Origin: a virus
Length of the DNA: 43,837 nucleotides
Reading direction: 5' to 3' (one strand)
Virus record (IMG/VR): IMGVR_UViG_3300034104_003542
Location: 1 to 43,837 of that record
Positions within the stretch are counted from its first letter, which is position 1, and every line of letters starts with the position of its first letter. The position numbers were made by a program, and so were the translations under genes. The notes below the pieces were generated by a model. The model was not told the origin of the DNA and ran no database searches. It saw only the letters and a program-made list of their open reading frames with translations. Of the stretch, positions 1-43,837 are shown piece by piece.

Positions 1-660
1 CATCGACAGCGGCCCCTGGGCCTCCCACTGCTGCAGCGCAGCACGCAGCCGCGCCAGCTCGTCCGCGCTGGCGTACCGCCGCCGCTGCCGCTCCGGGTGC
101 GCCTTCACGCCCCGCGCCGGGTTCGTGCCCGCCGGCCGCCACCCCCAGTCCTCCGCCAGCCGCATCGCCACACCGAGCACCTCCAGGGCCCGGTTGGCGG
201 TCGCCGGCTGCGGATGGCAGGCGTGCCACTCACGCACCTGCTCGCGGGTGAGGGCTGCCACGCGCACGCGGGCGAAGGCCGGCAGCAGGTGGCGTCGCCA
301 GAGGATCTCATCGTTGCGGCCCGATCGCTTCCGGCTGGCGTGGGCCTGCAGGTGCCGGGCGGCGAGGGCCTCGACCGTCGGAGCCACCCTGGCTGCTCGG
401 CGCTCCGCCCCCGGATCTCCGCCGGCGCGCACGCGCGCGAGGGCCTCCCGGGCCAGCTCTCGCGCCTGGTCGGGGGTGAGCTCCACCGGCGTGCCCAGCT
501 TCAGCTCCCGCTGGGCCCCATCGACGCGGTGGCGCAGGTAGTAGGTGCGGGCCCCCGAGGGGAGCACCAGCAGGCACATGCCGGGTACCAGGCTGTCGTT
601 GAGCCGATAGCGCTGGGCCTGGGGGCGGGCGGCTTCAACGAGGGTCTTGGTCAGCTTCAT
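1..660 (-). CDS. int: Tyrosine integrase, N-terminal 220 residues (cut by window edge)
   Basis: The reading frame is open from an ATG at 660 to the first base of the window, so the C-terminal part lies outside. The start (MKLTKTLVEAARPQAQRYRL) matches the arm-binding domain found at the N-terminus of P4/DUF4102-type integrases: a first strand, then a segment resembling 'DSLVPGMCLLVLPSGARTYY' and 'YLRHRVDGAQRELKLG'. A core-binding (SAM-like) segment follows at about residues 105-200 (HLLPAFARVRVAALTREQV, then TANRALEVLGVAMRLAEDWG). The catalytic Arg-His-Arg-Tyr residues would lie beyond the edge and cannot be checked. Integrases of this class usually recombine into tRNA genes, which fits the tRNA-Met half 125 bases upstream of the start. 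The gene is not part of the overlapping operon to its right and is separated from it by a terminator-like hairpin. Confidence 0.85.
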   Translation of the reverse strand, partial: MKLTKTLVEAARPQAQRYRLNDSLVPGMCLLVLPSGARTYYLRHRVDGAQRELKLGTPVELTPDQARELAREALARVRAGGDPGAERRAARVAPTVEALAARHLQAHASRKRSGRNDEILWRRHLLPAFARVRVAALTREQVREWHACHPQPATANRALEVLGVAMRLAEDWGWRPAGTNPARGVKAHPERQRRRYASADELARLRAALQQWEAQGPLSM

Positions 661-687
661 TCCCACACCGTTCCCACAATTCCCGCA
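660..687. repeat. Three TTCCCRCA direct repeats, candidate integrase arm sites
   Basis: TTCCCACA occurs at 660-667 and 671-678 and TTCCCGCA at 680-687, spaced 11 and 9 bases, about one helical turn. A related TTCCCACG lies at 902-909, on the other side of the tRNA-derived core. Short direct repeats flanking a core site, next to int, are the usual layout of integrase arm-type sites. The first repeat touches the int start codon. Assignment is by position and pattern only. Confidence 0.35.
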
Positions 688-766
688 GATCGGCAGGGAT
701 ACCCCAGGACACGCCGGTAGTCCATCCCCAGCAGAATCAAGGCTCAGTGATGCGACGGGACCCCAC

Positions 767-830
767 GGTAGAGCAGAACACAAGGCTCATAACCTGAAGG
801 TCGCAGGTTCAAATCCTGCCCCCGCATCCA
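767..830 (+). other. tRNA-Met (CAU) 3' half, probable phage attachment site (attP core)
   Basis: From about 787 the sequence reads as the 3' part of an initiator-type tRNA-Met: anticodon loop CTCATAA, variable region, a perfect T-arm (GCAGG/TTCAAAT/CCTGC), then CCCCGCA. A short piece of D-arm-like sequence (GGTAGAGCAG, 767-776) is also present. The rest of the D-arm is missing, only 3 bp of the anticodon stem pair, and the 5' acceptor strand is mismatched, so this is not a working tRNA. Retention of a tRNA 3' half beside an integrase is typical of an att site that rebuilds the host tRNA after integration. The alternative is a decayed phage tRNA gene. Confidence 0.65.
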
Positions 831-835
831 AGGAA

Positions 836-866
836 AAGCCCCGCAGGCCAAGAGCTTACGGGGCTT
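836..866 (-). terminator. Hairpin with T-tract on the minus strand
   Basis: AAGCCCCG (836-843) pairs perfectly with CGGGGCTT (859-866) around a 15-base loop. Read on the minus strand the stem is followed by TTTTCC, so it is best placed to end the leftward operon about 60 bases after its last gene (928-1122) and to keep that transcription out of int. The plus-strand side lacks a T-run. Confidence 0.6.
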
Positions 867-927
867 GAACATTCCGAGGACAGCCTGCCGCGCGGCGGGC
901 GTTCCCACGCAGTGACCACAGACGGGG

Positions 928-1122
928 TCAGGACATGGCTGCTGCCTCCCCCTCCCCTCCCTGGTCGAGCAGGCCGGCATCCCCAAGCGCCCGCACCATC
1001 ACCCACCAGGACCGTGAGCACTCACGCTCCCAGCACTCCTGGCACAACGTGCCGTCGTGATCGTCGGGCCACCGCTCAGCAGGATCTGGGATGACGCTGG
1101 AACAGCTGCTGCAGGTGGTCAC
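928..1122 (-). CDS. Small zinc-ribbon protein (64 aa)
   Basis: This is the last gene of the leftward operon. It starts with GTG at 1122, overlapping the stop of the nucleotidyltransferase gene by four bases (GTGA). The product has two CxxC pairs (CSSC at residues 4-7 and CQEC near 27-30) that could hold one zinc ion, and a tail rich in Gly, Glu and Ala. Function is unknown. Several other small CxxC proteins are encoded in the same operon, so it may belong to a set of host-takeover or regulatory factors; that is inference. Confidence 0.7.
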   Translation of the reverse strand: MTTCSSCSSVIPDPAERWPDDHDGTLCQECWERECSRSWWVMVRALGDAGLLDQGGEGEAAAMS

Positions 1123-1664
1123 GGCTTCACCTCCCGATCCCGCGGATGCACCCAGGGCAGGTCGATCAGCCGGAACTGTTCCGGCTCGGTGCGCACTGGC
1201 ACCACCAAACCCAAGGTATAGATCCCGCCGGTGTTGTCGATACGGCGCAACAGGCCACCTTCAGAGTGGTAGCCAGCCCCTACCCAGGCTGGGGCCAGGA
1301 TCGTGCGGCACCAGTCAGCTGAGCCGGTGCGGATCGCCCGCTGCAGGCCGTAGCCGTCGGGATGGACCATGAACAGATCAAGCCGGATCCCCTCGGGGAG
1401 GATCCGCTGCGTGTACTTGCATGGGAGATCCCCCCGCACCTTCTCCCACTGGTTCACCACCGTGGCGATGCCGCTGGCGAACAGGGGCGAGGCGTCGTAG
1501 GGCTTCGGCACGCAGACGATCTCGATGTCGCCAATGGTGGGACGATCGCGGCGCAGGCTGCCGGCCAGGCTGATGACCTCGCAGTGAGGCTCCAGCTGCT
1601 GCATCACGCCAACGGCGATGGCCTCAGCCTCAGCAAGTGGCAGGCGGTTGGTGGTGTTGCTCAT
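1119..1664 (-). CDS. DNA polymerase X-like nucleotidyltransferase, palm domain only (181 aa)
   Basis: Start is the ATG at 1664, overlapping the upstream stop by four bases. Residues near 35-50 read GSLRRDRPTIGDIEIV, matching the pol X nucleotidyltransferase signature in which GS, the paired Arg residues and the acidic pair bind the incoming nucleotide and metals. A third acidic residue lies in IRLDLFMV, and a TGS motif (AIRTGSADW) corresponds to the YFTGS element of the family. At 181 aa it lacks the 8-kDa and HhH domains of full pol X enzymes, so it is a minimal palm and thumb. It could be a gap-filling polymerase or a nucleotidyltransferase acting on another substrate; the sequence cannot tell these apart. 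Confidence 0.8.
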   Translation of the reverse strand: MSNTTNRLPLAEAEAIAVGVMQQLEPHCEVISLAGSLRRDRPTIGDIEIVCVPKPYDASPLFASGIATVVNQWEKVRGDLPCKYTQRILPEGIRLDLFMVHPDGYGLQRAIRTGSADWCRTILAPAWVGAGYHSEGGLLRRIDNTGGIYTLGLVVPVRTEPEQFRLIDLPWVHPRDREVKP

Positions 1665-1879
1665 GGGAGGAAGTCTTCCCGGATGATCCGGGGCGGCGGG
1701 AATGGTGGCTTGATAGGCGGGGATGGCTTGCAGGCCCTGTGCTGGGCGTTGATGCGCCGCTCCAGGGACACCAGGTCGTTGATCGGCATGGGCAGCGGCA
1801 GATCCTGAGCGAACCCGCAATGCAGGCAGCGGATCTGCGACGGCTGGCGGCTGGCGTCGATGATCAGGTGGTCAGGCAC
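1661..1879 (-). CDS. Small zinc-finger-like protein (72 aa)
   Basis: The start is taken as GTG at 1879 because GAGAGGAGG lies five bases upstream on the minus strand, an unusually strong ribosome site for this operon; it overlaps the upstream gene by eight bases. The protein holds CLHC near residue 20 and a later HRAC, spaced like a small CxxC...HxxxC zinc finger, followed by a Pro-rich C-terminus (PSPPIKPPFPPPR). No family was recognised. An ATG at 1915 in the same frame would add 12 residues but has no ribosome site as good. Confidence 0.65.
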   Translation of the reverse strand: MPDHLIIDASRQPSQIRCLHCGFAQDLPLPMPINDLVSLERRINAQHRACKPSPPIKPPFPPPRIIREDFLP

Positions 1880-2576
1880 GGTTGGCCTCCTCTCGCAGCT
1901 CTGCAGCACTGCCACGATTCCCGCGTGCTTCCAGCCAATCCGCCACAGCGCGAATCATGGCTTCGTAAAACTCGGCCAGTTCGGCATGAGGGTTGTCATC
2001 CAGGTCCCGGCGACCTGCTTCTTCCATCGCTCGCCACAACCGTTTCGAAGATGGCGACTGCGGTTTCAGCGGCTGGAGCAGCCCGCAGTCGCACAGGCGG
2101 AAGTCGTCCTCGCACGGGCCGCCGCATTCGGCGATGGTGTGAGCAGGGGGAGCTGTCAAGGATTCCTTGACAGCTGGAGGTTCAGCAGCCGCGCGAGCAT
2201 CCCAGCCCTGCCGCTGGCCCCACCGAGCGGCCTCGGTGATCACCATGCCCCAGTCGGTGCCGGTGCGCTCCCTTTGGCCGCCAGTGCTCACGGTGCGGAA
2301 GGTGCCGTGGCGGTTGATCCAGTCGCGGGCCAGCGACTGAGGGACGTCCAGCGGCGGCGGCTCGCTTGCTGGAGCGGGGTCGGCGCTAACGGCGGGGGAG
2401 CCGCCATGAAGCAATTTCAACCGCGCAGTGCTAGGGAGCCATTCCGTTGCTGGTTGCCGGGCCTCCAGCGCCTCGACGCGGGCGCGGAGTTCGAGGATGG
2501 TGGCAGACATGCAGCCGCCGTCTGTTTCTGCGATTAGATCCCACTGCTCAGGCGTGGCGCGGTGCTGGTCGGTCAT
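1872..2576 (-). CDS. Hypothetical early phage protein (234 aa)
   Basis: ATG at 2576 overlaps the upstream stop by four bases, which supports the start. The N-terminus (residues 1-45) holds a helical stretch, MSATILELRARVEALEARQP, that could form a short coiled coil. A Pro/Ala-rich linker follows, then a conserved-looking block (ARDWINRHGTFRTV and DWGMVITEAARWGQRQG), a Cys-rich patch (ECGGPCEDDFRLCDCG) and an acidic, helical C-terminus with AELAEFYEAMIRAVADWLE. Not recognised as a known family. The Cys patch may bind a metal. Confidence 0.75.
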   Translation of the reverse strand: MTDQHRATPEQWDLIAETDGGCMSATILELRARVEALEARQPATEWLPSTARLKLLHGGSPAVSADPAPASEPPPLDVPQSLARDWINRHGTFRTVSTGGQRERTGTDWGMVITEAARWGQRQGWDARAAAEPPAVKESLTAPPAHTIAECGGPCEDDFRLCDCGLLQPLKPQSPSSKRLWRAMEEAGRRDLDDNPHAELAEFYEAMIRAVADWLEARGNRGSAAELREEANRA

Positions 2577-2869
2577 GGCTTGATTGCGGTTGGTTTGGTT
2601 TGCAGTGATCGAGGCCCCACGCGGAAGAACAGGTAGCCCGGCTCCGCACAGTCGCCGGCCTCGTAATCCACCAGGTCGTGCTTGCGCAGCTCCTTGAGCA
2701 GGTTGCTGACGTAGGACCCATGGCTTACCCCCAGCACCTCCTTCAGCCGCTCGGTGCTGATCCTCTCGGTGGGCTTCGGCGCCAGCTGGGCCAGCGGGAG
2801 GCAGGCGATGAAGGCTCGATTGGGCAGCCGGTCGTGGATGCTCAGCAGGTAGGCAACAAGTTCGGTCAC
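2573..2869 (-). CDS. Winged-helix DNA-binding protein (98 aa)
   Basis: GTG at 2869 overlaps the upstream stop (GTGA); longer in-frame starts would run far into the neighbouring gene. Residues about 35-75 (ISTERLKEVLGVSHGSYVSN followed by LLKELRKHDLVDYEAG) fit a winged helix-turn-helix: a recognition helix after a GVSHGS turn, then a Leu-rich helix and a wing. It is a candidate regulator of phage or host genes, possibly the protein that binds the palindromic sites described below, but nothing in the sequence links the two. Confidence 0.65.
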   Translation of the reverse strand: MTELVAYLLSIHDRLPNRAFIACLPLAQLAPKPTERISTERLKEVLGVSHGSYVSNLLKELRKHDLVDYEAGDCAEPGYLFFRVGPRSLQTKPTAIKP

Positions 2870-3120
2870 AGCCCCAGCCCCCGCATGTGCTGCTCCACCA
2901 GGTCGAGCAGGTCCCGGGGCACGATCGGGAACCGGGGCACCCATCGCGACGGGTCCCACCCGTCCGCTGCAGCGTCCCACCGCGCCACCTGGTCCAGCAG
3001 GGTGCGCATCCTGCTGCACTTGCGGAACCTGACCAGCAGCGCGCTGCTGGTCAGGTGGCGCGTGATCGTCCACCTGGGGAAAACCTTAGGATCGTTGTCC
3101 TGATGGATAGTGTGCGCCAT
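2866..3120 (-). CDS. Small conserved protein, paralogue of 6233-6487 (84 aa)
   Basis: Start taken at ATG 3120 in a GTGATG junction, where GTG at 3123 is the in-frame alternative. The C-terminal 50 residues match the product of 6233-6487: LVRF, LLDQ(V/I)A, a Trp-Asp pair, SRW.PR.P.VP and HM at the end are shared. The N-terminal 30 residues differ. The many conserved Trp, Arg and Pro residues suggest a compact nucleic-acid- or protein-binding domain. Function unknown; two diverged copies in one operon point to an old duplication. Confidence 0.7.
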   Translation of the reverse strand: MAHTIHQDNDPKVFPRWTITRHLTSSALLVRFRKCSRMRTLLDQVARWDAAADGWDPSRWVPRFPIVPRDLLDLVEQHMRGLGL

Positions 3121-3350
3121 CACGCCTCCTCCACAAGCGGCCGGCGGCGCAGGTGGATCTGCGCCAGATCCCAGCTCACGCCGTTGCCATCGACGACGCG
3201 GTAGTGCGGGCAGCCATTGGCCACAAAGGTGCCGACTACCTTCCCGGTGTGACCTTCAGGCCACCCCTGCACCAGCGCTGTGTTGCGCACATAAACCGTG
3301 TCGCCAGGCTCGAATCGCCACGGCTGGGCGTTGAGGGATCGGGTCTTCAT
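3120..3350 (-). CDS. Small SH3/KOW-like protein (76 aa)
   Basis: ATG at 3350 overlaps the upstream stop by four bases. The sequence is mostly predicted beta strand: WRFEPGDTVYVRNTALVQGW, then GHTGKVVGTFVANG and HYRVVDGNGVSWDLAQIHLR. The PGDTVYV and GKVVG spacing resembles SH3-like or KOW-type barrels, in which a short barrel binds nucleic acid or protein. The last codons (GAG GAG GCG TGA) double as the ribosome site of the next gene. Family assignment is tentative. Confidence 0.65.
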   Translation of the reverse strand: MKTRSLNAQPWRFEPGDTVYVRNTALVQGWPEGHTGKVVGTFVANGCPHYRVVDGNGVSWDLAQIHLRRRPLVEEA

Positions 3351-3541
3351 CGGACTGCCCTGATCTCGGTGGACAGGCCGAACGCCATCCGCAGCAGCTG
3401 CTGACGCTCGATCGCTTCATCCAGGCAGCTCGACAGCCAGGCATTCTCACGGCTCGACTCGGCGGTGATCACAGGCGGCACTGGGCTGCCGTCGCCATGG
3501 GGTGCGCAGATCCACTGCGCTCCACGAATCAATCCGAACAT
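3347..3541 (-). CDS. Hypothetical small protein (64 aa)
   Basis: ATG at 3541 overlaps the previous stop in a TGATG junction and the gene ends overlapping the next start. The product (MFGLIRGAQWICAPHGDGSP at the N-terminus) continues into an amphipathic helix with ENAWLSSCLDEAIERQQLLR. No domain was recognised. Its place in an unbroken chain of coupled genes is the main support for it being real. Confidence 0.6.
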   Translation of the reverse strand: MFGLIRGAQWICAPHGDGSPVPPVITAESSRENAWLSSCLDEAIERQQLLRMAFGLSTEIRAVR

Positions 3542-3681
3542 CACTTCAGACTCCGGCAGGCCCGGGCGATCCCGGCGGTGCAGTCGTTGCGCGTCATCGC
3601 GGTCAGGCTGTCGTTCAGCACGAACCAGAGCCCGGGGAGCAGTGCCGCCCATAGGGCAAGGCCTTTCAGTTTCGCAAGCAT
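3541..3681 (-). CDS. Small membrane protein (46 aa)
   Basis: The start is ATG 3681, eight bases after the upstream stop. After a short basic start (MLAKLKG) there is one hydrophobic stretch, LALWAALLPGLWFVL, long enough to span or enter the membrane. A polar tail with two Cys (NDCTAGIARACRSLK) follows. It resembles a single-pass or secreted small phage protein such as a superinfection or lysis-control factor, but no family was recognised. The frame is open further upstream, within the neighbouring gene, but no good ribosome site was seen there. Confidence 0.55.
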   Translation of the reverse strand: MLAKLKGLALWAALLPGLWFVLNDSLTAMTRNDCTAGIARACRSLK

Positions 3682-3689
3682 GGTAGGGG

Positions 3690-3947
3690 TCAGCGAAGGG
3701 AGAAGCCCTGGTGGGCGAGGTAGCTGATGCAGGCCGCGGCATTCTGCGATTGAGTGCCGCCGGCCCATTCGATGAACAGGTTGCCGGCAGGGGTGCGGAT
3801 CTGCCAGCCGTGGCCATCGGTCTGGAGGTAGTGGCCGGTGCGGGATTCGAGCAGCTGATTGAGCTTCAGGATGTCGACGCCGTTCACCGTGTAGTCGAGA
3901 GTTTTGAGTCCAGAGGGCATGAGGGGATGTGCCGCTGAGGCAATCAT
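3690..3947 (-). CDS. Hypothetical protein (85 aa)
   Basis: ATG at 3947 overlaps the stop of the zinc-ribbon/HTH gene. The product reads as alternating strands and a helix: TLDYTVNGVDILKLNQLLES, then GHYLQTDGHGWQIRTPAGNL and NAAACISYLAHQGFSLR at the end. No known family. A GTNAC-N5-GTNAC palindrome lies 32 bases upstream of its start, inside the preceding coding sequence, so this gene and those after it might have a second transcription start. Confidence 0.65.
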   Translation of the reverse strand: MIASAAHPLMPSGLKTLDYTVNGVDILKLNQLLESRTGHYLQTDGHGWQIRTPAGNLFIEWAGGTQSQNAAACISYLAHQGFSLR

Positions 3948-4612
3948 CCCCGCCTCAACCCACCATCGGTAGAGCCTCGTAACAATCCGTCACGCTTTGG
4001 TGAGTAGTCGTCGCACTCGTTCGCATACCCAGGCCCGGCCGTCTCCGGATCCGGCCAGCCCTCCTTGCATGGCCGCACTGCTTCAGGGTCCCAGAACCGA
4101 CAGCTGGTGCAGCTCAGCCGCCGCGGCTGGGCCGGCTGCCGTGGCAGCTCTGGTGCGACCTGGGCATGCAGATCACCCCGGCGCACGCCGAGCACTGCGC
4201 CACGACTTACCCGCAGCTCGGCTGCCAAGTCGCGGAGCGATCGAGTGGACGTGAGGATCAACCGCACTTCGCCCTCGGTGAGTTCGCCCGCTTCGCGGCG
4301 TGCGTGCGTGCGGGGCTGCTGCATGTCGCCGATCCTGTTCGTCCACCGGTGGCTGCAGCCGCGGCACAGCACCCGCTGCCGGCGGCCATAGGGCATGATC
4401 CGCGACTCGATCACAGCAGTGTCGGTCGAGCTGCACTCTGGGCATTGCTGGCGCGGCGCTGGGGGCGTGCCGGTCTTCGCCTCTCGGTCAGTCCACCGGT
4501 GGCCGCAGTGGCAGCACTCCAGCCGGCGGTAGACGCCATAGCTGCGCCGGTGGCTGAGCGGCACCTGAACATGGGTGCCCCCGCAGGATGGGCAGGTGCG
4601 GGAGGTGGTCAT
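3944..4612 (-). CDS. Multi-zinc-ribbon helix-turn-helix protein (222 aa)
   Basis: ATG at 4612 overlaps the upstream stop by four bases. Two NrdR-like zinc ribbons come first (CPSC at 7-10 with CCHC at 33-36; CPEC at 57-60 with CRGC at 83-86), each ending in a HRW motif. A helix-turn-helix follows at about 112-146 (LTEGEVRLILTSTRSLRDLA then AELRVSRGAVLGVRRG). The C-terminus holds a third Cys cluster (CTSC at 168-171, C182, C200). Paired zinc ribbons with an HTH are typical of phage transcription or host-takeover factors. It is a plausible regulator of this phage, but its target is unknown. Confidence 0.75.
   Translation of the reverse strand: MTTSRTCPSCGGTHVQVPLSHRRSYGVYRRLECCHCGHRWTDREAKTGTPPAPRQQCPECSSTDTAVIESRIMPYGRRQRVLCRGCSHRWTNRIGDMQQPRTHARREAGELTEGEVRLILTSTRSLRDLAAELRVSRGAVLGVRRGDLHAQVAPELPRQPAQPRRLSCTSCRFWDPEAVRPCKEGWPDPETAGPGYANECDDYSPKRDGLLRGSTDGGLRRG
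3979..3993. promoter_or_regulatory. GTNAC-N5-GTNAC palindrome (intragenic copy)
   Basis: GTAACAATCCGTCAC fits the motif seen at 7719, 10351 and 12281. It is inside the 3' part of the zinc-ribbon/HTH gene, 32 bases upstream of the next start (3947). Being in coding sequence, it is the weakest of the four by context, although it fits the palindrome exactly. Confidence 0.35.
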
Positions 4613-4815
4613 GGCAGAAGCCTGCGGAGCTGCCGGATCTTGACGGGCACCAGGTGCCAGCTGCTGGCCGTGCCGCACACCCGCCCCAGCTGGATGCGGA
4701 TCTCGCCGGCGGGCGTGGGGTGGAAGGTGGGCAACAGCTGGCCCTGCTCGCTGGTTGCGGGGGCAGTGGCCACCCGGGCCATGGCGGCCTGGGTGGTGTC
4801 GGTGAGTTGGATCAT
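4609..4815 (-). CDS. Hypothetical small protein (68 aa)
   Basis: ATG at 4815 overlaps the methyltransferase stop and the gene ends overlapping the next start, both by four bases. The product starts MIQLTDTTQAAMARVATAPA and ends with GRVCGTASSWHLVPVKIRQL and a short basic tail. It looks like a small mixed alpha/beta protein. No family was recognised. Confidence 0.65.
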   Translation of the reverse strand: MIQLTDTTQAAMARVATAPATSEQGQLLPTFHPTPAGEIRIQLGRVCGTASSWHLVPVKIRQLRRLLP

Positions 4816-6233
4816 CGCTTGGTTGCGCGAGTGGACTTGCGCCGGAGCTTCTCCGGCAGCACGAGGCCCTTGATCCGGGCCACCCTGGCATTAAGGGCGG
4901 CCCAGTCCTCCAAGTCCTTGAACCTGAAGTGGCCCGTGCCCTTCTTGAACACCTTGAACTCGAAGAAGCCCCAGTCGTACCAGACGCCGGCATCGATGTA
5001 GCTGTAGCCATCGGCTGGGTCCTCCACCTCGGCATAGGGCCGGCCGGTGATGTAGCAGAGCGCCTTGATCAGATCGCGGATTCTGGGGAAGTTGGCGGAG
5101 TACTGCTTCAGGCTGACTGTGCCGCCGCTCCAGTCCTTCTCCGCCAGGTAGGGCACGATGAACTTCTGATTGAACAGGTAGGCGTCGTTCGTCTTCCACC
5201 CCTCCACGTTCCACCGGTTCTCGGCGGTGTGGCGGGTGAGCTCATCGAATGCGGCCTCCACAGCTCGGTCGATCCGCTGATCAGTGGTGCCGGCGATGAC
5301 CTGCAGCATCCTGAACAGGTTGCGCTCGGTGAATGGCACCTTCGTCTGCTGCTCCACGAACTTGTTGATGTCCCCTGCCAGCTGGCTGGTCGCCATCTCC
5401 TGGGGGAGCATCTCGGCGATCACCGACTCCCAGAACGACTTCTGCAGCTCCTTGCGGAACCGGTTTCTGTTCGCCGCGCAGCCTTCCATGCTGATCTGGA
5501 TGCCCAGCTCGCCCTTGTAGATGCCACCCACCTGGGCCTGCAGGCGCACGCCGGCCTCCAGCTGCTGGTCATAGATTTTGCAGGCCTCCACGTAGCGGTT
5601 CACCAAGTCGCGGCTGCGGCGGTACTTGATCAGGCCCTGGCCCTCGGCCTCGATGTCATCGGGCCCCAGGAAGAACCCGTCGAACTCATCAGCGCCGCTT
5701 GCACGTTGGCCGGGCTTGGTGAGCCGCACCAGGCCGATCTCGCAGCGCGTGGTGCGCTCGGCGTCCTCGAACACCGGGCCGAGCTTCTGGCGGCTGCCGT
5801 ACTGCTCGATCAGCGTGCACAGCTCCCGGCTGGCCCTGTTGCCCCACCGCTCATTGCTGACGGTGTTCCAGTTGCACAGCGCGACGATCTCGCAGCCGGT
5901 CGGGGCGATGGCCCAGGCGTGCAGGATGTGGTGCTCATCGGCTGAGAAGGGCGGATTCATCACCACCAGGTCGGCATGGCTGATCTGGTCGGCGGTGACC
6001 TTGAGCCAGTCGCTGCCGATCAGGCGGCTGTCGGGGATGGCCGCGAGGATCGCCCGGAGCTTCGGCTCGGGCTCCACGGTGAGCACCTCTCCAGCGCCGC
6101 GGGTCAGGCACTCGCTCACCAGGTTGCCGGTGCCGGCGCTGGGCTCCACCACCACACGGCCGCGCAGGTCGAGTGGGTCGAGCATGGTGGCGGCCACCTC
6201 GGGCGGCGTGGGATAGAAGTCGGGGTTGAACAT
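4812..6233 (-). CDS. N6-adenine DNA methyltransferase with DUF4942 C-terminal domain (473 aa)
   Basis: Start is ATG 6233 (TGATG with the upstream stop); the frame is open further upstream but that part is a shadow of two other genes. The N-terminal domain has the SAM-binding motif EPSAGTGNLV at 30-39, an acidic residue at the next strand end (TVEPEPK) and the catalytic NPPF at 93-96, as in N6-adenine methyltransferases. From about 260 to the end it matches the DUF4942 pattern (ENRWNVEGWKTNDAYLFNQK, GVWYDWGFFEFKVFKKGTGH, LNARVARIKGLVLPEK). Such fused proteins are common in phages and plasmids and probably modify phage DNA against restriction. No specificity subunit is visible. Confidence 0.88.
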   Translation of the reverse strand: MFNPDFYPTPPEVAATMLDPLDLRGRVVVEPSAGTGNLVSECLTRGAGEVLTVEPEPKLRAILAAIPDSRLIGSDWLKVTADQISHADLVVMNPPFSADEHHILHAWAIAPTGCEIVALCNWNTVSNERWGNRASRELCTLIEQYGSRQKLGPVFEDAERTTRCEIGLVRLTKPGQRASGADEFDGFFLGPDDIEAEGQGLIKYRRSRDLVNRYVEACKIYDQQLEAGVRLQAQVGGIYKGELGIQISMEGCAANRNRFRKELQKSFWESVIAEMLPQEMATSQLAGDINKFVEQQTKVPFTERNLFRMLQVIAGTTDQRIDRAVEAAFDELTRHTAENRWNVEGWKTNDAYLFNQKFIVPYLAEKDWSGGTVSLKQYSANFPRIRDLIKALCYITGRPYAEVEDPADGYSYIDAGVWYDWGFFEFKVFKKGTGHFRFKDLEDWAALNARVARIKGLVLPEKLRRKSTRATKR

Positions 6234-6487
6234 CAGGCCCGACACTCGAAGTTCATGTGGGCCACAACCTTGTCGATCAGCAACTGGGGCACCTTGGGCG
6301 GACGCGGGAACCACCGCGAGCACCGCCAAGTGCTGGTGTAGGGATCCCATTCGGCGATCTGGTCCAGCAGCTTGCGCTTGCCGTTGTAACGCAGGAAGCG
6401 AACCAGGTTGGGGTTCCTCCGATCCAGCGGATCCTGGATGACAACCCAGCCGGTGACTGGGCATTTGTAGATGACGTGCAGTGCCAT
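6233..6487 (-). CDS. Small conserved protein, paralogue of 2866-3120 (84 aa)
   Basis: The start is ATG 6487 in a TGATG junction with the Rieske-like gene; an in-frame extension upstream would lie inside that gene and is rejected. The first 30 residues (MALHVIYKCPVTGWVVIQDP) are unlike its paralogue, but the rest shares LVRF, LLDQIAEWD, SRWFPRPPKVP and a final AHM. It sits directly between the Rieske-like protein and the methyltransferase. Function unknown. Confidence 0.75.
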   Translation of the reverse strand: MALHVIYKCPVTGWVVIQDPLDRRNPNLVRFLRYNGKRKLLDQIAEWDPYTSTWRCSRWFPRPPKVPQLLIDKVVAHMNFECRA

Positions 6488-7089
6488 CACGCCACCTCCC
6501 GCCGCACCATGCGGCCCTCGCGGTCCCAACACAGCCCATGCCCTGGGCACTGCCGCACACCGTTGCCCATGTCTCGCCCAGCTGAAAGCGGGATCTGGCG
6601 ATGGGGGCAGACGCCGCACGCGGCGCTGGCGTCGGCGTAGGAGGATTCGAGGGCGGGCATCCAGCGGGCAATCCCTTTGAGCCACTCCGGCGGCTCAGCA
6701 CGCCGGGCCTTCATGAGACGCATCGACAGATTGGCATTGCCCCACCGGGTGATCTTTTCTTCGTCAAACCAGAAATCCGAAAAGGACAGAGGGGTCCCCA
6801 AGACACGCATGTCAGAGTACGGATCCGTGAGGATGTTGACTTTTGGGAACGAAAGAAACCTGGTGTCAACGTGGATGTGCCACGGCTTAAAGCCAACGAT
6901 GTCGCGGTCTTCATGCACCGTTCCCAGCAATGGAACGCGCTTGGTGCGAAACCTCCAAGTAGTCCCATCTGGATGCGTTGCGCAGGGGACCATGTAGAAC
7001 TTTCCGGCCACCACATCGGTGGGCGAGGGATTAGCGGCCAGAAACTCGGCGAACCGGCGAAGGGCCGGCGGCATGGTTTGCGGTGCCAT
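6487..7089 (-). CDS. Rieske-type [2Fe-2S] domain protein (200 aa)
   Basis: The start is ATG 7089 of a GTGATG junction. Residues 161-184 carry the Rieske pattern C-x-H-x17-C-x2-H: CPHRQIPLSAG at 161-171 and CPGHGLCWD at 181-189, with the PLS-G and HG-W-D residues usual around the cluster. Two Cys and two His would bind a 2Fe-2S cluster. The first 150 residues (HPDGTTWRFRTKRVPLLGTV, FKPWHIHVDTRFLSF) were not recognised and are not an obvious oxygenase catalytic domain. Extra Cys at 158 and 187 leave zinc binding possible. Its place beside a DNA methyltransferase in a coupled operon is notable; a redox or sensing role is inference. Confidence 0.7.
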   Translation of the reverse strand: MAPQTMPPALRRFAEFLAANPSPTDVVAGKFYMVPCATHPDGTTWRFRTKRVPLLGTVHEDRDIVGFKPWHIHVDTRFLSFPKVNILTDPYSDMRVLGTPLSFSDFWFDEEKITRWGNANLSMRLMKARRAEPPEWLKGIARWMPALESSYADASAACGVCPHRQIPLSAGRDMGNGVRQCPGHGLCWDREGRMVRREVA

Positions 7090-7382
7090 CACGCCACCTC
7101 CTGCTGCGGGGTGGCCTTGCCCAGGATCTCCAGGCGGTCGAGCCGCACGATGGTGTGCGCGTGCTGCTCCTGGATCGGCCGCAAGGTGCCGATCACGCCA
7201 ACAAGGCTGCCCTCATCCATCGACTCGAACGCCTCGATGTCGCGCTCCCGGTGCGCCTGGCACTCGACGACGAGCTCAGGCCGCTGGCCCTTGCCCTTGA
7301 CGGTGAGCAGGAAGGAGACGTGGCCGGCGTGGCACTGCAGCTGCGAGGCGCGGCTGACGAGGGTGATGCTGCGTTTCGACAT
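7089..7382 (-). CDS. OB-fold, SSB/PriB-like protein (97 aa)
   Basis: ATG at 7382 follows a run of C on the minus strand (G8 on plus) with no clear ribosome site. The body reads like a short OB fold: VSFLLTVKGKG, PELVVECQAHRERDIEAF, a GSLVGVIGTL strand-turn-strand and HTIVRLDRLEILG at the end. This matches the F..TV / W-V.C / kGs.v.v.G.l / v....iei layout of SSB and PriB proteins. It could bind single-stranded DNA alongside the full-length SSB encoded further upstream. Its last codons (GAG GTG GCG TGA) provide the ribosome site for the Rieske-like gene. Confidence 0.55.
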   Translation of the reverse strand: MSKRSITLVSRASQLQCHAGHVSFLLTVKGKGQRPELVVECQAHRERDIEAFESMDEGSLVGVIGTLRPIQEQHAHTIVRLDRLEILGKATPQQEVA

Positions 7383-7415
7383 GGTGGGGGGGGATAAAGG
7401 GACAGGGACAGCCGC

Positions 7416-7646
7416 TCAGGGCATCACCGCGACGGTGCGAGTGCCGGCCAGCGGCGAGCCGGGGTCGCTGGCGTGCCGGCGTGCCCAGCGCTTTGCCTCG
7501 GTGAACGTCATGCCGCCGGGGCTGAACACCGTGTGGTCCAGGTAGTCGGATGCGTTCTGCTTGCTCCAGGGGCAGAAGGCCCAGGAGCCGCGGCCGCGGG
7601 GCTTGCGGCCGTGCTCGCGGTAGTAGGTGGAGTCGAGGATGTCCAT
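7416..7646 (-). CDS. Hypothetical small protein (76 aa)
   Basis: First gene of the long leftward operon. The start is ATG 7646 (MDILDSTYYREHGRKPRGRG); a GTG at 7682 in frame would add 12 residues, and neither has a strong ribosome site. Features are an aromatic, basic N-terminus, SWAFCPWSK, then SPGGMTFTEAKRWARRHA, a likely helix. The first Tyr-Arg-Lys-rich part could contact nucleic acid. No family recognised. Confidence 0.6.
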   Translation of the reverse strand: MDILDSTYYREHGRKPRGRGSWAFCPWSKQNASDYLDHTVFSPGGMTFTEAKRWARRHASDPGSPLAGTRTVAVMP

Positions 7647-7805
7647 GGCCTGAGGTGATGCGCCCTCTCGGGCTGTGGGCACAACCTAAGGCGCATTGCC
7701 GGTCGATTCCGGGGGCGCGTAATAATCTGTTACATCCCATGGCGACGACACGATCCGCCACCGACCGTGCAGCATCCGCGCCAGGAACTCCGCCTCGATC
7801 ACGGC
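7647..7805. promoter_or_regulatory. Control region upstream of the long leftward operon
   Basis: This 159-base gap lies between SSB and the first small gene, both on the minus strand. It holds the near-palindrome at 7719-7733 and AT-richer sequence around it, the best place for a promoter serving the genes from 7646 down to 928. No clear -35/-10 pair was found and no terminator after SSB was seen, so read-through from the recombination genes is possible. Confidence 0.45.
7719..7733. promoter_or_regulatory. GTNAC-N5-GTNAC-like palindrome
   Basis: GTAATAATCTGTTAC has one mismatch from the palindrome GTNAC-N5-GTNAC and shares the CTGT core with the copies at 10351 and 12281. It lies 73 bases upstream of the small-gene operon's first ATG. 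It resembles an operator; the binding protein is unknown. Confidence 0.45.
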
Positions 7806-8342
7806 TCAGAACGGCGGGTCTTCATGCCCACCGGACGGCGGCTGGCTGTTCCACACCGGGGGCGGGACGAGCGCTTGCTGGCCCTGGGTGGCTGATGCCG
7901 TAGCAGGTGCTGCCGTCCGACGAACAGGAGGCGCTGCAGCACCTGTGGCACCGGCCGGTGCTGCAGCTGCTGGTGCTGGCGCGACAACAGGAGCCGGGGC
8001 CGCCTGCTCCTGCTGCTGCTCCTGCGCTTTGCTCAGCTTTTCAAACGCCTCCACAGTGAACTTCTCCGCCAGGCCCTGCTGGCCATCACGCCGCGTGAAC
8101 AGCTCCGGGGCCTCCACACGGCCCACAAGGAATACCTTGTCACCCTTCTGCAGGATGTCCGTGATGATCTGGGCCGTCTTGCCCCAGGCGGTGCACTTCA
8201 CCCAACGAGCCGGCGGGTCCTGCCCACCTCGCGGGGCTTGACGCACAGCCAACGAGAAGTCAGCGACGGCCGTGCCAGTGTCCAAAAACCTCAGCTCGGG
8301 GTCTCGGCCGAGGTTGCCTGTGAGTTGTCCGATGAAAGCCAT
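7806..8342 (-). CDS. ssb: Single-stranded DNA-binding protein (178 aa)
   Basis: The N-terminal OB fold is clear: MAFIGQLTGNLGRDPELRF, then VADFSLAVRQ, WVKCTAWGKTAQIITDILQK, GDKVFLVGRVEAPELFTRRD and EKFTVEAFEKL. A long Gln/Ala/Pro-rich linker at about 110-160 leads to an acidic tip ending DPPF, close to the usual DDIPF that recruits partner proteins. The start is ATG 8342 because the family begins here; it lies 52 bases inside the preceding HTH gene. It coats ssDNA for RecT annealing and for replication by the phage primase-helicase. Confidence 0.92.
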   Translation of the reverse strand: MAFIGQLTGNLGRDPELRFLDTGTAVADFSLAVRQAPRGGQDPPARWVKCTAWGKTAQIITDILQKGDKVFLVGRVEAPELFTRRDGQQGLAEKFTVEAFEKLSKAQEQQQEQAAPAPVVAPAPAAAAPAGATGAAAPPVRRTAAPATASATQGQQALVPPPVWNSQPPSGGHEDPPF

Positions 8343-8515
8343 GATGGATCGAGTCTCTCGAATGAATGAATCCCCTCGATGGGGTATAGAACCCGGCTGC
8401 CAACCCGGATGAATGGCGGGCCCTTGCCCGCGTAGCGCCAGTTGGCCAACGTCTGGTCACTGAGCCGCCAACGATCGGCGACTTCCTTGCTCGTCAAATA
8501 CGCACGCTCACCCAT
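8291..8515 (-). CDS. MerR/excisionase-type helix-turn-helix protein (74 aa)
   Basis: The start is ATG 8515, eight bases after AAGGAG; this ribosome site overlaps the RecT stop codon (TAAGGAG). A GTG at 8524 is in frame but touches the ribosome site. The product matches small AlpA/excisionase-like HTH proteins: YLTSKEVADRWRLSDQTLAN, a WR-G-GP--I-VG wing (WRYAGKGPPFIRVGSRVLYP) and a short tail. Such proteins bend DNA at att sites or regulate early promoters. It is encoded far from int, so regulation is as likely as excision. Its 3' end overlaps ssb by 52 bases, far more than other junctions here. Confidence 0.75.
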   Translation of the reverse strand: MGERAYLTSKEVADRWRLSDQTLANWRYAGKGPPFIRVGSRVLYPIEGIHSFERLDPSWLSSDNSQATSAETPS

Positions 8516-8527
8516 AGGCCGCACTCC

Positions 8528-9421
8528 TTAGAAGGGGTCATCAGCAACCACTTCTGGCTGCAATACTTTCTGCTCCGCAACATCACCGACAGGCGAGGTT
8601 TCGTCAGAATCCGGCTCTGACACTGCAGCGGTTTCGCTTGCCGCTGCGATCTGCCGGTTGAGCGCCGCCACCGTCACTGGCTCAGCCTCGATGGCCGCCG
8701 GCGGGGCCTTCTGCTCATCGATCACCGCCACCTGGGTTACGCCATGGCTCAGCGCGTTGTCGCTCTGCAGCACCTGGTCGAGGTCGTTGCTGCTCGGCAG
8801 CCGCTTCGCCAGACGGCGGATCACGGTCTTCTTCGCCATCTCGCCCCATTCGCTCGCCCAGCAGGCCTTGCCGATGCCCGTGGCCTTCGCCCGGATCTTC
8901 TCCACCTGAGCGAAGCTCATCACCTCGCGCTGAATGTCGCCGTCCTTGAACCGCGCGATCGCGTAGACCGCCAGGGCCTTGCCGCCCTGCTGCGACAGGC
9001 TGGGCTTGTGGATGATGCGCTCCTCGTCGCCCAGCTCGTACTCGAACTGGTCGCCTTCGTAGACCACGTGGGCCCTGATGCTGCTGATCTCGCCCGACTG
9101 GCGCACCTTCTTCATGATGCCGCCCACCATCGGCAAGTAGGCCACCGTCTTCCCGCCGTTCTGGCGGTCGTTGTAGACGCTCAGCCCGGCCTCTCGGCCA
9201 TCGAGCAGCAGGCCATCCTGCGCCGCCTTCATGCAGGCGCTCATCAGCGTCCGCCGGTCGGCCCCCAGCAGGTCCGGCTGCATCTGAACCGCCGTGACGA
9301 CGGTGCGGATGAAGCGGTCGGCAGGGATCGCAGTCGGCAGCGCCGTCTCGAACTCCTTGGTCATGCGGCTCAGATCAGCTCGAAGCTGGCTCACCTGGGC
9401 TGGTAGTTGAAGCTGGCTCAT
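8528..9421 (-). CDS. recT: RecT-family single-strand annealing protein (297 aa)
   Basis: The first 200 residues are a typical RecT core: PADRFIRTVVTAVQMQPDLL, LMSACMKAAQDGLLLDGREA, VAYLPMVGGIMKKVRQSGEI, VYEGDQFEYELG, FAQVEKIRAKATG and EWGEMAKKTVIRRLAKRLP. It anneals complementary ssDNA made by the RecE-like nuclease encoded just upstream (37-base gap). The C-terminal 90 residues are a loose Ala/Glu-rich tail ending VVADDPF, much like an SSB tip. Start is ATG 9421; no strong ribosome site is visible, so it may depend on coupling to the nuclease gene. Confidence 0.92.
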   Translation of the reverse strand: MSQLQLPAQVSQLRADLSRMTKEFETALPTAIPADRFIRTVVTAVQMQPDLLGADRRTLMSACMKAAQDGLLLDGREAGLSVYNDRQNGGKTVAYLPMVGGIMKKVRQSGEISSIRAHVVYEGDQFEYELGDEERIIHKPSLSQQGGKALAVYAIARFKDGDIQREVMSFAQVEKIRAKATGIGKACWASEWGEMAKKTVIRRLAKRLPSSNDLDQVLQSDNALSHGVTQVAVIDEQKAPPAAIEAEPVTVAALNRQIAAASETAAVSEPDSDETSPVGDVAEQKVLQPEVVADDPF

Positions 9422-9458
9422 TGCAAATGGTTCTCAGGAACAAATGGTGTGATGGGGC

Positions 9459-10271
9459 TCAGTCCCGGTTCCACCCGGGCAGGTCGATCGGCTCCTGGAT
9501 CTGGTCGCCGTAGCCCGGCCAGGAGTCGTTCTTCCAGCAGTCGGCCAGCAGCGTCATCCCGGCCTCGATCCGCCGGCGGCCGGCAGCCAGCAGCGCCTCA
9601 GATGCGGGATAGACCGCGACCCCGTAGGGCCGGCTGTTCTCCACCACCAGGCTGAGGAACAGCTCCCCGCCCTGGGCGTCCAGATTCCACGCCGCCTGCA
9701 CGTGGTAGTCGTAGTTGCTGATCGATCGGCAGAACTCAGCCCGGCTGGCGTCGGCCGCCGTCTTCACGTCCACCACGATCCGCCGATCCTCGCTGTGCCA
9801 GTCCGGTCGGGTCTTGCACTCCAGGCCCGTGGCCTCATCGGTCCAGGTGTAGGAGGCCTCACGGCGGCCGGGGAGCTCCAGCAGAAACGCCGCGGCCGGG
9901 TGCTTGCGCACAGCATCAGCCATGCGGCGCACTTCGTCGGCATCGTCGGGCGTCAGCACGATCTTGCCGGCGCTCTCGGCCGCGAACTCGGCAGCCAGCT
10001 CTTTGCCCGCCCTGGTGCGGCGGTCGAATGTCTGCTTCGGCACAGCAATGGTGCTGTCCCACAGGTCCGGCTCCAGGATCGCTGTGTGGAGCGCCGTGCC
10101 CTTGAGCATCGAGTCCGTCGGCGGCTTCTTCACACGGTCCTCGGCCAGGAACTGGTCGAAGTAGTGCAGCGGAGACCGCTTGAGGATCTTGATCTGTGAC
10201 GGGCTAACCGCTTTGAGGTGGTGATAGTCCTCATTGCTGAGGTCAGGATGGTGGATGAGCTTCGGGGGCAT
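9459..10271 (-). CDS. RecE-like PD-(D/E)XK exonuclease (270 aa)
   Basis: The protein matches the DUF3799/PDDEXK nucleases paired with RecT: LSNEDYHHLKAVSPSQIKIL and LKRSPLHYFDQF at the N-terminus, GTALHTAILEP (conserved His), then ECKTRPDWHSEDRRIVVDVK at about 160-180. The last gives the D...(E/D)-x-K metal site (RPDW, VDVK). A NYDYHVQAAWNLDAQGG helix follows, with the Tyr-x-x-Gln typical of RecB-like nucleases. It would resect duplex ends 5'-to-3' to load RecT. It is the first gene of the leftward recombination block, transcribed from the divergent region at 10272-10435. Confidence 0.88.
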   Translation of the reverse strand: MPPKLIHHPDLSNEDYHHLKAVSPSQIKILKRSPLHYFDQFLAEDRVKKPPTDSMLKGTALHTAILEPDLWDSTIAVPKQTFDRRTRAGKELAAEFAAESAGKIVLTPDDADEVRRMADAVRKHPAAAFLLELPGRREASYTWTDEATGLECKTRPDWHSEDRRIVVDVKTAADASRAEFCRSISNYDYHVQAAWNLDAQGGELFLSLVVENSRPYGVAVYPASEALLAAGRRRIEAGMTLLADCWKNDSWPGYGDQIQEPIDLPGWNRD

Positions 10272-10435
10272 CAGCGGGCCTGTGAATAGTGGGGGTCGAG
10301 ACCGACCATAAGGGCTTCCCTCGCCATACTTCCGTCTCCCGCTAAATCCCGTTACATACTGTCACAAAGCATTGATTTCGGCCGATAATCTGCCATCCTT
10401 CCCCTTACGTCAACCGCCAACCTCTCGCCTCAAGC
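10272..10435. promoter_or_regulatory. Divergent early control region
   Basis: This 164-base gap separates the leftward recombination operon from the rightward replication operon. It is AT-richer than its surroundings. A GATAAT at 10384-10389 could be the -10 of the rightward promoter; the matching -35 position (about 10361-10366) is covered by the palindrome at 10351-10365, so a protein bound there would control that promoter. A leftward promoter must also lie here but no convincing pair was found. Confidence 0.55.
10351..10365. promoter_or_regulatory. GTNAC-N5-GTNAC palindrome between divergent operons
   Basis: GTTACATACTGTCAC is an exact match to GTNAC-N5-GTNAC and shares 11 of 15 bases with the site at 12281. 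Its central place between the two early operons makes it the best operator candidate in the window. Confidence 0.5.
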
Positions 10436-11914
10436 ATGCTCGCGCTCAGGCCATTCCAGGTCACCGCAACAGAGGAGATCCGCCATGCCTACAGGCTTGG
10501 CCATCGCACCGTCCTGTTCGTCCTGCCCACCGGCGGCGGCAAGACCTTCACCTTCGTCCATGTCGCTGAACGGGCCGCCGCGCGTAACAACCGCACCCTC
10601 ATCCTTGTCCACCGCCAGGAGCTGGTCGATCAGGCCTCACGCGCCATCGATGCCGTCGGCTGCCCCCATGGCGTCATCGCCTCCGGCTACCGCATGGACC
10701 TGCGCTACCCCGTCCAGGTTGCATCCGTGCAGACCCTCGTGAAGCGGCTCCATCTCATCCCGCCCGACTGGTTCCAGCTGGTGGTCGTCGACGAGGCCCA
10801 TCACGCCGTCGCCGGCACCTGGGCCACCATCCTCACCGCCATGCCAACCGCCCGGGTGCTCGGCGTCACCGCCACACCAGAGCGGCTCGACGGCAAGGGC
10901 CTCGGCGGCATGTTCCAGGTGATGATCCTCGGCCCCGATGCCGCCTGGCTCACAGACGAGGGCTTCCTCACCCGCGCGAAGATCTACCACCCCAAAGGCC
11001 TCGACCTCTCGATGGTCAAGCGGTTCGACAGCCGTAAGGGCAAGCAGGAGGCCGGCGAGATCCTTCGCCGCAGGCAGTTCATGGGCGATGCCGTCACCCA
11101 CTACCGCCGCACCATCGCCCCACTCCACAACGGCACCGCCATCGCCTTCACCCCCAACCTGGAGGTGGCCACCACTCTCTCCGATGCCTTCCGCGAGGGT
11201 GGGATCTCCTCGGCTGTGATCGACGGGAAGCTCGATCGTGGGCAGCGCCGGCGCATGATCCGCGACCTCGGCGATGCCTCCCTGAAGGTGCTGGTATCGG
11301 TCGACGTGATCTCAGAGGGAACCGACATCCCCTCCGTCGCTGGCGCCATCCTCTACAGGCCCACCGACTCGCTCACCCTCTTCCTGCAGCAGGTCGGCCG
11401 CGTGCTCAGGCCCATCTACGCACCCGGCTTCGATCTCGACACCACCTCCGGCCGCCTGGCCGCCATCGCCGCCGGCGGCAAGCCCTTCGCCGTCATCAAC
11501 GACCACGTCGGCAACAGCTACATCGGCGACGTCCTCAAGCACGGCACACCCACCGACTACCGCCCCTGGTCCCTCGAAGGGAAGGTGGCCCGCCAAAAGG
11601 CTGAATCCAGCGGCCCGCCGATCAAGATCTGCCCGTCGTGCCTCTGCCAGATCCCATCGGTCTGCAACCCGTGCCCTGAGTGCGGCCACCAGTTCGAGGT
11701 GATCGTGCGAGAGATGCAGGTCGTCGAAGGTGACCTCGAGGAGCTCGACCCAGAGCTGGCCCGACGGCAATCCCGCCGCGAGGTCGCCAAGGCCCGCACC
11801 AAGGAAGAGCTCGAAGCGATCGCCAAGGAGCGCGGCTACAAGCCAGGATGGGTCACCCACATGCTCAATGCCCGAGGGGGCCGTAATCGCTATGCCCAGG
11901 CGCAGTTCCGATGA
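10436..11914 (+). CDS. SF2 DEAD/DEAH-box helicase with zinc ribbon (492 aa)
   Basis: The N-terminal motor domain shows a Q-like motif (LRPFQ), Walker A LPTGGGKTFTF, motif II VVVDEAHHA (DEAH) and motif III GVTATPERLDG. The second domain shows FTPNLEVATTLSDAF, DVISEGTDIPSVAGAI and the arginine finger motif QQVGRVLRP. A zinc ribbon, CPSC then CPEC, lies near residues 395-420, followed by a charged tail. This layout is common in phage SF2 helicases encoded near a VRR-NUC nuclease and a VapE primase. It opens duplex or branched DNA during replication or recombination. It is the first gene of the rightward operon; no ribosome site is seen before the ATG. Confidence 0.9.
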   Translation: MLALRPFQVTATEEIRHAYRLGHRTVLFVLPTGGGKTFTFVHVAERAAARNNRTLILVHRQELVDQASRAIDAVGCPHGVIASGYRMDLRYPVQVASVQTLVKRLHLIPPDWFQLVVVDEAHHAVAGTWATILTAMPTARVLGVTATPERLDGKGLGGMFQVMILGPDAAWLTDEGFLTRAKIYHPKGLDLSMVKRFDSRKGKQEAGEILRRRQFMGDAVTHYRRTIAPLHNGTAIAFTPNLEVATTLSDAFREGGISSAVIDGKLDRGQRRRMIRDLGDASLKVLVSVDVISEGTDIPSVAGAILYRPTDSLTLFLQQVGRVLRPIYAPGFDLDTTSGRLAAIAAGGKPFAVINDHVGNSYIGDVLKHGTPTDYRPWSLEGKVARQKAESSGPPIKICPSCLCQIPSVCNPCPECGHQFEVIVREMQVVEGDLEELDPELARRQSRREVAKARTKEELEAIAKERGYKPGWVTHMLNARGGRNRYAQAQFR

Positions 11915-12284
11915 GGCCGCCGTCTCCGCAGCCATCGCACTGGAGTTCGGCCGCGGCCTCTGCAGGCTGCTGCGGAACAACGTCGGCTCGCTCTTCGATC
12001 GCACAGGCCGGCCCGTGGCCTATGGCCTTGGCTCCCAGGGGGGTAAGCCATTCCGCGGGACATCCGATTGGATCGGCTGGCGCAGCCTCGTCATCACGCC
12101 TGAGATGGTCGGCCAGCGCATCGCTGTCTTTGCAGCCGTCGAAACCAAAGACCTTGCCAAGGCTTCAGCCGCACAGGAGCGCTTCATCGCCAACGTGCAG
12201 GCCGCTGGTGGCCTCGCTGGCGTCGCCCACAACGTCGACGAAGCCCGGGCCATCCTCTTCCCCCCGCACCTCCCGCCTGTGTGA
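11892..12284 (+). CDS. VRR-NUC domain nuclease (130 aa)
   Basis: The start is ATG 11892, overlapping the helicase end by 23 bases; an ATG at 11868 is in frame but further inside. The small PD-(D/E)XK fold is recognisable: EAAVSAAIALEFGRGLCRLL, LGSQGGKPFRGTSDWIGW with the metal-binding Asp, FAAVETKDL giving E-x-K, and QERFIANVQAAGGLAGVAHN at the C-terminus. Stand-alone VRR-NUC proteins are predicted structure-specific nucleases and in phages are usually encoded beside an SF2 helicase, as here. The stop codon lies within a palindromic motif at 12281. Confidence 0.85.
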   Translation: MPRRSSDEAAVSAAIALEFGRGLCRLLRNNVGSLFDRTGRPVAYGLGSQGGKPFRGTSDWIGWRSLVITPEMVGQRIAVFAAVETKDLAKASAAQERFIANVQAAGGLAGVAHNVDEARAILFPPHLPPV

Positions 12285-12295
12285 CGCACTGTTAC
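12281..12295. promoter_or_regulatory. GTNAC-N5-GTNAC palindrome inside replication operon
   Basis: GTGACGCACTGTTAC spans the stop of the VRR-NUC gene and the start of a 58-base gap before the next gene. It exactly fits the palindrome at 10351. It could control a secondary promoter for the primase genes. Confidence 0.45.
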
Positions 12296-12342
12296 GACGG
12301 CCTCCCGCCGGGCACCCAGCGCTCGTAGGTTGCGAGGGCCTC

Positions 12343-12603
12343 ATGCCTCTTGCCATGACCCTCTCCCTCGAAACAGCCCGCCACCGCCTTCGCAAGCTGT
12401 ACCGCGACGCTCACCACTGCGAGCCCCCCTCCGATCAGCACGCCATCGACTGGGCCGCCAAACCCGAGCTTTGGGCTGAGCACCAGATCCGCTTTCGTGG
12501 CTGGGGCTGGATCGTCACCGAATCAACCGTCCGCGAAGCACGACGCCTCCACAACCGCATCACTGCCGCCAACCTGCCGGTCCAACAGCAGGATGCCCCA
12601 TGA
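12343..12603 (+). CDS. Hypothetical replication-operon protein (86 aa)
   Basis: The start is ATG 12343 because GAGGG lies four bases upstream; an ATG four codons later has none. Longer in-frame starts run into the VRR-NUC gene. The product is helical: ETARHRLRKLYRDAHHCEPP, then AIDWAAKPELWAEHQIRFRG and STVREARRLHNRITAANL. It ends by overlapping the next ATG. No family recognised; it may be an accessory factor to the helicase or primase. Confidence 0.65.
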   Translation: MPLAMTLSLETARHRLRKLYRDAHHCEPPSDQHAIDWAAKPELWAEHQIRFRGWGWIVTESTVREARRLHNRITAANLPVQQQDAP

Positions 12604-12782
12604 CTGACCCCGTCCCCCTTCGCTACATCGTCACGGCCCGGCGTCGCGGTGAACAACCCATCCGCTTCCCCCTCATGGCCATCTCACCATCACACGCCAT
12701 CACCACCGCCCAGGAGCTCCTGCCGGGCCACCTCCTCTCCACAGCAGTCCTCGACCCTGAATGGGACGACGAACCCGCATGA
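12600..12782 (+). CDS. Hypothetical small protein (60 aa)
   Basis: ATG at 12600 overlaps the previous stop by four bases and the stop overlaps the next ATG. The sequence (LRYIVTARRRGEQPIRFPLM, then SHAITTAQELLPGHLLSTAV) suggests a beta-beta-alpha unit with an acidic end. Its coupling on both sides supports it as real. No function is evident. Confidence 0.6.
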   Translation: MTDPVPLRYIVTARRRGEQPIRFPLMAISPSHAITTAQELLPGHLLSTAVLDPEWDDEPA

Positions 12783-12982
12783 GCCCCCACGACCCTGAAC
12801 TGGCCATTCTCGAACTGCGCGACTCCGTCGCCTGGGCAGCCGGCGTCGGCCACGAGCGCCGGCGCATCACCGAGCTCCTCCGCCAGCGCGCCACACTGCT
12901 TCAGCAGCTCCCGGGCCCCACCTCACGCTCCGTTCAGGCTGAGCTCCGCCGCCTGGCTGATCTCATCGAGACGGCAGGCTGA
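12779..12982 (+). CDS. Small coiled-coil protein (67 aa)
   Basis: ATG at 12779 overlaps the upstream stop. The protein is almost entirely helical with heptad-like Leu spacing (ELAILELRDSVAWAAGVGHE, then ITELLRQRATLLQQLPG and VQAELRRLADLIETAG), so it is likely a coiled coil or a helical hairpin. It ends three bases before the primase-helicase start, consistent with a partner or loader of that protein; this is inference. Confidence 0.6.
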   Translation: MSPHDPELAILELRDSVAWAAGVGHERRRITELLRQRATLLQQLPGPTSRSVQAELRRLADLIETAG

Positions 12983-12985
12983 CCC

Positions 12986-15232
12986 ATGGCCGACCTGCTC
13001 CAGGAACTCGACCGCCTTCCAGACCACTGGGCGTTCGTCGCCATCGGCCCCAACAAGCGCCCCTACATCAAGGATTGGGACTGGGCAGAGCAGCCCATGA
13101 CCAAGGCGCAGATGGCTGCGGAGATCACCGCCGGCCGCGCACAGGCCATCGGCGTGGTGGCCGGCACCGCATCAGGCGTCCTCTTCGTCGATCACGACGG
13201 GATCTCCGCCACCGCCCAGCTGGAGCGCCTCGGCATCCCCCTGCGGTCACTCCCCAAGTCCTGGGCCATGACCTCAGGCCGCGACGGGCGCTTCCAGATC
13301 ATCTACTCCGTCCCTGAGCAGTTCTGGCCCGCGCTTCGCAACCGTCGATACTGGCACACAGGCGACCCTGACCCCGCCACCGGCAAGCCCACCAAGATCC
13401 TCGGCCCCGACGGCAAGGCCGAGCAGATCGACCTCCGCTGGGCGCGTCACTACTCGGTCGTCGCAGGCCGCCACCCTGAGACTTCCGGCTACCGCTGGCT
13501 CAAAGGCCGCGGCCCGGGTGAGCAGGAGCTGGCCACCGCACCCATCGAGCTGATCGAGCTGCTGCTCGAGGACCAGGCTCCACAGCCCGATCCCACACCA
13601 CTGCTCAGCACCGCTCCACCGCCGCCACCCTCAGGGCCTGGCCCGGGGCCCCTCCCGCTGCTCGACTTCATCAGCCGCACATCCCGCGAGTTGATCGAAT
13701 CCGGCGGCACACCCGGCAGCTGGAACGACGATCAGCTGGCCCTCGCCCTCGACCTGCGCGGCACCGAGGAATGGCTCCGCGCCCAGGGCCACCAGCCCGA
13801 CATCACCGCATCCCAGGCCTACGCACTCCACATCCAGGCCGCGGCGTGCAAGGCCCGCGACTTCGACGAGCGCAAGGCCTGGCGGCGCTTCGATGGGGCA
13901 GACGGCCGCACACCCAGGCCCTCCACACCCGAGGACAAGCTCCACGAGCGCCTTCGCTTCCACACCCGCACCACACGCCCACTGTTGCCACAGCCCCCCA
14001 GGCCACAGCAGCAGGCCAACCATCCGGAACCGCCAGATAGTTCCCCCCAGCAGGCCCCGCAACAGCCCTACGCCCCCAGCTTCTCCAAGCCCACGAAGCT
14101 CGAGGCCGGTGAGCTGCTCGCCATGCTCCGAACCCAGGCCACAGGCGGCCGCATCCGCTTCAACCGCTACTCCCAGCAGATCGAACTTGACGGCAGCGTG
14201 CTCGAGGGCGCTGAGCGCTTCTACCTCACCCTCGCCGAGCAGAACTTCAAGGTCAGCAAAGACCTGGCCCTCGACTGCCTCATTCAGGTGGCGCACGAGA
14301 ACCCCTACGACCCCGTGGCCCTCTACCTGGAACACGTCGCAGCAACCATCCCACCCGCCTACATCGGCGGCCTGGCCACCGCGTACCTTCGCCCGGAGGA
14401 CTCCGAGGCCGGCGGGCCCACCCTCTACGACCACATGCTTCGATGCACGCTCATCGGCGCAGTGCGCCGCGTCTTCGAGCCTGGCTGCAAGCACGACACC
14501 GCCTGCGTGCTCATGGGCGATCAGGGCGCACGCAAGAGCTCGTTCTGGTCTGCCCTCGGCGGCCCCTTCTTCTCCGATGCCCTGGGAGACATCAGCTCGA
14601 AGGACGACCTGATGGTGCTCCACCGCTCCTGGATCATGGAGTGGGCAGAGCTCGACCACATCATGGGCCGCAAGCACGCCGGCCAGATCAAGTCCTTCCT
14701 CTCCCAAGCCACCGACCTCTTCCGCGTCCCCTACGGCAAGGCCACCGAGTCGTTCCCCAGGCGCGGCATCATCGTCGGCTCGACCAACCGCCAGACCGGC
14801 TTCCTGGTCGATGACACCGGCAACCGCCGCTTCTGGGTCATCCCCACCACTCGAAGCGAGCTCGACCCGATCGACACCGGCACCCTCATGGCTGAGCGCG
14901 ACGCGATCTGGAGCGCCGCCGTCCACGCCTACCGCTCTGGCGACGCCAACTTCCTGCCGCCCGACCTGGCGCAGCAGGTCACACAGGAGAACGAGGGCTA
15001 CCAGGTCGACAACCCCTGGCTGCCAGCCATCCAGACCTGGCTCAGCCAGCGGATGGTCGGCGAGCCGATCACCACCGAGCGCATCCTCGTCGAGGCCATC
15101 CAGAAGCCCATCGAGCGCCAGACCCGCGCCGATCAGATGTCCATCGCCGACATCCTCAGGACGATGGGCTACGAGCGCCGTAGGGCCATGGTCGACGGTC
15201 AACGGGCCTGGCGATGGTTTCCGACGGGCTGA
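12986..15232 (+). CDS. Prim-pol / VapE-type primase-helicase (748 aa)
   Basis: The N-terminal 210 residues match bifunctional DNA primase/polymerase domains: AIGVVAGTASGVLFVDHDG with the acidic D-x-D, then SGRDGRFQIIYSVP and YSVVAGRHPETSGYRW. A Pro-rich linker (about 205-225, again at 330-370) precedes a VapE/D5-like SF3 ATPase. That part carries Walker A GDQGARKSSFW near 510, Walker B MEWAELDH near 550 and a sensor IIVGSTNRQTGFL near 590, with NRRFWVIPT after it. The combination makes primers and unwinds DNA at the phage origin. It is the last gene of the replication operon and is followed by a strong terminator. Confidence 0.9.
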   Translation: MADLLQELDRLPDHWAFVAIGPNKRPYIKDWDWAEQPMTKAQMAAEITAGRAQAIGVVAGTASGVLFVDHDGISATAQLERLGIPLRSLPKSWAMTSGRDGRFQIIYSVPEQFWPALRNRRYWHTGDPDPATGKPTKILGPDGKAEQIDLRWARHYSVVAGRHPETSGYRWLKGRGPGEQELATAPIELIELLLEDQAPQPDPTPLLSTAPPPPPSGPGPGPLPLLDFISRTSRELIESGGTPGSWNDDQLALALDLRGTEEWLRAQGHQPDITASQAYALHIQAAACKARDFDERKAWRRFDGADGRTPRPSTPEDKLHERLRFHTRTTRPLLPQPPRPQQQANHPEPPDSSPQQAPQQPYAPSFSKPTKLEAGELLAMLRTQATGGRIRFNRYSQQIELDGSVLEGAERFYLTLAEQNFKVSKDLALDCLIQVAHENPYDPVALYLEHVAATIPPAYIGGLATAYLRPEDSEAGGPTLYDHMLRCTLIGAVRRVFEPGCKHDTACVLMGDQGARKSSFWSALGGPFFSDALGDISSKDDLMVLHRSWIMEWAELDHIMGRKHAGQIKSFLSQATDLFRVPYGKATESFPRRGIIVGSTNRQTGFLVDDTGNRRFWVIPTTRSELDPIDTGTLMAERDAIWSAAVHAYRSGDANFLPPDLAQQVTQENEGYQVDNPWLPAIQTWLSQRMVGEPITTERILVEAIQKPIERQTRADQMSIADILRTMGYERRRAMVDGQRAWRWFPTG

Positions 15233-15255
15233 CCGCTGCCCCACCTCACACTTGA

Positions 15256-15516
15256 TGCCCTACCGCCAAAACGACGTAGGGCACCCCGGAACCCCAGGCC
15301 ACACCTGGGGTTTTCTTCTTGATGCCCCACCTGCCCTATGCCCTACCTCTGCCGCAGACTTTCCAAAACCCTATCCCCCTCCTTCCCCTATTACTCTATC
15401 TATCCCTTTAGGTAGGGTAGGTAGGGTAATAAGGGGCAAACCCCAATGAGGGGCAGGGTTTTGAGGGTGCCCTACCTCTGCCCTACCTCCCAAAAGGTGG
15501 GGCAATAGGTAGGGCA
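15256..15516. repeat. TGCCCTAC iterated repeats (candidate origin or regulatory array)
   Basis: The 324-base gap 15233-15556 holds many copies of TGCCCTAC in both orientations. Direct copies are at 15256, 15339, 15468 and 15479 (a shortened TGCCCTA lies at 15332). Reverse copies (GTAGGGCA) are at 15276 and 15509, with GGTAGGGTA variants near 15411-15429. The units at 15468-15478 and 15479-15489 are perfect 11-base tandem copies (TGCCCTACCTC). 15256-15263 pairs with 15276-15283 as an 8-bp hairpin, and 15479-15488 pairs with 15507-15516. The stretch around 15361-15430 is AT-richer. Iterons beside a primase-helicase suggest a replication origin; an operator array is the alternative. Confidence 0.55.
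15292..15320 (+). terminator. Strong intrinsic terminator after the replication operon
   Basis: CCCCAGG (15292-15298) pairs perfectly with CCTGGGG (15304-15310) around a five-base loop and is followed by TTTTCTTCTT. It lies 60 bases after the primase-helicase stop and would end the rightward early transcript. Confidence 0.85.
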
Positions 15517-15556
15517 GCCCTCTCCAGGCCTACCCTGAACCCAGGAGGATCTCCCC

Positions 15557-16114
15557 ATGGCCCAGATCGACATCAACGCCCGCGTCCTTGGTGACACCGA
15601 GCTGGCTCAGGCACTCGCTCAACTCTCCTCCCACGACATCCCCAAGGCCATCCGCTCAGGCGTCCGCGATGCTGCCCGGGCCGGACGCACCACCCTCGCC
15701 AAGTCGATCGGCCAGCGCTACGCACTCGCAGCCGGACGCATCAAGCAGGACGTCACCCAGCCCCAATACCGGGACGGCGGGCAGACCGCGATCATCCGCA
15801 CCTCCCGCAAGCCCATCACCGCCATGCAGTTCAAGCCCAAGCAGACACGCAAGGGCCTCAACATGAGCATCTACCGGGGCCAGCGCTCCCTGGTGAGGTC
15901 GGGCTTCATCGCCAAGGGTCTCCCCTTCAAGCGCAGGGGCAAGGAGCGCTATCCCCTGGATGTGATCCATGGCCCGTCCATCCATGCCATCTACACCGGG
16001 GGCAAGTGGTCCCCAGCACTCCAGGCACGCACAGAGGTGCGCATTGAGGACGCACTGGAGAAGGGCATCCTCCGTGCCCTGGGCGCCATGGGCAGGGGCT
16101 TTGGTCGTGCCTGA
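15557..16114 (+). CDS. gpZ-like minor tail protein (185 aa)
   Basis: AGGAGG lies nine bases before the ATG, one of the best ribosome sites in the window. The protein follows the minor tail protein Z pattern: an N-terminal helix region with KAIRSGVRDAARAGRTTLAK, then IGQRYALAAGRIKQDV, ITAMQFKPKQTRKGLNM, a GFIAKG segment, GPSIHAIYTGG and a final helix VRIEDALEKGILRAL. gpZ homologues normally act at the head-tail joint or tail terminator. Here it stands alone, about 5 kb before the terminase genes and between two repeat-rich noncoding regions, so it is displaced from the other structural genes. Confidence 0.7.
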   Translation: MAQIDINARVLGDTELAQALAQLSSHDIPKAIRSGVRDAARAGRTTLAKSIGQRYALAAGRIKQDVTQPQYRDGGQTAIIRTSRKPITAMQFKPKQTRKGLNMSIYRGQRSLVRSGFIAKGLPFKRRGKERYPLDVIHGPSIHAIYTGGKWSPALQARTEVRIEDALEKGILRALGAMGRGFGRA

Positions 16115-16388
16115 TCCATTGCCCCCACTCCGCAACCACTCCGCAACCACCCCCACCCCTTTGGGTCCTCCTGGTTGCTAACCGGGTGCGGGTCCGCGAG
16201 CCCCGATTTTTGGCTAGAGCCAGCCATTTTGCGGGGTTGCCAAGCCCAGTCGTGGACAGGGTTTCTCAAAGCAGGGCGCTTATTGCGAAAAGCTGAGGCC
16301 TGGCCTGGGGCAGAAATTGGACAGGAAGGACCTGCCGGTAGGCGGCGGCCCGGTTGCGTCACGATGGTTGCGATGGCCTGATTGCGGC
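16115..16388. repeat. Noncoding region with repeated GGTTGC/GCAACC and nested palindrome
   Basis: No gene is seen in this 274-base gap. GCAACC occurs at 16132 and 16143 within an 11-base tandem repeat, and GGTTGC at 16173, 16235, 16352 and 16366: six copies in about 240 bases. A nested palindrome spans 16201-16236: CCCCG/CGGGG outside and TGGCT/AGCCA inside. The region separates the lone gpZ-like gene from the ParB cassette and probably carries the cassette's promoter, but no -10/-35 pair stands out. Confidence 0.5.
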
Positions 16389-17117
16389 ATGAGCGACGTG
16401 AGCATTCCTGCGATGGCGAAGCGGCTGGAGATGTGGCCGCTGGAGCGGCTGCGGCCGTATGCCAACAACGCCCGGATCCATTCAGAGCGCCAGGTGGAGC
16501 AGATCGCGGCGAGCATCCGCGAGTTCGGGTTCACCGCGCCGATCCTGGTGGACAGTGCGGACGGGATCCTGGCGGGCCATGGGCGGCTGCAGGCAGCGCA
16601 GCTGCTGGGGCTGGCTGAGGTGCCGGTGGTGGTGCTCGACCACCTGGATGAGAAGCAGCGGCGCGCGTACCTGCTGGCGGACAACCGGCTGGCGGAGGGC
16701 GCGACGTGGGATGAGGAGCTGCTGGCGAAGGAGCTGGCGGCGATCGACCTGGACCCGCGGGTGCTGGGGTTCGACGAGGACGACCTGAAGCGGCTGCATG
16801 ATGGGCTGGAGCTGCTGGTGCTCGAGGAGATGGGCGGCGGCGGGAGCAGCAACGGGAACGAGCGAGTGGAGCCGGAGGAGGGCCGCCCTGGGGCGGCGCC
16901 GCCGGAGCCGGATGACGACGGGACGACGGCCGAGGACGAGAGCGGGCCGGTGGATGAGCGGCACGTCTTCAGCGTGAACCTGCGGTGGGATGACCGCGAG
17001 TCGGTGCTGTCGGCAGTGCGGATGGCGAAGGAGCGATGGGGGCTGGAGGGGATGCCGGAGGCCCTGGCGACGCTCTGCAGGGAGTGGATGGATGAGCAAG
17101 GCGCTGGAGCTGATTGA
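16389..17117 (+). CDS. ParB/Srx-fold domain protein 1 (242 aa)
   Basis: Start taken at ATG 16389; an in-frame start at 16317 would read into noncoding sequence. Residues 14-110 are a ParB N-terminal domain: LRPYANNARIHSERQVEQIA, then ASIREFGFTAPILV, GILAGHGRLQAA (the GHGR nucleotide-binding box at 63-66), LDHLDEKQRRAYLLADNRLA and TWDEELLAKELA. The middle (about 150-205) is a Gly/Glu/Asp-rich linker; the last 40 residues (FSVNLRWDDRESVLSAVRMA) form a separate small domain. Phage ParB proteins of this kind often go with DNA-modifying enzymes rather than with partition. It is the first gene of the ParB-cupin-PAPS-reductase cassette and overlaps the cupin gene by 26 bases. Confidence 0.85.
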   Translation: MSDVSIPAMAKRLEMWPLERLRPYANNARIHSERQVEQIAASIREFGFTAPILVDSADGILAGHGRLQAAQLLGLAEVPVVVLDHLDEKQRRAYLLADNRLAEGATWDEELLAKELAAIDLDPRVLGFDEDDLKRLHDGLELLVLEEMGGGGSSNGNERVEPEEGRPGAAPPEPDDDGTTAEDESGPVDERHVFSVNLRWDDRESVLSAVRMAKERWGLEGMPEALATLCREWMDEQGAGAD

Positions 17118-17796
17118 GCTGGGGCATGGACTGCTGAGGGATCTGCCGGACTGCCGGCTGTGGGGCGTGGACGATGGGGCCCTGGTGCTGGGGGGCGACG
17201 CGACGCAGTTCGTGTTCTGCTGGCAGGGTGCGCTGACGGTGCGGCAGTCGGGGGCCTGGCCCCATGTGCTGACGGCTGGGATGTGGGCGGCGGCCCCGGG
17301 GAAGTGCGAGATCCGGCCAGTGGGGACGGAGCTGAGCCGCGGGCTGGTGATCAGCAGGGCGGGGTGGCTGGGGATGATGACGATCGGCGGGCCCCTCGAG
17401 GAGAGGGGTCGGCTGCGGTACATCGACGGCTGCACGGACAGCCTGCTGGTGCCGCCGGTGCGGCTGGGTGACCCGTGCCTGAACGGGCTGTGGTTCCCGA
17501 TGGGGACGGTGCAGACGATGCACAGCCACCCAAGCGTGCGTGTGGGGATGGTGGTGCGCGGTCGCGGGTGGTGCGAGACGCCGGAGGGTCGGCAGGAGCT
17601 GCGGCCTGGGATGGTGTTCGTGATCCATCCGCATGGAGAGCACCGGTTCCTGACGGGCGCCGAGCATGGGCTGACGGTGATCGCGTGGCACCCGGATTCG
17701 GACACGGGCCCGACGGACGTGGACCACCCGATGGTGCGGCGGACGATGGTGGGCGGGGTATCGGCGGCGGTGCTGGATGGGATCCAGACGCGATGA
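17092..17796 (+). CDS. Cupin-domain protein (234 aa)
   Basis: ATG at 17092 lies within the end of the ParB gene and its stop overlaps the next start. The C-terminal half is a cupin barrel: FPMGTVQTMHSHPSVRVGMV gives the H-x-H metal ligands (His144, His146), followed by GRGWCETPEGRQELRPGMV and VIHPHGEHRFLTG with the second-motif His184. The N-terminal half (FVFCWQGALTVRQSG, LTAGMWAAAPGKCEI) looks like a second, degenerate cupin without the His residues. Cupins may be oxygenases, isomerases or sensors; the substrate here is unknown. Its tight coupling between a ParB protein and a PAPS-reductase-like enzyme suggests one pathway. Confidence 0.8.
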   Translation: MSKALELIELGHGLLRDLPDCRLWGVDDGALVLGGDATQFVFCWQGALTVRQSGAWPHVLTAGMWAAAPGKCEIRPVGTELSRGLVISRAGWLGMMTIGGPLEERGRLRYIDGCTDSLLVPPVRLGDPCLNGLWFPMGTVQTMHSHPSVRVGMVVRGRGWCETPEGRQELRPGMVFVIHPHGEHRFLTGAEHGLTVIAWHPDSDTGPTDVDHPMVRRTMVGGVSAAVLDGIQTR

Positions 17797-18959
17797 CGCT
17801 GAAGCCCAGGGCGATCGAGCGCGACGTGCTGGAGGTGTCACTGGATCGGATCCGGCGGATCTACGACCTGGTGGACCGGGTGGTGGTGAGCTTCAGCGGC
17901 GGGAAGGACTCGACGGTGGTGCTCAACCTGACGGCGCAGGTGGCCAGGGAGCGCGGCCGGCTGCCGCTCGATGTCTACTTCGTGGATGAGGAGGCCTGCT
18001 ACCCGGAGACGGTGGAGTACGTGGAGCGGGTGCGTGGCCGGGAGGATGTGCGGCTGTGGTGGGTGTGCCTGCCGGTGACGCACCGGAACGCATGCTCGAG
18101 GAGCCAGCCGTGGTGGGTGTGCTGGGATCCGGCGGCGCGGGATCGATGGATCCGGCCGCTGCCGGCGGGAGCGATCACCGAAGCGGATGTGCCGCGGTTC
18201 CGTGCGGGGATGCAGGTGGATGACGTGGGCCCGGCGCTGTTCGGGCCGGAGTGCGGGCGGGTGGCGGACCTGACGGGGATCCGAGCGCAGGAGTCGCCGC
18301 GGCGGTTGCAGACGGTGCTGCGGAAGACGCGGGACAACTACATCGCGGATGCGCGGATGGGGTACTACGTGAACTGCAAGCCGATCTACGACTGGCGTGC
18401 GGAGGACGTGTGGCGGGCGGCGCGGCAGCAGGGGTGGGACTACAACCGGGCGTATGACGTGCAGGCGATGCTGGGCACGAGCGTGAGCCTGCAGCGGGTG
18501 ACGCCACCGTTCGGCGAGGAGCCGCTGGGCGGGCTGTGGAAGTACGCCGAGGGCTGGCCGGAGCTGTGGGAGCGGATGCTGCGGCGGGTGGAGGGCGTGA
18601 ACACGGCGGGGCGGTATGCGCTGACGGATCTGTATGGGGCGAGGCTGAAGGAGCCGCCGCCTGGGATGAGCTGGCGGCAGTGGGCGCTGAGCATGCTGGA
18701 GCTCTATCCGGAGCCGCAGCGGAGCGAGATTGCGCGGGGGCTGGCTGGGGTGCTGAAGATGCACCGGAAGAAGACCAGGCGGCCGGTGCCGGATGCAGAG
18801 GACGACGTGATGTCGGGCCTCAGCTGGAAGTACATCTGCATCATCGTGAGCCGTGGGGACCTGAAGAACCGGAAGAAGGGCCAGCTGACGCAGCGCGCGA
18901 TGACGGCTGCGGCGAAGGCGGGCCTGACGTTCGACCAGGTGAAGGCGCTGGAGAAGTGA
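17793..18959 (+). CDS. PAPS-reductase/ATP-pyrophosphatase family protein, IbrA/DndC-like (388 aa)
   Basis: ATG at 17793 overlaps the cupin stop by four bases. The PP-loop SFSGGKDSTVVLNL at 33-46 is the ATP-pyrophosphatase signature of PAPS reductases and thiolation enzymes. It is followed by LDVYFVDEEACYPETVEYVE, a Trp/Cys-rich loop (VCLPVTHRNACSRSQPWWVC) and GIRAQESPRRL, the R-x-x-E-S element that contacts ATP or substrate. The C-terminal 130 residues resemble the extra domain of the IbrA/DUF3440 group. In bacteria such proteins pair with ParB-like IbrB; DndC relatives add sulfur to DNA. Its reaction here is not known, but it is unlikely to serve sulfate assimilation. Confidence 0.85.
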   Translation: MTLKPRAIERDVLEVSLDRIRRIYDLVDRVVVSFSGGKDSTVVLNLTAQVARERGRLPLDVYFVDEEACYPETVEYVERVRGREDVRLWWVCLPVTHRNACSRSQPWWVCWDPAARDRWIRPLPAGAITEADVPRFRAGMQVDDVGPALFGPECGRVADLTGIRAQESPRRLQTVLRKTRDNYIADARMGYYVNCKPIYDWRAEDVWRAARQQGWDYNRAYDVQAMLGTSVSLQRVTPPFGEEPLGGLWKYAEGWPELWERMLRRVEGVNTAGRYALTDLYGARLKEPPPGMSWRQWALSMLELYPEPQRSEIARGLAGVLKMHRKKTRRPVPDAEDDVMSGLSWKYICIIVSRGDLKNRKKGQLTQRAMTAAAKAGLTFDQVKALEK

Positions 18960-18969
18960 GGCCAATGAA

Positions 18970-18993
18970 AAAGGCCCCCCGAAGGAGGCCTTT
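18970..18993. terminator. AAAGGCC...GGCCTTT hairpin
   Basis: AAAGGCC (18970-18976) pairs with GGCCTTT (18987-18993) around ten bases. A-rich sequence precedes it and TTT ends it, so it could act in either direction. It lies just after the PAPS-reductase-like gene and before the second ParB gene, so it may attenuate rather than stop transcription of the cassette. Confidence 0.5.
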
Positions 18994-19096
18994 CCACAAA
19001 CAATCCCGGTTGCTGCGCTCGTTTCTCAGGCCAGAGCAGCCACCGGGAACCGGGAACCGACCGGGGAACCCCCCCAGTGCCCAGCAAGGATAGCCG

Positions 19097-19612
19097 ATGA
19101 GTGTGAAGGACCAGCCGGTGAGCAAGGTGCGGTGGGTGCCCAGGGAGAAGCTGGTCGGCAACGCCTGGAACCCGAACCATGTGGCAGCGCCAGAGCTGGA
19201 GCTGCTGATCACCAGCCTGCTCGAGGACGGATGGACCCAGCCGGTGGTGGTGCTGCCGGCGGAGGGCGGGAAGCACACGATCGTGGATGGCTTCCACCGG
19301 TGGACGGTGAGCGGCGACGAGCGGGTGTCGAAGCTGACGGGCGGAATGGTGCCGGTGGTGGAGGTGCGGTTGGATCCGGTGCACCGGATGATGAGCACGA
19401 TTCGTCACAACCGGGCCCGAGGCGTTCATGCGGTGCTGCGGATGGCGGAGATCGTGCGGGGGATGGTGGACGACGGCGTGCCTGAGCGCGAGATCCGGCG
19501 CCGGCTGGGGATGGAGTCGGAGGAAGTGATCCGGCTGGTGAATCGAGCTGGGATGCCCACGCAAGCTGGCGGGGGGAGCTTCAATAAGGCGTGGGTTCCA
19601 GGGAAGGGCTGA
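19097..19612 (+). CDS. ParB-like protein 2, IbrB-like (171 aa)
   Basis: A compact ParB/Srx domain occupies residues 10-110: VRWVPREKLVGNAWNPNHVA, ELELLITSLLEDGWTQPVVV, IVDGFHRWTV with the H-R catalytic or nucleotide-binding box (65-69), VPVVEVRLDPVHRM and a STIRHNRARGVHAVLRMAEI helix. An HTH-like segment (VPEREIRRRLGMESEEVIRL) follows. The GFHRW box and size match IbrB, the ParB partner of IbrA, encoded here after the IbrA-like gene. The 137-base gap before it contains a hairpin and repeated CCGGGAA units. Confidence 0.8.
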   Translation: MSVKDQPVSKVRWVPREKLVGNAWNPNHVAAPELELLITSLLEDGWTQPVVVLPAEGGKHTIVDGFHRWTVSGDERVSKLTGGMVPVVEVRLDPVHRMMSTIRHNRARGVHAVLRMAEIVRGMVDDGVPEREIRRRLGMESEEVIRLVNRAGMPTQAGGGSFNKAWVPGKG

Positions 19613-19980
19613 TGCTGCTCATGCTCACGTGGGCCGGGTTCGATGCAGCGGTGGATCTGATCGCCGCGCAGTGCCCGCGAGACCGTGTGGGGGTGCATGG
19701 CGTGGATCGTGGCGGCCAGGTGCTGGCGTGGGCGCTGAGCGAGAGGCTGGGGCTGGAGGTGCTGCAGCTGCCCGGGTCTGGAATGTTGCAGCTGCATGGG
19801 GTGGTGGTGTCACAGCCGCGGCTGCTGTGGGGCGATGCGCAGGTGTGGACGTGGATCGACGCCTCGCCGGGGCAGAACATCGTGTCGGCGGTGAAGGCGA
19901 CACCCGGGACGATGGTGCTCATGCCCTGGCAGGATGCACCTACCTCTCGCCGGCCGTTCGTGCCGGGGTTTGATGATTGA
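19612..19980 (+). CDS. Phosphoribosyltransferase-like protein, degenerate (122 aa)
   Basis: ATG at 19612 forms a TGATG junction with the ParB gene. The first half resembles a type I PRTase: WAGFDAAVDLIAAQ, RVGVHGVDRGGQVLAWALSE and RLGLEVLQL correspond to the strand, RGG loop and helix. The usual PRPP loop (four hydrophobic residues, then DD-x-x-D-T-G) is replaced by WTWIDASPGQNIVSAV, which lacks the paired acidic residues, so activity with PRPP is doubtful. A binding or regulatory role is possible. It sits in the same coupled run as the ParB gene. Confidence in the fold is moderate. Confidence 0.55.
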   Translation: MLLMLTWAGFDAAVDLIAAQCPRDRVGVHGVDRGGQVLAWALSERLGLEVLQLPGSGMLQLHGVVVSQPRLLWGDAQVWTWIDASPGQNIVSAVKATPGTMVLMPWQDAPTSRRPFVPGFDD

Positions 19981-20251
19981 AGTGTCGAGCATCCGCTATG
20001 GCTGCCAGTGGGGGCCGGATGGTCATGTGAGGGGCTGGCCGATGCGGATCGAGTTCGGTGCGGTGGGCCCTGAGGTGACGGTGGACGACATGCTGGAAGG
20101 CCGCGGCCATTCGGTGATTCTGATCGACCAGCTGGTGGCCCTGGTGCGCGGGATGACTGGACTGGACACGCCGATCGAGCTGGTGCGGCCAGCGCCTGCA
20201 GGCCTGGCGGTGAAGCTGGTCAGCGCTGGGTTCTACGTCGCATTGTGCTGA
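19973..20251 (+). CDS. Hypothetical protein (92 aa)
   Basis: Start is ATG 19973, overlapping the previous stop by eight bases. The product (VSSIRYGCQWGPDGHVRGWP, then RIEFGAVGPEVTVDDMLEGR and HSVILIDQLVALVRGMTGL) looks like a small alpha/beta protein. Its stop lies seven bases after the start of the terminase small-subunit gene. It links the ParB cassette to the packaging genes. Not recognised. Confidence 0.6.
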   Translation: MIEVSSIRYGCQWGPDGHVRGWPMRIEFGAVGPEVTVDDMLEGRGHSVILIDQLVALVRGMTGLDTPIELVRPAPAGLAVKLVSAGFYVALC

Positions 20252-20820
20252 TCACCGTTGCTGAGTTTGCGGCCCAGCGTGGGGTAAGCCCGCAGGCGGT
20301 GCGGAAGGCGATCAAGAGCGGGCGGCTGAAGCGTGCGGTGGAGCGCAAGGGTCCGCGGAACTATGTGATCGACCCTGAGATTGCGGAGCTGGAGTGGGAC
20401 CGAAACACCGAGCCGCAGTATCAGCGGACGGCGGAGCAGATCAACACAGGAAAGGCCAGGGCGCGTGGAGAGGACGTGCCGGATGCGCCGCTGCCGCCAC
20501 CGCCTGGGAACAAGGGCGGGGCCGGGACCTATGCGTCAGCGAAGGCGGCGGCCGAGGGTTACAAGGCGATGCTGCTCAAGCTCGATTACGAGGAGCGGAG
20601 CGGCAAGCTGCTGGAGAAGGCGGCGGTGGAGCGCGGGTTCGCTGCGGCCGGGATGCAGGTGCGTGATGCGGTGATGCGCACCAGCCAGCAGATGGTGGGC
20701 GAGATTGCGACGACGGTGGGCGGGCTGACCCAGGAGCAGCGAGCAGCGGTGATGCAGGTGATTGACCGGCATCATGTAAGGGCCCTGGAGGAGTTGGTGC
20801 GTGCCGCTGGCGTCGATTGA
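20245..20820 (+). CDS. Terminase small subunit, Nu1-like (191 aa)
   Basis: The start is GTG 20245. Residues 1-45 form a winged HTH of the Nu1 type: ITVAEFAAQRGVSPQAVRKA then IKSGRLKRAVERKGPRNYVI. A charged linker with a PPPPG stretch follows, and the C-terminal half is helical (ASAKAAAEGYKAMLLKLDYE, LLEKAAVERGFAAAGMQVRD, MQVIDRHHVRALEELV), as in small subunits that bind TerL. It recognises the packaging site. The large-subunit gene begins 20 bases before its stop. Confidence 0.8.
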   Translation: MLITVAEFAAQRGVSPQAVRKAIKSGRLKRAVERKGPRNYVIDPEIAELEWDRNTEPQYQRTAEQINTGKARARGEDVPDAPLPPPPGNKGGAGTYASAKAAAEGYKAMLLKLDYEERSGKLLEKAAVERGFAAAGMQVRDAVMRTSQQMVGEIATTVGGLTQEQRAAVMQVIDRHHVRALEELVRAAGVD

Positions 20821-22720
20821 GGAATCGCTGGGCGCGTTCTGGCGTGGAATGCGCCCGGACCCGCTGCTGACGGTGAGCGAGTGGGCGGATCAGCGGCGGG
20901 TGTTGAGCAGCAAGGCGAGCAGCGAGCACGGGCCGTGGCGAACGGCGCGGACGCCGTACCTGCGGAAGCCGATGGATGACCTGTCGGCGACGAGCACGGT
21001 GCAGGAGGTGGTGCTGGTGTTCGGCGCGCAGATGGGGAAGAGCGAGATGCTGAACAACTGGATGGGCTACGTGATGGACATCCAGCCCGGGCCGGCGCTG
21101 TTCGTGCAGCCGACGATCGACATGGCGAAGCGGTACTCGAAGATGAGGATCGCGCCGATGATCGAGGCGACGCCGAGCCTGGGGGAGAAGGTGAAGGCGC
21201 CGCGTGAGCGGGACTCGGGCAACACCCAGCTGATGAAGGAGTTCGCCGGCGGGTTCCTGATCCTGGGTGGCGCGAACGCTGCGAGTGGATTGGCGTCGAT
21301 GCCGATCCGGTTCCTGGGCGGCGATGAGATCGACCGGTGGCCAGCGGACGTGGACGAGGAAGGGAGCCCGCTGGCGATCGTGAGCGCGCGGACGCGGACC
21401 TTCGGCGTGCGGAAGAAGCAGGCGTGGACGTCGACGCCGACGTTGGCGGGGCGGAGTGCGGTCTGGGGGAAGTGGGAGCAGAGCAACCAGCAGCGGCTGC
21501 TGGTGCCCTGTCCGCACTGCGGGCACCGGCAGATGATCGAGTGGGATCGGATCCGTTACGACCCGAAGGACCCGGGCCTGCCGAACACGCTGCGGCAGCC
21601 GCCGGTGCTGATCTGCGAGGAGTGCGGCGAGGGGATCAGCGAGGACGCGAAGGCCTGGTGGTACGACCCGGATGTGTTCGACGACGAGTGGTGGGAGCCG
21701 CTGTTCCCGGAGCGTGAGATGCAGGGGTACCACTGCTCAGCGCTCTACAGCCCGCTGGGTTGGTTCAGCTGGACTGAAGCGGCGGTGGGCTACGAGAAGG
21801 CGAAGGACAACCCGGCGGAGCTGAAGCCCTGGACCAACACCGTGCTGGCGGAATGCTGGAACGACGACGGCGAAGCGCCGGATTGGGAGGCGCTTTACAA
21901 CCGCCGGGAGCTCTATGAACTGGGCACGGTGCCGGACGGGGTGGTGTTCATCACCTGCGGAGCGGACGTGCAGATGGATCGCATCGAGCTGGAGGTGGTG
22001 GGCTGGGGTCCTGGGATGGAGAGCTGGAGCCTGGACTACCAGGTGCTGGCGGGTGACACGGCGCAACCGGCGGTGTGGCGCGAGCTGACCAAGTTCGTGA
22101 AGAGCGAGTTCGGCCGCGGCGATGGGCAGCGGCTGCCGATCCGGATGACGGCCATCGACTCGAACTTCAGGAGCCAGGAGGTCTACCGGTGGGTGCGCAG
22201 CCAGGCCGGCAACCGGGTGATCGCGGTCCGTGGTGTCGAAAGCCAGATGGCAATCATCGGCACACCAAGCAAGGCGGAGGTGCTGCGCAACGGCAAGCCG
22301 CTGCGTGGCGGCGTGAAGGTCTGGGGGGTGGGCACCAGCACGGCGAAAGGCGAGCTGTACGGCTGGCTGCGACGGGGCCTGCCCGAGGAGGGTGAGCTGC
22401 TGCCGCACGGCTGGTGCCACTTCCCGCAGCACGGAGAGGAGTATTTCAGGATGCTGTGCGCTGAGCGGCTGACGAACACGATCGACCGGCGGGGGTACAC
22501 GAAGTTCGAGTGGATCAAGACCCGGCCGCGCAACGAGGCCCTCGATTGCAGGGTGTATGCCCGAGCGGCCGCGGCCCTGGTTGGCGCGGACCGGTGGAGC
22601 GATGACCGGTGGGATGAGGAGCGCAATGGCGGTGTGGAGCGTGTGGAGCAACGGCCGGCGCCAGTTCAGCAGGAAGAGGAGGCGCGGCCGGCCAGCTCCG
22701 GGAGCAGCTTCTGGGACTGA
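20801..22720 (+). CDS. Terminase large subunit, lambda gpA family (639 aa)
   Basis: GTG at 20801 is preceded by GGAGGAG seven bases away. The gpA family is clear: LTVSEWADQRRVLSSKASSE near the N-terminus, Walker A-like FGAQMGKSE at 74-82, PTIDMAKRYSKMRIAPMI, Walker B FLGGDEIDRWP near 171-181 and TSTPT (motif III). A zinc-binding pair (CPHC, CEEC) lies between ATPase and nuclease. The nuclease domain has acidic residues in TCGADVQMDRIELEVVGWG and TAIDSNF, and a last Asp near EALDCRVYARAA. It cuts and translocates DNA into the prohead. Confidence 0.95.
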   Translation: MPLASIEESLGAFWRGMRPDPLLTVSEWADQRRVLSSKASSEHGPWRTARTPYLRKPMDDLSATSTVQEVVLVFGAQMGKSEMLNNWMGYVMDIQPGPALFVQPTIDMAKRYSKMRIAPMIEATPSLGEKVKAPRERDSGNTQLMKEFAGGFLILGGANAASGLASMPIRFLGGDEIDRWPADVDEEGSPLAIVSARTRTFGVRKKQAWTSTPTLAGRSAVWGKWEQSNQQRLLVPCPHCGHRQMIEWDRIRYDPKDPGLPNTLRQPPVLICEECGEGISEDAKAWWYDPDVFDDEWWEPLFPEREMQGYHCSALYSPLGWFSWTEAAVGYEKAKDNPAELKPWTNTVLAECWNDDGEAPDWEALYNRRELYELGTVPDGVVFITCGADVQMDRIELEVVGWGPGMESWSLDYQVLAGDTAQPAVWRELTKFVKSEFGRGDGQRLPIRMTAIDSNFRSQEVYRWVRSQAGNRVIAVRGVESQMAIIGTPSKAEVLRNGKPLRGGVKVWGVGTSTAKGELYGWLRRGLPEEGELLPHGWCHFPQHGEEYFRMLCAERLTNTIDRRGYTKFEWIKTRPRNEALDCRVYARAAAALVGADRWSDDRWDEERNGGVERVEQRPAPVQQEEEARPASSGSSFWD

Positions 22721-22748
22721 GTAGCATGAGCGAACGGAGGTGGCCCGG

Positions 22749-22958
22749 ATGAGCACATTCACGCAGGCGCATCTGGCGGCCATCGAGGAAGCGATCGCCG
22801 GCGGTTACCTTGAGGTGCGCTACGACGACAAGGTGGTGCGGTACCAGTCGATGAACGAGCTGTTCAGGGCGCGCAACCTCATCGCCAGCAAGCTGGCGGC
22901 GGCCACTGCCCCGGTGGTGCGGATCGACTACCCGGCCGTGGTGCGGGATTACGAATGA
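22749..22958 (+). CDS. gpW-like head-tail joining protein (69 aa)
   Basis: The start is ATG 22749, eight bases after GGAGG; a GTG at 22740 overlaps the ribosome site. The product matches the gpW fold: FTQAHLAAIEEAIAGGYLEV, RYDDKVVRYQSMNELFRARN, then a Leu/Ala-rich helix. It joins the portal vertex and the tail. It overlaps the portal gene by four bases, the same order as in lambda (A-W-B). Confidence 0.88.
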   Translation: MSTFTQAHLAAIEEAIAGGYLEVRYDDKVVRYQSMNELFRARNLIASKLAAATAPVVRIDYPAVVRDYE

Positions 22959-24508
22959 ATCCACTTGAGCAGCTGCTGGCCGTCATCTCGCCGCGTGCGG
23001 CGCTGCGTCGGCAGGCGGCCCGCATCCAGCTGAGCCAGATGCGGCGTTACGACGCCGCGGCCCGTGGCCGGCGGACGGATGCGTGGGTGACGCAGGGGAG
23101 CAGCGCTGATGCTGCGAGTGCTCGGGGGTTTGGGATCCAGCGCGATCGTGCGCGGGACCTGGTGCGCAACAACCCCTATGCGCGCAAGGCGGTCGAGTCA
23201 TGGGTAACGAACCTGATCGGCGCGGGGTGGAGCTTCAAGGCGAAGCAGGCCCGGCGCAACGGTCGGCAAGGCGAGAGGGTGACGGAGCTGATGCGCGGGT
23301 GGATGGCCGACCCGCGGCAGTGCGACTACCACGGGCTGCAGAACTTCGACGGGCTGATGGCGCAGGCGGTGCGCTCCTGGAAGGAGTCTGGTGAGGTGCT
23401 GATCAGGATGCGGACGCCGAGCGCGGCAACGATCCGCCGGCTGGGCCTGCTGGTGCCGATGCAGTTGCAGGTGATGGAGGGCGACTGGATCGACGAGACG
23501 CACGACACGCCGGGCGTGACGGGCCAGGGGTGGACGAAGCGCGGGATCGTCTACGACGCCGAGGGCCGGCGCGAGAGCTTCTGGATCTACAACTACCACC
23601 CGGGCGAGTCTGCGGTGCAGGCGACGAGCATCGTGAGCAACACGGTGCCGGCGGAGCAGATCATCCACCTGTTCACGCCGGAGCGTCCTGGGATGACGCG
23701 TGGGGTGAGCTGCCTGGCGCCGGTGATGGTGCGGCTGAAGGACCTGGGCGATCTGCTCGATGCGCGGCTGATGAAGGAGAAGGTGGCGGCATGCCTGGCC
23801 GCTGCGGTGGTGGACCTGGATGGAACGAGCGACCAGAAGTCGACGATCGGCGATCGGATCGAACCGGGCGGGATTGTGCGGCTGGGCCCCGGCCAGGACA
23901 TCAGGACGATCAACCCACCGGCGGCGGGCGAGATCGACCGTGTGATCAAGACCTACCTGCTGGAGATCGCGGCGGGGATCGGCATCACCTACGAGGAGCT
24001 GACGGGCGACTACTCGGGCGGCAGCTTCACGCAGGGGCGGATGGGATGGATCGGCTTCCAGCGTCGGCTGATGAGCGACACCTGGCAGGTGCTGGCGCCG
24101 ATGGTGTTCGACCGGATCTGGAGCTGGTGGTCGACGCAGGCCTCGGCGATGGGCATCGCCACCGATGGGCTGAGCGCGGACTGGACGCCGCCGCGTCGTG
24201 AGCTCTACGACCCGCAGAGCGAGACGAACAGCACGATCTCCCGCGTGCGCGCGGGCCTGCTGCCGCCGCAAGAAGCGATCCGCGCTGATGGCTACGAACC
24301 GGATGAGGTGATCCGACTGTGGACGGAGTGGATGGCGCTGCTGGATGCGGCGGGCATCGTGCTCGACACCGACCCGCGGAAGGTGAGCGCCGCCGGCCTG
24401 ACGCAGGTGCGACCACTGGGTTCGACCCTGCCGCCGACGGGCGAACCGCCTGCGGAGGCGGAGCAACCACCAGCGCCAGCAGCGCCCAGGGCTCCTGCTG
24501 CAGGCTGA
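22955..24508 (+). CDS. Portal protein, lambda gpB family (517 aa)
   Basis: ATG at 22955 overlaps gpW. Family landmarks: RDRARDLVRNNPYARKAVES near residue 75, NLIGAGWSFKAK, a SGEVLIRMRTPSAATIRRLG block, IDETHDTPG, FTPERPGMTRGVSCLAPVM near 245, LKDLGDLLDARLMKEKVAAC and the ITYEELTGDYSGGSFTQGRM loop near 345. Twelve copies would form the DNA gate of the head. The C-terminal 30 residues are Pro/Ala/Glu-rich and probably disordered. Confidence 0.94.
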   Translation: MNPLEQLLAVISPRAALRRQAARIQLSQMRRYDAAARGRRTDAWVTQGSSADAASARGFGIQRDRARDLVRNNPYARKAVESWVTNLIGAGWSFKAKQARRNGRQGERVTELMRGWMADPRQCDYHGLQNFDGLMAQAVRSWKESGEVLIRMRTPSAATIRRLGLLVPMQLQVMEGDWIDETHDTPGVTGQGWTKRGIVYDAEGRRESFWIYNYHPGESAVQATSIVSNTVPAEQIIHLFTPERPGMTRGVSCLAPVMVRLKDLGDLLDARLMKEKVAACLAAAVVDLDGTSDQKSTIGDRIEPGGIVRLGPGQDIRTINPPAAGEIDRVIKTYLLEIAAGIGITYEELTGDYSGGSFTQGRMGWIGFQRRLMSDTWQVLAPMVFDRIWSWWSTQASAMGIATDGLSADWTPPRRELYDPQSETNSTISRVRAGLLPPQEAIRADGYEPDEVIRLWTEWMALLDAAGIVLDTDPRKVSAAGLTQVRPLGSTLPPTGEPPAEAEQPPAPAAPRAPAAG

Positions 24509-24518
24509 CCCTAGAATC
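24509..24518 (+). promoter_or_regulatory. CCCTAGAATC, candidate late promoter -10 element
   Basis: The 10-mer lies directly after the portal stop and 10 bases before the AAGGAG of the capsid gene. TAGAAT resembles a -10 box; no -35 is visible at the usual spacing. The identical 10-mer precedes the tail-sheath gene at 43172. Recurrence before the two most abundant virion proteins is the argument for a promoter. Confidence 0.45.
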
Positions 24519-24538
24519 GAGAGGACGAAGGAGTGCAC

Positions 24539-26428
24539 ATGAGCGACGGTCTCCTACAGACCCGGGCAATGTTCGCCCCCGAGACGATCAACGTCGAGGA
24601 GCGAACTGTTGAGCTGGTCTGGTCAACCGGCGCTCAGGTGAGGCGCGCGAGCTGGTCTCGTGGCGACTACATCGAGGAGCTGAGCATGGCGCCTGGCGCT
24701 GTGCGGATGGAGCGCCTGAACCGAGGCGCACCACTGCTCGATGCACACGACTCGTTTTCGCTGCGCAGCCAGATCGGCGTAGTGCAGCGCGCCTGGCTGG
24801 ATGGGAGCGAGGGCCGTGCCCTGGTGAAGTTCAGCCGGCGAGATGACGTGGAGCCCATCTTCCAGGATGTGCGAGACGGCATCTACCGCAACGTGTCTGT
24901 GGGCTACAAGGTCCACAAGACGGAGCGTGATGAGACCGGCGCAGTGCCGGTTGAGCGCGCAGTGGACTGGGAGCCGTATGAGCTCTCGCTGGTCCCGATC
25001 CCGGCCGATGCCGGGGCCCAGGTGCGCTCAGACGAGCCCACCCCCACCCAACCCCAGGAGAGATCCGTGGACGAACTGAACCAGGGGGCGACGGCCGCTG
25101 AGGCTGCGCCCGAGCAGAAGATTGAAACCCGCAGCGAGCTCAGCATGGCCGTGTCTGTGGTGAACGCCGACGAGGTGCGCGCTGAAGAGCGCCGCCGCGC
25201 CGCCGGCATCCTCGACGCCGCCCGCAAGCTGCAGGTGAGCGAGGATCTGGCGCACAAGCTGATCGCCGATGGCGTGGCGCTTGACGAGGCCCGGATGCAG
25301 CTGATCGACGCGCAGGCCGCTGAGCAGCGCAACACCCCGGCGCAGACCCGCGTCGAGGTGACCCAGGACCACGGGCAGAAGCGCTTCGACGCCAAGCTCG
25401 ACCACCTGAAGGTGCGCGCCAACCTGGCCACCCCTGACCAGGCGCCTGGCAGCCGCGAGTATCGGGGCAGCACCCTGCTCGACATGGCCCGCGAGTCCCT
25501 GGAGCTGGCCGGCGTCAGCCACCGGGGGATGGACAAGAGCGAGATCGCCGTGCGTGCGATGCACAGCACCAGCGACTTCCCGATGCTGCTGGCCAGCATC
25601 CAGCGCGTGACGCTGAAGGCGGCCTACGCCGAGGAGGTGCAGACCTGGCGGCCGATGGCGGAGCAGCGCAACCTGCCCGACTTCCGCGAGATGAAGGAGA
25701 TCGAGGTGGGCGGCCAGATGCTGCCTGAGGAGATCCGCGAGGGCGGGGAGTACAAGGCCGGAACGCTGCAGGAGCAACAGGGCTCCTGGTTCCTGAGCGA
25801 GTACGGGAAGAAGCTGATCATTGGCCGCCGGCTGATCATCAACGACAACCTGGGCTACATCACCCGCGCTGTGCAGGTGCTGGCCCGTGGCGTCTCGGTG
25901 TTCGAGGCGAACCAGATGTGGGGGCTGATCACTGGCAACGCCAAGTGCATGAGCGACGGCCTGGCCCTGTTCCACGCCAGCCACAACAACACCGGCACCG
26001 GCGCGATCGGTGAGACCTCCATCTCGGAGGCGCGTCAGAAGATGCGCAACCAGAAGGACTTCACCGGCAAGAACCCGCTGTACGTGGTGCCGCAGTACAT
26101 CCTGCTGCCGACCACGCTGGAGACGGCGTTCGACAAGTTCAACACCACGATCGTTCCCAACCAGACCAGCAACGTCAACATCTTCTCGGGCTACCTGCAG
26201 AAGATCGTTGAGCCGCGCCTGGATGCGAGCAGCACCAGCCAGTGGTACATCGTGGGCAACTACCCCGGCGTGGACAAGCTGGTCTACGGCTACCTGGAGG
26301 GCGAAGCAGGGCCGACCATCGAGTCGGAGATCAAGCGCGATCCTGACGGGATCACGACCTACCTGCGCCACGACTGGGGCTGCATGGTGAGCCAGCACCA
26401 GGGCTTCTACCGCTCCACTGGCCAGTGA
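24539..26428 (+). CDS. Prohead protease - major capsid protein fusion (629 aa)
   Basis: The start is ATG 24539, five bases after AAGGAG. Residues 1-165 are an S78 (HK97-type) prohead protease: LNRGAPLLDAHDSF with catalytic His70, a VVQRAWLDGSEGRALVKFS strand pair, GIYRNVSVGYKV with Ser120 and YELSLVPIPADAGAQVR. A linker and a helical, scaffold-like region (about 170-300) follow. The capsid domain begins near 310 and holds GGQMLPEEIREGGEYKAGTL, KLIIGRRLIINDNLGYITRA and the C-terminal YIVGNYPGVDKLVYGYLEGE. Protease, delta domain and coat in one chain imply self-cleavage during maturation. The fusion is intact with no frameshift. Confidence 0.92.
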   Translation: MSDGLLQTRAMFAPETINVEERTVELVWSTGAQVRRASWSRGDYIEELSMAPGAVRMERLNRGAPLLDAHDSFSLRSQIGVVQRAWLDGSEGRALVKFSRRDDVEPIFQDVRDGIYRNVSVGYKVHKTERDETGAVPVERAVDWEPYELSLVPIPADAGAQVRSDEPTPTQPQERSVDELNQGATAAEAAPEQKIETRSELSMAVSVVNADEVRAEERRRAAGILDAARKLQVSEDLAHKLIADGVALDEARMQLIDAQAAEQRNTPAQTRVEVTQDHGQKRFDAKLDHLKVRANLATPDQAPGSREYRGSTLLDMARESLELAGVSHRGMDKSEIAVRAMHSTSDFPMLLASIQRVTLKAAYAEEVQTWRPMAEQRNLPDFREMKEIEVGGQMLPEEIREGGEYKAGTLQEQQGSWFLSEYGKKLIIGRRLIINDNLGYITRAVQVLARGVSVFEANQMWGLITGNAKCMSDGLALFHASHNNTGTGAIGETSISEARQKMRNQKDFTGKNPLYVVPQYILLPTTLETAFDKFNTTIVPNQTSNVNIFSGYLQKIVEPRLDASSTSQWYIVGNYPGVDKLVYGYLEGEAGPTIESEIKRDPDGITTYLRHDWGCMVSQHQGFYRSTGQ

Positions 26429-26468
26429 TCCTGGCCCTCTCAACCAACCATTCTCTGAGGATTGATCC

Positions 26469-26800
26469 ATGAAGAACCACGTGCAAGAGGGTCGCTACCC
26501 CGAAGTGACCCTGCCCTACGCCCGCAAGGCGGGCGAGGGTGTGCTGGTCGGCTCGCTGTTTGGTGTGTGCGTCGTGGATGGCGCGCAGGGCGATGTGGTG
26601 AACATCGACACCGAGAGCGTGTACGACCTGACCGCTGCAACTGGCGCCAGCACCGATGCAGCCCAGGGTGCGATTGCCTACTGGGACAACGCCAGCGGTG
26701 CGCGTCGGGTGACGCCGGTGAGCACCAGCAACACCCGGATCGGTCTGTTCCTGGTGGCGAAGGCCACCACGGACGCGGTCGCGCGCGTGCGGCTCGACTG

Positions 26801-26801
<1 letters not shown>
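26469..26801 (+). CDS. Capsid decoration protein, DUF2190 (110 aa)
   Basis: GAGG lies eight bases before the ATG. The protein matches DUF2190: NHVQEGRYPEVTLPYARKAG, GVLVGSLFGVCVVDG, GDVVNIDTESVYDL, GAIAYWDNASGARRVT and TRIGLFLVAKATTDAVARVR. These small beta-rich proteins, sometimes mislabelled recombinases, are capsid cement proteins placed after the capsid gene. Coupled to the next gene by TGATG. Confidence 0.88.
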
Positions 26802-28164
<1,363 letters not shown>

Positions 28165-28166
28165 CC

Positions 28167-28781
28167 ATGACTGACACCATCAAGACCAATCTCGACACCG
28201 GCATTCGGTACTACGACGAGCAAGGCCCGCGCGAGGGCCAAAGCGTCGATCTGTTTGTGCCGATGAGGAACAATGTGCCCACCAACCCAGCCGGCGCCAG
28301 GTGGCCCAACCTTTTCGGTCTGCCCTACGACGGCACCCAGATCAAGTTCTACTTGAGGCGCGAACCTCAGGTGCGCGAGTACGACTCTCAGATTTTCTAC
28401 GAGGTGGCCAGCTGGGGCCCTGTGGACTATCCGAACCCGAAGGTCGGCGGCCCTGCTGGGACATGGGAAGAGACGTTGGAGGTGCTGCGCCGGCCAGATG
28501 AGGAGCTGCTCAATCAGGTTGAGGCCGCGAGGCTGCAGGCTAACGCCAGGCTGTATCCGAGCAACGAAGATCCAATGCTGGCCGTGCTGCTGGCGGAGGC
28601 GATCCGGCGGGATCAGGAGGGCACGGCAACGGCCACCATGATCGACCTACTGCAGCGACATCAGGCGCTGGTCGAGGCGGGCTACGGCAACATAGAGCGG
28701 GCGAAAGAACTGCGCCAGCAGATCGAGGCAGGCCAGCCGTTTGACCTCTCTGCTGGATGGATCAATGAGCTGCCAGCATGA
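28167..28781 (+). CDS. Hypothetical structural or chaperone protein (204 aa)
   Basis: Two bases after the collagen-like gene. The N-terminal 110 residues are beta-rich (TGIRYYDEQGPREGQSVDLF and IKFYLRREPQVREYDSQIFY), the rest helical (LNQVEAARLQANARLYPSNE and AERDQE-like charged helices ending FDLSAGWINELPA). The helical half resembles assembly chaperones or coiled stalks. No family recognised. Its place between two adhesin genes suggests it helps fold or anchor them; this is inference. Confidence 0.65.
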   Translation: MTDTIKTNLDTGIRYYDEQGPREGQSVDLFVPMRNNVPTNPAGARWPNLFGLPYDGTQIKFYLRREPQVREYDSQIFYEVASWGPVDYPNPKVGGPAGTWEETLEVLRRPDEELLNQVEAARLQANARLYPSNEDPMLAVLLAEAIRRDQEGTATATMIDLLQRHQALVEAGYGNIERAKELRQQIEAGQPFDLSAGWINELPA

Positions 28782-28815
28782 GTGGCGCAGGGGGCCTTAT
28801 GCAGGAGGGAATCGG

Positions 28816-29475
28816 ATGCTGATTGTTCAGAGACGGAGGGCGGCTGCATTCGACTTCCTCAACCCCGCCAACATCGGCCTGCCTGTTGGTGGCGGATACT
28901 TTGCCGGCCTGATCAGCCACACTGCTAACGGCAACCCAACTCATGCGCTGATTGTGGCGCCTAGGGAGAGTGGAGCTACTGGACCAAATTATCCACTAAC
29001 GACGTCCTTGAGTTGGAAGACAGAAACCACTGCCACCACCGGCACGAATAGCCCATTTGATGGTGCCGCAAACACTGCTGCCATGGTGGCAGCCGGTATA
29101 AATAATCATCCTGCAGCCAAGTTTTGTGTTGATCTTAGTATTGGTGGACTTACGGATTGGTACCTTCCAAGTCGTTTCGAGTTGGATATAGCGTATTTTA
29201 ACCTCAAGCCTTCGACTGCAGCAAATAATATATCATGGGGTGCCAACATTTACTCTGTACCTCCAAAGAGCAATAATACATCGTCAATTCCTGCGCAGAC
29301 AGGCGTGGCAAACTTTAATACATCTTTTCAAGCGTTTACTCCTTTAACCCACCGTTCGTCTACCGAAGCGGCTGCAACTACGGCATGGATTTTAAACATG
29401 GGCGCTGGCTTTCAGAGTGCCGATAATAAATTAACTGTTGGCGCAGTTCGCGCCTTTCGCCGCATAGCCCTCTAA
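28816..29475 (+). CDS. DUF1566/Lcl_C receptor-binding protein (219 aa), AT-rich
   Basis: The start is ATG 28816, six bases after AGGAGGG; longer in-frame starts overlap the previous gene. GGYFAGLISHTANGNPTHAL and IVAPRESGATG near the N-terminus, FDGAANTAAMVAAGI, then GGLTDWYLPSRFELDIAYFN match DUF1566 tail proteins common in cyanophages. The end (TLT-VGAVRAFRRIAL-like) is typical too. The fold resembles C-type lectins and usually binds host surface sugars. The gene is much less GC-rich (one sampled 60-base line is 22/60) than its neighbours, so it was probably exchanged recently. No reverse transcriptase or template repeat is seen nearby. Confidence 0.82.
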   Translation: MLIVQRRRAAAFDFLNPANIGLPVGGGYFAGLISHTANGNPTHALIVAPRESGATGPNYPLTTSLSWKTETTATTGTNSPFDGAANTAAMVAAGINNHPAAKFCVDLSIGGLTDWYLPSRFELDIAYFNLKPSTAANNISWGANIYSVPPKSNNTSSIPAQTGVANFNTSFQAFTPLTHRSSTEAAATTAWILNMGAGFQSADNKLTVGAVRAFRRIAL

Positions 29476-29512
29476 CCCCCCGTAGTGTCCCCGACTACTC
29501 CGCCCCCTACCC

Positions 29513-30118
29513 ATGCCCTCAAGACGCCCCGAGATCCGCGCCGCATTCGTCGATCGGCTCAAGGACGCCACTCTGGCCGAGGAGCGCGTGCACAACGGCC
29601 GGCTGATGCCGCTGGACGATGAGAACGAGACGCCGGACCTGCCGGCGATCATCATTCACACGCGCGAGCCGGAGAAGATCCTGCGTCGCAGCCCATCAGG
29701 CTGGAATGGGTTCGAGGAGCGGCGGTGCATGGTCGCGGTGCAGATCGTCGCCCAGTCCTTCGCCGACTTGGACGCCGACCTGGACGCGATCGCCAACCAG
29801 GTTGAGGCTGCCCTCCAGGCCTGGGTCATCCCAGGCTTCGAGTCGACGAACGCCTTCCTGGTTGACTCGGACATGGCGGACCCAGAGTTCGATGGCAGCC
29901 TGGCCACCTCGGTGCTCACCCTGCGCTACAGCGTGGATTACATGACGCCCTACCGCTCCTGCAGCGATCCCTACGTGGACCTTGATGCTGACGACATCAT
30001 GCGGTCTGGCGCCTATCCTGGTGGCCAGGTCATGCCGGGGTGCCCGGCCGACAACACCGGCGAGGCCTGCCCGATCGGCACGGCGGAGCTGTTCTCTGAC
30101 CAAGAGCCGATCAACTAA
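29513..30118 (+). CDS. Tail terminator, gpU-like (201 aa)
   Basis: The core matches small tail completion proteins: RPEIRAAFVDRLKDATLAEE, RVHNGRLMPLD, ETPDLPAIIIHTREPEKIL, then CMVAVQIVAQSFADLDADLD, IANQVEAALQAW and TSVLTLRYSVDYMTPYRSC. It would cap the growing tail tube and join it to the head. The C-terminal 45 residues hold several Cys (CPADNTGEACPIGTAE) and are an extension beyond the family. No ribosome site precedes the ATG. Confidence 0.72.
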   Translation: MPSRRPEIRAAFVDRLKDATLAEERVHNGRLMPLDDENETPDLPAIIIHTREPEKILRRSPSGWNGFEERRCMVAVQIVAQSFADLDADLDAIANQVEAALQAWVIPGFESTNAFLVDSDMADPEFDGSLATSVLTLRYSVDYMTPYRSCSDPYVDLDADDIMRSGAYPGGQVMPGCPADNTGEACPIGTAELFSDQEPIN

Positions 30119-30145
30119 ACTGCTGAGGAAGGGGGTCGTTGCCTC

Positions 30146-30253
30146 ATGCCGCTGAATCTGATCCGGCGACTGGTCAAGGGCGCACGCCTGACCAGCAACG
30201 ACCACGACCACAACCTTCATGTGCTGGAAGCAGCGATCGAGGACATCGCCTGA
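30146..30253 (+). CDS. 35-residue microprotein related to fibre N-terminus
   Basis: This ORF fills the gap between the gpU-like gene and the next connector. GAGGAAGGGGG lies 11-12 bases before the ATG. The peptide (MPLNLIRRLVKGARLTSNDH, then DHNLHVLEAAIEDIA) resembles the LT...DxN....L motif at phage fibre N-termini. It shares a 16-base identity (30233-30248 with 27250-27265) with the start of the collagen-like gene, covering the AIEDI codons. It may be a real anchor peptide or the truncated head of a lost collagen-type gene. Confidence 0.45.
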   Translation: MPLNLIRRLVKGARLTSNDHDHNLHVLEAAIEDIA

Positions 30254-30265
30254 CATCGATCAACC

Positions 30266-30631
30266 ATGGCCCCCACCCGCAAGCGCGCTCGCACCACTGC
30301 CGGTCAGTTTCAGGCTGACGACCCGGCCACCATCGAACGCAACGAGGCCTACATCGAAGACCTCCCGCTGAACGTCGACAGCCTGGCCGCCTTCATGACC
30401 CTGGAGCAGCCGGACTGCGCGCGCCTCCAGCAAGGCCTCGACCTCGCCACCCAGGCGGCCGCGGTCTACATCGGCCGGCCCATCACCGGCAACGAGCCGC
30501 ACCCCATCCGCCACGGCATCCACATGCTCGCCGCGCAGCTGCTCATCGCTGATCAGCTCGACAGCACCCCCCATGCCGCCAGCATCCCCGGCGTTGTGCG
30601 CTACCTCTGGAAAGCCAATGCTGGGCGTTAA
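30266..30631 (+). CDS. Head-tail connector, gp6-like (121 aa)
   Basis: After a basic N-terminus (MAPTRKRARTTAG) the protein is helical: LPLNVDSLAAFMTLEQPDCA, LQQGLDLATQAAAVYIGRPI and PHPIRHGIHMLAAQLLIADQ. The A-x-x-YIGRPI followed by a long helix is the arrangement of gp6-type connectors that stack under the portal. It overlaps the gpV gene by 14 bases. Confidence 0.6.
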   Translation: MAPTRKRARTTAGQFQADDPATIERNEAYIEDLPLNVDSLAAFMTLEQPDCARLQQGLDLATQAAAVYIGRPITGNEPHPIRHGIHMLAAQLLIADQLDSTPHAASIPGVVRYLWKANAGR

Positions 30632-31166
30632 CCGCAGCGACCAGACCACCAGCGGCGTCGGCAGCGCAGAAGCAACCGACCATTCCCGCCGGCTGAACAA
30701 CCTCGCCCGCTATGGCGTCGTCGCCGAGGTCGACTACACCGGCGAAACAGCAGGGTTCCCCGCCGTCCGCGTCGACATGCAAGACGGTGCGCTTCGCAGC
30801 GACTGGGTGCCATGGTTCACACCCCGCGCTGGCGCAGACGTGGTGTGGGATCCGCCAACAGTCGGCGAGGTGGTGATGCTCCTGGCCCCGTCCGGGGAGC
30901 TCGCCAACGGCGTCGCTATCCCAGGCATGTTCTCCGATGGCAACGCCAACGGCGACCGCGCAGCGCTCCATCGCCGCACCTACAGCGACGGCACCGTGGT
31001 CGAGCACGACAGCGACAACCACACCCTCACGATCGACACCACGGCCAGCACCGGCAGCGTGGTGATCCGCACCGGCTCCGCCAGCATCGAGGCCAGCGGC
31101 GCCGTAACCGTCGAGGCCCAGGGGCAGGTAAGCATCACTGGCTCTGCCATCCACCTCAACCCCTGA
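30618..31166 (+). CDS. Baseplate spike protein, P2 gpV-like (182 aa)
   Basis: ATG at 30618 lies 14 bases inside the previous gene. LNNLARYGVVAEVDYTGETA then FPAVRVDMQDGALRSDWVPW is the OB-fold of gpV/gp5. VGEVVMLLAPSGELANGVAI and PGMFSDGNANGD follow. A C-terminal beta-helix segment (SGSVVIRTGSASIEASG-like repeats: GSVVIRTGS, ASIEASGAVTVEAQGQVSIT) forms the needle. It punctures the cell envelope, with the PAAR protein of the next gene capping it. Confidence 0.88.
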   Translation: MLGVNRSDQTTSGVGSAEATDHSRRLNNLARYGVVAEVDYTGETAGFPAVRVDMQDGALRSDWVPWFTPRAGADVVWDPPTVGEVVMLLAPSGELANGVAIPGMFSDGNANGDRAALHRRTYSDGTVVEHDSDNHTLTIDTTASTGSVVIRTGSASIEASGAVTVEAQGQVSITGSAIHLNP

Positions 31167-31168
31167 CC

Positions 31169-31426
31169 ATGGCCGACCTGATCCGCATCGGCGATTCAGG
31201 CTCCCATGGCGGCGCTGTCACCACTGGCAGCCCCAACACCTTCTGCAACGGCATCGGCGTCGCGCGCGTGGGCGACACCTACAACTGCCCCATCCACGGG
31301 CCCAACCCGATCGTCACCGGCAGCCCCGACACCTTCACCAACAACCTCGCGGTCGCCAGAGTAGGAGACACCACCGCCTGCGGCGCCACCCTGCAGGCGG
31401 GCAGCCCCGACACGGAGGTGAACTGA
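31169..31426 (+). CDS. PAAR spike-tip protein (85 aa)
   Basis: ATG at 31169 is two bases after the gpV stop; the stop forms a TGATG junction with the next gene. Family features are MADLIRIGDSGSHGGAVTTG at the start, CNGIGVARVGD then CPIHGPNPIVTGSPDTF and NNLAVARVGDTTACGATLQA. Two similar halves carry the His and Cys residues that hold the zinc at the tip. It sharpens the gpV needle. Confidence 0.9.
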   Translation: MADLIRIGDSGSHGGAVTTGSPNTFCNGIGVARVGDTYNCPIHGPNPIVTGSPDTFTNNLAVARVGDTTACGATLQAGSPDTEVN

Positions 31427-31764
31427 TGGCCGGCATGAACCGAAACACTGGCAAGGCGCTCGGCGGCTTCGACCACCTCCGCCAATCCATCCAGGACATC
31501 CTCACCACACCGATCGGCAGCCGCGTCCACCGGCGCGACTACGGCAGCCGCATCCCACGGGCCGTCGATCGCCCGATCAACCAGGCCTTCGTCGCCGACG
31601 TGGTGGCCGGCACCGCCGAAGCGCTCGACCGCTGGGAGCCGCGCCTTCGCCTAGAGCGCGTGATCATCGACAGCGTTTCGGCTGATGGGCAGATCGCCCT
31701 TAGCCTAGTCGGGTACTACCTGCTCAACGGTGAGCGGATCGAACTCCAGGGGCTGGTGATCTGA
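31426..31764 (+). CDS. Baseplate wedge protein, P2 gpW/gp25-like (112 aa)
   Basis: The gp25 signature is present: HLRQSIQDILTTPIGSRVHR then RDYGSRIPRAVDRPINQAF, AEALDRWEPRLRLERVII and a closing beta segment. The glutamate-arginine core (RRDYGS) links the baseplate to the sheath. Start is ATG 31426 (TGATG), end overlaps the gpJ gene by one base. Confidence 0.93.
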   Translation: MAGMNRNTGKALGGFDHLRQSIQDILTTPIGSRVHRRDYGSRIPRAVDRPINQAFVADVVAGTAEALDRWEPRLRLERVIIDSVSADGQIALSLVGYYLLNGERIELQGLVI

Positions 31765-32603
31765 TGGCCACGCTCGACTTCAGCTCACTCCCCGCTCCGG
31801 AGATCATCGAGGAGCTGGACTACGAGCAGATCCTGCAGGACATGATCGCCGACCTGCAGGCCCGCGACCCCTCCTACACCGAGATCCTCGAGTCGGATCC
31901 AGGCGTGAAGATCCTGGAGGTGGCGGCCGCGCGGGAGCTGCTGCTGCGGCAGCGGATCAACGACGCGCTGCAGGCCACCCTGCTGCGCTACGCACTGGCC
32001 GGCGACCTGGAGAACCTTGCCGCCTTCTACGGCGTCACCCGCCTGGTGGATGAAACCGACGAGGCGCTGCGGCTGCGCACCATCGAGCGGATCATGGGCA
32101 GCAGCACCGCCGGCGGCGCGGCCTGGTACCGCTTCCAGGCGCTGACCGCCAGCGAGCAAGTGCGTGATGCGGCGGTATCCAGCCCCGCCCCGGGGGAGGT
32201 GCTGGTCAACATCCTCTCGACCGAAGGCGACGGCACGGCGGACAGCGAGCTACTGGAAGCTGTGGATGACGTGCTGCAGAGCGACAGCGTGCGCGTCATC
32301 ACCGACACGGTGACTGTTGCGACCGCCACGATCAACACCGTCCCTGTGACCGCCCAGGTCTACCTCTACCCCGAGACCCCGATCGATGTGTTCAACAACC
32401 TGGAGGACAGCCTGACTGCTGCGTTCGCTGCTGCATCAGGCCTCGGCTGGGACGTCACCCGCTCCTGGCTGATCGCTCAGCTGCACCCCCCCGGCGTGCA
32501 GCGGGTCGTCTTGACTGCGCCTGCTGCAGATGTAATCTGCGCCTCCAGTCAGGCCCCAGCACTGGGCGCCATCACGCTCACGATGGCGGGGCGTGATCGA
32601 TGA
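31764..32603 (+). CDS. Baseplate assembly protein J (279 aa)
   Basis: Matches P2 gpJ: DFSSLPAPEIIEELDYEQIL, DPSYTEILESDPGVKILEVA near 35-55, RQRINDALQATLLRYALAGD, LAAFYGVTRLVDETDEALRL and RTIERIMGSSTAGG. The C-terminal half carries the VTATINTVPVTAQVYLYPET-like strand and the GVQRVVLTAPAADVI end. It builds the wedge ring with gpW and gpI. It overlaps the next gene by four bases. Confidence 0.93.
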   Translation: MATLDFSSLPAPEIIEELDYEQILQDMIADLQARDPSYTEILESDPGVKILEVAAARELLLRQRINDALQATLLRYALAGDLENLAAFYGVTRLVDETDEALRLRTIERIMGSSTAGGAAWYRFQALTASEQVRDAAVSSPAPGEVLVNILSTEGDGTADSELLEAVDDVLQSDSVRVITDTVTVATATINTVPVTAQVYLYPETPIDVFNNLEDSLTAAFAAASGLGWDVTRSWLIAQLHPPGVQRVVLTAPAADVICASSQAPALGAITLTMAGRDR

Positions 32604-33574
32604 GTCGCTACGACCTGCTGCCGCCCAACGCGACGCAGCTGGAGCGTGATTTCTCCCGCGCCACTTCCCCCCTGGAGCGGCTGGCGTACACGAGCACTCA
32701 GGTGTTCAGCCCGGACGTCTTCGAGCCAGACGTCTTCGATGACAAGCAACCGGTCCCGAACATCCGCACGGCGAAGCGGATCGACATCCCGGATTCGGTC
32801 CTGCCGTGGTTGATCTATGAGTACGGGTTGGGCGAGATCCTGCCCTATCTGGGCGACAACCAGCGGCGAGCCATCGCTGATGGCGTCCTGTGGCAGCGGA
32901 TCCGCGGCACCCCCGAGGCGGTCCGCATCGCCCTCACCTGGATCAACCTGACCGGGGTGATCGAAGAATCGGAAGGCGGCAGCGCACGATGGGCCGAATA
33001 CCAGCTGGGGCTCAGTGCTCCGACAAGCGGCGATCAGATCATCGACGACATCGTTGGGGTGACGCGCATCAGCAGCCCGGTGCGGTCGCGGCTGCAACGG
33101 ATCTATGCGGGCTACGACTTCCGCCGCTTCGTGCTGGACGACAGCAAGCTGAGCGACGGCGGGATCCTGTCGGATCACAGCGGCGTGCGGCCGCAGCCGG
33201 ACTGGCCACAGATCAGCTACGGGCAGGTTCTTGGTAGCTATGTAGGGCAACTGGCGGCATTGTCGCTGGAGGATCGCCAGCTACTGCTGCAGGAGAGCGA
33301 TGCCGAGATTCTGCTGGATGGATTCACGACCGTTGAATCTGTGTGTACATCACAGATTGCTGTGCACGTAACCGACCCCGACCTGTTCCTGCTTGATCAT
33401 AGTTTGATAGATGAAGAATGGCACAAGTTAAACTACCCTTCGCTGCTGACGACGCTGGAGGGCGTTGGGGCCAATTACGCTGGGCAAACCTGGTCGTCCT
33501 TCGGATGGCTTGAAGGCGAGACGTGGGCGAGCGCGAACGTGGTGATCAGCAGTAGCATGCAGACTACCAGCTAG
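32600..33574 (+). CDS. Tail protein I, P2 gpI-like with C-terminal extension (324 aa)
   Basis: The first 200 residues match gpI: LLPPNATQLERDFSRATS, an IRTAKRIDIPDSVLPWLIYE block, VLWQRIRGTPEAVRIALTWI and RISSPVRSRLQRIYAGYDFR. It is longer than P2 gpI (about 180 aa); the extra part (LSLEDRQLLLQESDAEILLD, SVCTSQIAVHVTDPD, GQTWSSFGWLEGETWASANV) is beta-rich and may hold the fibres. The last 250 bases are less GC-rich, hinting that the extension was acquired with the fibre module. Confidence 0.85.
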   Translation: MSRYDLLPPNATQLERDFSRATSPLERLAYTSTQVFSPDVFEPDVFDDKQPVPNIRTAKRIDIPDSVLPWLIYEYGLGEILPYLGDNQRRAIADGVLWQRIRGTPEAVRIALTWINLTGVIEESEGGSARWAEYQLGLSAPTSGDQIIDDIVGVTRISSPVRSRLQRIYAGYDFRRFVLDDSKLSDGGILSDHSGVRPQPDWPQISYGQVLGSYVGQLAALSLEDRQLLLQESDAEILLDGFTTVESVCTSQIAVHVTDPDLFLLDHSLIDEEWHKLNYPSLLTTLEGVGANYAGQTWSSFGWLEGETWASANVVISSSMQTTS

Positions 33575-33586
33575 AGGGCCGGAATC

Positions 33587-35272
33587 ATGACGCTTCAACC
33601 CCGCCGAATTAGTGAATTGCCTTCGCTGACGGACCCGGTCACCGACGATCTGCTGCCGGTTATCGATGTCAGCGAGCCTGAAAGAGTAGACCGGAACAAA
33701 AAGATTGATCTTGGGCGACTTCGTTCGTTCATTCTGGCGCTTGGCGCGGTGCCGAACCATCCAGTCTACAAAACGATCTATGTATCACCTGACGGCAGCA
33801 ATGCTGCCACCGGGCGGAATGAAGCGGCACCGGTCGCTCACGTCGAACGTGCGCTAGAGATAATTGAAAGCCAGCCCAACCCAAATGGTTGGGCCGTCAA
33901 ACTGCTCGGGGATGTTTATTCAGCCGGCGAAATTCCTACGCCCGATAATACTACGATTATCAGCCATAACATGCAGCGGCGGGCGACTGTGCGTCCGACT
34001 TCAGGCAATGAACAGCGCAATGTTTTTCTTTGCGGCAATGGTGTTCATATCTATGGCGTGAAGTTCGCCGGCTGGCGGATCGATGATTTCGACAACCCTA
34101 CCAAGGGTTTCGCCATGACCTTCCGGCCTGGCGCCGTCATCCTGCCAGGTGGTGTGCCGTATGGGCAGAACTGCGTGGTGTCGAGTTCTATCAGCGGCAT
34201 TCCAACACCGCTGCCGATGGATGCGGTGAACGGCAACCCGGCTCACCCGCGCGGGGGTGGCTGTGTGCTGGCTGATGCCTCGGTGCTGTCGGCCTACACG
34301 GTCTATCCAAACATCATGACGTGGGGGTTCACCCCAAGCTCGCCTAATGGGATGGGCTATGTGGCCAGGAACCGCGGCTTTATCAACCCGGTCAACGCTA
34401 TCGGCGTCGGGGCTCACCGGCACTTCATGTGCCTCGATGGTGGGCAGATGGTGGTCAGCGGATCGAGTTCGCAGTTCGGCGATTACAGCTTCTGGAGCGA
34501 GGGCAGCACGCAGCAGGTGGTGCCCCTCAAGGTGGCCGCCGGTTCGATTGCCGTACAGGCCGGGGCCGCGGCTATAATCAACTCGCAAAGGACCGCGCTG
34601 ATCGACAGCATGTGGGCGTTCCTGGTGGCGAATTACGGAGCCGGCTCATGGCCAGCGTCCTATCAGCCCCTGACCCGAGCGGATGCAGGCCTGTTCCTCG
34701 ATGCGCTGTCCGCCTGCCTGGTTCACGGCTTCGACCGGCCGATGCGTAACTTCGCCGAGGGGATGTTCAAGTTTGATGGCACCTGCGTCTACAGCTATCC
34801 CTTCCACGCGGCCTTCAAGGCCAGCTGGGATCGGCTGGTGGTGCAGCTGATCGCCGGGGGGCAGCTCACCACCGCCGCCGCGGCCTTCACCAACGCCCTG
34901 GTGGCCCGGCTGAAGGCCACGCTCGACAACCACTGGTTTGAGGTGGGCCAGGGCCCGGCGCCGTCACCGGTGGAGCCAGTGCGGCGCAAGCTGCGCAGCC
35001 TCATCACGGCGATCAACCACCAGTGGACAGCACCGCTTTCCGGCGTGGAGTTCTACCGGGTGCCGCCGGCCAAGGCCGCCCGGCAGATCAAGCGCTCGAT
35101 CGTGCAGAAGAACGGTGGCCAGGTGCGCTTCAGCGGCCAGGATGACGTCGGTAACGCGGTGTTCGTCGGTGGCCTGACCATTGACGCGCGCAGCGGCCAG
35201 CTGGGCGGCCCGCCGTTCGACTCTGCCATCCGCAGCCGCGTCACTCGCGCGATCATCTCCAGGAGCTACTGA
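33587..35272 (+). CDS. Tail fibre / virion structural protein (561 aa)
   Basis: The N-terminus (QPRRISELPSLTDPVTDDLL then PVIDVSEPERVDRNKKIDLG) is a typical fibre-anchoring segment. YVSPDGSNAATGRNEAAPVA begins a right-handed beta-helix-like region (about 65-330) as in surface-polymer-degrading tailspikes, but no catalytic residues were recognised. The C-terminal 230 residues are helical, then FSGQDDVGNAVFVGGLTIDA and FDSAIRSRVTRAIISRSY, a pattern seen in cyanophage virion proteins. The first 450 bases are less GC-rich than the rest. Confidence 0.75.
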   Translation: MTLQPRRISELPSLTDPVTDDLLPVIDVSEPERVDRNKKIDLGRLRSFILALGAVPNHPVYKTIYVSPDGSNAATGRNEAAPVAHVERALEIIESQPNPNGWAVKLLGDVYSAGEIPTPDNTTIISHNMQRRATVRPTSGNEQRNVFLCGNGVHIYGVKFAGWRIDDFDNPTKGFAMTFRPGAVILPGGVPYGQNCVVSSSISGIPTPLPMDAVNGNPAHPRGGGCVLADASVLSAYTVYPNIMTWGFTPSSPNGMGYVARNRGFINPVNAIGVGAHRHFMCLDGGQMVVSGSSSQFGDYSFWSEGSTQQVVPLKVAAGSIAVQAGAAAIINSQRTALIDSMWAFLVANYGAGSWPASYQPLTRADAGLFLDALSACLVHGFDRPMRNFAEGMFKFDGTCVYSYPFHAAFKASWDRLVVQLIAGGQLTTAAAAFTNALVARLKATLDNHWFEVGQGPAPSPVEPVRRKLRSLITAINHQWTAPLSGVEFYRVPPAKAARQIKRSIVQKNGGQVRFSGQDDVGNAVFVGGLTIDARSGQLGGPPFDSAIRSRVTRAIISRSY

Positions 35273-35273
35273 C

Positions 35274-35777
35274 ATGCCCCGCATCAGAACCGATCAGCCA
35301 AGCAGCGGGAAGCCGTTGCTGCTGTTCATCCCGTCCACCACCAACGACGGCTTCGTAAACACCACATGGAGCACGATCGCCGAGGCGCCAGATTTCTCGA
35401 TCCCCGCCAGCGGCGACGATGGAACGGCGAGTGACCCGGCAGACAGCGGCCGCGAGCTGCGACCTGGAGAGGTGTTCTTCGAGACGCCACTGCAGGCGAT
35501 CAACACCACTGCCACGACCCGGTGGGTCGAGCTGCAGATGCTGCTGCAGGGCGCCAGCGGTCAGGCGATTCGGGTGTCGCCGCAAGTTGCGGTGCCGGCG
35601 AACGAGTCGGTGTTCCTGCTGACGCAGGGCCTGCGGCTGCTTAAAACTGACCTGACCAATACGCAGCCAGGGGGGCGGCTGCAGATTCGGGCAGAGGTGG
35701 CGAACGCCATCACGATCATCGGCACCGCCGTCGAGCTGGAGGCCGCCAACCATTCGCCCGATACGGAGGCACCCTGA
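35274..35777 (+). CDS. Hypothetical tail structural protein (167 aa)
   Basis: Start ATG 35274, one base after the preceding stop; the frame is open upstream but overlaps the fibre gene. It is predicted almost all beta: TTWSTIAEAPDFSIPASGDD, RELRPGEVFFETPLQAINTT, RWVELQMLLQGASGQAIRVS and PANESVFLLTQGLRLLKT. It is coupled to the next gene by TGATG. Probably a fibre or tail-tip component; no family recognised. Confidence 0.65.
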   Translation: MPRIRTDQPSSGKPLLLFIPSTTNDGFVNTTWSTIAEAPDFSIPASGDDGTASDPADSGRELRPGEVFFETPLQAINTTATTRWVELQMLLQGASGQAIRVSPQVAVPANESVFLLTQGLRLLKTDLTNTQPGGRLQIRAEVANAITIIGTAVELEAANHSPDTEAP

Positions 35778-36520
35778 TGACGATGGACAGGCTTAAGACC
35801 GGCTCTGGCAAACAACTGCGCACTGCAGCCCTCGCGGTAGTACAGGTGCCGGTGCCGTATGTCGCCGCCGCAATGCCTGGGGCGATAGTGCTGGGCAGCA
35901 ATGGCAGGCTGAACGCCTCTGTCTTTACTGAAGCGGGCCTCTACGGTTGGAGCCAAATCTGGACGAGCAACAGAAATCAGCTGATCAGGCTTGACAGAAA
36001 CGATGCAACACCAGCGACAATCTTTTTAGAGAAACAGAGGTCTGACGCCAGCCTTGCTGTAGTTAATGACAACATTGGGAGCATCAACTTTGAGGCCCGC
36101 AATCAGTCGGGGCTGACGGCTCAGTGTGGCTCAGTAAATGTATTCGTCGATTCCCCTACGTCGCCGGATACGATCTCGGCCGCTATGCGTTTTTCGTACA
36201 GGCCGCTGGCCCTAGCTGGGTCGATACCAAATCTGCCGGTTGGCCTAATCATCTCCTCCTCTGGCAACGTCCTGATCAACAACACCAGCGGCACTGAGCG
36301 GCTCTCCGTCACCGGCAACATCCAACTCACCAACACCGCCGACAGCTACAGAGTCGGCACCAATAACGTCGTCGGCTCCCGCAAGACCGGCTGGGGGCTA
36401 CCCACCGGCACCGCCACCCGCACTGCGTTCGCCACCTCCACCGCCACCGTCACCCAGCTGGCCGAGCGCGTCAAAGCGCTCATCGACGACCTCACCTCCC
36501 ACGGCCTCATCGGGGCCTGA
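35777..36520 (+). CDS. Tail fibre protein with GWGxPTGTxxR end motif (247 aa)
   Basis: The middle is a beta-rich shaft (NQLIRLDRNDATPATIFLEK, NDNIGSINFEARNQSG, LIISSSGNVLINNTSGTERL). The last 45 residues contain VVGSRKTGWGLPTGTATRTA and QLAERVKALIDDLTSHGLIG, a pattern found at the C-terminus of many phage tail and structural proteins. The central third is less GC-rich and differs in codon use from the ends, as expected for an exchangeable host-range segment between conserved flanks. Confidence 0.75.
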   Translation: MTMDRLKTGSGKQLRTAALAVVQVPVPYVAAAMPGAIVLGSNGRLNASVFTEAGLYGWSQIWTSNRNQLIRLDRNDATPATIFLEKQRSDASLAVVNDNIGSINFEARNQSGLTAQCGSVNVFVDSPTSPDTISAAMRFSYRPLALAGSIPNLPVGLIISSSGNVLINNTSGTERLSVTGNIQLTNTADSYRVGTNNVVGSRKTGWGLPTGTATRTAFATSTATVTQLAERVKALIDDLTSHGLIGA

Positions 36521-36534
36521 CACCACCACTTGCC

Positions 36535-36714
36535 ATGCAAGACCAACTCATCACCATCGTGAACTCCTACGCCGCAGCACGGGCCAGCGGGGACACCGTG
36601 CTGCAGCAGTTTGCTGCCCAACAACTCGGCGCCTTCCTGGAAGCTGTCGAGATCGTCCCCAAGGGCGACGCCAACCCCACCCCCACCCCCGAGGAGAACC
36701 CCGCCAATGGCTGA
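36535..36714 (+). CDS. Small helical protein (59 aa)
   Basis: This short frame begins at ATG 36535, 14 bases after the fibre stop, and overlaps the next gene by eight bases. MQDQLITIVNSYAAARASGD and TVLQQFAAQQLGAFLEAVEI form two helices, followed by an acidic Pro-rich tail (NPTPTPEENP). Codon use matches its neighbours. It may be a fibre chaperone or trimerisation peptide. Supported by position and coding pattern only. Confidence 0.6.
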   Translation: MQDQLITIVNSYAAARASGDTVLQQFAAQQLGAFLEAVEIVPKGDANPTPTPEENPANG

Positions 36715-37063
36715 ACCCGCCATCATCTACGCCTGGCGCATCGAGCGCCTCGATGCCGCACCCACCGAAGGCGCCCTCACCAACGTCGTCCGCAAGATCC
36801 ACTGGCGCCTGTTCGGAGCCGACGGCACCAACACCCTCGACATCTACGGCGACGTGCCCGTGGGCGCCCCCGACCCCGAGGACTTCACCCAGTTCGAGGA
36901 CCTCACAGAAGCCACGGTGACCACCTGGCTGGAGGCCGCCATCAATGCCCGTGCCGGGGAGGGAGAGCCCACCGTCGCCCAGATGCGCACCGGCCTGGCA
37001 GAGATGCTGGCCGCAAAGCGCACCCCGTCCATGGTGCCGATGCCGATGCCGTGGGAGCCTTGA
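36707..37063 (+). CDS. Conserved phage protein (118 aa)
   Basis: ATG at 36707 lies in the end of the previous gene. The sequence (IIYAWRIERLDAAPTEGALT, VVRKIHWRLFGADGTNTLDI, FTQFEDLTEATVTTWLEAAI) ends in a MVPMPMPWEP tail. YAWRI...L...V..V.W...G.DG.......Y G is a pattern recalled from cyanophage genomes, where such genes lie among tail genes. Role not known; perhaps a virion assembly protein. Confidence 0.65.
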   Translation: MAEPAIIYAWRIERLDAAPTEGALTNVVRKIHWRLFGADGTNTLDIYGDVPVGAPDPEDFTQFEDLTEATVTTWLEAAINARAGEGEPTVAQMRTGLAEMLAAKRTPSMVPMPMPWEP

Positions 37064-37103
37064 CGTTGAAAGCGATTAAACTGGGCGCACGCAAGGGGCG
37101 AGC

Positions 37104-37589
37104 ATGGCCGCAATCCTGACCACGTCTGGCCGTGTCCTCATCGCCTCGGCGATCAGGAGCCGCACCGCCCACCTGGCATGGGGATCTGGATCGTCCAGCT
37201 GGGGGAGCACTCCTCCGGCGCCACCCGCGAATGCCACTGCCCTTCTCGCAGAGGTGGGTCGCCGCAAGGCTGCCCAGGTTGATTTCTGCGTCCCGGATTC
37301 AGCCGGGGCGATCAGTGTCCCGGATGGGAAGTTCAGCGTCACCAGCACGCCGACCAATAGCCTGTACTTCAAGTTTCACTTCGACTTCGCTGATGGGGTT
37401 GGGTCGACCATCCGCGAGCAGGCGATCTTCCTCGACACCGTTGCCATTGCCCCTGTCCCCGTTGGCCAGTTCTACCTGACCCCGGCAGAGATGGCGCAGC
37501 CTGGCACCATGCTGGTGATTGAGCGACGGGCGCCAATCATCCGAGAGATCACAACCCGTCAGCTGTTCGAGTTCGTGGTGACCTTCTGA
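37104..37589 (+). CDS. Tail-tip structural protein (161 aa)
   Basis: GGGGCGAGC precedes the ATG. The protein has conserved-looking blocks: AAILTTSGRVLIASAIRSRT, HLAWGSGSSSW, VGRRKAAQVDFCVPD, PTNSLYFKFHFDFADGVGST and IREQAIFLDTVAI. It looks like a protein commonly encoded directly before DUF4815 genes, as here, and coupled to it by a one-base overlap. Probably part of the baseplate periphery. Confidence 0.7.
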   Translation: MAAILTTSGRVLIASAIRSRTAHLAWGSGSSSWGSTPPAPPANATALLAEVGRRKAAQVDFCVPDSAGAISVPDGKFSVTSTPTNSLYFKFHFDFADGVGSTIREQAIFLDTVAIAPVPVGQFYLTPAEMAQPGTMLVIERRAPIIREITTRQLFEFVVTF

Positions 37590-39529
37590 TGCCTCTCGCT
37601 GGCTACTACAACCGCTTCAGCGCTGGCGACCGTTACGACGAGTTGCTGTTCCGCGCCGGCAAGGGCCTGCAGTCGGCAGAGCTCAACGAGGTCCAGAGCA
37701 CGCTGATCGACCGCCTGAAGCGGATCGCTGATGCAGTGTTCAAGGATGGCGCTGTGATCAGCGGCACGCCGCCGACGATCAACGGCACTACCGCTGCCTG
37801 CCCGCTGAGCCTGATCTACCTGCGCGGCGCGATGCGTGAGGTGGCCGCGGCCAACCTCACCATCTCGCTGGTCGGCATTGTGCGGGTCGGCGTCTACCTG
37901 GTCGATGCAGAGATCACGGAGGTCGAAGATCCTGACCTGCGCGACCCGGCCGTCAACACCCGCAACTACACCGAGCCTGGCGCTGGCCGTCTGCAGGTCA
38001 CCGCCTCCTGGGGCCGCGAGGGCGACGGCGGCGCCGGCACCTTCTACCCGGTCTACACGATCATCGATGGCACGCTGCTCAACCCAGGCGGCGACAACTT
38101 CGGCGATGCGTTCACCGAAGCGCTGGCCCGCTACGACCGCGAGAGCAACGGCAACTACATCGTCACCGGCCTCAGCGTCACCGCCCTGGGCCTCGCTGCT
38201 GGCGTCAACGCCTTCTCGGTGAAGGACGGCACCGGCAACATCTTCGGCTACAAGATCGACAAGCTGGCATCCACCCGGCTGAACTACGCAGAAGACCCCG
38301 ACCTGGAGCTGGTCGACGCTGAGCCCGACACCTTCACCGGCACGACCGGCGGCAGCGCCACCATCCAGCTGAACCGCTTCCCCGTCGAGTCGATCCTCGA
38401 GGTGGTGATCACCAGGCAGAAGACCGTTACCATCACCCGCGGCGGCGCCAGCGGCGGTCAGGACACCCTGCCGGATGTGTCGGTGCTGAGCATCCAGAGC
38501 ATCACGCAGGGCGGCACCACCTACACAGCGACGACCGACTACTTCCTGAACGGCGACAAGGTGGACTGGTCGCCCGGCGGCGCTGAGCCAGCTCCTGGCT
38601 CTACCTACTCGATCACCTACCGCTACCTGGGCAACGTCACCCCAACGGCCGTGAACCTCCAGGCCGGCACGTTCACGGTGAGCGGCGCGGTGAACGGCAC
38701 GCTGGTGCTCACCGACTACCGGTGGAAGCTGCCGCGTTACGACCGGCTGTGCATCGACCGCGACGGCAACTTCTCCCGGGTGAAGGGGATCAGCACCCGC
38801 TTCAACCCGCTGCCGCCTTCAGTGCCGTCTGGCCTGCTGAGCCTGGCGACGGTCGAGCAGAAGTGGGGCGAGACGCCGACCGTCAGCAACGACGGCATCC
38901 GCGCGCTGCCCTTCGACCAGCTGGAGCGCATGCGCTCGTTGATCGTGGACCTGTTCGACCTGGTGGCGGTGGAGCGACTGCGCAACGACATCAGCAGCCG
39001 CGAGCCCAGCAGCAAGCGCGGAGTCTTCGTCGACCCCTTCTTGGACGACGACCTGCGCGACCAGGGCATCACGCAAACCGCTGCGATCGTTGACGGCACC
39101 CTGCAGCTGCCGATCGCGCCAACCGTCTACCAAGCCGCGACGAACAACACCCAGGACTGGATGCTCTCCTACACCGAGGAGATCATCCTGGAGCAGACGC
39201 GGCAGACGGGCAGCAGCAAGATCAACCCATACCAGGCGTTCGATCCAATCCCTGCTGCGGTGGTGCTCACCCCTGCAGTCGATCGCTTCACGATCATCGA
39301 CACGATCTGGTCGAGCCCAGTTGTGCAGCAGATCAACACCTGGCTCGGATTGACCGGCCGGTTTGCGATCGACAGCGTAACCAGCACCACCCGCACCGAG
39401 CTGCTCAGCGAAACCGAGCGGCCGGCTGAGTTCCTTCGCCAGATCCAGGTCAACTTCACCCTTGAGGGCTTCGACCCTGGTGAGACCCTCACCGAAGTCA
39501 AGTTCGACGGGATCGACGTCACCCCCTGA
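37589..39529 (+). CDS. DUF4815 virion protein (646 aa)
   Basis: The N-terminal 250 residues match DUF4815: AGYYNRFSAGDRYDELLFRA, GKGLQSAELNEVQSTLIDRL, FKDGAVISGTPPTINGTTA and VGIVRVGVYLVDAEITEVED. A beta-sandwich-like insert (about 260-375: TVTITRGGASGG, ITQGGTTYTATTDYFLNGDK) and a second conserved half (RYDRLCIDRDGNFSRVKGIS, LATVEQKWGETPTVSNDGIR) follow. DUF4815 proteins are large tail-periphery components that anchor fibres. The next gene starts six bases later. Confidence 0.88.
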   Translation: MPLAGYYNRFSAGDRYDELLFRAGKGLQSAELNEVQSTLIDRLKRIADAVFKDGAVISGTPPTINGTTAACPLSLIYLRGAMREVAAANLTISLVGIVRVGVYLVDAEITEVEDPDLRDPAVNTRNYTEPGAGRLQVTASWGREGDGGAGTFYPVYTIIDGTLLNPGGDNFGDAFTEALARYDRESNGNYIVTGLSVTALGLAAGVNAFSVKDGTGNIFGYKIDKLASTRLNYAEDPDLELVDAEPDTFTGTTGGSATIQLNRFPVESILEVVITRQKTVTITRGGASGGQDTLPDVSVLSIQSITQGGTTYTATTDYFLNGDKVDWSPGGAEPAPGSTYSITYRYLGNVTPTAVNLQAGTFTVSGAVNGTLVLTDYRWKLPRYDRLCIDRDGNFSRVKGISTRFNPLPPSVPSGLLSLATVEQKWGETPTVSNDGIRALPFDQLERMRSLIVDLFDLVAVERLRNDISSREPSSKRGVFVDPFLDDDLRDQGITQTAAIVDGTLQLPIAPTVYQAATNNTQDWMLSYTEEIILEQTRQTGSSKINPYQAFDPIPAAVVLTPAVDRFTIIDTIWSSPVVQQINTWLGLTGRFAIDSVTSTTRTELLSETERPAEFLRQIQVNFTLEGFDPGETLTEVKFDGIDVTP

Positions 39530-39534
39530 TAGCC

Positions 39535-40962
39535 ATGCCCCTTACAGCAAACCCAGCCGGTCAGATCTCGGGGTCGTTCACTATCCCCGCCAACGTGCCC
39601 GTCGGCACGAAGCGCGTCACCTTCCTGGGCAACCAGGGCAGCTTCGGCGCTGCGCGCTTCATCGGCTCCGGCACGATCCTCACCCGCACGCAGCGGCAGC
39701 TGACCACCATCGAGACGCGGTTCTGGGATCCGCTGGCCCAGACCTTCCGCATCGATCAGTCGCGGCATGTGACCGCTGTGGACTTCAAGTTCACCGCCGT
39801 CGGCAACACCGCCAACAAGGTCTACCTGGAGATCCGCGAGACAGAGGTGGGCCTGCCCAACGCCACCACCCTGGCAGAGGGGGTGCTGCAGGGCACGGCG
39901 ATCACGGTGGGGCAGTGGAACAAGATCAGCCTGACCCGGCCGGTGTTCCTGCAGGCCGGCGTCGAGTATGCGATGGTGCTGCTCACCGATGACGCCAACC
40001 ACGCGGTGGGCCTGGCCGAGCTCGGGAAGTTCGACAGCGCCGCCCAGCAGTTCGTCACCAGCCAGCCGTACACGATCGGCACCATGCTGAAGTCGAGCAA
40101 CGCCTCGACCTGGACGCCGGTGCAGGAGTCGGACCTCACCTTCCGCATGTACGGGGCCCTGTTCTCCAGCACCACCAGGACCATCAACCTGGGCCCGGTG
40201 CGCGGAGCTGCGGTGTCTAGCCTGACCCGATCGGGATCGACCGCAACGCTCACCACCAGCACGCCGCACGGCTTCGTAACCGGCCAGAAGGTGGTGGTCA
40301 GTGGCGCGGCGCAGACCGACTACAACGGCGCCTTCACGGTCACCGTCACCAGCCCCACGGTGTTCACCTACACGGTGGCCAACAACCCGGCCACGCCTGC
40401 GACAGGCACGATCCTGGCCGCCGCTGGCGACACGACCGACCTGGTGGCGCTGGCCGGTGTGGAGCGGGTAAGCTCCGAGACCAACGCCGAGTTCATCTTC
40501 ACTCGCCCTGATGGATCTGAGATCCGCGGCGCCGACAATGCCCTGATCCGGTTGGCGGAAGATGTGAACGTGCCGCTGACCCTCTCGGCGGTGTTGCGCG
40601 GCACCACCACCCTGAGCCCCTACCTGTTCGCCGGCACGCAGACGGTCCTGGGCAACCTCGGAGAGACCGGCACCTATGTGAGCCGTGCTGTCCCCTGCGC
40701 CGCGGGCGCGAAGGTGAGCTGCACCTTCGAGGCGCTGCTGCCCGGTGCATCGAGCGTGCTGGTGGAGTTCGAGACCAGCACCGGCGCCTGGCAGACAGTG
40801 GCGCTGACCAGCAGCTCGTCGGCGGGTGATGGGTGGGTGGAGCGCATCCACACGGTCGCCAGCCTTGCGGCCGGCGGCACGACCACACGCGTGCGCCTGA
40901 CCCTCACCGGCTCTGCAGCGGCCCGGCCGCAGCTGCGCCAGCTTCGCCTCGTGGTGATCTGA
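39535..40962 (+). CDS. Tail protein with inserted Ig-like domain (475 aa)
   Basis: The outer parts form a phage tail-tip protein: QISGSFTIPANVPVGTKRVT, FWDPLAQTFRIDQSRHVTAV and FLQAGVEYAMVLLTDDANHA at the front, and VNVPLTLSAVLRGTTTLSPY at the back. In between (about 225-305) lies a separate unit, STPHGFVTGQKVVVSGAA then YNGAFTVTVTSPTVFTYTV and ATGTILAA, a beta repeat often inserted in phage surface proteins. It extends the DUF4815 neighbour's baseplate periphery. Confidence 0.75.
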   Translation: MPLTANPAGQISGSFTIPANVPVGTKRVTFLGNQGSFGAARFIGSGTILTRTQRQLTTIETRFWDPLAQTFRIDQSRHVTAVDFKFTAVGNTANKVYLEIRETEVGLPNATTLAEGVLQGTAITVGQWNKISLTRPVFLQAGVEYAMVLLTDDANHAVGLAELGKFDSAAQQFVTSQPYTIGTMLKSSNASTWTPVQESDLTFRMYGALFSSTTRTINLGPVRGAAVSSLTRSGSTATLTTSTPHGFVTGQKVVVSGAAQTDYNGAFTVTVTSPTVFTYTVANNPATPATGTILAAAGDTTDLVALAGVERVSSETNAEFIFTRPDGSEIRGADNALIRLAEDVNVPLTLSAVLRGTTTLSPYLFAGTQTVLGNLGETGTYVSRAVPCAAGAKVSCTFEALLPGASSVLVEFETSTGAWQTVALTSSSSAGDGWVERIHTVASLAAGGTTTRVRLTLTGSAAARPQLRQLRLVVI

Positions 40963-40966
40963 TCCC

Positions 40967-42541
40967 ATGCCCATCGACGATCGGACGACGAACCGCAGCT
41001 ACCAGCTGCCCAACTTCGCCAACCTGCTGGCGGATGACGTGACGCGCCTGCGTGCTGCGCTGCAGTCGATCGATGCCGACATCTTCGCCCGGTACACCAA
41101 GGCCGAGGTAGACACGCTGCTGACAGGCCTGATCCAGGGGGCGCCCGGTGCGCTCGACACCCTGAACGAGCTGGCGGCCGCGCTGGGCGACGATCCCAAC
41201 TTCGCGGCGACGATCACCAACCAGCTTGCGCAGAAGGCCAACTCCGCAGACGTCTACACCAGGACGCAGAGCGACGCGCGCTACGTGCAGGGCCAGACCC
41301 AGGCGGAGATGGTGTTCATCGCCACCGCCAACCAGTCGGTGTTCACGCTGTCGACGCCGGTGATCAACAAGCCATCGGCGCTGGTGACGGTGGACGGCGT
41401 GGTGCAGCCGACCAGCGAGTACAGCCTTAACCAGGCTGGCACCTCGCTGACGCTGAGCGAGGGCGTTCCGGTTGGCACCGTGGTGCGTGTGCTGGCGTTG
41501 GGCGTAGCGTCTGCTGGCGCGCCGGCTGATGACTCGGTGACGGAGCCGAAGTTCCGTACTGGCGCGGTCTCAACTCGGGCCCTGGCGGTGGGCATCGCAC
41601 CAACGGTGGGCAGCATCAACGCTGGCCCGCTTGCAGGCTTCCGCAACGCAATCATCAACGGCCATTTCTGGCTTTGGCAACGAGGCACAAGTTTCACCGG
41701 CTCAGAGTACGGCGCGGATCGATGGCGGAATCTTCGCAATGGCACCGCATGCACGATGAGCCGGCAAAAGTTCAGCCTTGGGCAAACTCAGGTGCCTGGA
41801 GACCCTGAGTTCTTCTGTCGAATGGTTGTCGCGTCTGTGACGGGGGCTGACAACTATTCGCTGTTGCAGCAACGCATCGAGTATGTGCGCACGTTCGCGA
41901 GCAAGGAAATTACAATCTCGTTCTGGGCAAGAGCAAACGCGCCTGGCAGCATCAGCATCGAGCTGGAACAGATTTTCGGAACAGGCGGATCGCCAAGCGC
42001 TCCCGTGACTGGGATCGGCGTCGTGAAGAAGCAGGTGACTACTTCCTGGCAAAAGATTGAGCACACAGTGACGCTGCCTTCGCTCAGCGGCAAAACACAA
42101 GGCGCCGATGACGATTGCCTGGCCCTTAACATTTGGCTGGATGCAGGATCGAACTTTGCATCACGCACTGCCGAACTGGGCCACCAGTCCAACACGTTCA
42201 GTATTAGCCAGGTGCAAGTCGAGCTCGGGCCAATCAGCACCCCATTCGAGCGCAGGCCTGAGGCCGTCGAGTTCGTCCTGTGCCAGCGCTACTACCAGGC
42301 CGGCACGCGCGTCAACGTCGGTGGCGTCACGGCCAATGGGGTCGGGCTCTACTCATCCGTGCAGCTCCCTGTGAGAATGCGGCGCACGCCGGCTGCCGAG
42401 CAAGAAAGCGTCGCGTTTGTCGGCAGCTGCAACGACATCTCTGTGCTGCCAGGCACCGGCCACATGGACGTGATTGTGTCCAACACAACTGGCGGAGCAG
42501 GCATTGCATCTGCCTTCTACGCTTTGTCCGCTGAACTGTGA
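40967..42541 (+). CDS. Tail fibre with carbohydrate-binding-like domain (524 aa)
   Basis: The N-terminus (TNRSYQLPNFANLLADDVTR, YTKAEVDTLLTGLIQ, TLNELAAALGDDPNFAATIT) is a common fibre shaft of heptad-like helices. A linker domain (SVFTLSTPVINKPSALVTVD, VRVLALGVASAG) comes next. From about 225 the FRNAIINGHFWLWQRGTSF motif starts a jelly-roll domain (ADRWRNLRNGTACTMSR, KEITISFWARANAPGSISI) typical of fibres that bind host glycans. Base composition drops in GC in the middle of this domain. Confidence 0.82.
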   Translation: MPIDDRTTNRSYQLPNFANLLADDVTRLRAALQSIDADIFARYTKAEVDTLLTGLIQGAPGALDTLNELAAALGDDPNFAATITNQLAQKANSADVYTRTQSDARYVQGQTQAEMVFIATANQSVFTLSTPVINKPSALVTVDGVVQPTSEYSLNQAGTSLTLSEGVPVGTVVRVLALGVASAGAPADDSVTEPKFRTGAVSTRALAVGIAPTVGSINAGPLAGFRNAIINGHFWLWQRGTSFTGSEYGADRWRNLRNGTACTMSRQKFSLGQTQVPGDPEFFCRMVVASVTGADNYSLLQQRIEYVRTFASKEITISFWARANAPGSISIELEQIFGTGGSPSAPVTGIGVVKKQVTTSWQKIEHTVTLPSLSGKTQGADDDCLALNIWLDAGSNFASRTAELGHQSNTFSISQVQVELGPISTPFERRPEAVEFVLCQRYYQAGTRVNVGGVTANGVGLYSSVQLPVRMRRTPAAEQESVAFVGSCNDISVLPGTGHMDVIVSNTTGGAGIASAFYALSAEL

Positions 42542-42585
42542 TGAGTTCTGCGTCGCCACCGTTCTTCACTTCGCCTTCCTGACCC

Positions 42586-43155
42586 ATGCCACTGCAAAGG
42601 ATTCCCGGCGCCATGGTGTCGGACTCGACCATCACAGGAGCTGACGTTCAAGACAACAGCCTCGGCCGCAACGACATGGGCGAGTCGCTGATCCGTCTCG
42701 GCACCCAGCAGGCCACGACCAGCGGCGTGGCCAAGGAGTTCACCGGCATCCCCTCCTGGGCCCGGCGGGTCACCCTGCACCTCTGGTTCGTCTCCACCAA
42801 CGGCACGTCCAACATCCTGGTGCAGCTCGGCACCGGCGGCGCTCCCACCACGTCGGGCTACACCGGCCACAGCGTCTTCTCCTGGGCCAGCGGGGTCGCG
42901 CCAGTGAGCTCCACCAACGGCATCCCCATCTTCAGCAACGCCGCCAGCTACAGCCACTTCGGCACTCTCACCTTCAACAACATCGGCGGCAACTCCTGGG
43001 TCGCATCCGGCCAGCTGGTCACGGGCGGCACGGCTGGCGCGATTGTCTCCGGCGGCTTCATCGAGCTGGCCGGCGTGCTCAACTACCTGCGCATCGTTAC
43101 CGCCAACGGCACCGACGCCTTCGACGCAGGCGCCGTGAACATCACCTGGGAGTGA
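42586..43155 (+). CDS. Tail fibre tip protein (189 aa)
   Basis: A short N-terminal segment (GAMVSDSTITGADVQDNSLG) precedes a beta-sandwich (FTGIPSWARRVTLHLWFVST, NILVQLGTGGAPTTSGYTGH, FGTLTFNNIGGNSWVASGQL) seen at the tip of phage fibres. It is the last gene before the sheath. The final strands (YLRIVTANGTDAFDAGAVNI) fit a trimeric knob. Specific receptor unknown. Confidence 0.75.
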   Translation: MPLQRIPGAMVSDSTITGADVQDNSLGRNDMGESLIRLGTQQATTSGVAKEFTGIPSWARRVTLHLWFVSTNGTSNILVQLGTGGAPTTSGYTGHSVFSWASGVAPVSSTNGIPIFSNAASYSHFGTLTFNNIGGNSWVASGQLVTGGTAGAIVSGGFIELAGVLNYLRIVTANGTDAFDAGAVNITWE

Positions 43156-43171
43156 GCCCACAGGCCAGCAC

Positions 43172-43181
43172 CCCTAGAATC
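43172..43181 (+). promoter_or_regulatory. CCCTAGAATC, candidate late promoter -10 element (second copy)
   Basis: Identical to the copy at 24509. It lies in the 52-base gap before the sheath gene, followed eight bases later by AGGAGG. No -35 box is visible at normal spacing. Confidence 0.45.
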
Positions 43182-43207
43182 AACCAGACAGGAGGACCCT
43201 CCTACCT

Positions 43208-43837
43208 ATGACAACGACCTTTCTCCACGGCGTAGAGGTCCTCCAGATTGACACTGGGGCCCGGCCGATCCAGACCGTTCGATCCTCGGTGATCGGCCTC
43301 ATCGGCACTGCACCCGACGCGGACGATGAGAAGTTCCCCCTCAACACTCCGGTGCTGGTCACCCGCCGCGGCGAGATGGCCGGTCTGGGTGAAGACGGCA
43401 CGCTGCAGCCGGCGCTCGACCTGATCTACGACCAGGCCGGCGCAGTTGTCGTGGTGATCCGCGTCGAGCAGGGCGCGAACGAGGGCGCAACCATCGACAA
43501 CGTGGTGGGCGGCATCGACGGCGCCACCGGGGCCTACGAGGGCGTGCACGCCTTCCTCGCGGCGGAGAACGCCGTCGGCTTCGCACCTCGCATCCTCATC
43601 GCTCCTGGCTTCACTCACCAGCGCACCAGCAACGGCATCCTGTCGATCGCGGTCCAGACCCAGGGTTCGGGCTACACCACTGCCCCGGCTGTGACCATCA
43701 CCGGCGGCGCCGGCTCCGGCGCTACCGCCGTGGCGGTGCTCGGCACCGGTGGCAACCACGGCAAGGTGGTGAGCATCACCATCACCAACCCCGGCAAGGG
43801 CTACACCACCAACCCGACCATCACGATCGGCGCCCCC
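43208..43837 (+). CDS. Tail sheath protein FI, N-terminal part with inserted domain (cut by window edge)
   Basis: AGGAGG lies about 12 bases before the ATG. The frame stays open to the window end (210 codons). FLHGVEVLQIDTGARPIQTV then RSSVIGLIGTAPDADDEKFP, NTPVLVTRRGEMAGL and PALDLIYDQAGAVVVVIRVE match P2 FI sheaths, as does FAPRILIAPGFTHQ near 125-138. Directly after that, where the family normally continues with its core, an unrelated repeat begins: GSGYTTAPAVTITGGAGSGA at 153-172 and GKGYTTNPTITIGAP at 196-210. The inserted part continues past the edge. The sheath contracts to drive the tube; the insert probably faces outward. Confidence 0.9.
   Translation, partial: MTTTFLHGVEVLQIDTGARPIQTVRSSVIGLIGTAPDADDEKFPLNTPVLVTRRGEMAGLGEDGTLQPALDLIYDQAGAVVVVIRVEQGANEGATIDNVVGGIDGATGAYEGVHAFLAAENAVGFAPRILIAPGFTHQRTSNGILSIAVQTQGSGYTTAPAVTITGGAGSGATAVAVLGTGGNHGKVVSITITNPGKGYTTNPTITIGAP

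Follow-up and report, generated by a model that had tools for sequence, protein, structure and literature searches.

The locus analyzed here raises a simple question: What do two ParB-fold proteins, a cupin and a relative of PAPS reductase do together, immediately ahead of the packaging genes of a virus? Homologues of IbrA and IbrB, to which two of these genes belong, are widespread among phages and also among bacteria, E. coli K-12 being one example, and we know of no established reaction for them. We studied a viral sequence of 43,837 nt (IMG/VR record IMGVR_UViG_3300034104_003542, the whole of which we call the window), focusing on positions 16389-20251 and the terminase genes downstream. 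Gene calls and family matches bear out the five genes in a single direction described in a sequence-only reading of this DNA, and add a sixth conserved gene that this reading overlooked (19973-20251, 92 aa). The genes mostly overlap, as it had also claimed, except for genes C and D, which are separated by a 137-bp spacer. The window carries, in this order:

16389-17117, plus strand: gene A, ParB1, a ParB/Srx-fold protein (Pfam ParB_N, 3e-8; PHROG 620, 1.7e-51)
17092-17796, plus strand: gene B, a bicupin, predicted metalloenzyme (Pfam Cupin_2/AraC_binding, about 1e-6)
17793-18959, plus strand: gene C, an IbrA-type PP-loop ATPase (PAPS_reduct plus DUF3440; Pfam 1.6e-16 and 8e-11)
18970-18993, no strand: a hairpin in the C-D spacer, an accessory feature unconserved in most relatives
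19097-19612, plus strand: gene D, an IbrB-type ParB/Srx protein (ParB_N, 4e-4; PHROG 2159, 1.6e-61)
19612-19980, plus strand: gene E, a truncated, degenerate PRTase-like protein of the XGPRT fold (AlphaFold2 model match)
19973-20251, plus strand: gene F, a conserved 92-aa protein (37 invariant residues in a 15-sequence alignment)
20245-20820, plus strand: TerS, the terminase small subunit and right border of the slot described below (PHROG 57, 3.3e-22)
20801-22720, plus strand: TerL, the terminase large subunit, gpA type (GpA_ATPase, 5.6e-78; GpA_nuclease, 9.1e-87)

No near match to the DNA of the window was found among 50,697 phage records, and an Rfam search of positions 15000-23000 gave no credible match. 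The order A-B-C-D-E-F-TerS-TerL, whose conservation the earlier reading had left to be checked, recurs in the terminase lineage of the window (large terminases 81-98% identical to that of the window), and pairwise dN/dS is below 1 for every gene wherever dS is measurable. The recurring order and the low dN/dS together place this locus beyond chance.

ParB1, bicupin, IbrA and IbrB form a real cassette. When the cupin alone was used as the query, 51 of 54 new viral loci had IbrA and IbrB adjacent and 46 had ParB1; these loci occur in two gene orders, and the three that lack IbrA lie near contig ends. Among 46 whole records, all 12 that bear the cupin hold it inside the IbrA cassette, as judged by comparing cupin and IbrA coordinates. 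The cupin, described earlier as an addition to the IbrA-IbrB pair, is indeed present, but it is a two-barrel protein and the constant partner of one clade rather than an isolated oddity. Genes C and D match the known pair in being an adjacent PAPS_reduct-DUF3440 protein and ParB protein, and gene D (motifs DGFHR and TIRHNRARG-H in the alignment) is 39-47% identical to phage IbrB proteins. IbrB adjoins IbrA in all 43 distant viral loci and in 77 of 80 cellular ones, whereas a cupin accompanies the distant pair in only 1 of the 43 and none of the 80, so that ParB1 and the bicupin represent a clade-specific expansion missing from nearly all distant pairs. Downstream of IbrA-IbrB cassettes lie terminases of three unrelated types.

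What can such a cassette be doing? The answer is suggested by what takes its place in related viruses. Across the 67 loci of the window's lineage, the slot holds IbrA in 39, a DpdA-QueC-FolE-QueD set in 2 and DNA methyltransferases (C5 or N6/N4 types) in 4, and is emptied or reduced to a remnant in 20; the loci counted are related metagenome contigs rather than independent events, and the deletions could include assembly errors. The DpdA relatives gave no match in Pfam or NCBIfam and were identified through PHROG 887 and 36% identity to the DpdA of phage Coffee. ParB1, which also matches PHROG 498 (ParB-DNA methyltransferase, 4.7e-49), is common to nearly all slot variants. Two further terminase lineages carry alternatives that include DpdA, Mom (PHROG, 8.9e-45; PDB Mom, 5e-17), HMC-glucosyltransferase-like proteins and DNA methyltransferases. 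The same exchange is seen in mycobacteriophage cluster B, where Coffee (Rosebushvirus) carries ParB1, DpdA-Que-FolE and terminase, and Compostia (Pipefishvirus) carries ParB1, IbrA-IbrB and terminase, with orthologous ParB1 proteins (48% identity). Rosebush DNA contains dPreQ0 at about 28% of G (PMC6884629). A recognized modifier is present in 0 of 19 IbrA loci and in 34 of 55 others, a comparison biased by the derivation of the modifier families from the slot itself; IbrA-bearing slots hold no second identified modifier, except for radical-SAM proteins, to which we assign no role.

Because this slot holds known DNA-modifying enzymes in related viruses, we consider it likely that ParB1-bicupin-IbrA-IbrB is a phage DNA-modification cassette in a swappable slot beside the packaging genes. 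The replacements lend good support to the proposal of a nucleic-acid modification whose genes lie immediately before the terminase. What the data show directly is which genes are present and that they are linked, that catalytic residues are conserved and selection is purifying, and that known modifiers take the place of the cassette. A close parallel is the 7-deazaguanine system of Rosebush-type phages (DpdA-QueC-QueD-FolE), which in two unrelated groups of phages occupies the same slot, flanked by ParB1 and terminase, and whose DpdB is ParB-like, as are IbrB and ParB1; it differs in that QueC is unmatched in the window and IbrA belongs to another PP-loop family. The replacements also bear on the idea that the locus is a transcription-control module, with late or prophage genes as the targets that the ParB proteins, together with IbrA, would activate. 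Phage records do annotate IbrA/IbrB as 'co-activator of prophage gene expression', and proteins of the ParB fold are able to bind both DNA and NTPs (PMC12704722), but this idea neither predicts nor explains why DpdA-Que, Mom, glucosyltransferases or methyltransferases should take the place of the cassette, leaves a cupin with a conserved metal site unexplained, and sits poorly with deletion of the cassette in 20 of 67 relatives; we regard it as decidedly unlikely.

The same comparison sets the right-hand limit of the cassette. Gene E is kept next to slots of the Dpd and methyltransferase kinds and next to emptied ones, and gene F is found with all slot types; since both are retained where the cassette is absent, we count them with the terminase side. 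The PRTase-like protein, earlier counted as part of the set, was dropped as a cassette member on these grounds. Its AlphaFold2 model (pLDDT 82.5, pTM 0.76) matches XGPRT 4jls (E 2.7e-7, TM 0.77), while its PHROG PRTase match is weak (0.007) and Pfam gives none. At the place of the PRPP-binding acidic loop, the WIDASPGQN region is variable and has no invariant acidic pair. Gene F gave no usable match in sequence libraries or the PDB.

If the cassette modifies DNA, which chemistry would it use? Gene C exceeds the gathering cut-off of both Pfam families and matches PHROG 2302 over its full length (4e-87), and the SGGKDS loop and the G-R-E-S-R / P-DW motifs are invariant in family alignments. IbrA shares the PP-loop PAPS-reductase superfamily with DndC, SspD and BrxP of Dnd/Ssp phosphorothioation and BREX type 4, and DndB belongs to the ParB superfamily; PADLOC returned weak DndC, BrxP and SspD matches in the window, together with a type II methyltransferase match through the ParB domain. 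In one rival reading, which extends the first suggestion of DndC-like sulfur addition, IbrA would act like DndC/SspD and place sulfur in the DNA backbone or in a base. C92 and C101 of IbrA, nearly invariant inside the cupin clade only, would agree with this, and a host desulfurase could supply the sulfur. However, no Cys is invariant family-wide in the 12- and 18-member IbrA alignments, nor is there a family-wide conserved Fe-S site, the DndC/SspD equivalog TIGR03183 scores 21.4 bits against a cut-off of 290.4, and an Aminotran_5 cysteine desulfurase was not found in 23 records. This comparison covers DndC/SspD scores, cysteines and desulfurase. Given the missing invariant Cys and desulfurase, sulfur transfer is unsupported, and we consider it unlikely. 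A hydroxymethyl-pyrimidine route is likewise unlikely, since no thymidylate-synthase-type enzyme was found in 23 phage records, some of them fragments.

The predicted structure of the bicupin (pLDDT 93, pTM 0.90) has two barrels and matches the folds of EF2996, ureidoglycine aminohydrolase, YxaG and OxdC. In a 26-sequence alignment the residues H144, H146 and H184 are invariant, as expected of metal-ligand histidines, as are C114, D116, C129 and N131, while Arg150 occupies the usual Glu position of the cupin motif. No relative was found by tblastn in 50,697 phage records, and the bicupin is absent from six IbrA-carrying bacterial genomes. Other cupins occur with IbrB: in Mycobacterium phage Gaia an EctC-like cupin-IbrB fusion lies next to IbrA, and in Pseudoalteromonas phage XCL1123 a separate EctC-like cupin gene lies beside the IbrA-IbrB pair. 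These are single-barrel proteins of the ectoine-synthase family, unlike the window's cupin, which gave no match to PF06339 at E 1.

The role proposed for the ParB-like ATPase DpdB in deazaguanine systems is to bring enzymes to DNA. For the cassette, we infer the catalytic steps, target atom, timing and protective effect as follows. IbrA would spend ATP to activate, probably by adenylation, a position on a DNA base or on a substituent; the metal-binding bicupin would produce or tailor the substituent; IbrB and ParB1, by analogy with DpdB, would bind nucleotide and recruit the enzymes to DNA; and DNA packaged in modified form would be shielded from restriction. More tentatively, and with somewhat less than even confidence, we propose that IbrA-IbrB and the bicupin make an undescribed modification. 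Here the PP-loop enzyme would join a small group, derived from a metabolite, to a base, and a variable neighbor gene would provide or tailor this group, with the result that the class as a whole would make a family of different adducts. The variable neighbors are the bicupin, an EctC-like cupin, a small cupin with an aldehyde dehydrogenase, a solute receptor and a symporter.

Part of the distribution speaks against DNA modification. IbrA-IbrB also occurs in bacterial chromosomes, including E. coli ybdN-ybdM, which is co-regulated with citrate and sulfur genes (PMC9068703), and protection of phage DNA is not an obvious fit for chromosomal pairs. In some clade members a TctC solute receptor, SSF symporter or aldehyde dehydrogenase occupies the cupin position, so that small-molecule metabolism could be meant; these genes, or EctC-like cupins, adjoin IbrA in some phages, and the sole cellular bicupin homologue found adjoins methyltransferase, desaturase and AzlCD transporter genes. 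An auxiliary metabolic set altering host metabolism, nucleotide pools or host RNA, rather than phage DNA, would agree with the PAPS reductase annotation, often labeled cysH sulfate reduction. Yet CysH equivalog models score gene C far under cut-off, the C-terminal ECGxH catalytic Cys of CysH is absent from the IbrA alignment, and the idea accounts neither for the ParB partners nor for a slot on the terminase side that DNA modifiers also use; we find such a role highly improbable.

A literature search found no paper on the ParB-cupin-IbrA set or on slot replacement. The replacement pattern gives IbrA/IbrB, now annotated as co-activators or sulfate-reduction genes, a concrete and testable assignment to DNA modification. 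If confirmed, this would extend phage DNA modification by a new chemistry, mean that many genes labeled 'cysH auxiliary metabolic gene' need correction, and account for the clustering of ParB-fold proteins beside terminases; ParB1-modifier-terminase would be a general slot that can be mined for further DNA modifiers.

Two further features deserve mention. The 137-bp, hairpin-bearing C-D spacer is confined to the window contig and its relatives L013 and L026, in which the stem is altered. In phage Hendrix, in line with a role in DNA modification, a GNAT gene and genes annotated as methyltransferase and glucosyltransferase lie beside IbrA.

In the window, a 43,837-bp virus record from IMG/VR, six tightly packed genes are flanked by a gpZ-like gene and a gpA-type terminase:

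Gene A, plus strand: ParB1
Gene B, plus strand: cupin with two predicted barrels
Gene C, plus strand: IbrA-type PP-loop protein
Gene D, plus strand: IbrB-type ParB
Gene E, plus strand: PRTase-like protein
Gene F, plus strand: 92-aa protein

The five genes that the sequence-only reading described as a one-direction set are all present on the plus strand, and F is a sixth. Every gene, E and F among them, has a pairwise dN/dS under 1 where dS is measurable. The model of gene E matches the xanthine-guanine PRTase fold; the protein is short and its phosphoribosyl-pyrophosphate loop is not conserved.

ParB1, cupin, IbrA and IbrB form a real cassette. The gene order, which had been proposed as something to look for in other genomes, does recur: A-B-C-D-E-F-TerS-TerL was found again in 26-27 IMG/VR contigs of the window's lineage, with protein identities of about 50-100%. 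Widening the search returned 32 viral loci that form a clade (IbrA identity mostly 39-54%), with ParB1 in 29/32 and the bicupin in 23/32; outside this clade the IbrA-IbrB pair, present in 43/43 viral loci that are distant and in 77/80 cellular ones, nearly always lacks the cupin. Querying with the cupin only returned 54 further viral loci, in two gene orders, of which 51 have IbrA, 51 IbrB and 46 ParB1; the three without IbrA all lie close to contig ends. When the positions of Cupin_2 matches in 46 whole virus records were set against locus coordinates and annotation, all 12 records with a match had it within the IbrA cassette.

Using the window's TerL we collected related loci and compared gene content between ParB1 and F-TerS-TerL (the slot), counting the 67 loci with both ParB1 and F visible; these are metagenome contigs, with host, completeness and some deletions uncertain, and the tallies are of contigs, not evolutionary events. 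The slot holds IbrA in 39/67 loci, DpdA-QueC-FolE-QueD in 2/67 (Pfam: QueC 2.3e-64, FolE 5.7e-44, PTPS 3.2e-16; DpdA by PHROG 887, 1.5e-27 and 6.5e-31), a ParB1-N6/N4 DNA methyltransferase fusion in 2/67 (2.7e-25 in locus L302) and C5 cytosine methyltransferases in 2/67 (5e-56, 6e-39). It is emptied or remnant in 20/67 (for example, a cupin N-terminus fused to an IbrB C-terminus), and 2/67 are truncated contigs where only a ParB-radical SAM pair is visible after IbrB. The TerL of variant-slot phages is 81-98% identical to the window's; F is present in every variant and E usually. Whole records lack IbrA in eight slot variants and have it in six cassette carriers, and strong QueC matches are confined to the two Dpd variants.

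Two individual slots deserve mention. At L278:4538-5812 the cupin and IbrA have been deleted and a single 425-aa frame fuses ParB1 and IbrB, an example of a natural deletion variant. At L342:3780-5144 an asparagine-synthase-like amidotransferase adjoins a C5 DNA methyltransferase and a further SAM methyltransferase, a candidate cytosine hypermodification set.

Slot replacement holds in two other terminase lineages. Among 54 ParB1 loci of the Terminase_3 lineage, we found IbrA in 14, DpdA in 12, HMC-glucosyltransferase-like proteins in 9 (3 shared with DpdA), DNA methyltransferase in 4, another glycosyltransferase in 3, Mom in 2 (PHROG 1384, 8.9e-45; solved Mom structure's sequence, 5e-17) and other genes in 13; the 20 HK97-like loci hold IbrA with cupin (5), DpdA (4), methyltransferase (3) or other genes (8), and these "other" loci may contain further modifiers, the libraries used for naming being incomplete. 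Another recognised modifier occurs in 0/19 IbrA slots versus 34/55 others (Fisher p ~1e-6, the loci being related, not independent), and modifier genes number 0.19 per kb in the slot versus 0.016 elsewhere in the same loci, with query families that came from the slot. Cultured phages supply a fourth case: Mycobacterium phage Coffee (Rosebushvirus) has ParB1-DpdA-QueC-QueD-QueE-FolE-terminase, and Compostia (Pipefishvirus), whose ParB1 is 48% identical, has ParB1-two small genes-IbrA-IbrB-terminase, with no Que gene annotated in 6-55 kb. Rosebush DNA carries dPreQ0 at about 28% of guanines (PMC6884629). In Microbacterium phage Hendrix, IbrA adjoins a GNAT protein and genes annotated methyltransferase and glucosyltransferase; IbrB, two ParB proteins and the terminase lie at the other genome end.

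Because some sister phages hold DpdA-Que, Mom, HMC-glucosyltransferase-like proteins or DNA methyltransferases there and others IbrA-IbrB, sometimes with the cupin, the ParB1-to-terminase site is most simply read, from gene content, as a DNA-modification slot, and IbrA-IbrB as a putative DNA modifier. However, bacterial chromosomes also have IbrA-IbrB pairs, for which this reading does not account. Among the papers searched, none describes the cassette or slot replacement.

The chemistry of IbrA-IbrB we can only infer. PP-loop enzymes typically adenylate a carbonyl, which sulfur or an amine then attacks; TilS, TtcA and their relatives are established cases. IbrA retains the PP-loop SGGKDS and the G-R-E-S-R motif; unlike CysH, with its catalytic cysteine, and DndC, which has cysteines, aligned IbrA relatives show no invariant cysteine, which makes direct sulfur transfer by IbrA less likely. 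Among cupin-clade sequences, C92 occurs in 105/106 and C101 in 99/106. Neither thymidylate synthase nor cysteine desulfurase family members were found in 23 cupin-IbrA records, several of them fragments. The confident model of gene B (pLDDT 93, pTM 0.90) resembles the bicupins EF2996, ureidoglycine aminohydrolase, quercetinase and oxalate decarboxylase; in the alignment, metal-binding H144, H146 and H184 are all kept, the usual glutamate is arginine, and C114, D116, C129 and N131 are invariant. The cupin, with alternative transporter or dehydrogenase genes, suggests a small metabolite as the source of the added group. Binding of ATP, CTP or GTP is a property of ParB-fold proteins (PMC12704722), and DpdB has been called a ParB-like ATPase (PMC12839542), on which grounds ParB1 and IbrB may serve to bring the enzymes onto DNA.

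Some members replace the cupin with a solute receptor of the TctC type, with an SSF symporter, or with a small cupin and an aldehyde dehydrogenase (L045:2756-3595, L048:5148-6002, L064:4587-6020, L066:4578-6020, L068:4166-5990); such cargo is unusual for a phage and may be a clue to the substrate. Other members add a second PP-loop protein. Cupins of other kinds are found in association too: a small family in four loci, an EctC-like domain that forms a fusion with IbrB in phage Gaia, a separate EctC-like gene in XCL1123 and, in an M. abscessus prophage, a cysteine-dioxygenase-like gene close to one for PAPS reductase (PMC8092301).

Several minor observations concern the surroundings. An extra ParB and a radical SAM protein, possibly another DNA-modifying enzyme able to coexist with IbrA, lie between IbrB and the PRTase-like gene at L017:7708-9565, L019:5388-7258 and L301:338-2213. 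A ~134-aa family (cluster c0; 36 loci, among them L165:3313-3714) has no match in Pfam or PHROG and is possibly acetyltransferase-like, as a candidate only; in distant pairs its gene mostly separates IbrA from IbrB. A cellular bicupin homologue (42% identity; L273:8854-13117, Paraburkholderia caribensis NZ_CP015960.1) has AzlC/AzlD, a methyltransferase and a protein resembling fatty-acid desaturases as neighbours; what this homologue acts on could give a clue to the chemistry of the phage enzyme. The 137-bp IbrA/IbrB spacer contains a hairpin (AAAGGCC...GGCCTTT, window 18961-18995) shared only with L013 and L026, its stem altered yet complementary, most relatives being without the spacer; it could be a terminator (minus-strand T-run) or a small mobile repeat. 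TerS (window 20245-20820) is about 41-100% identical among relatives versus mostly 75-100% for TerL, as if terminase small subunits were exchanged independently.
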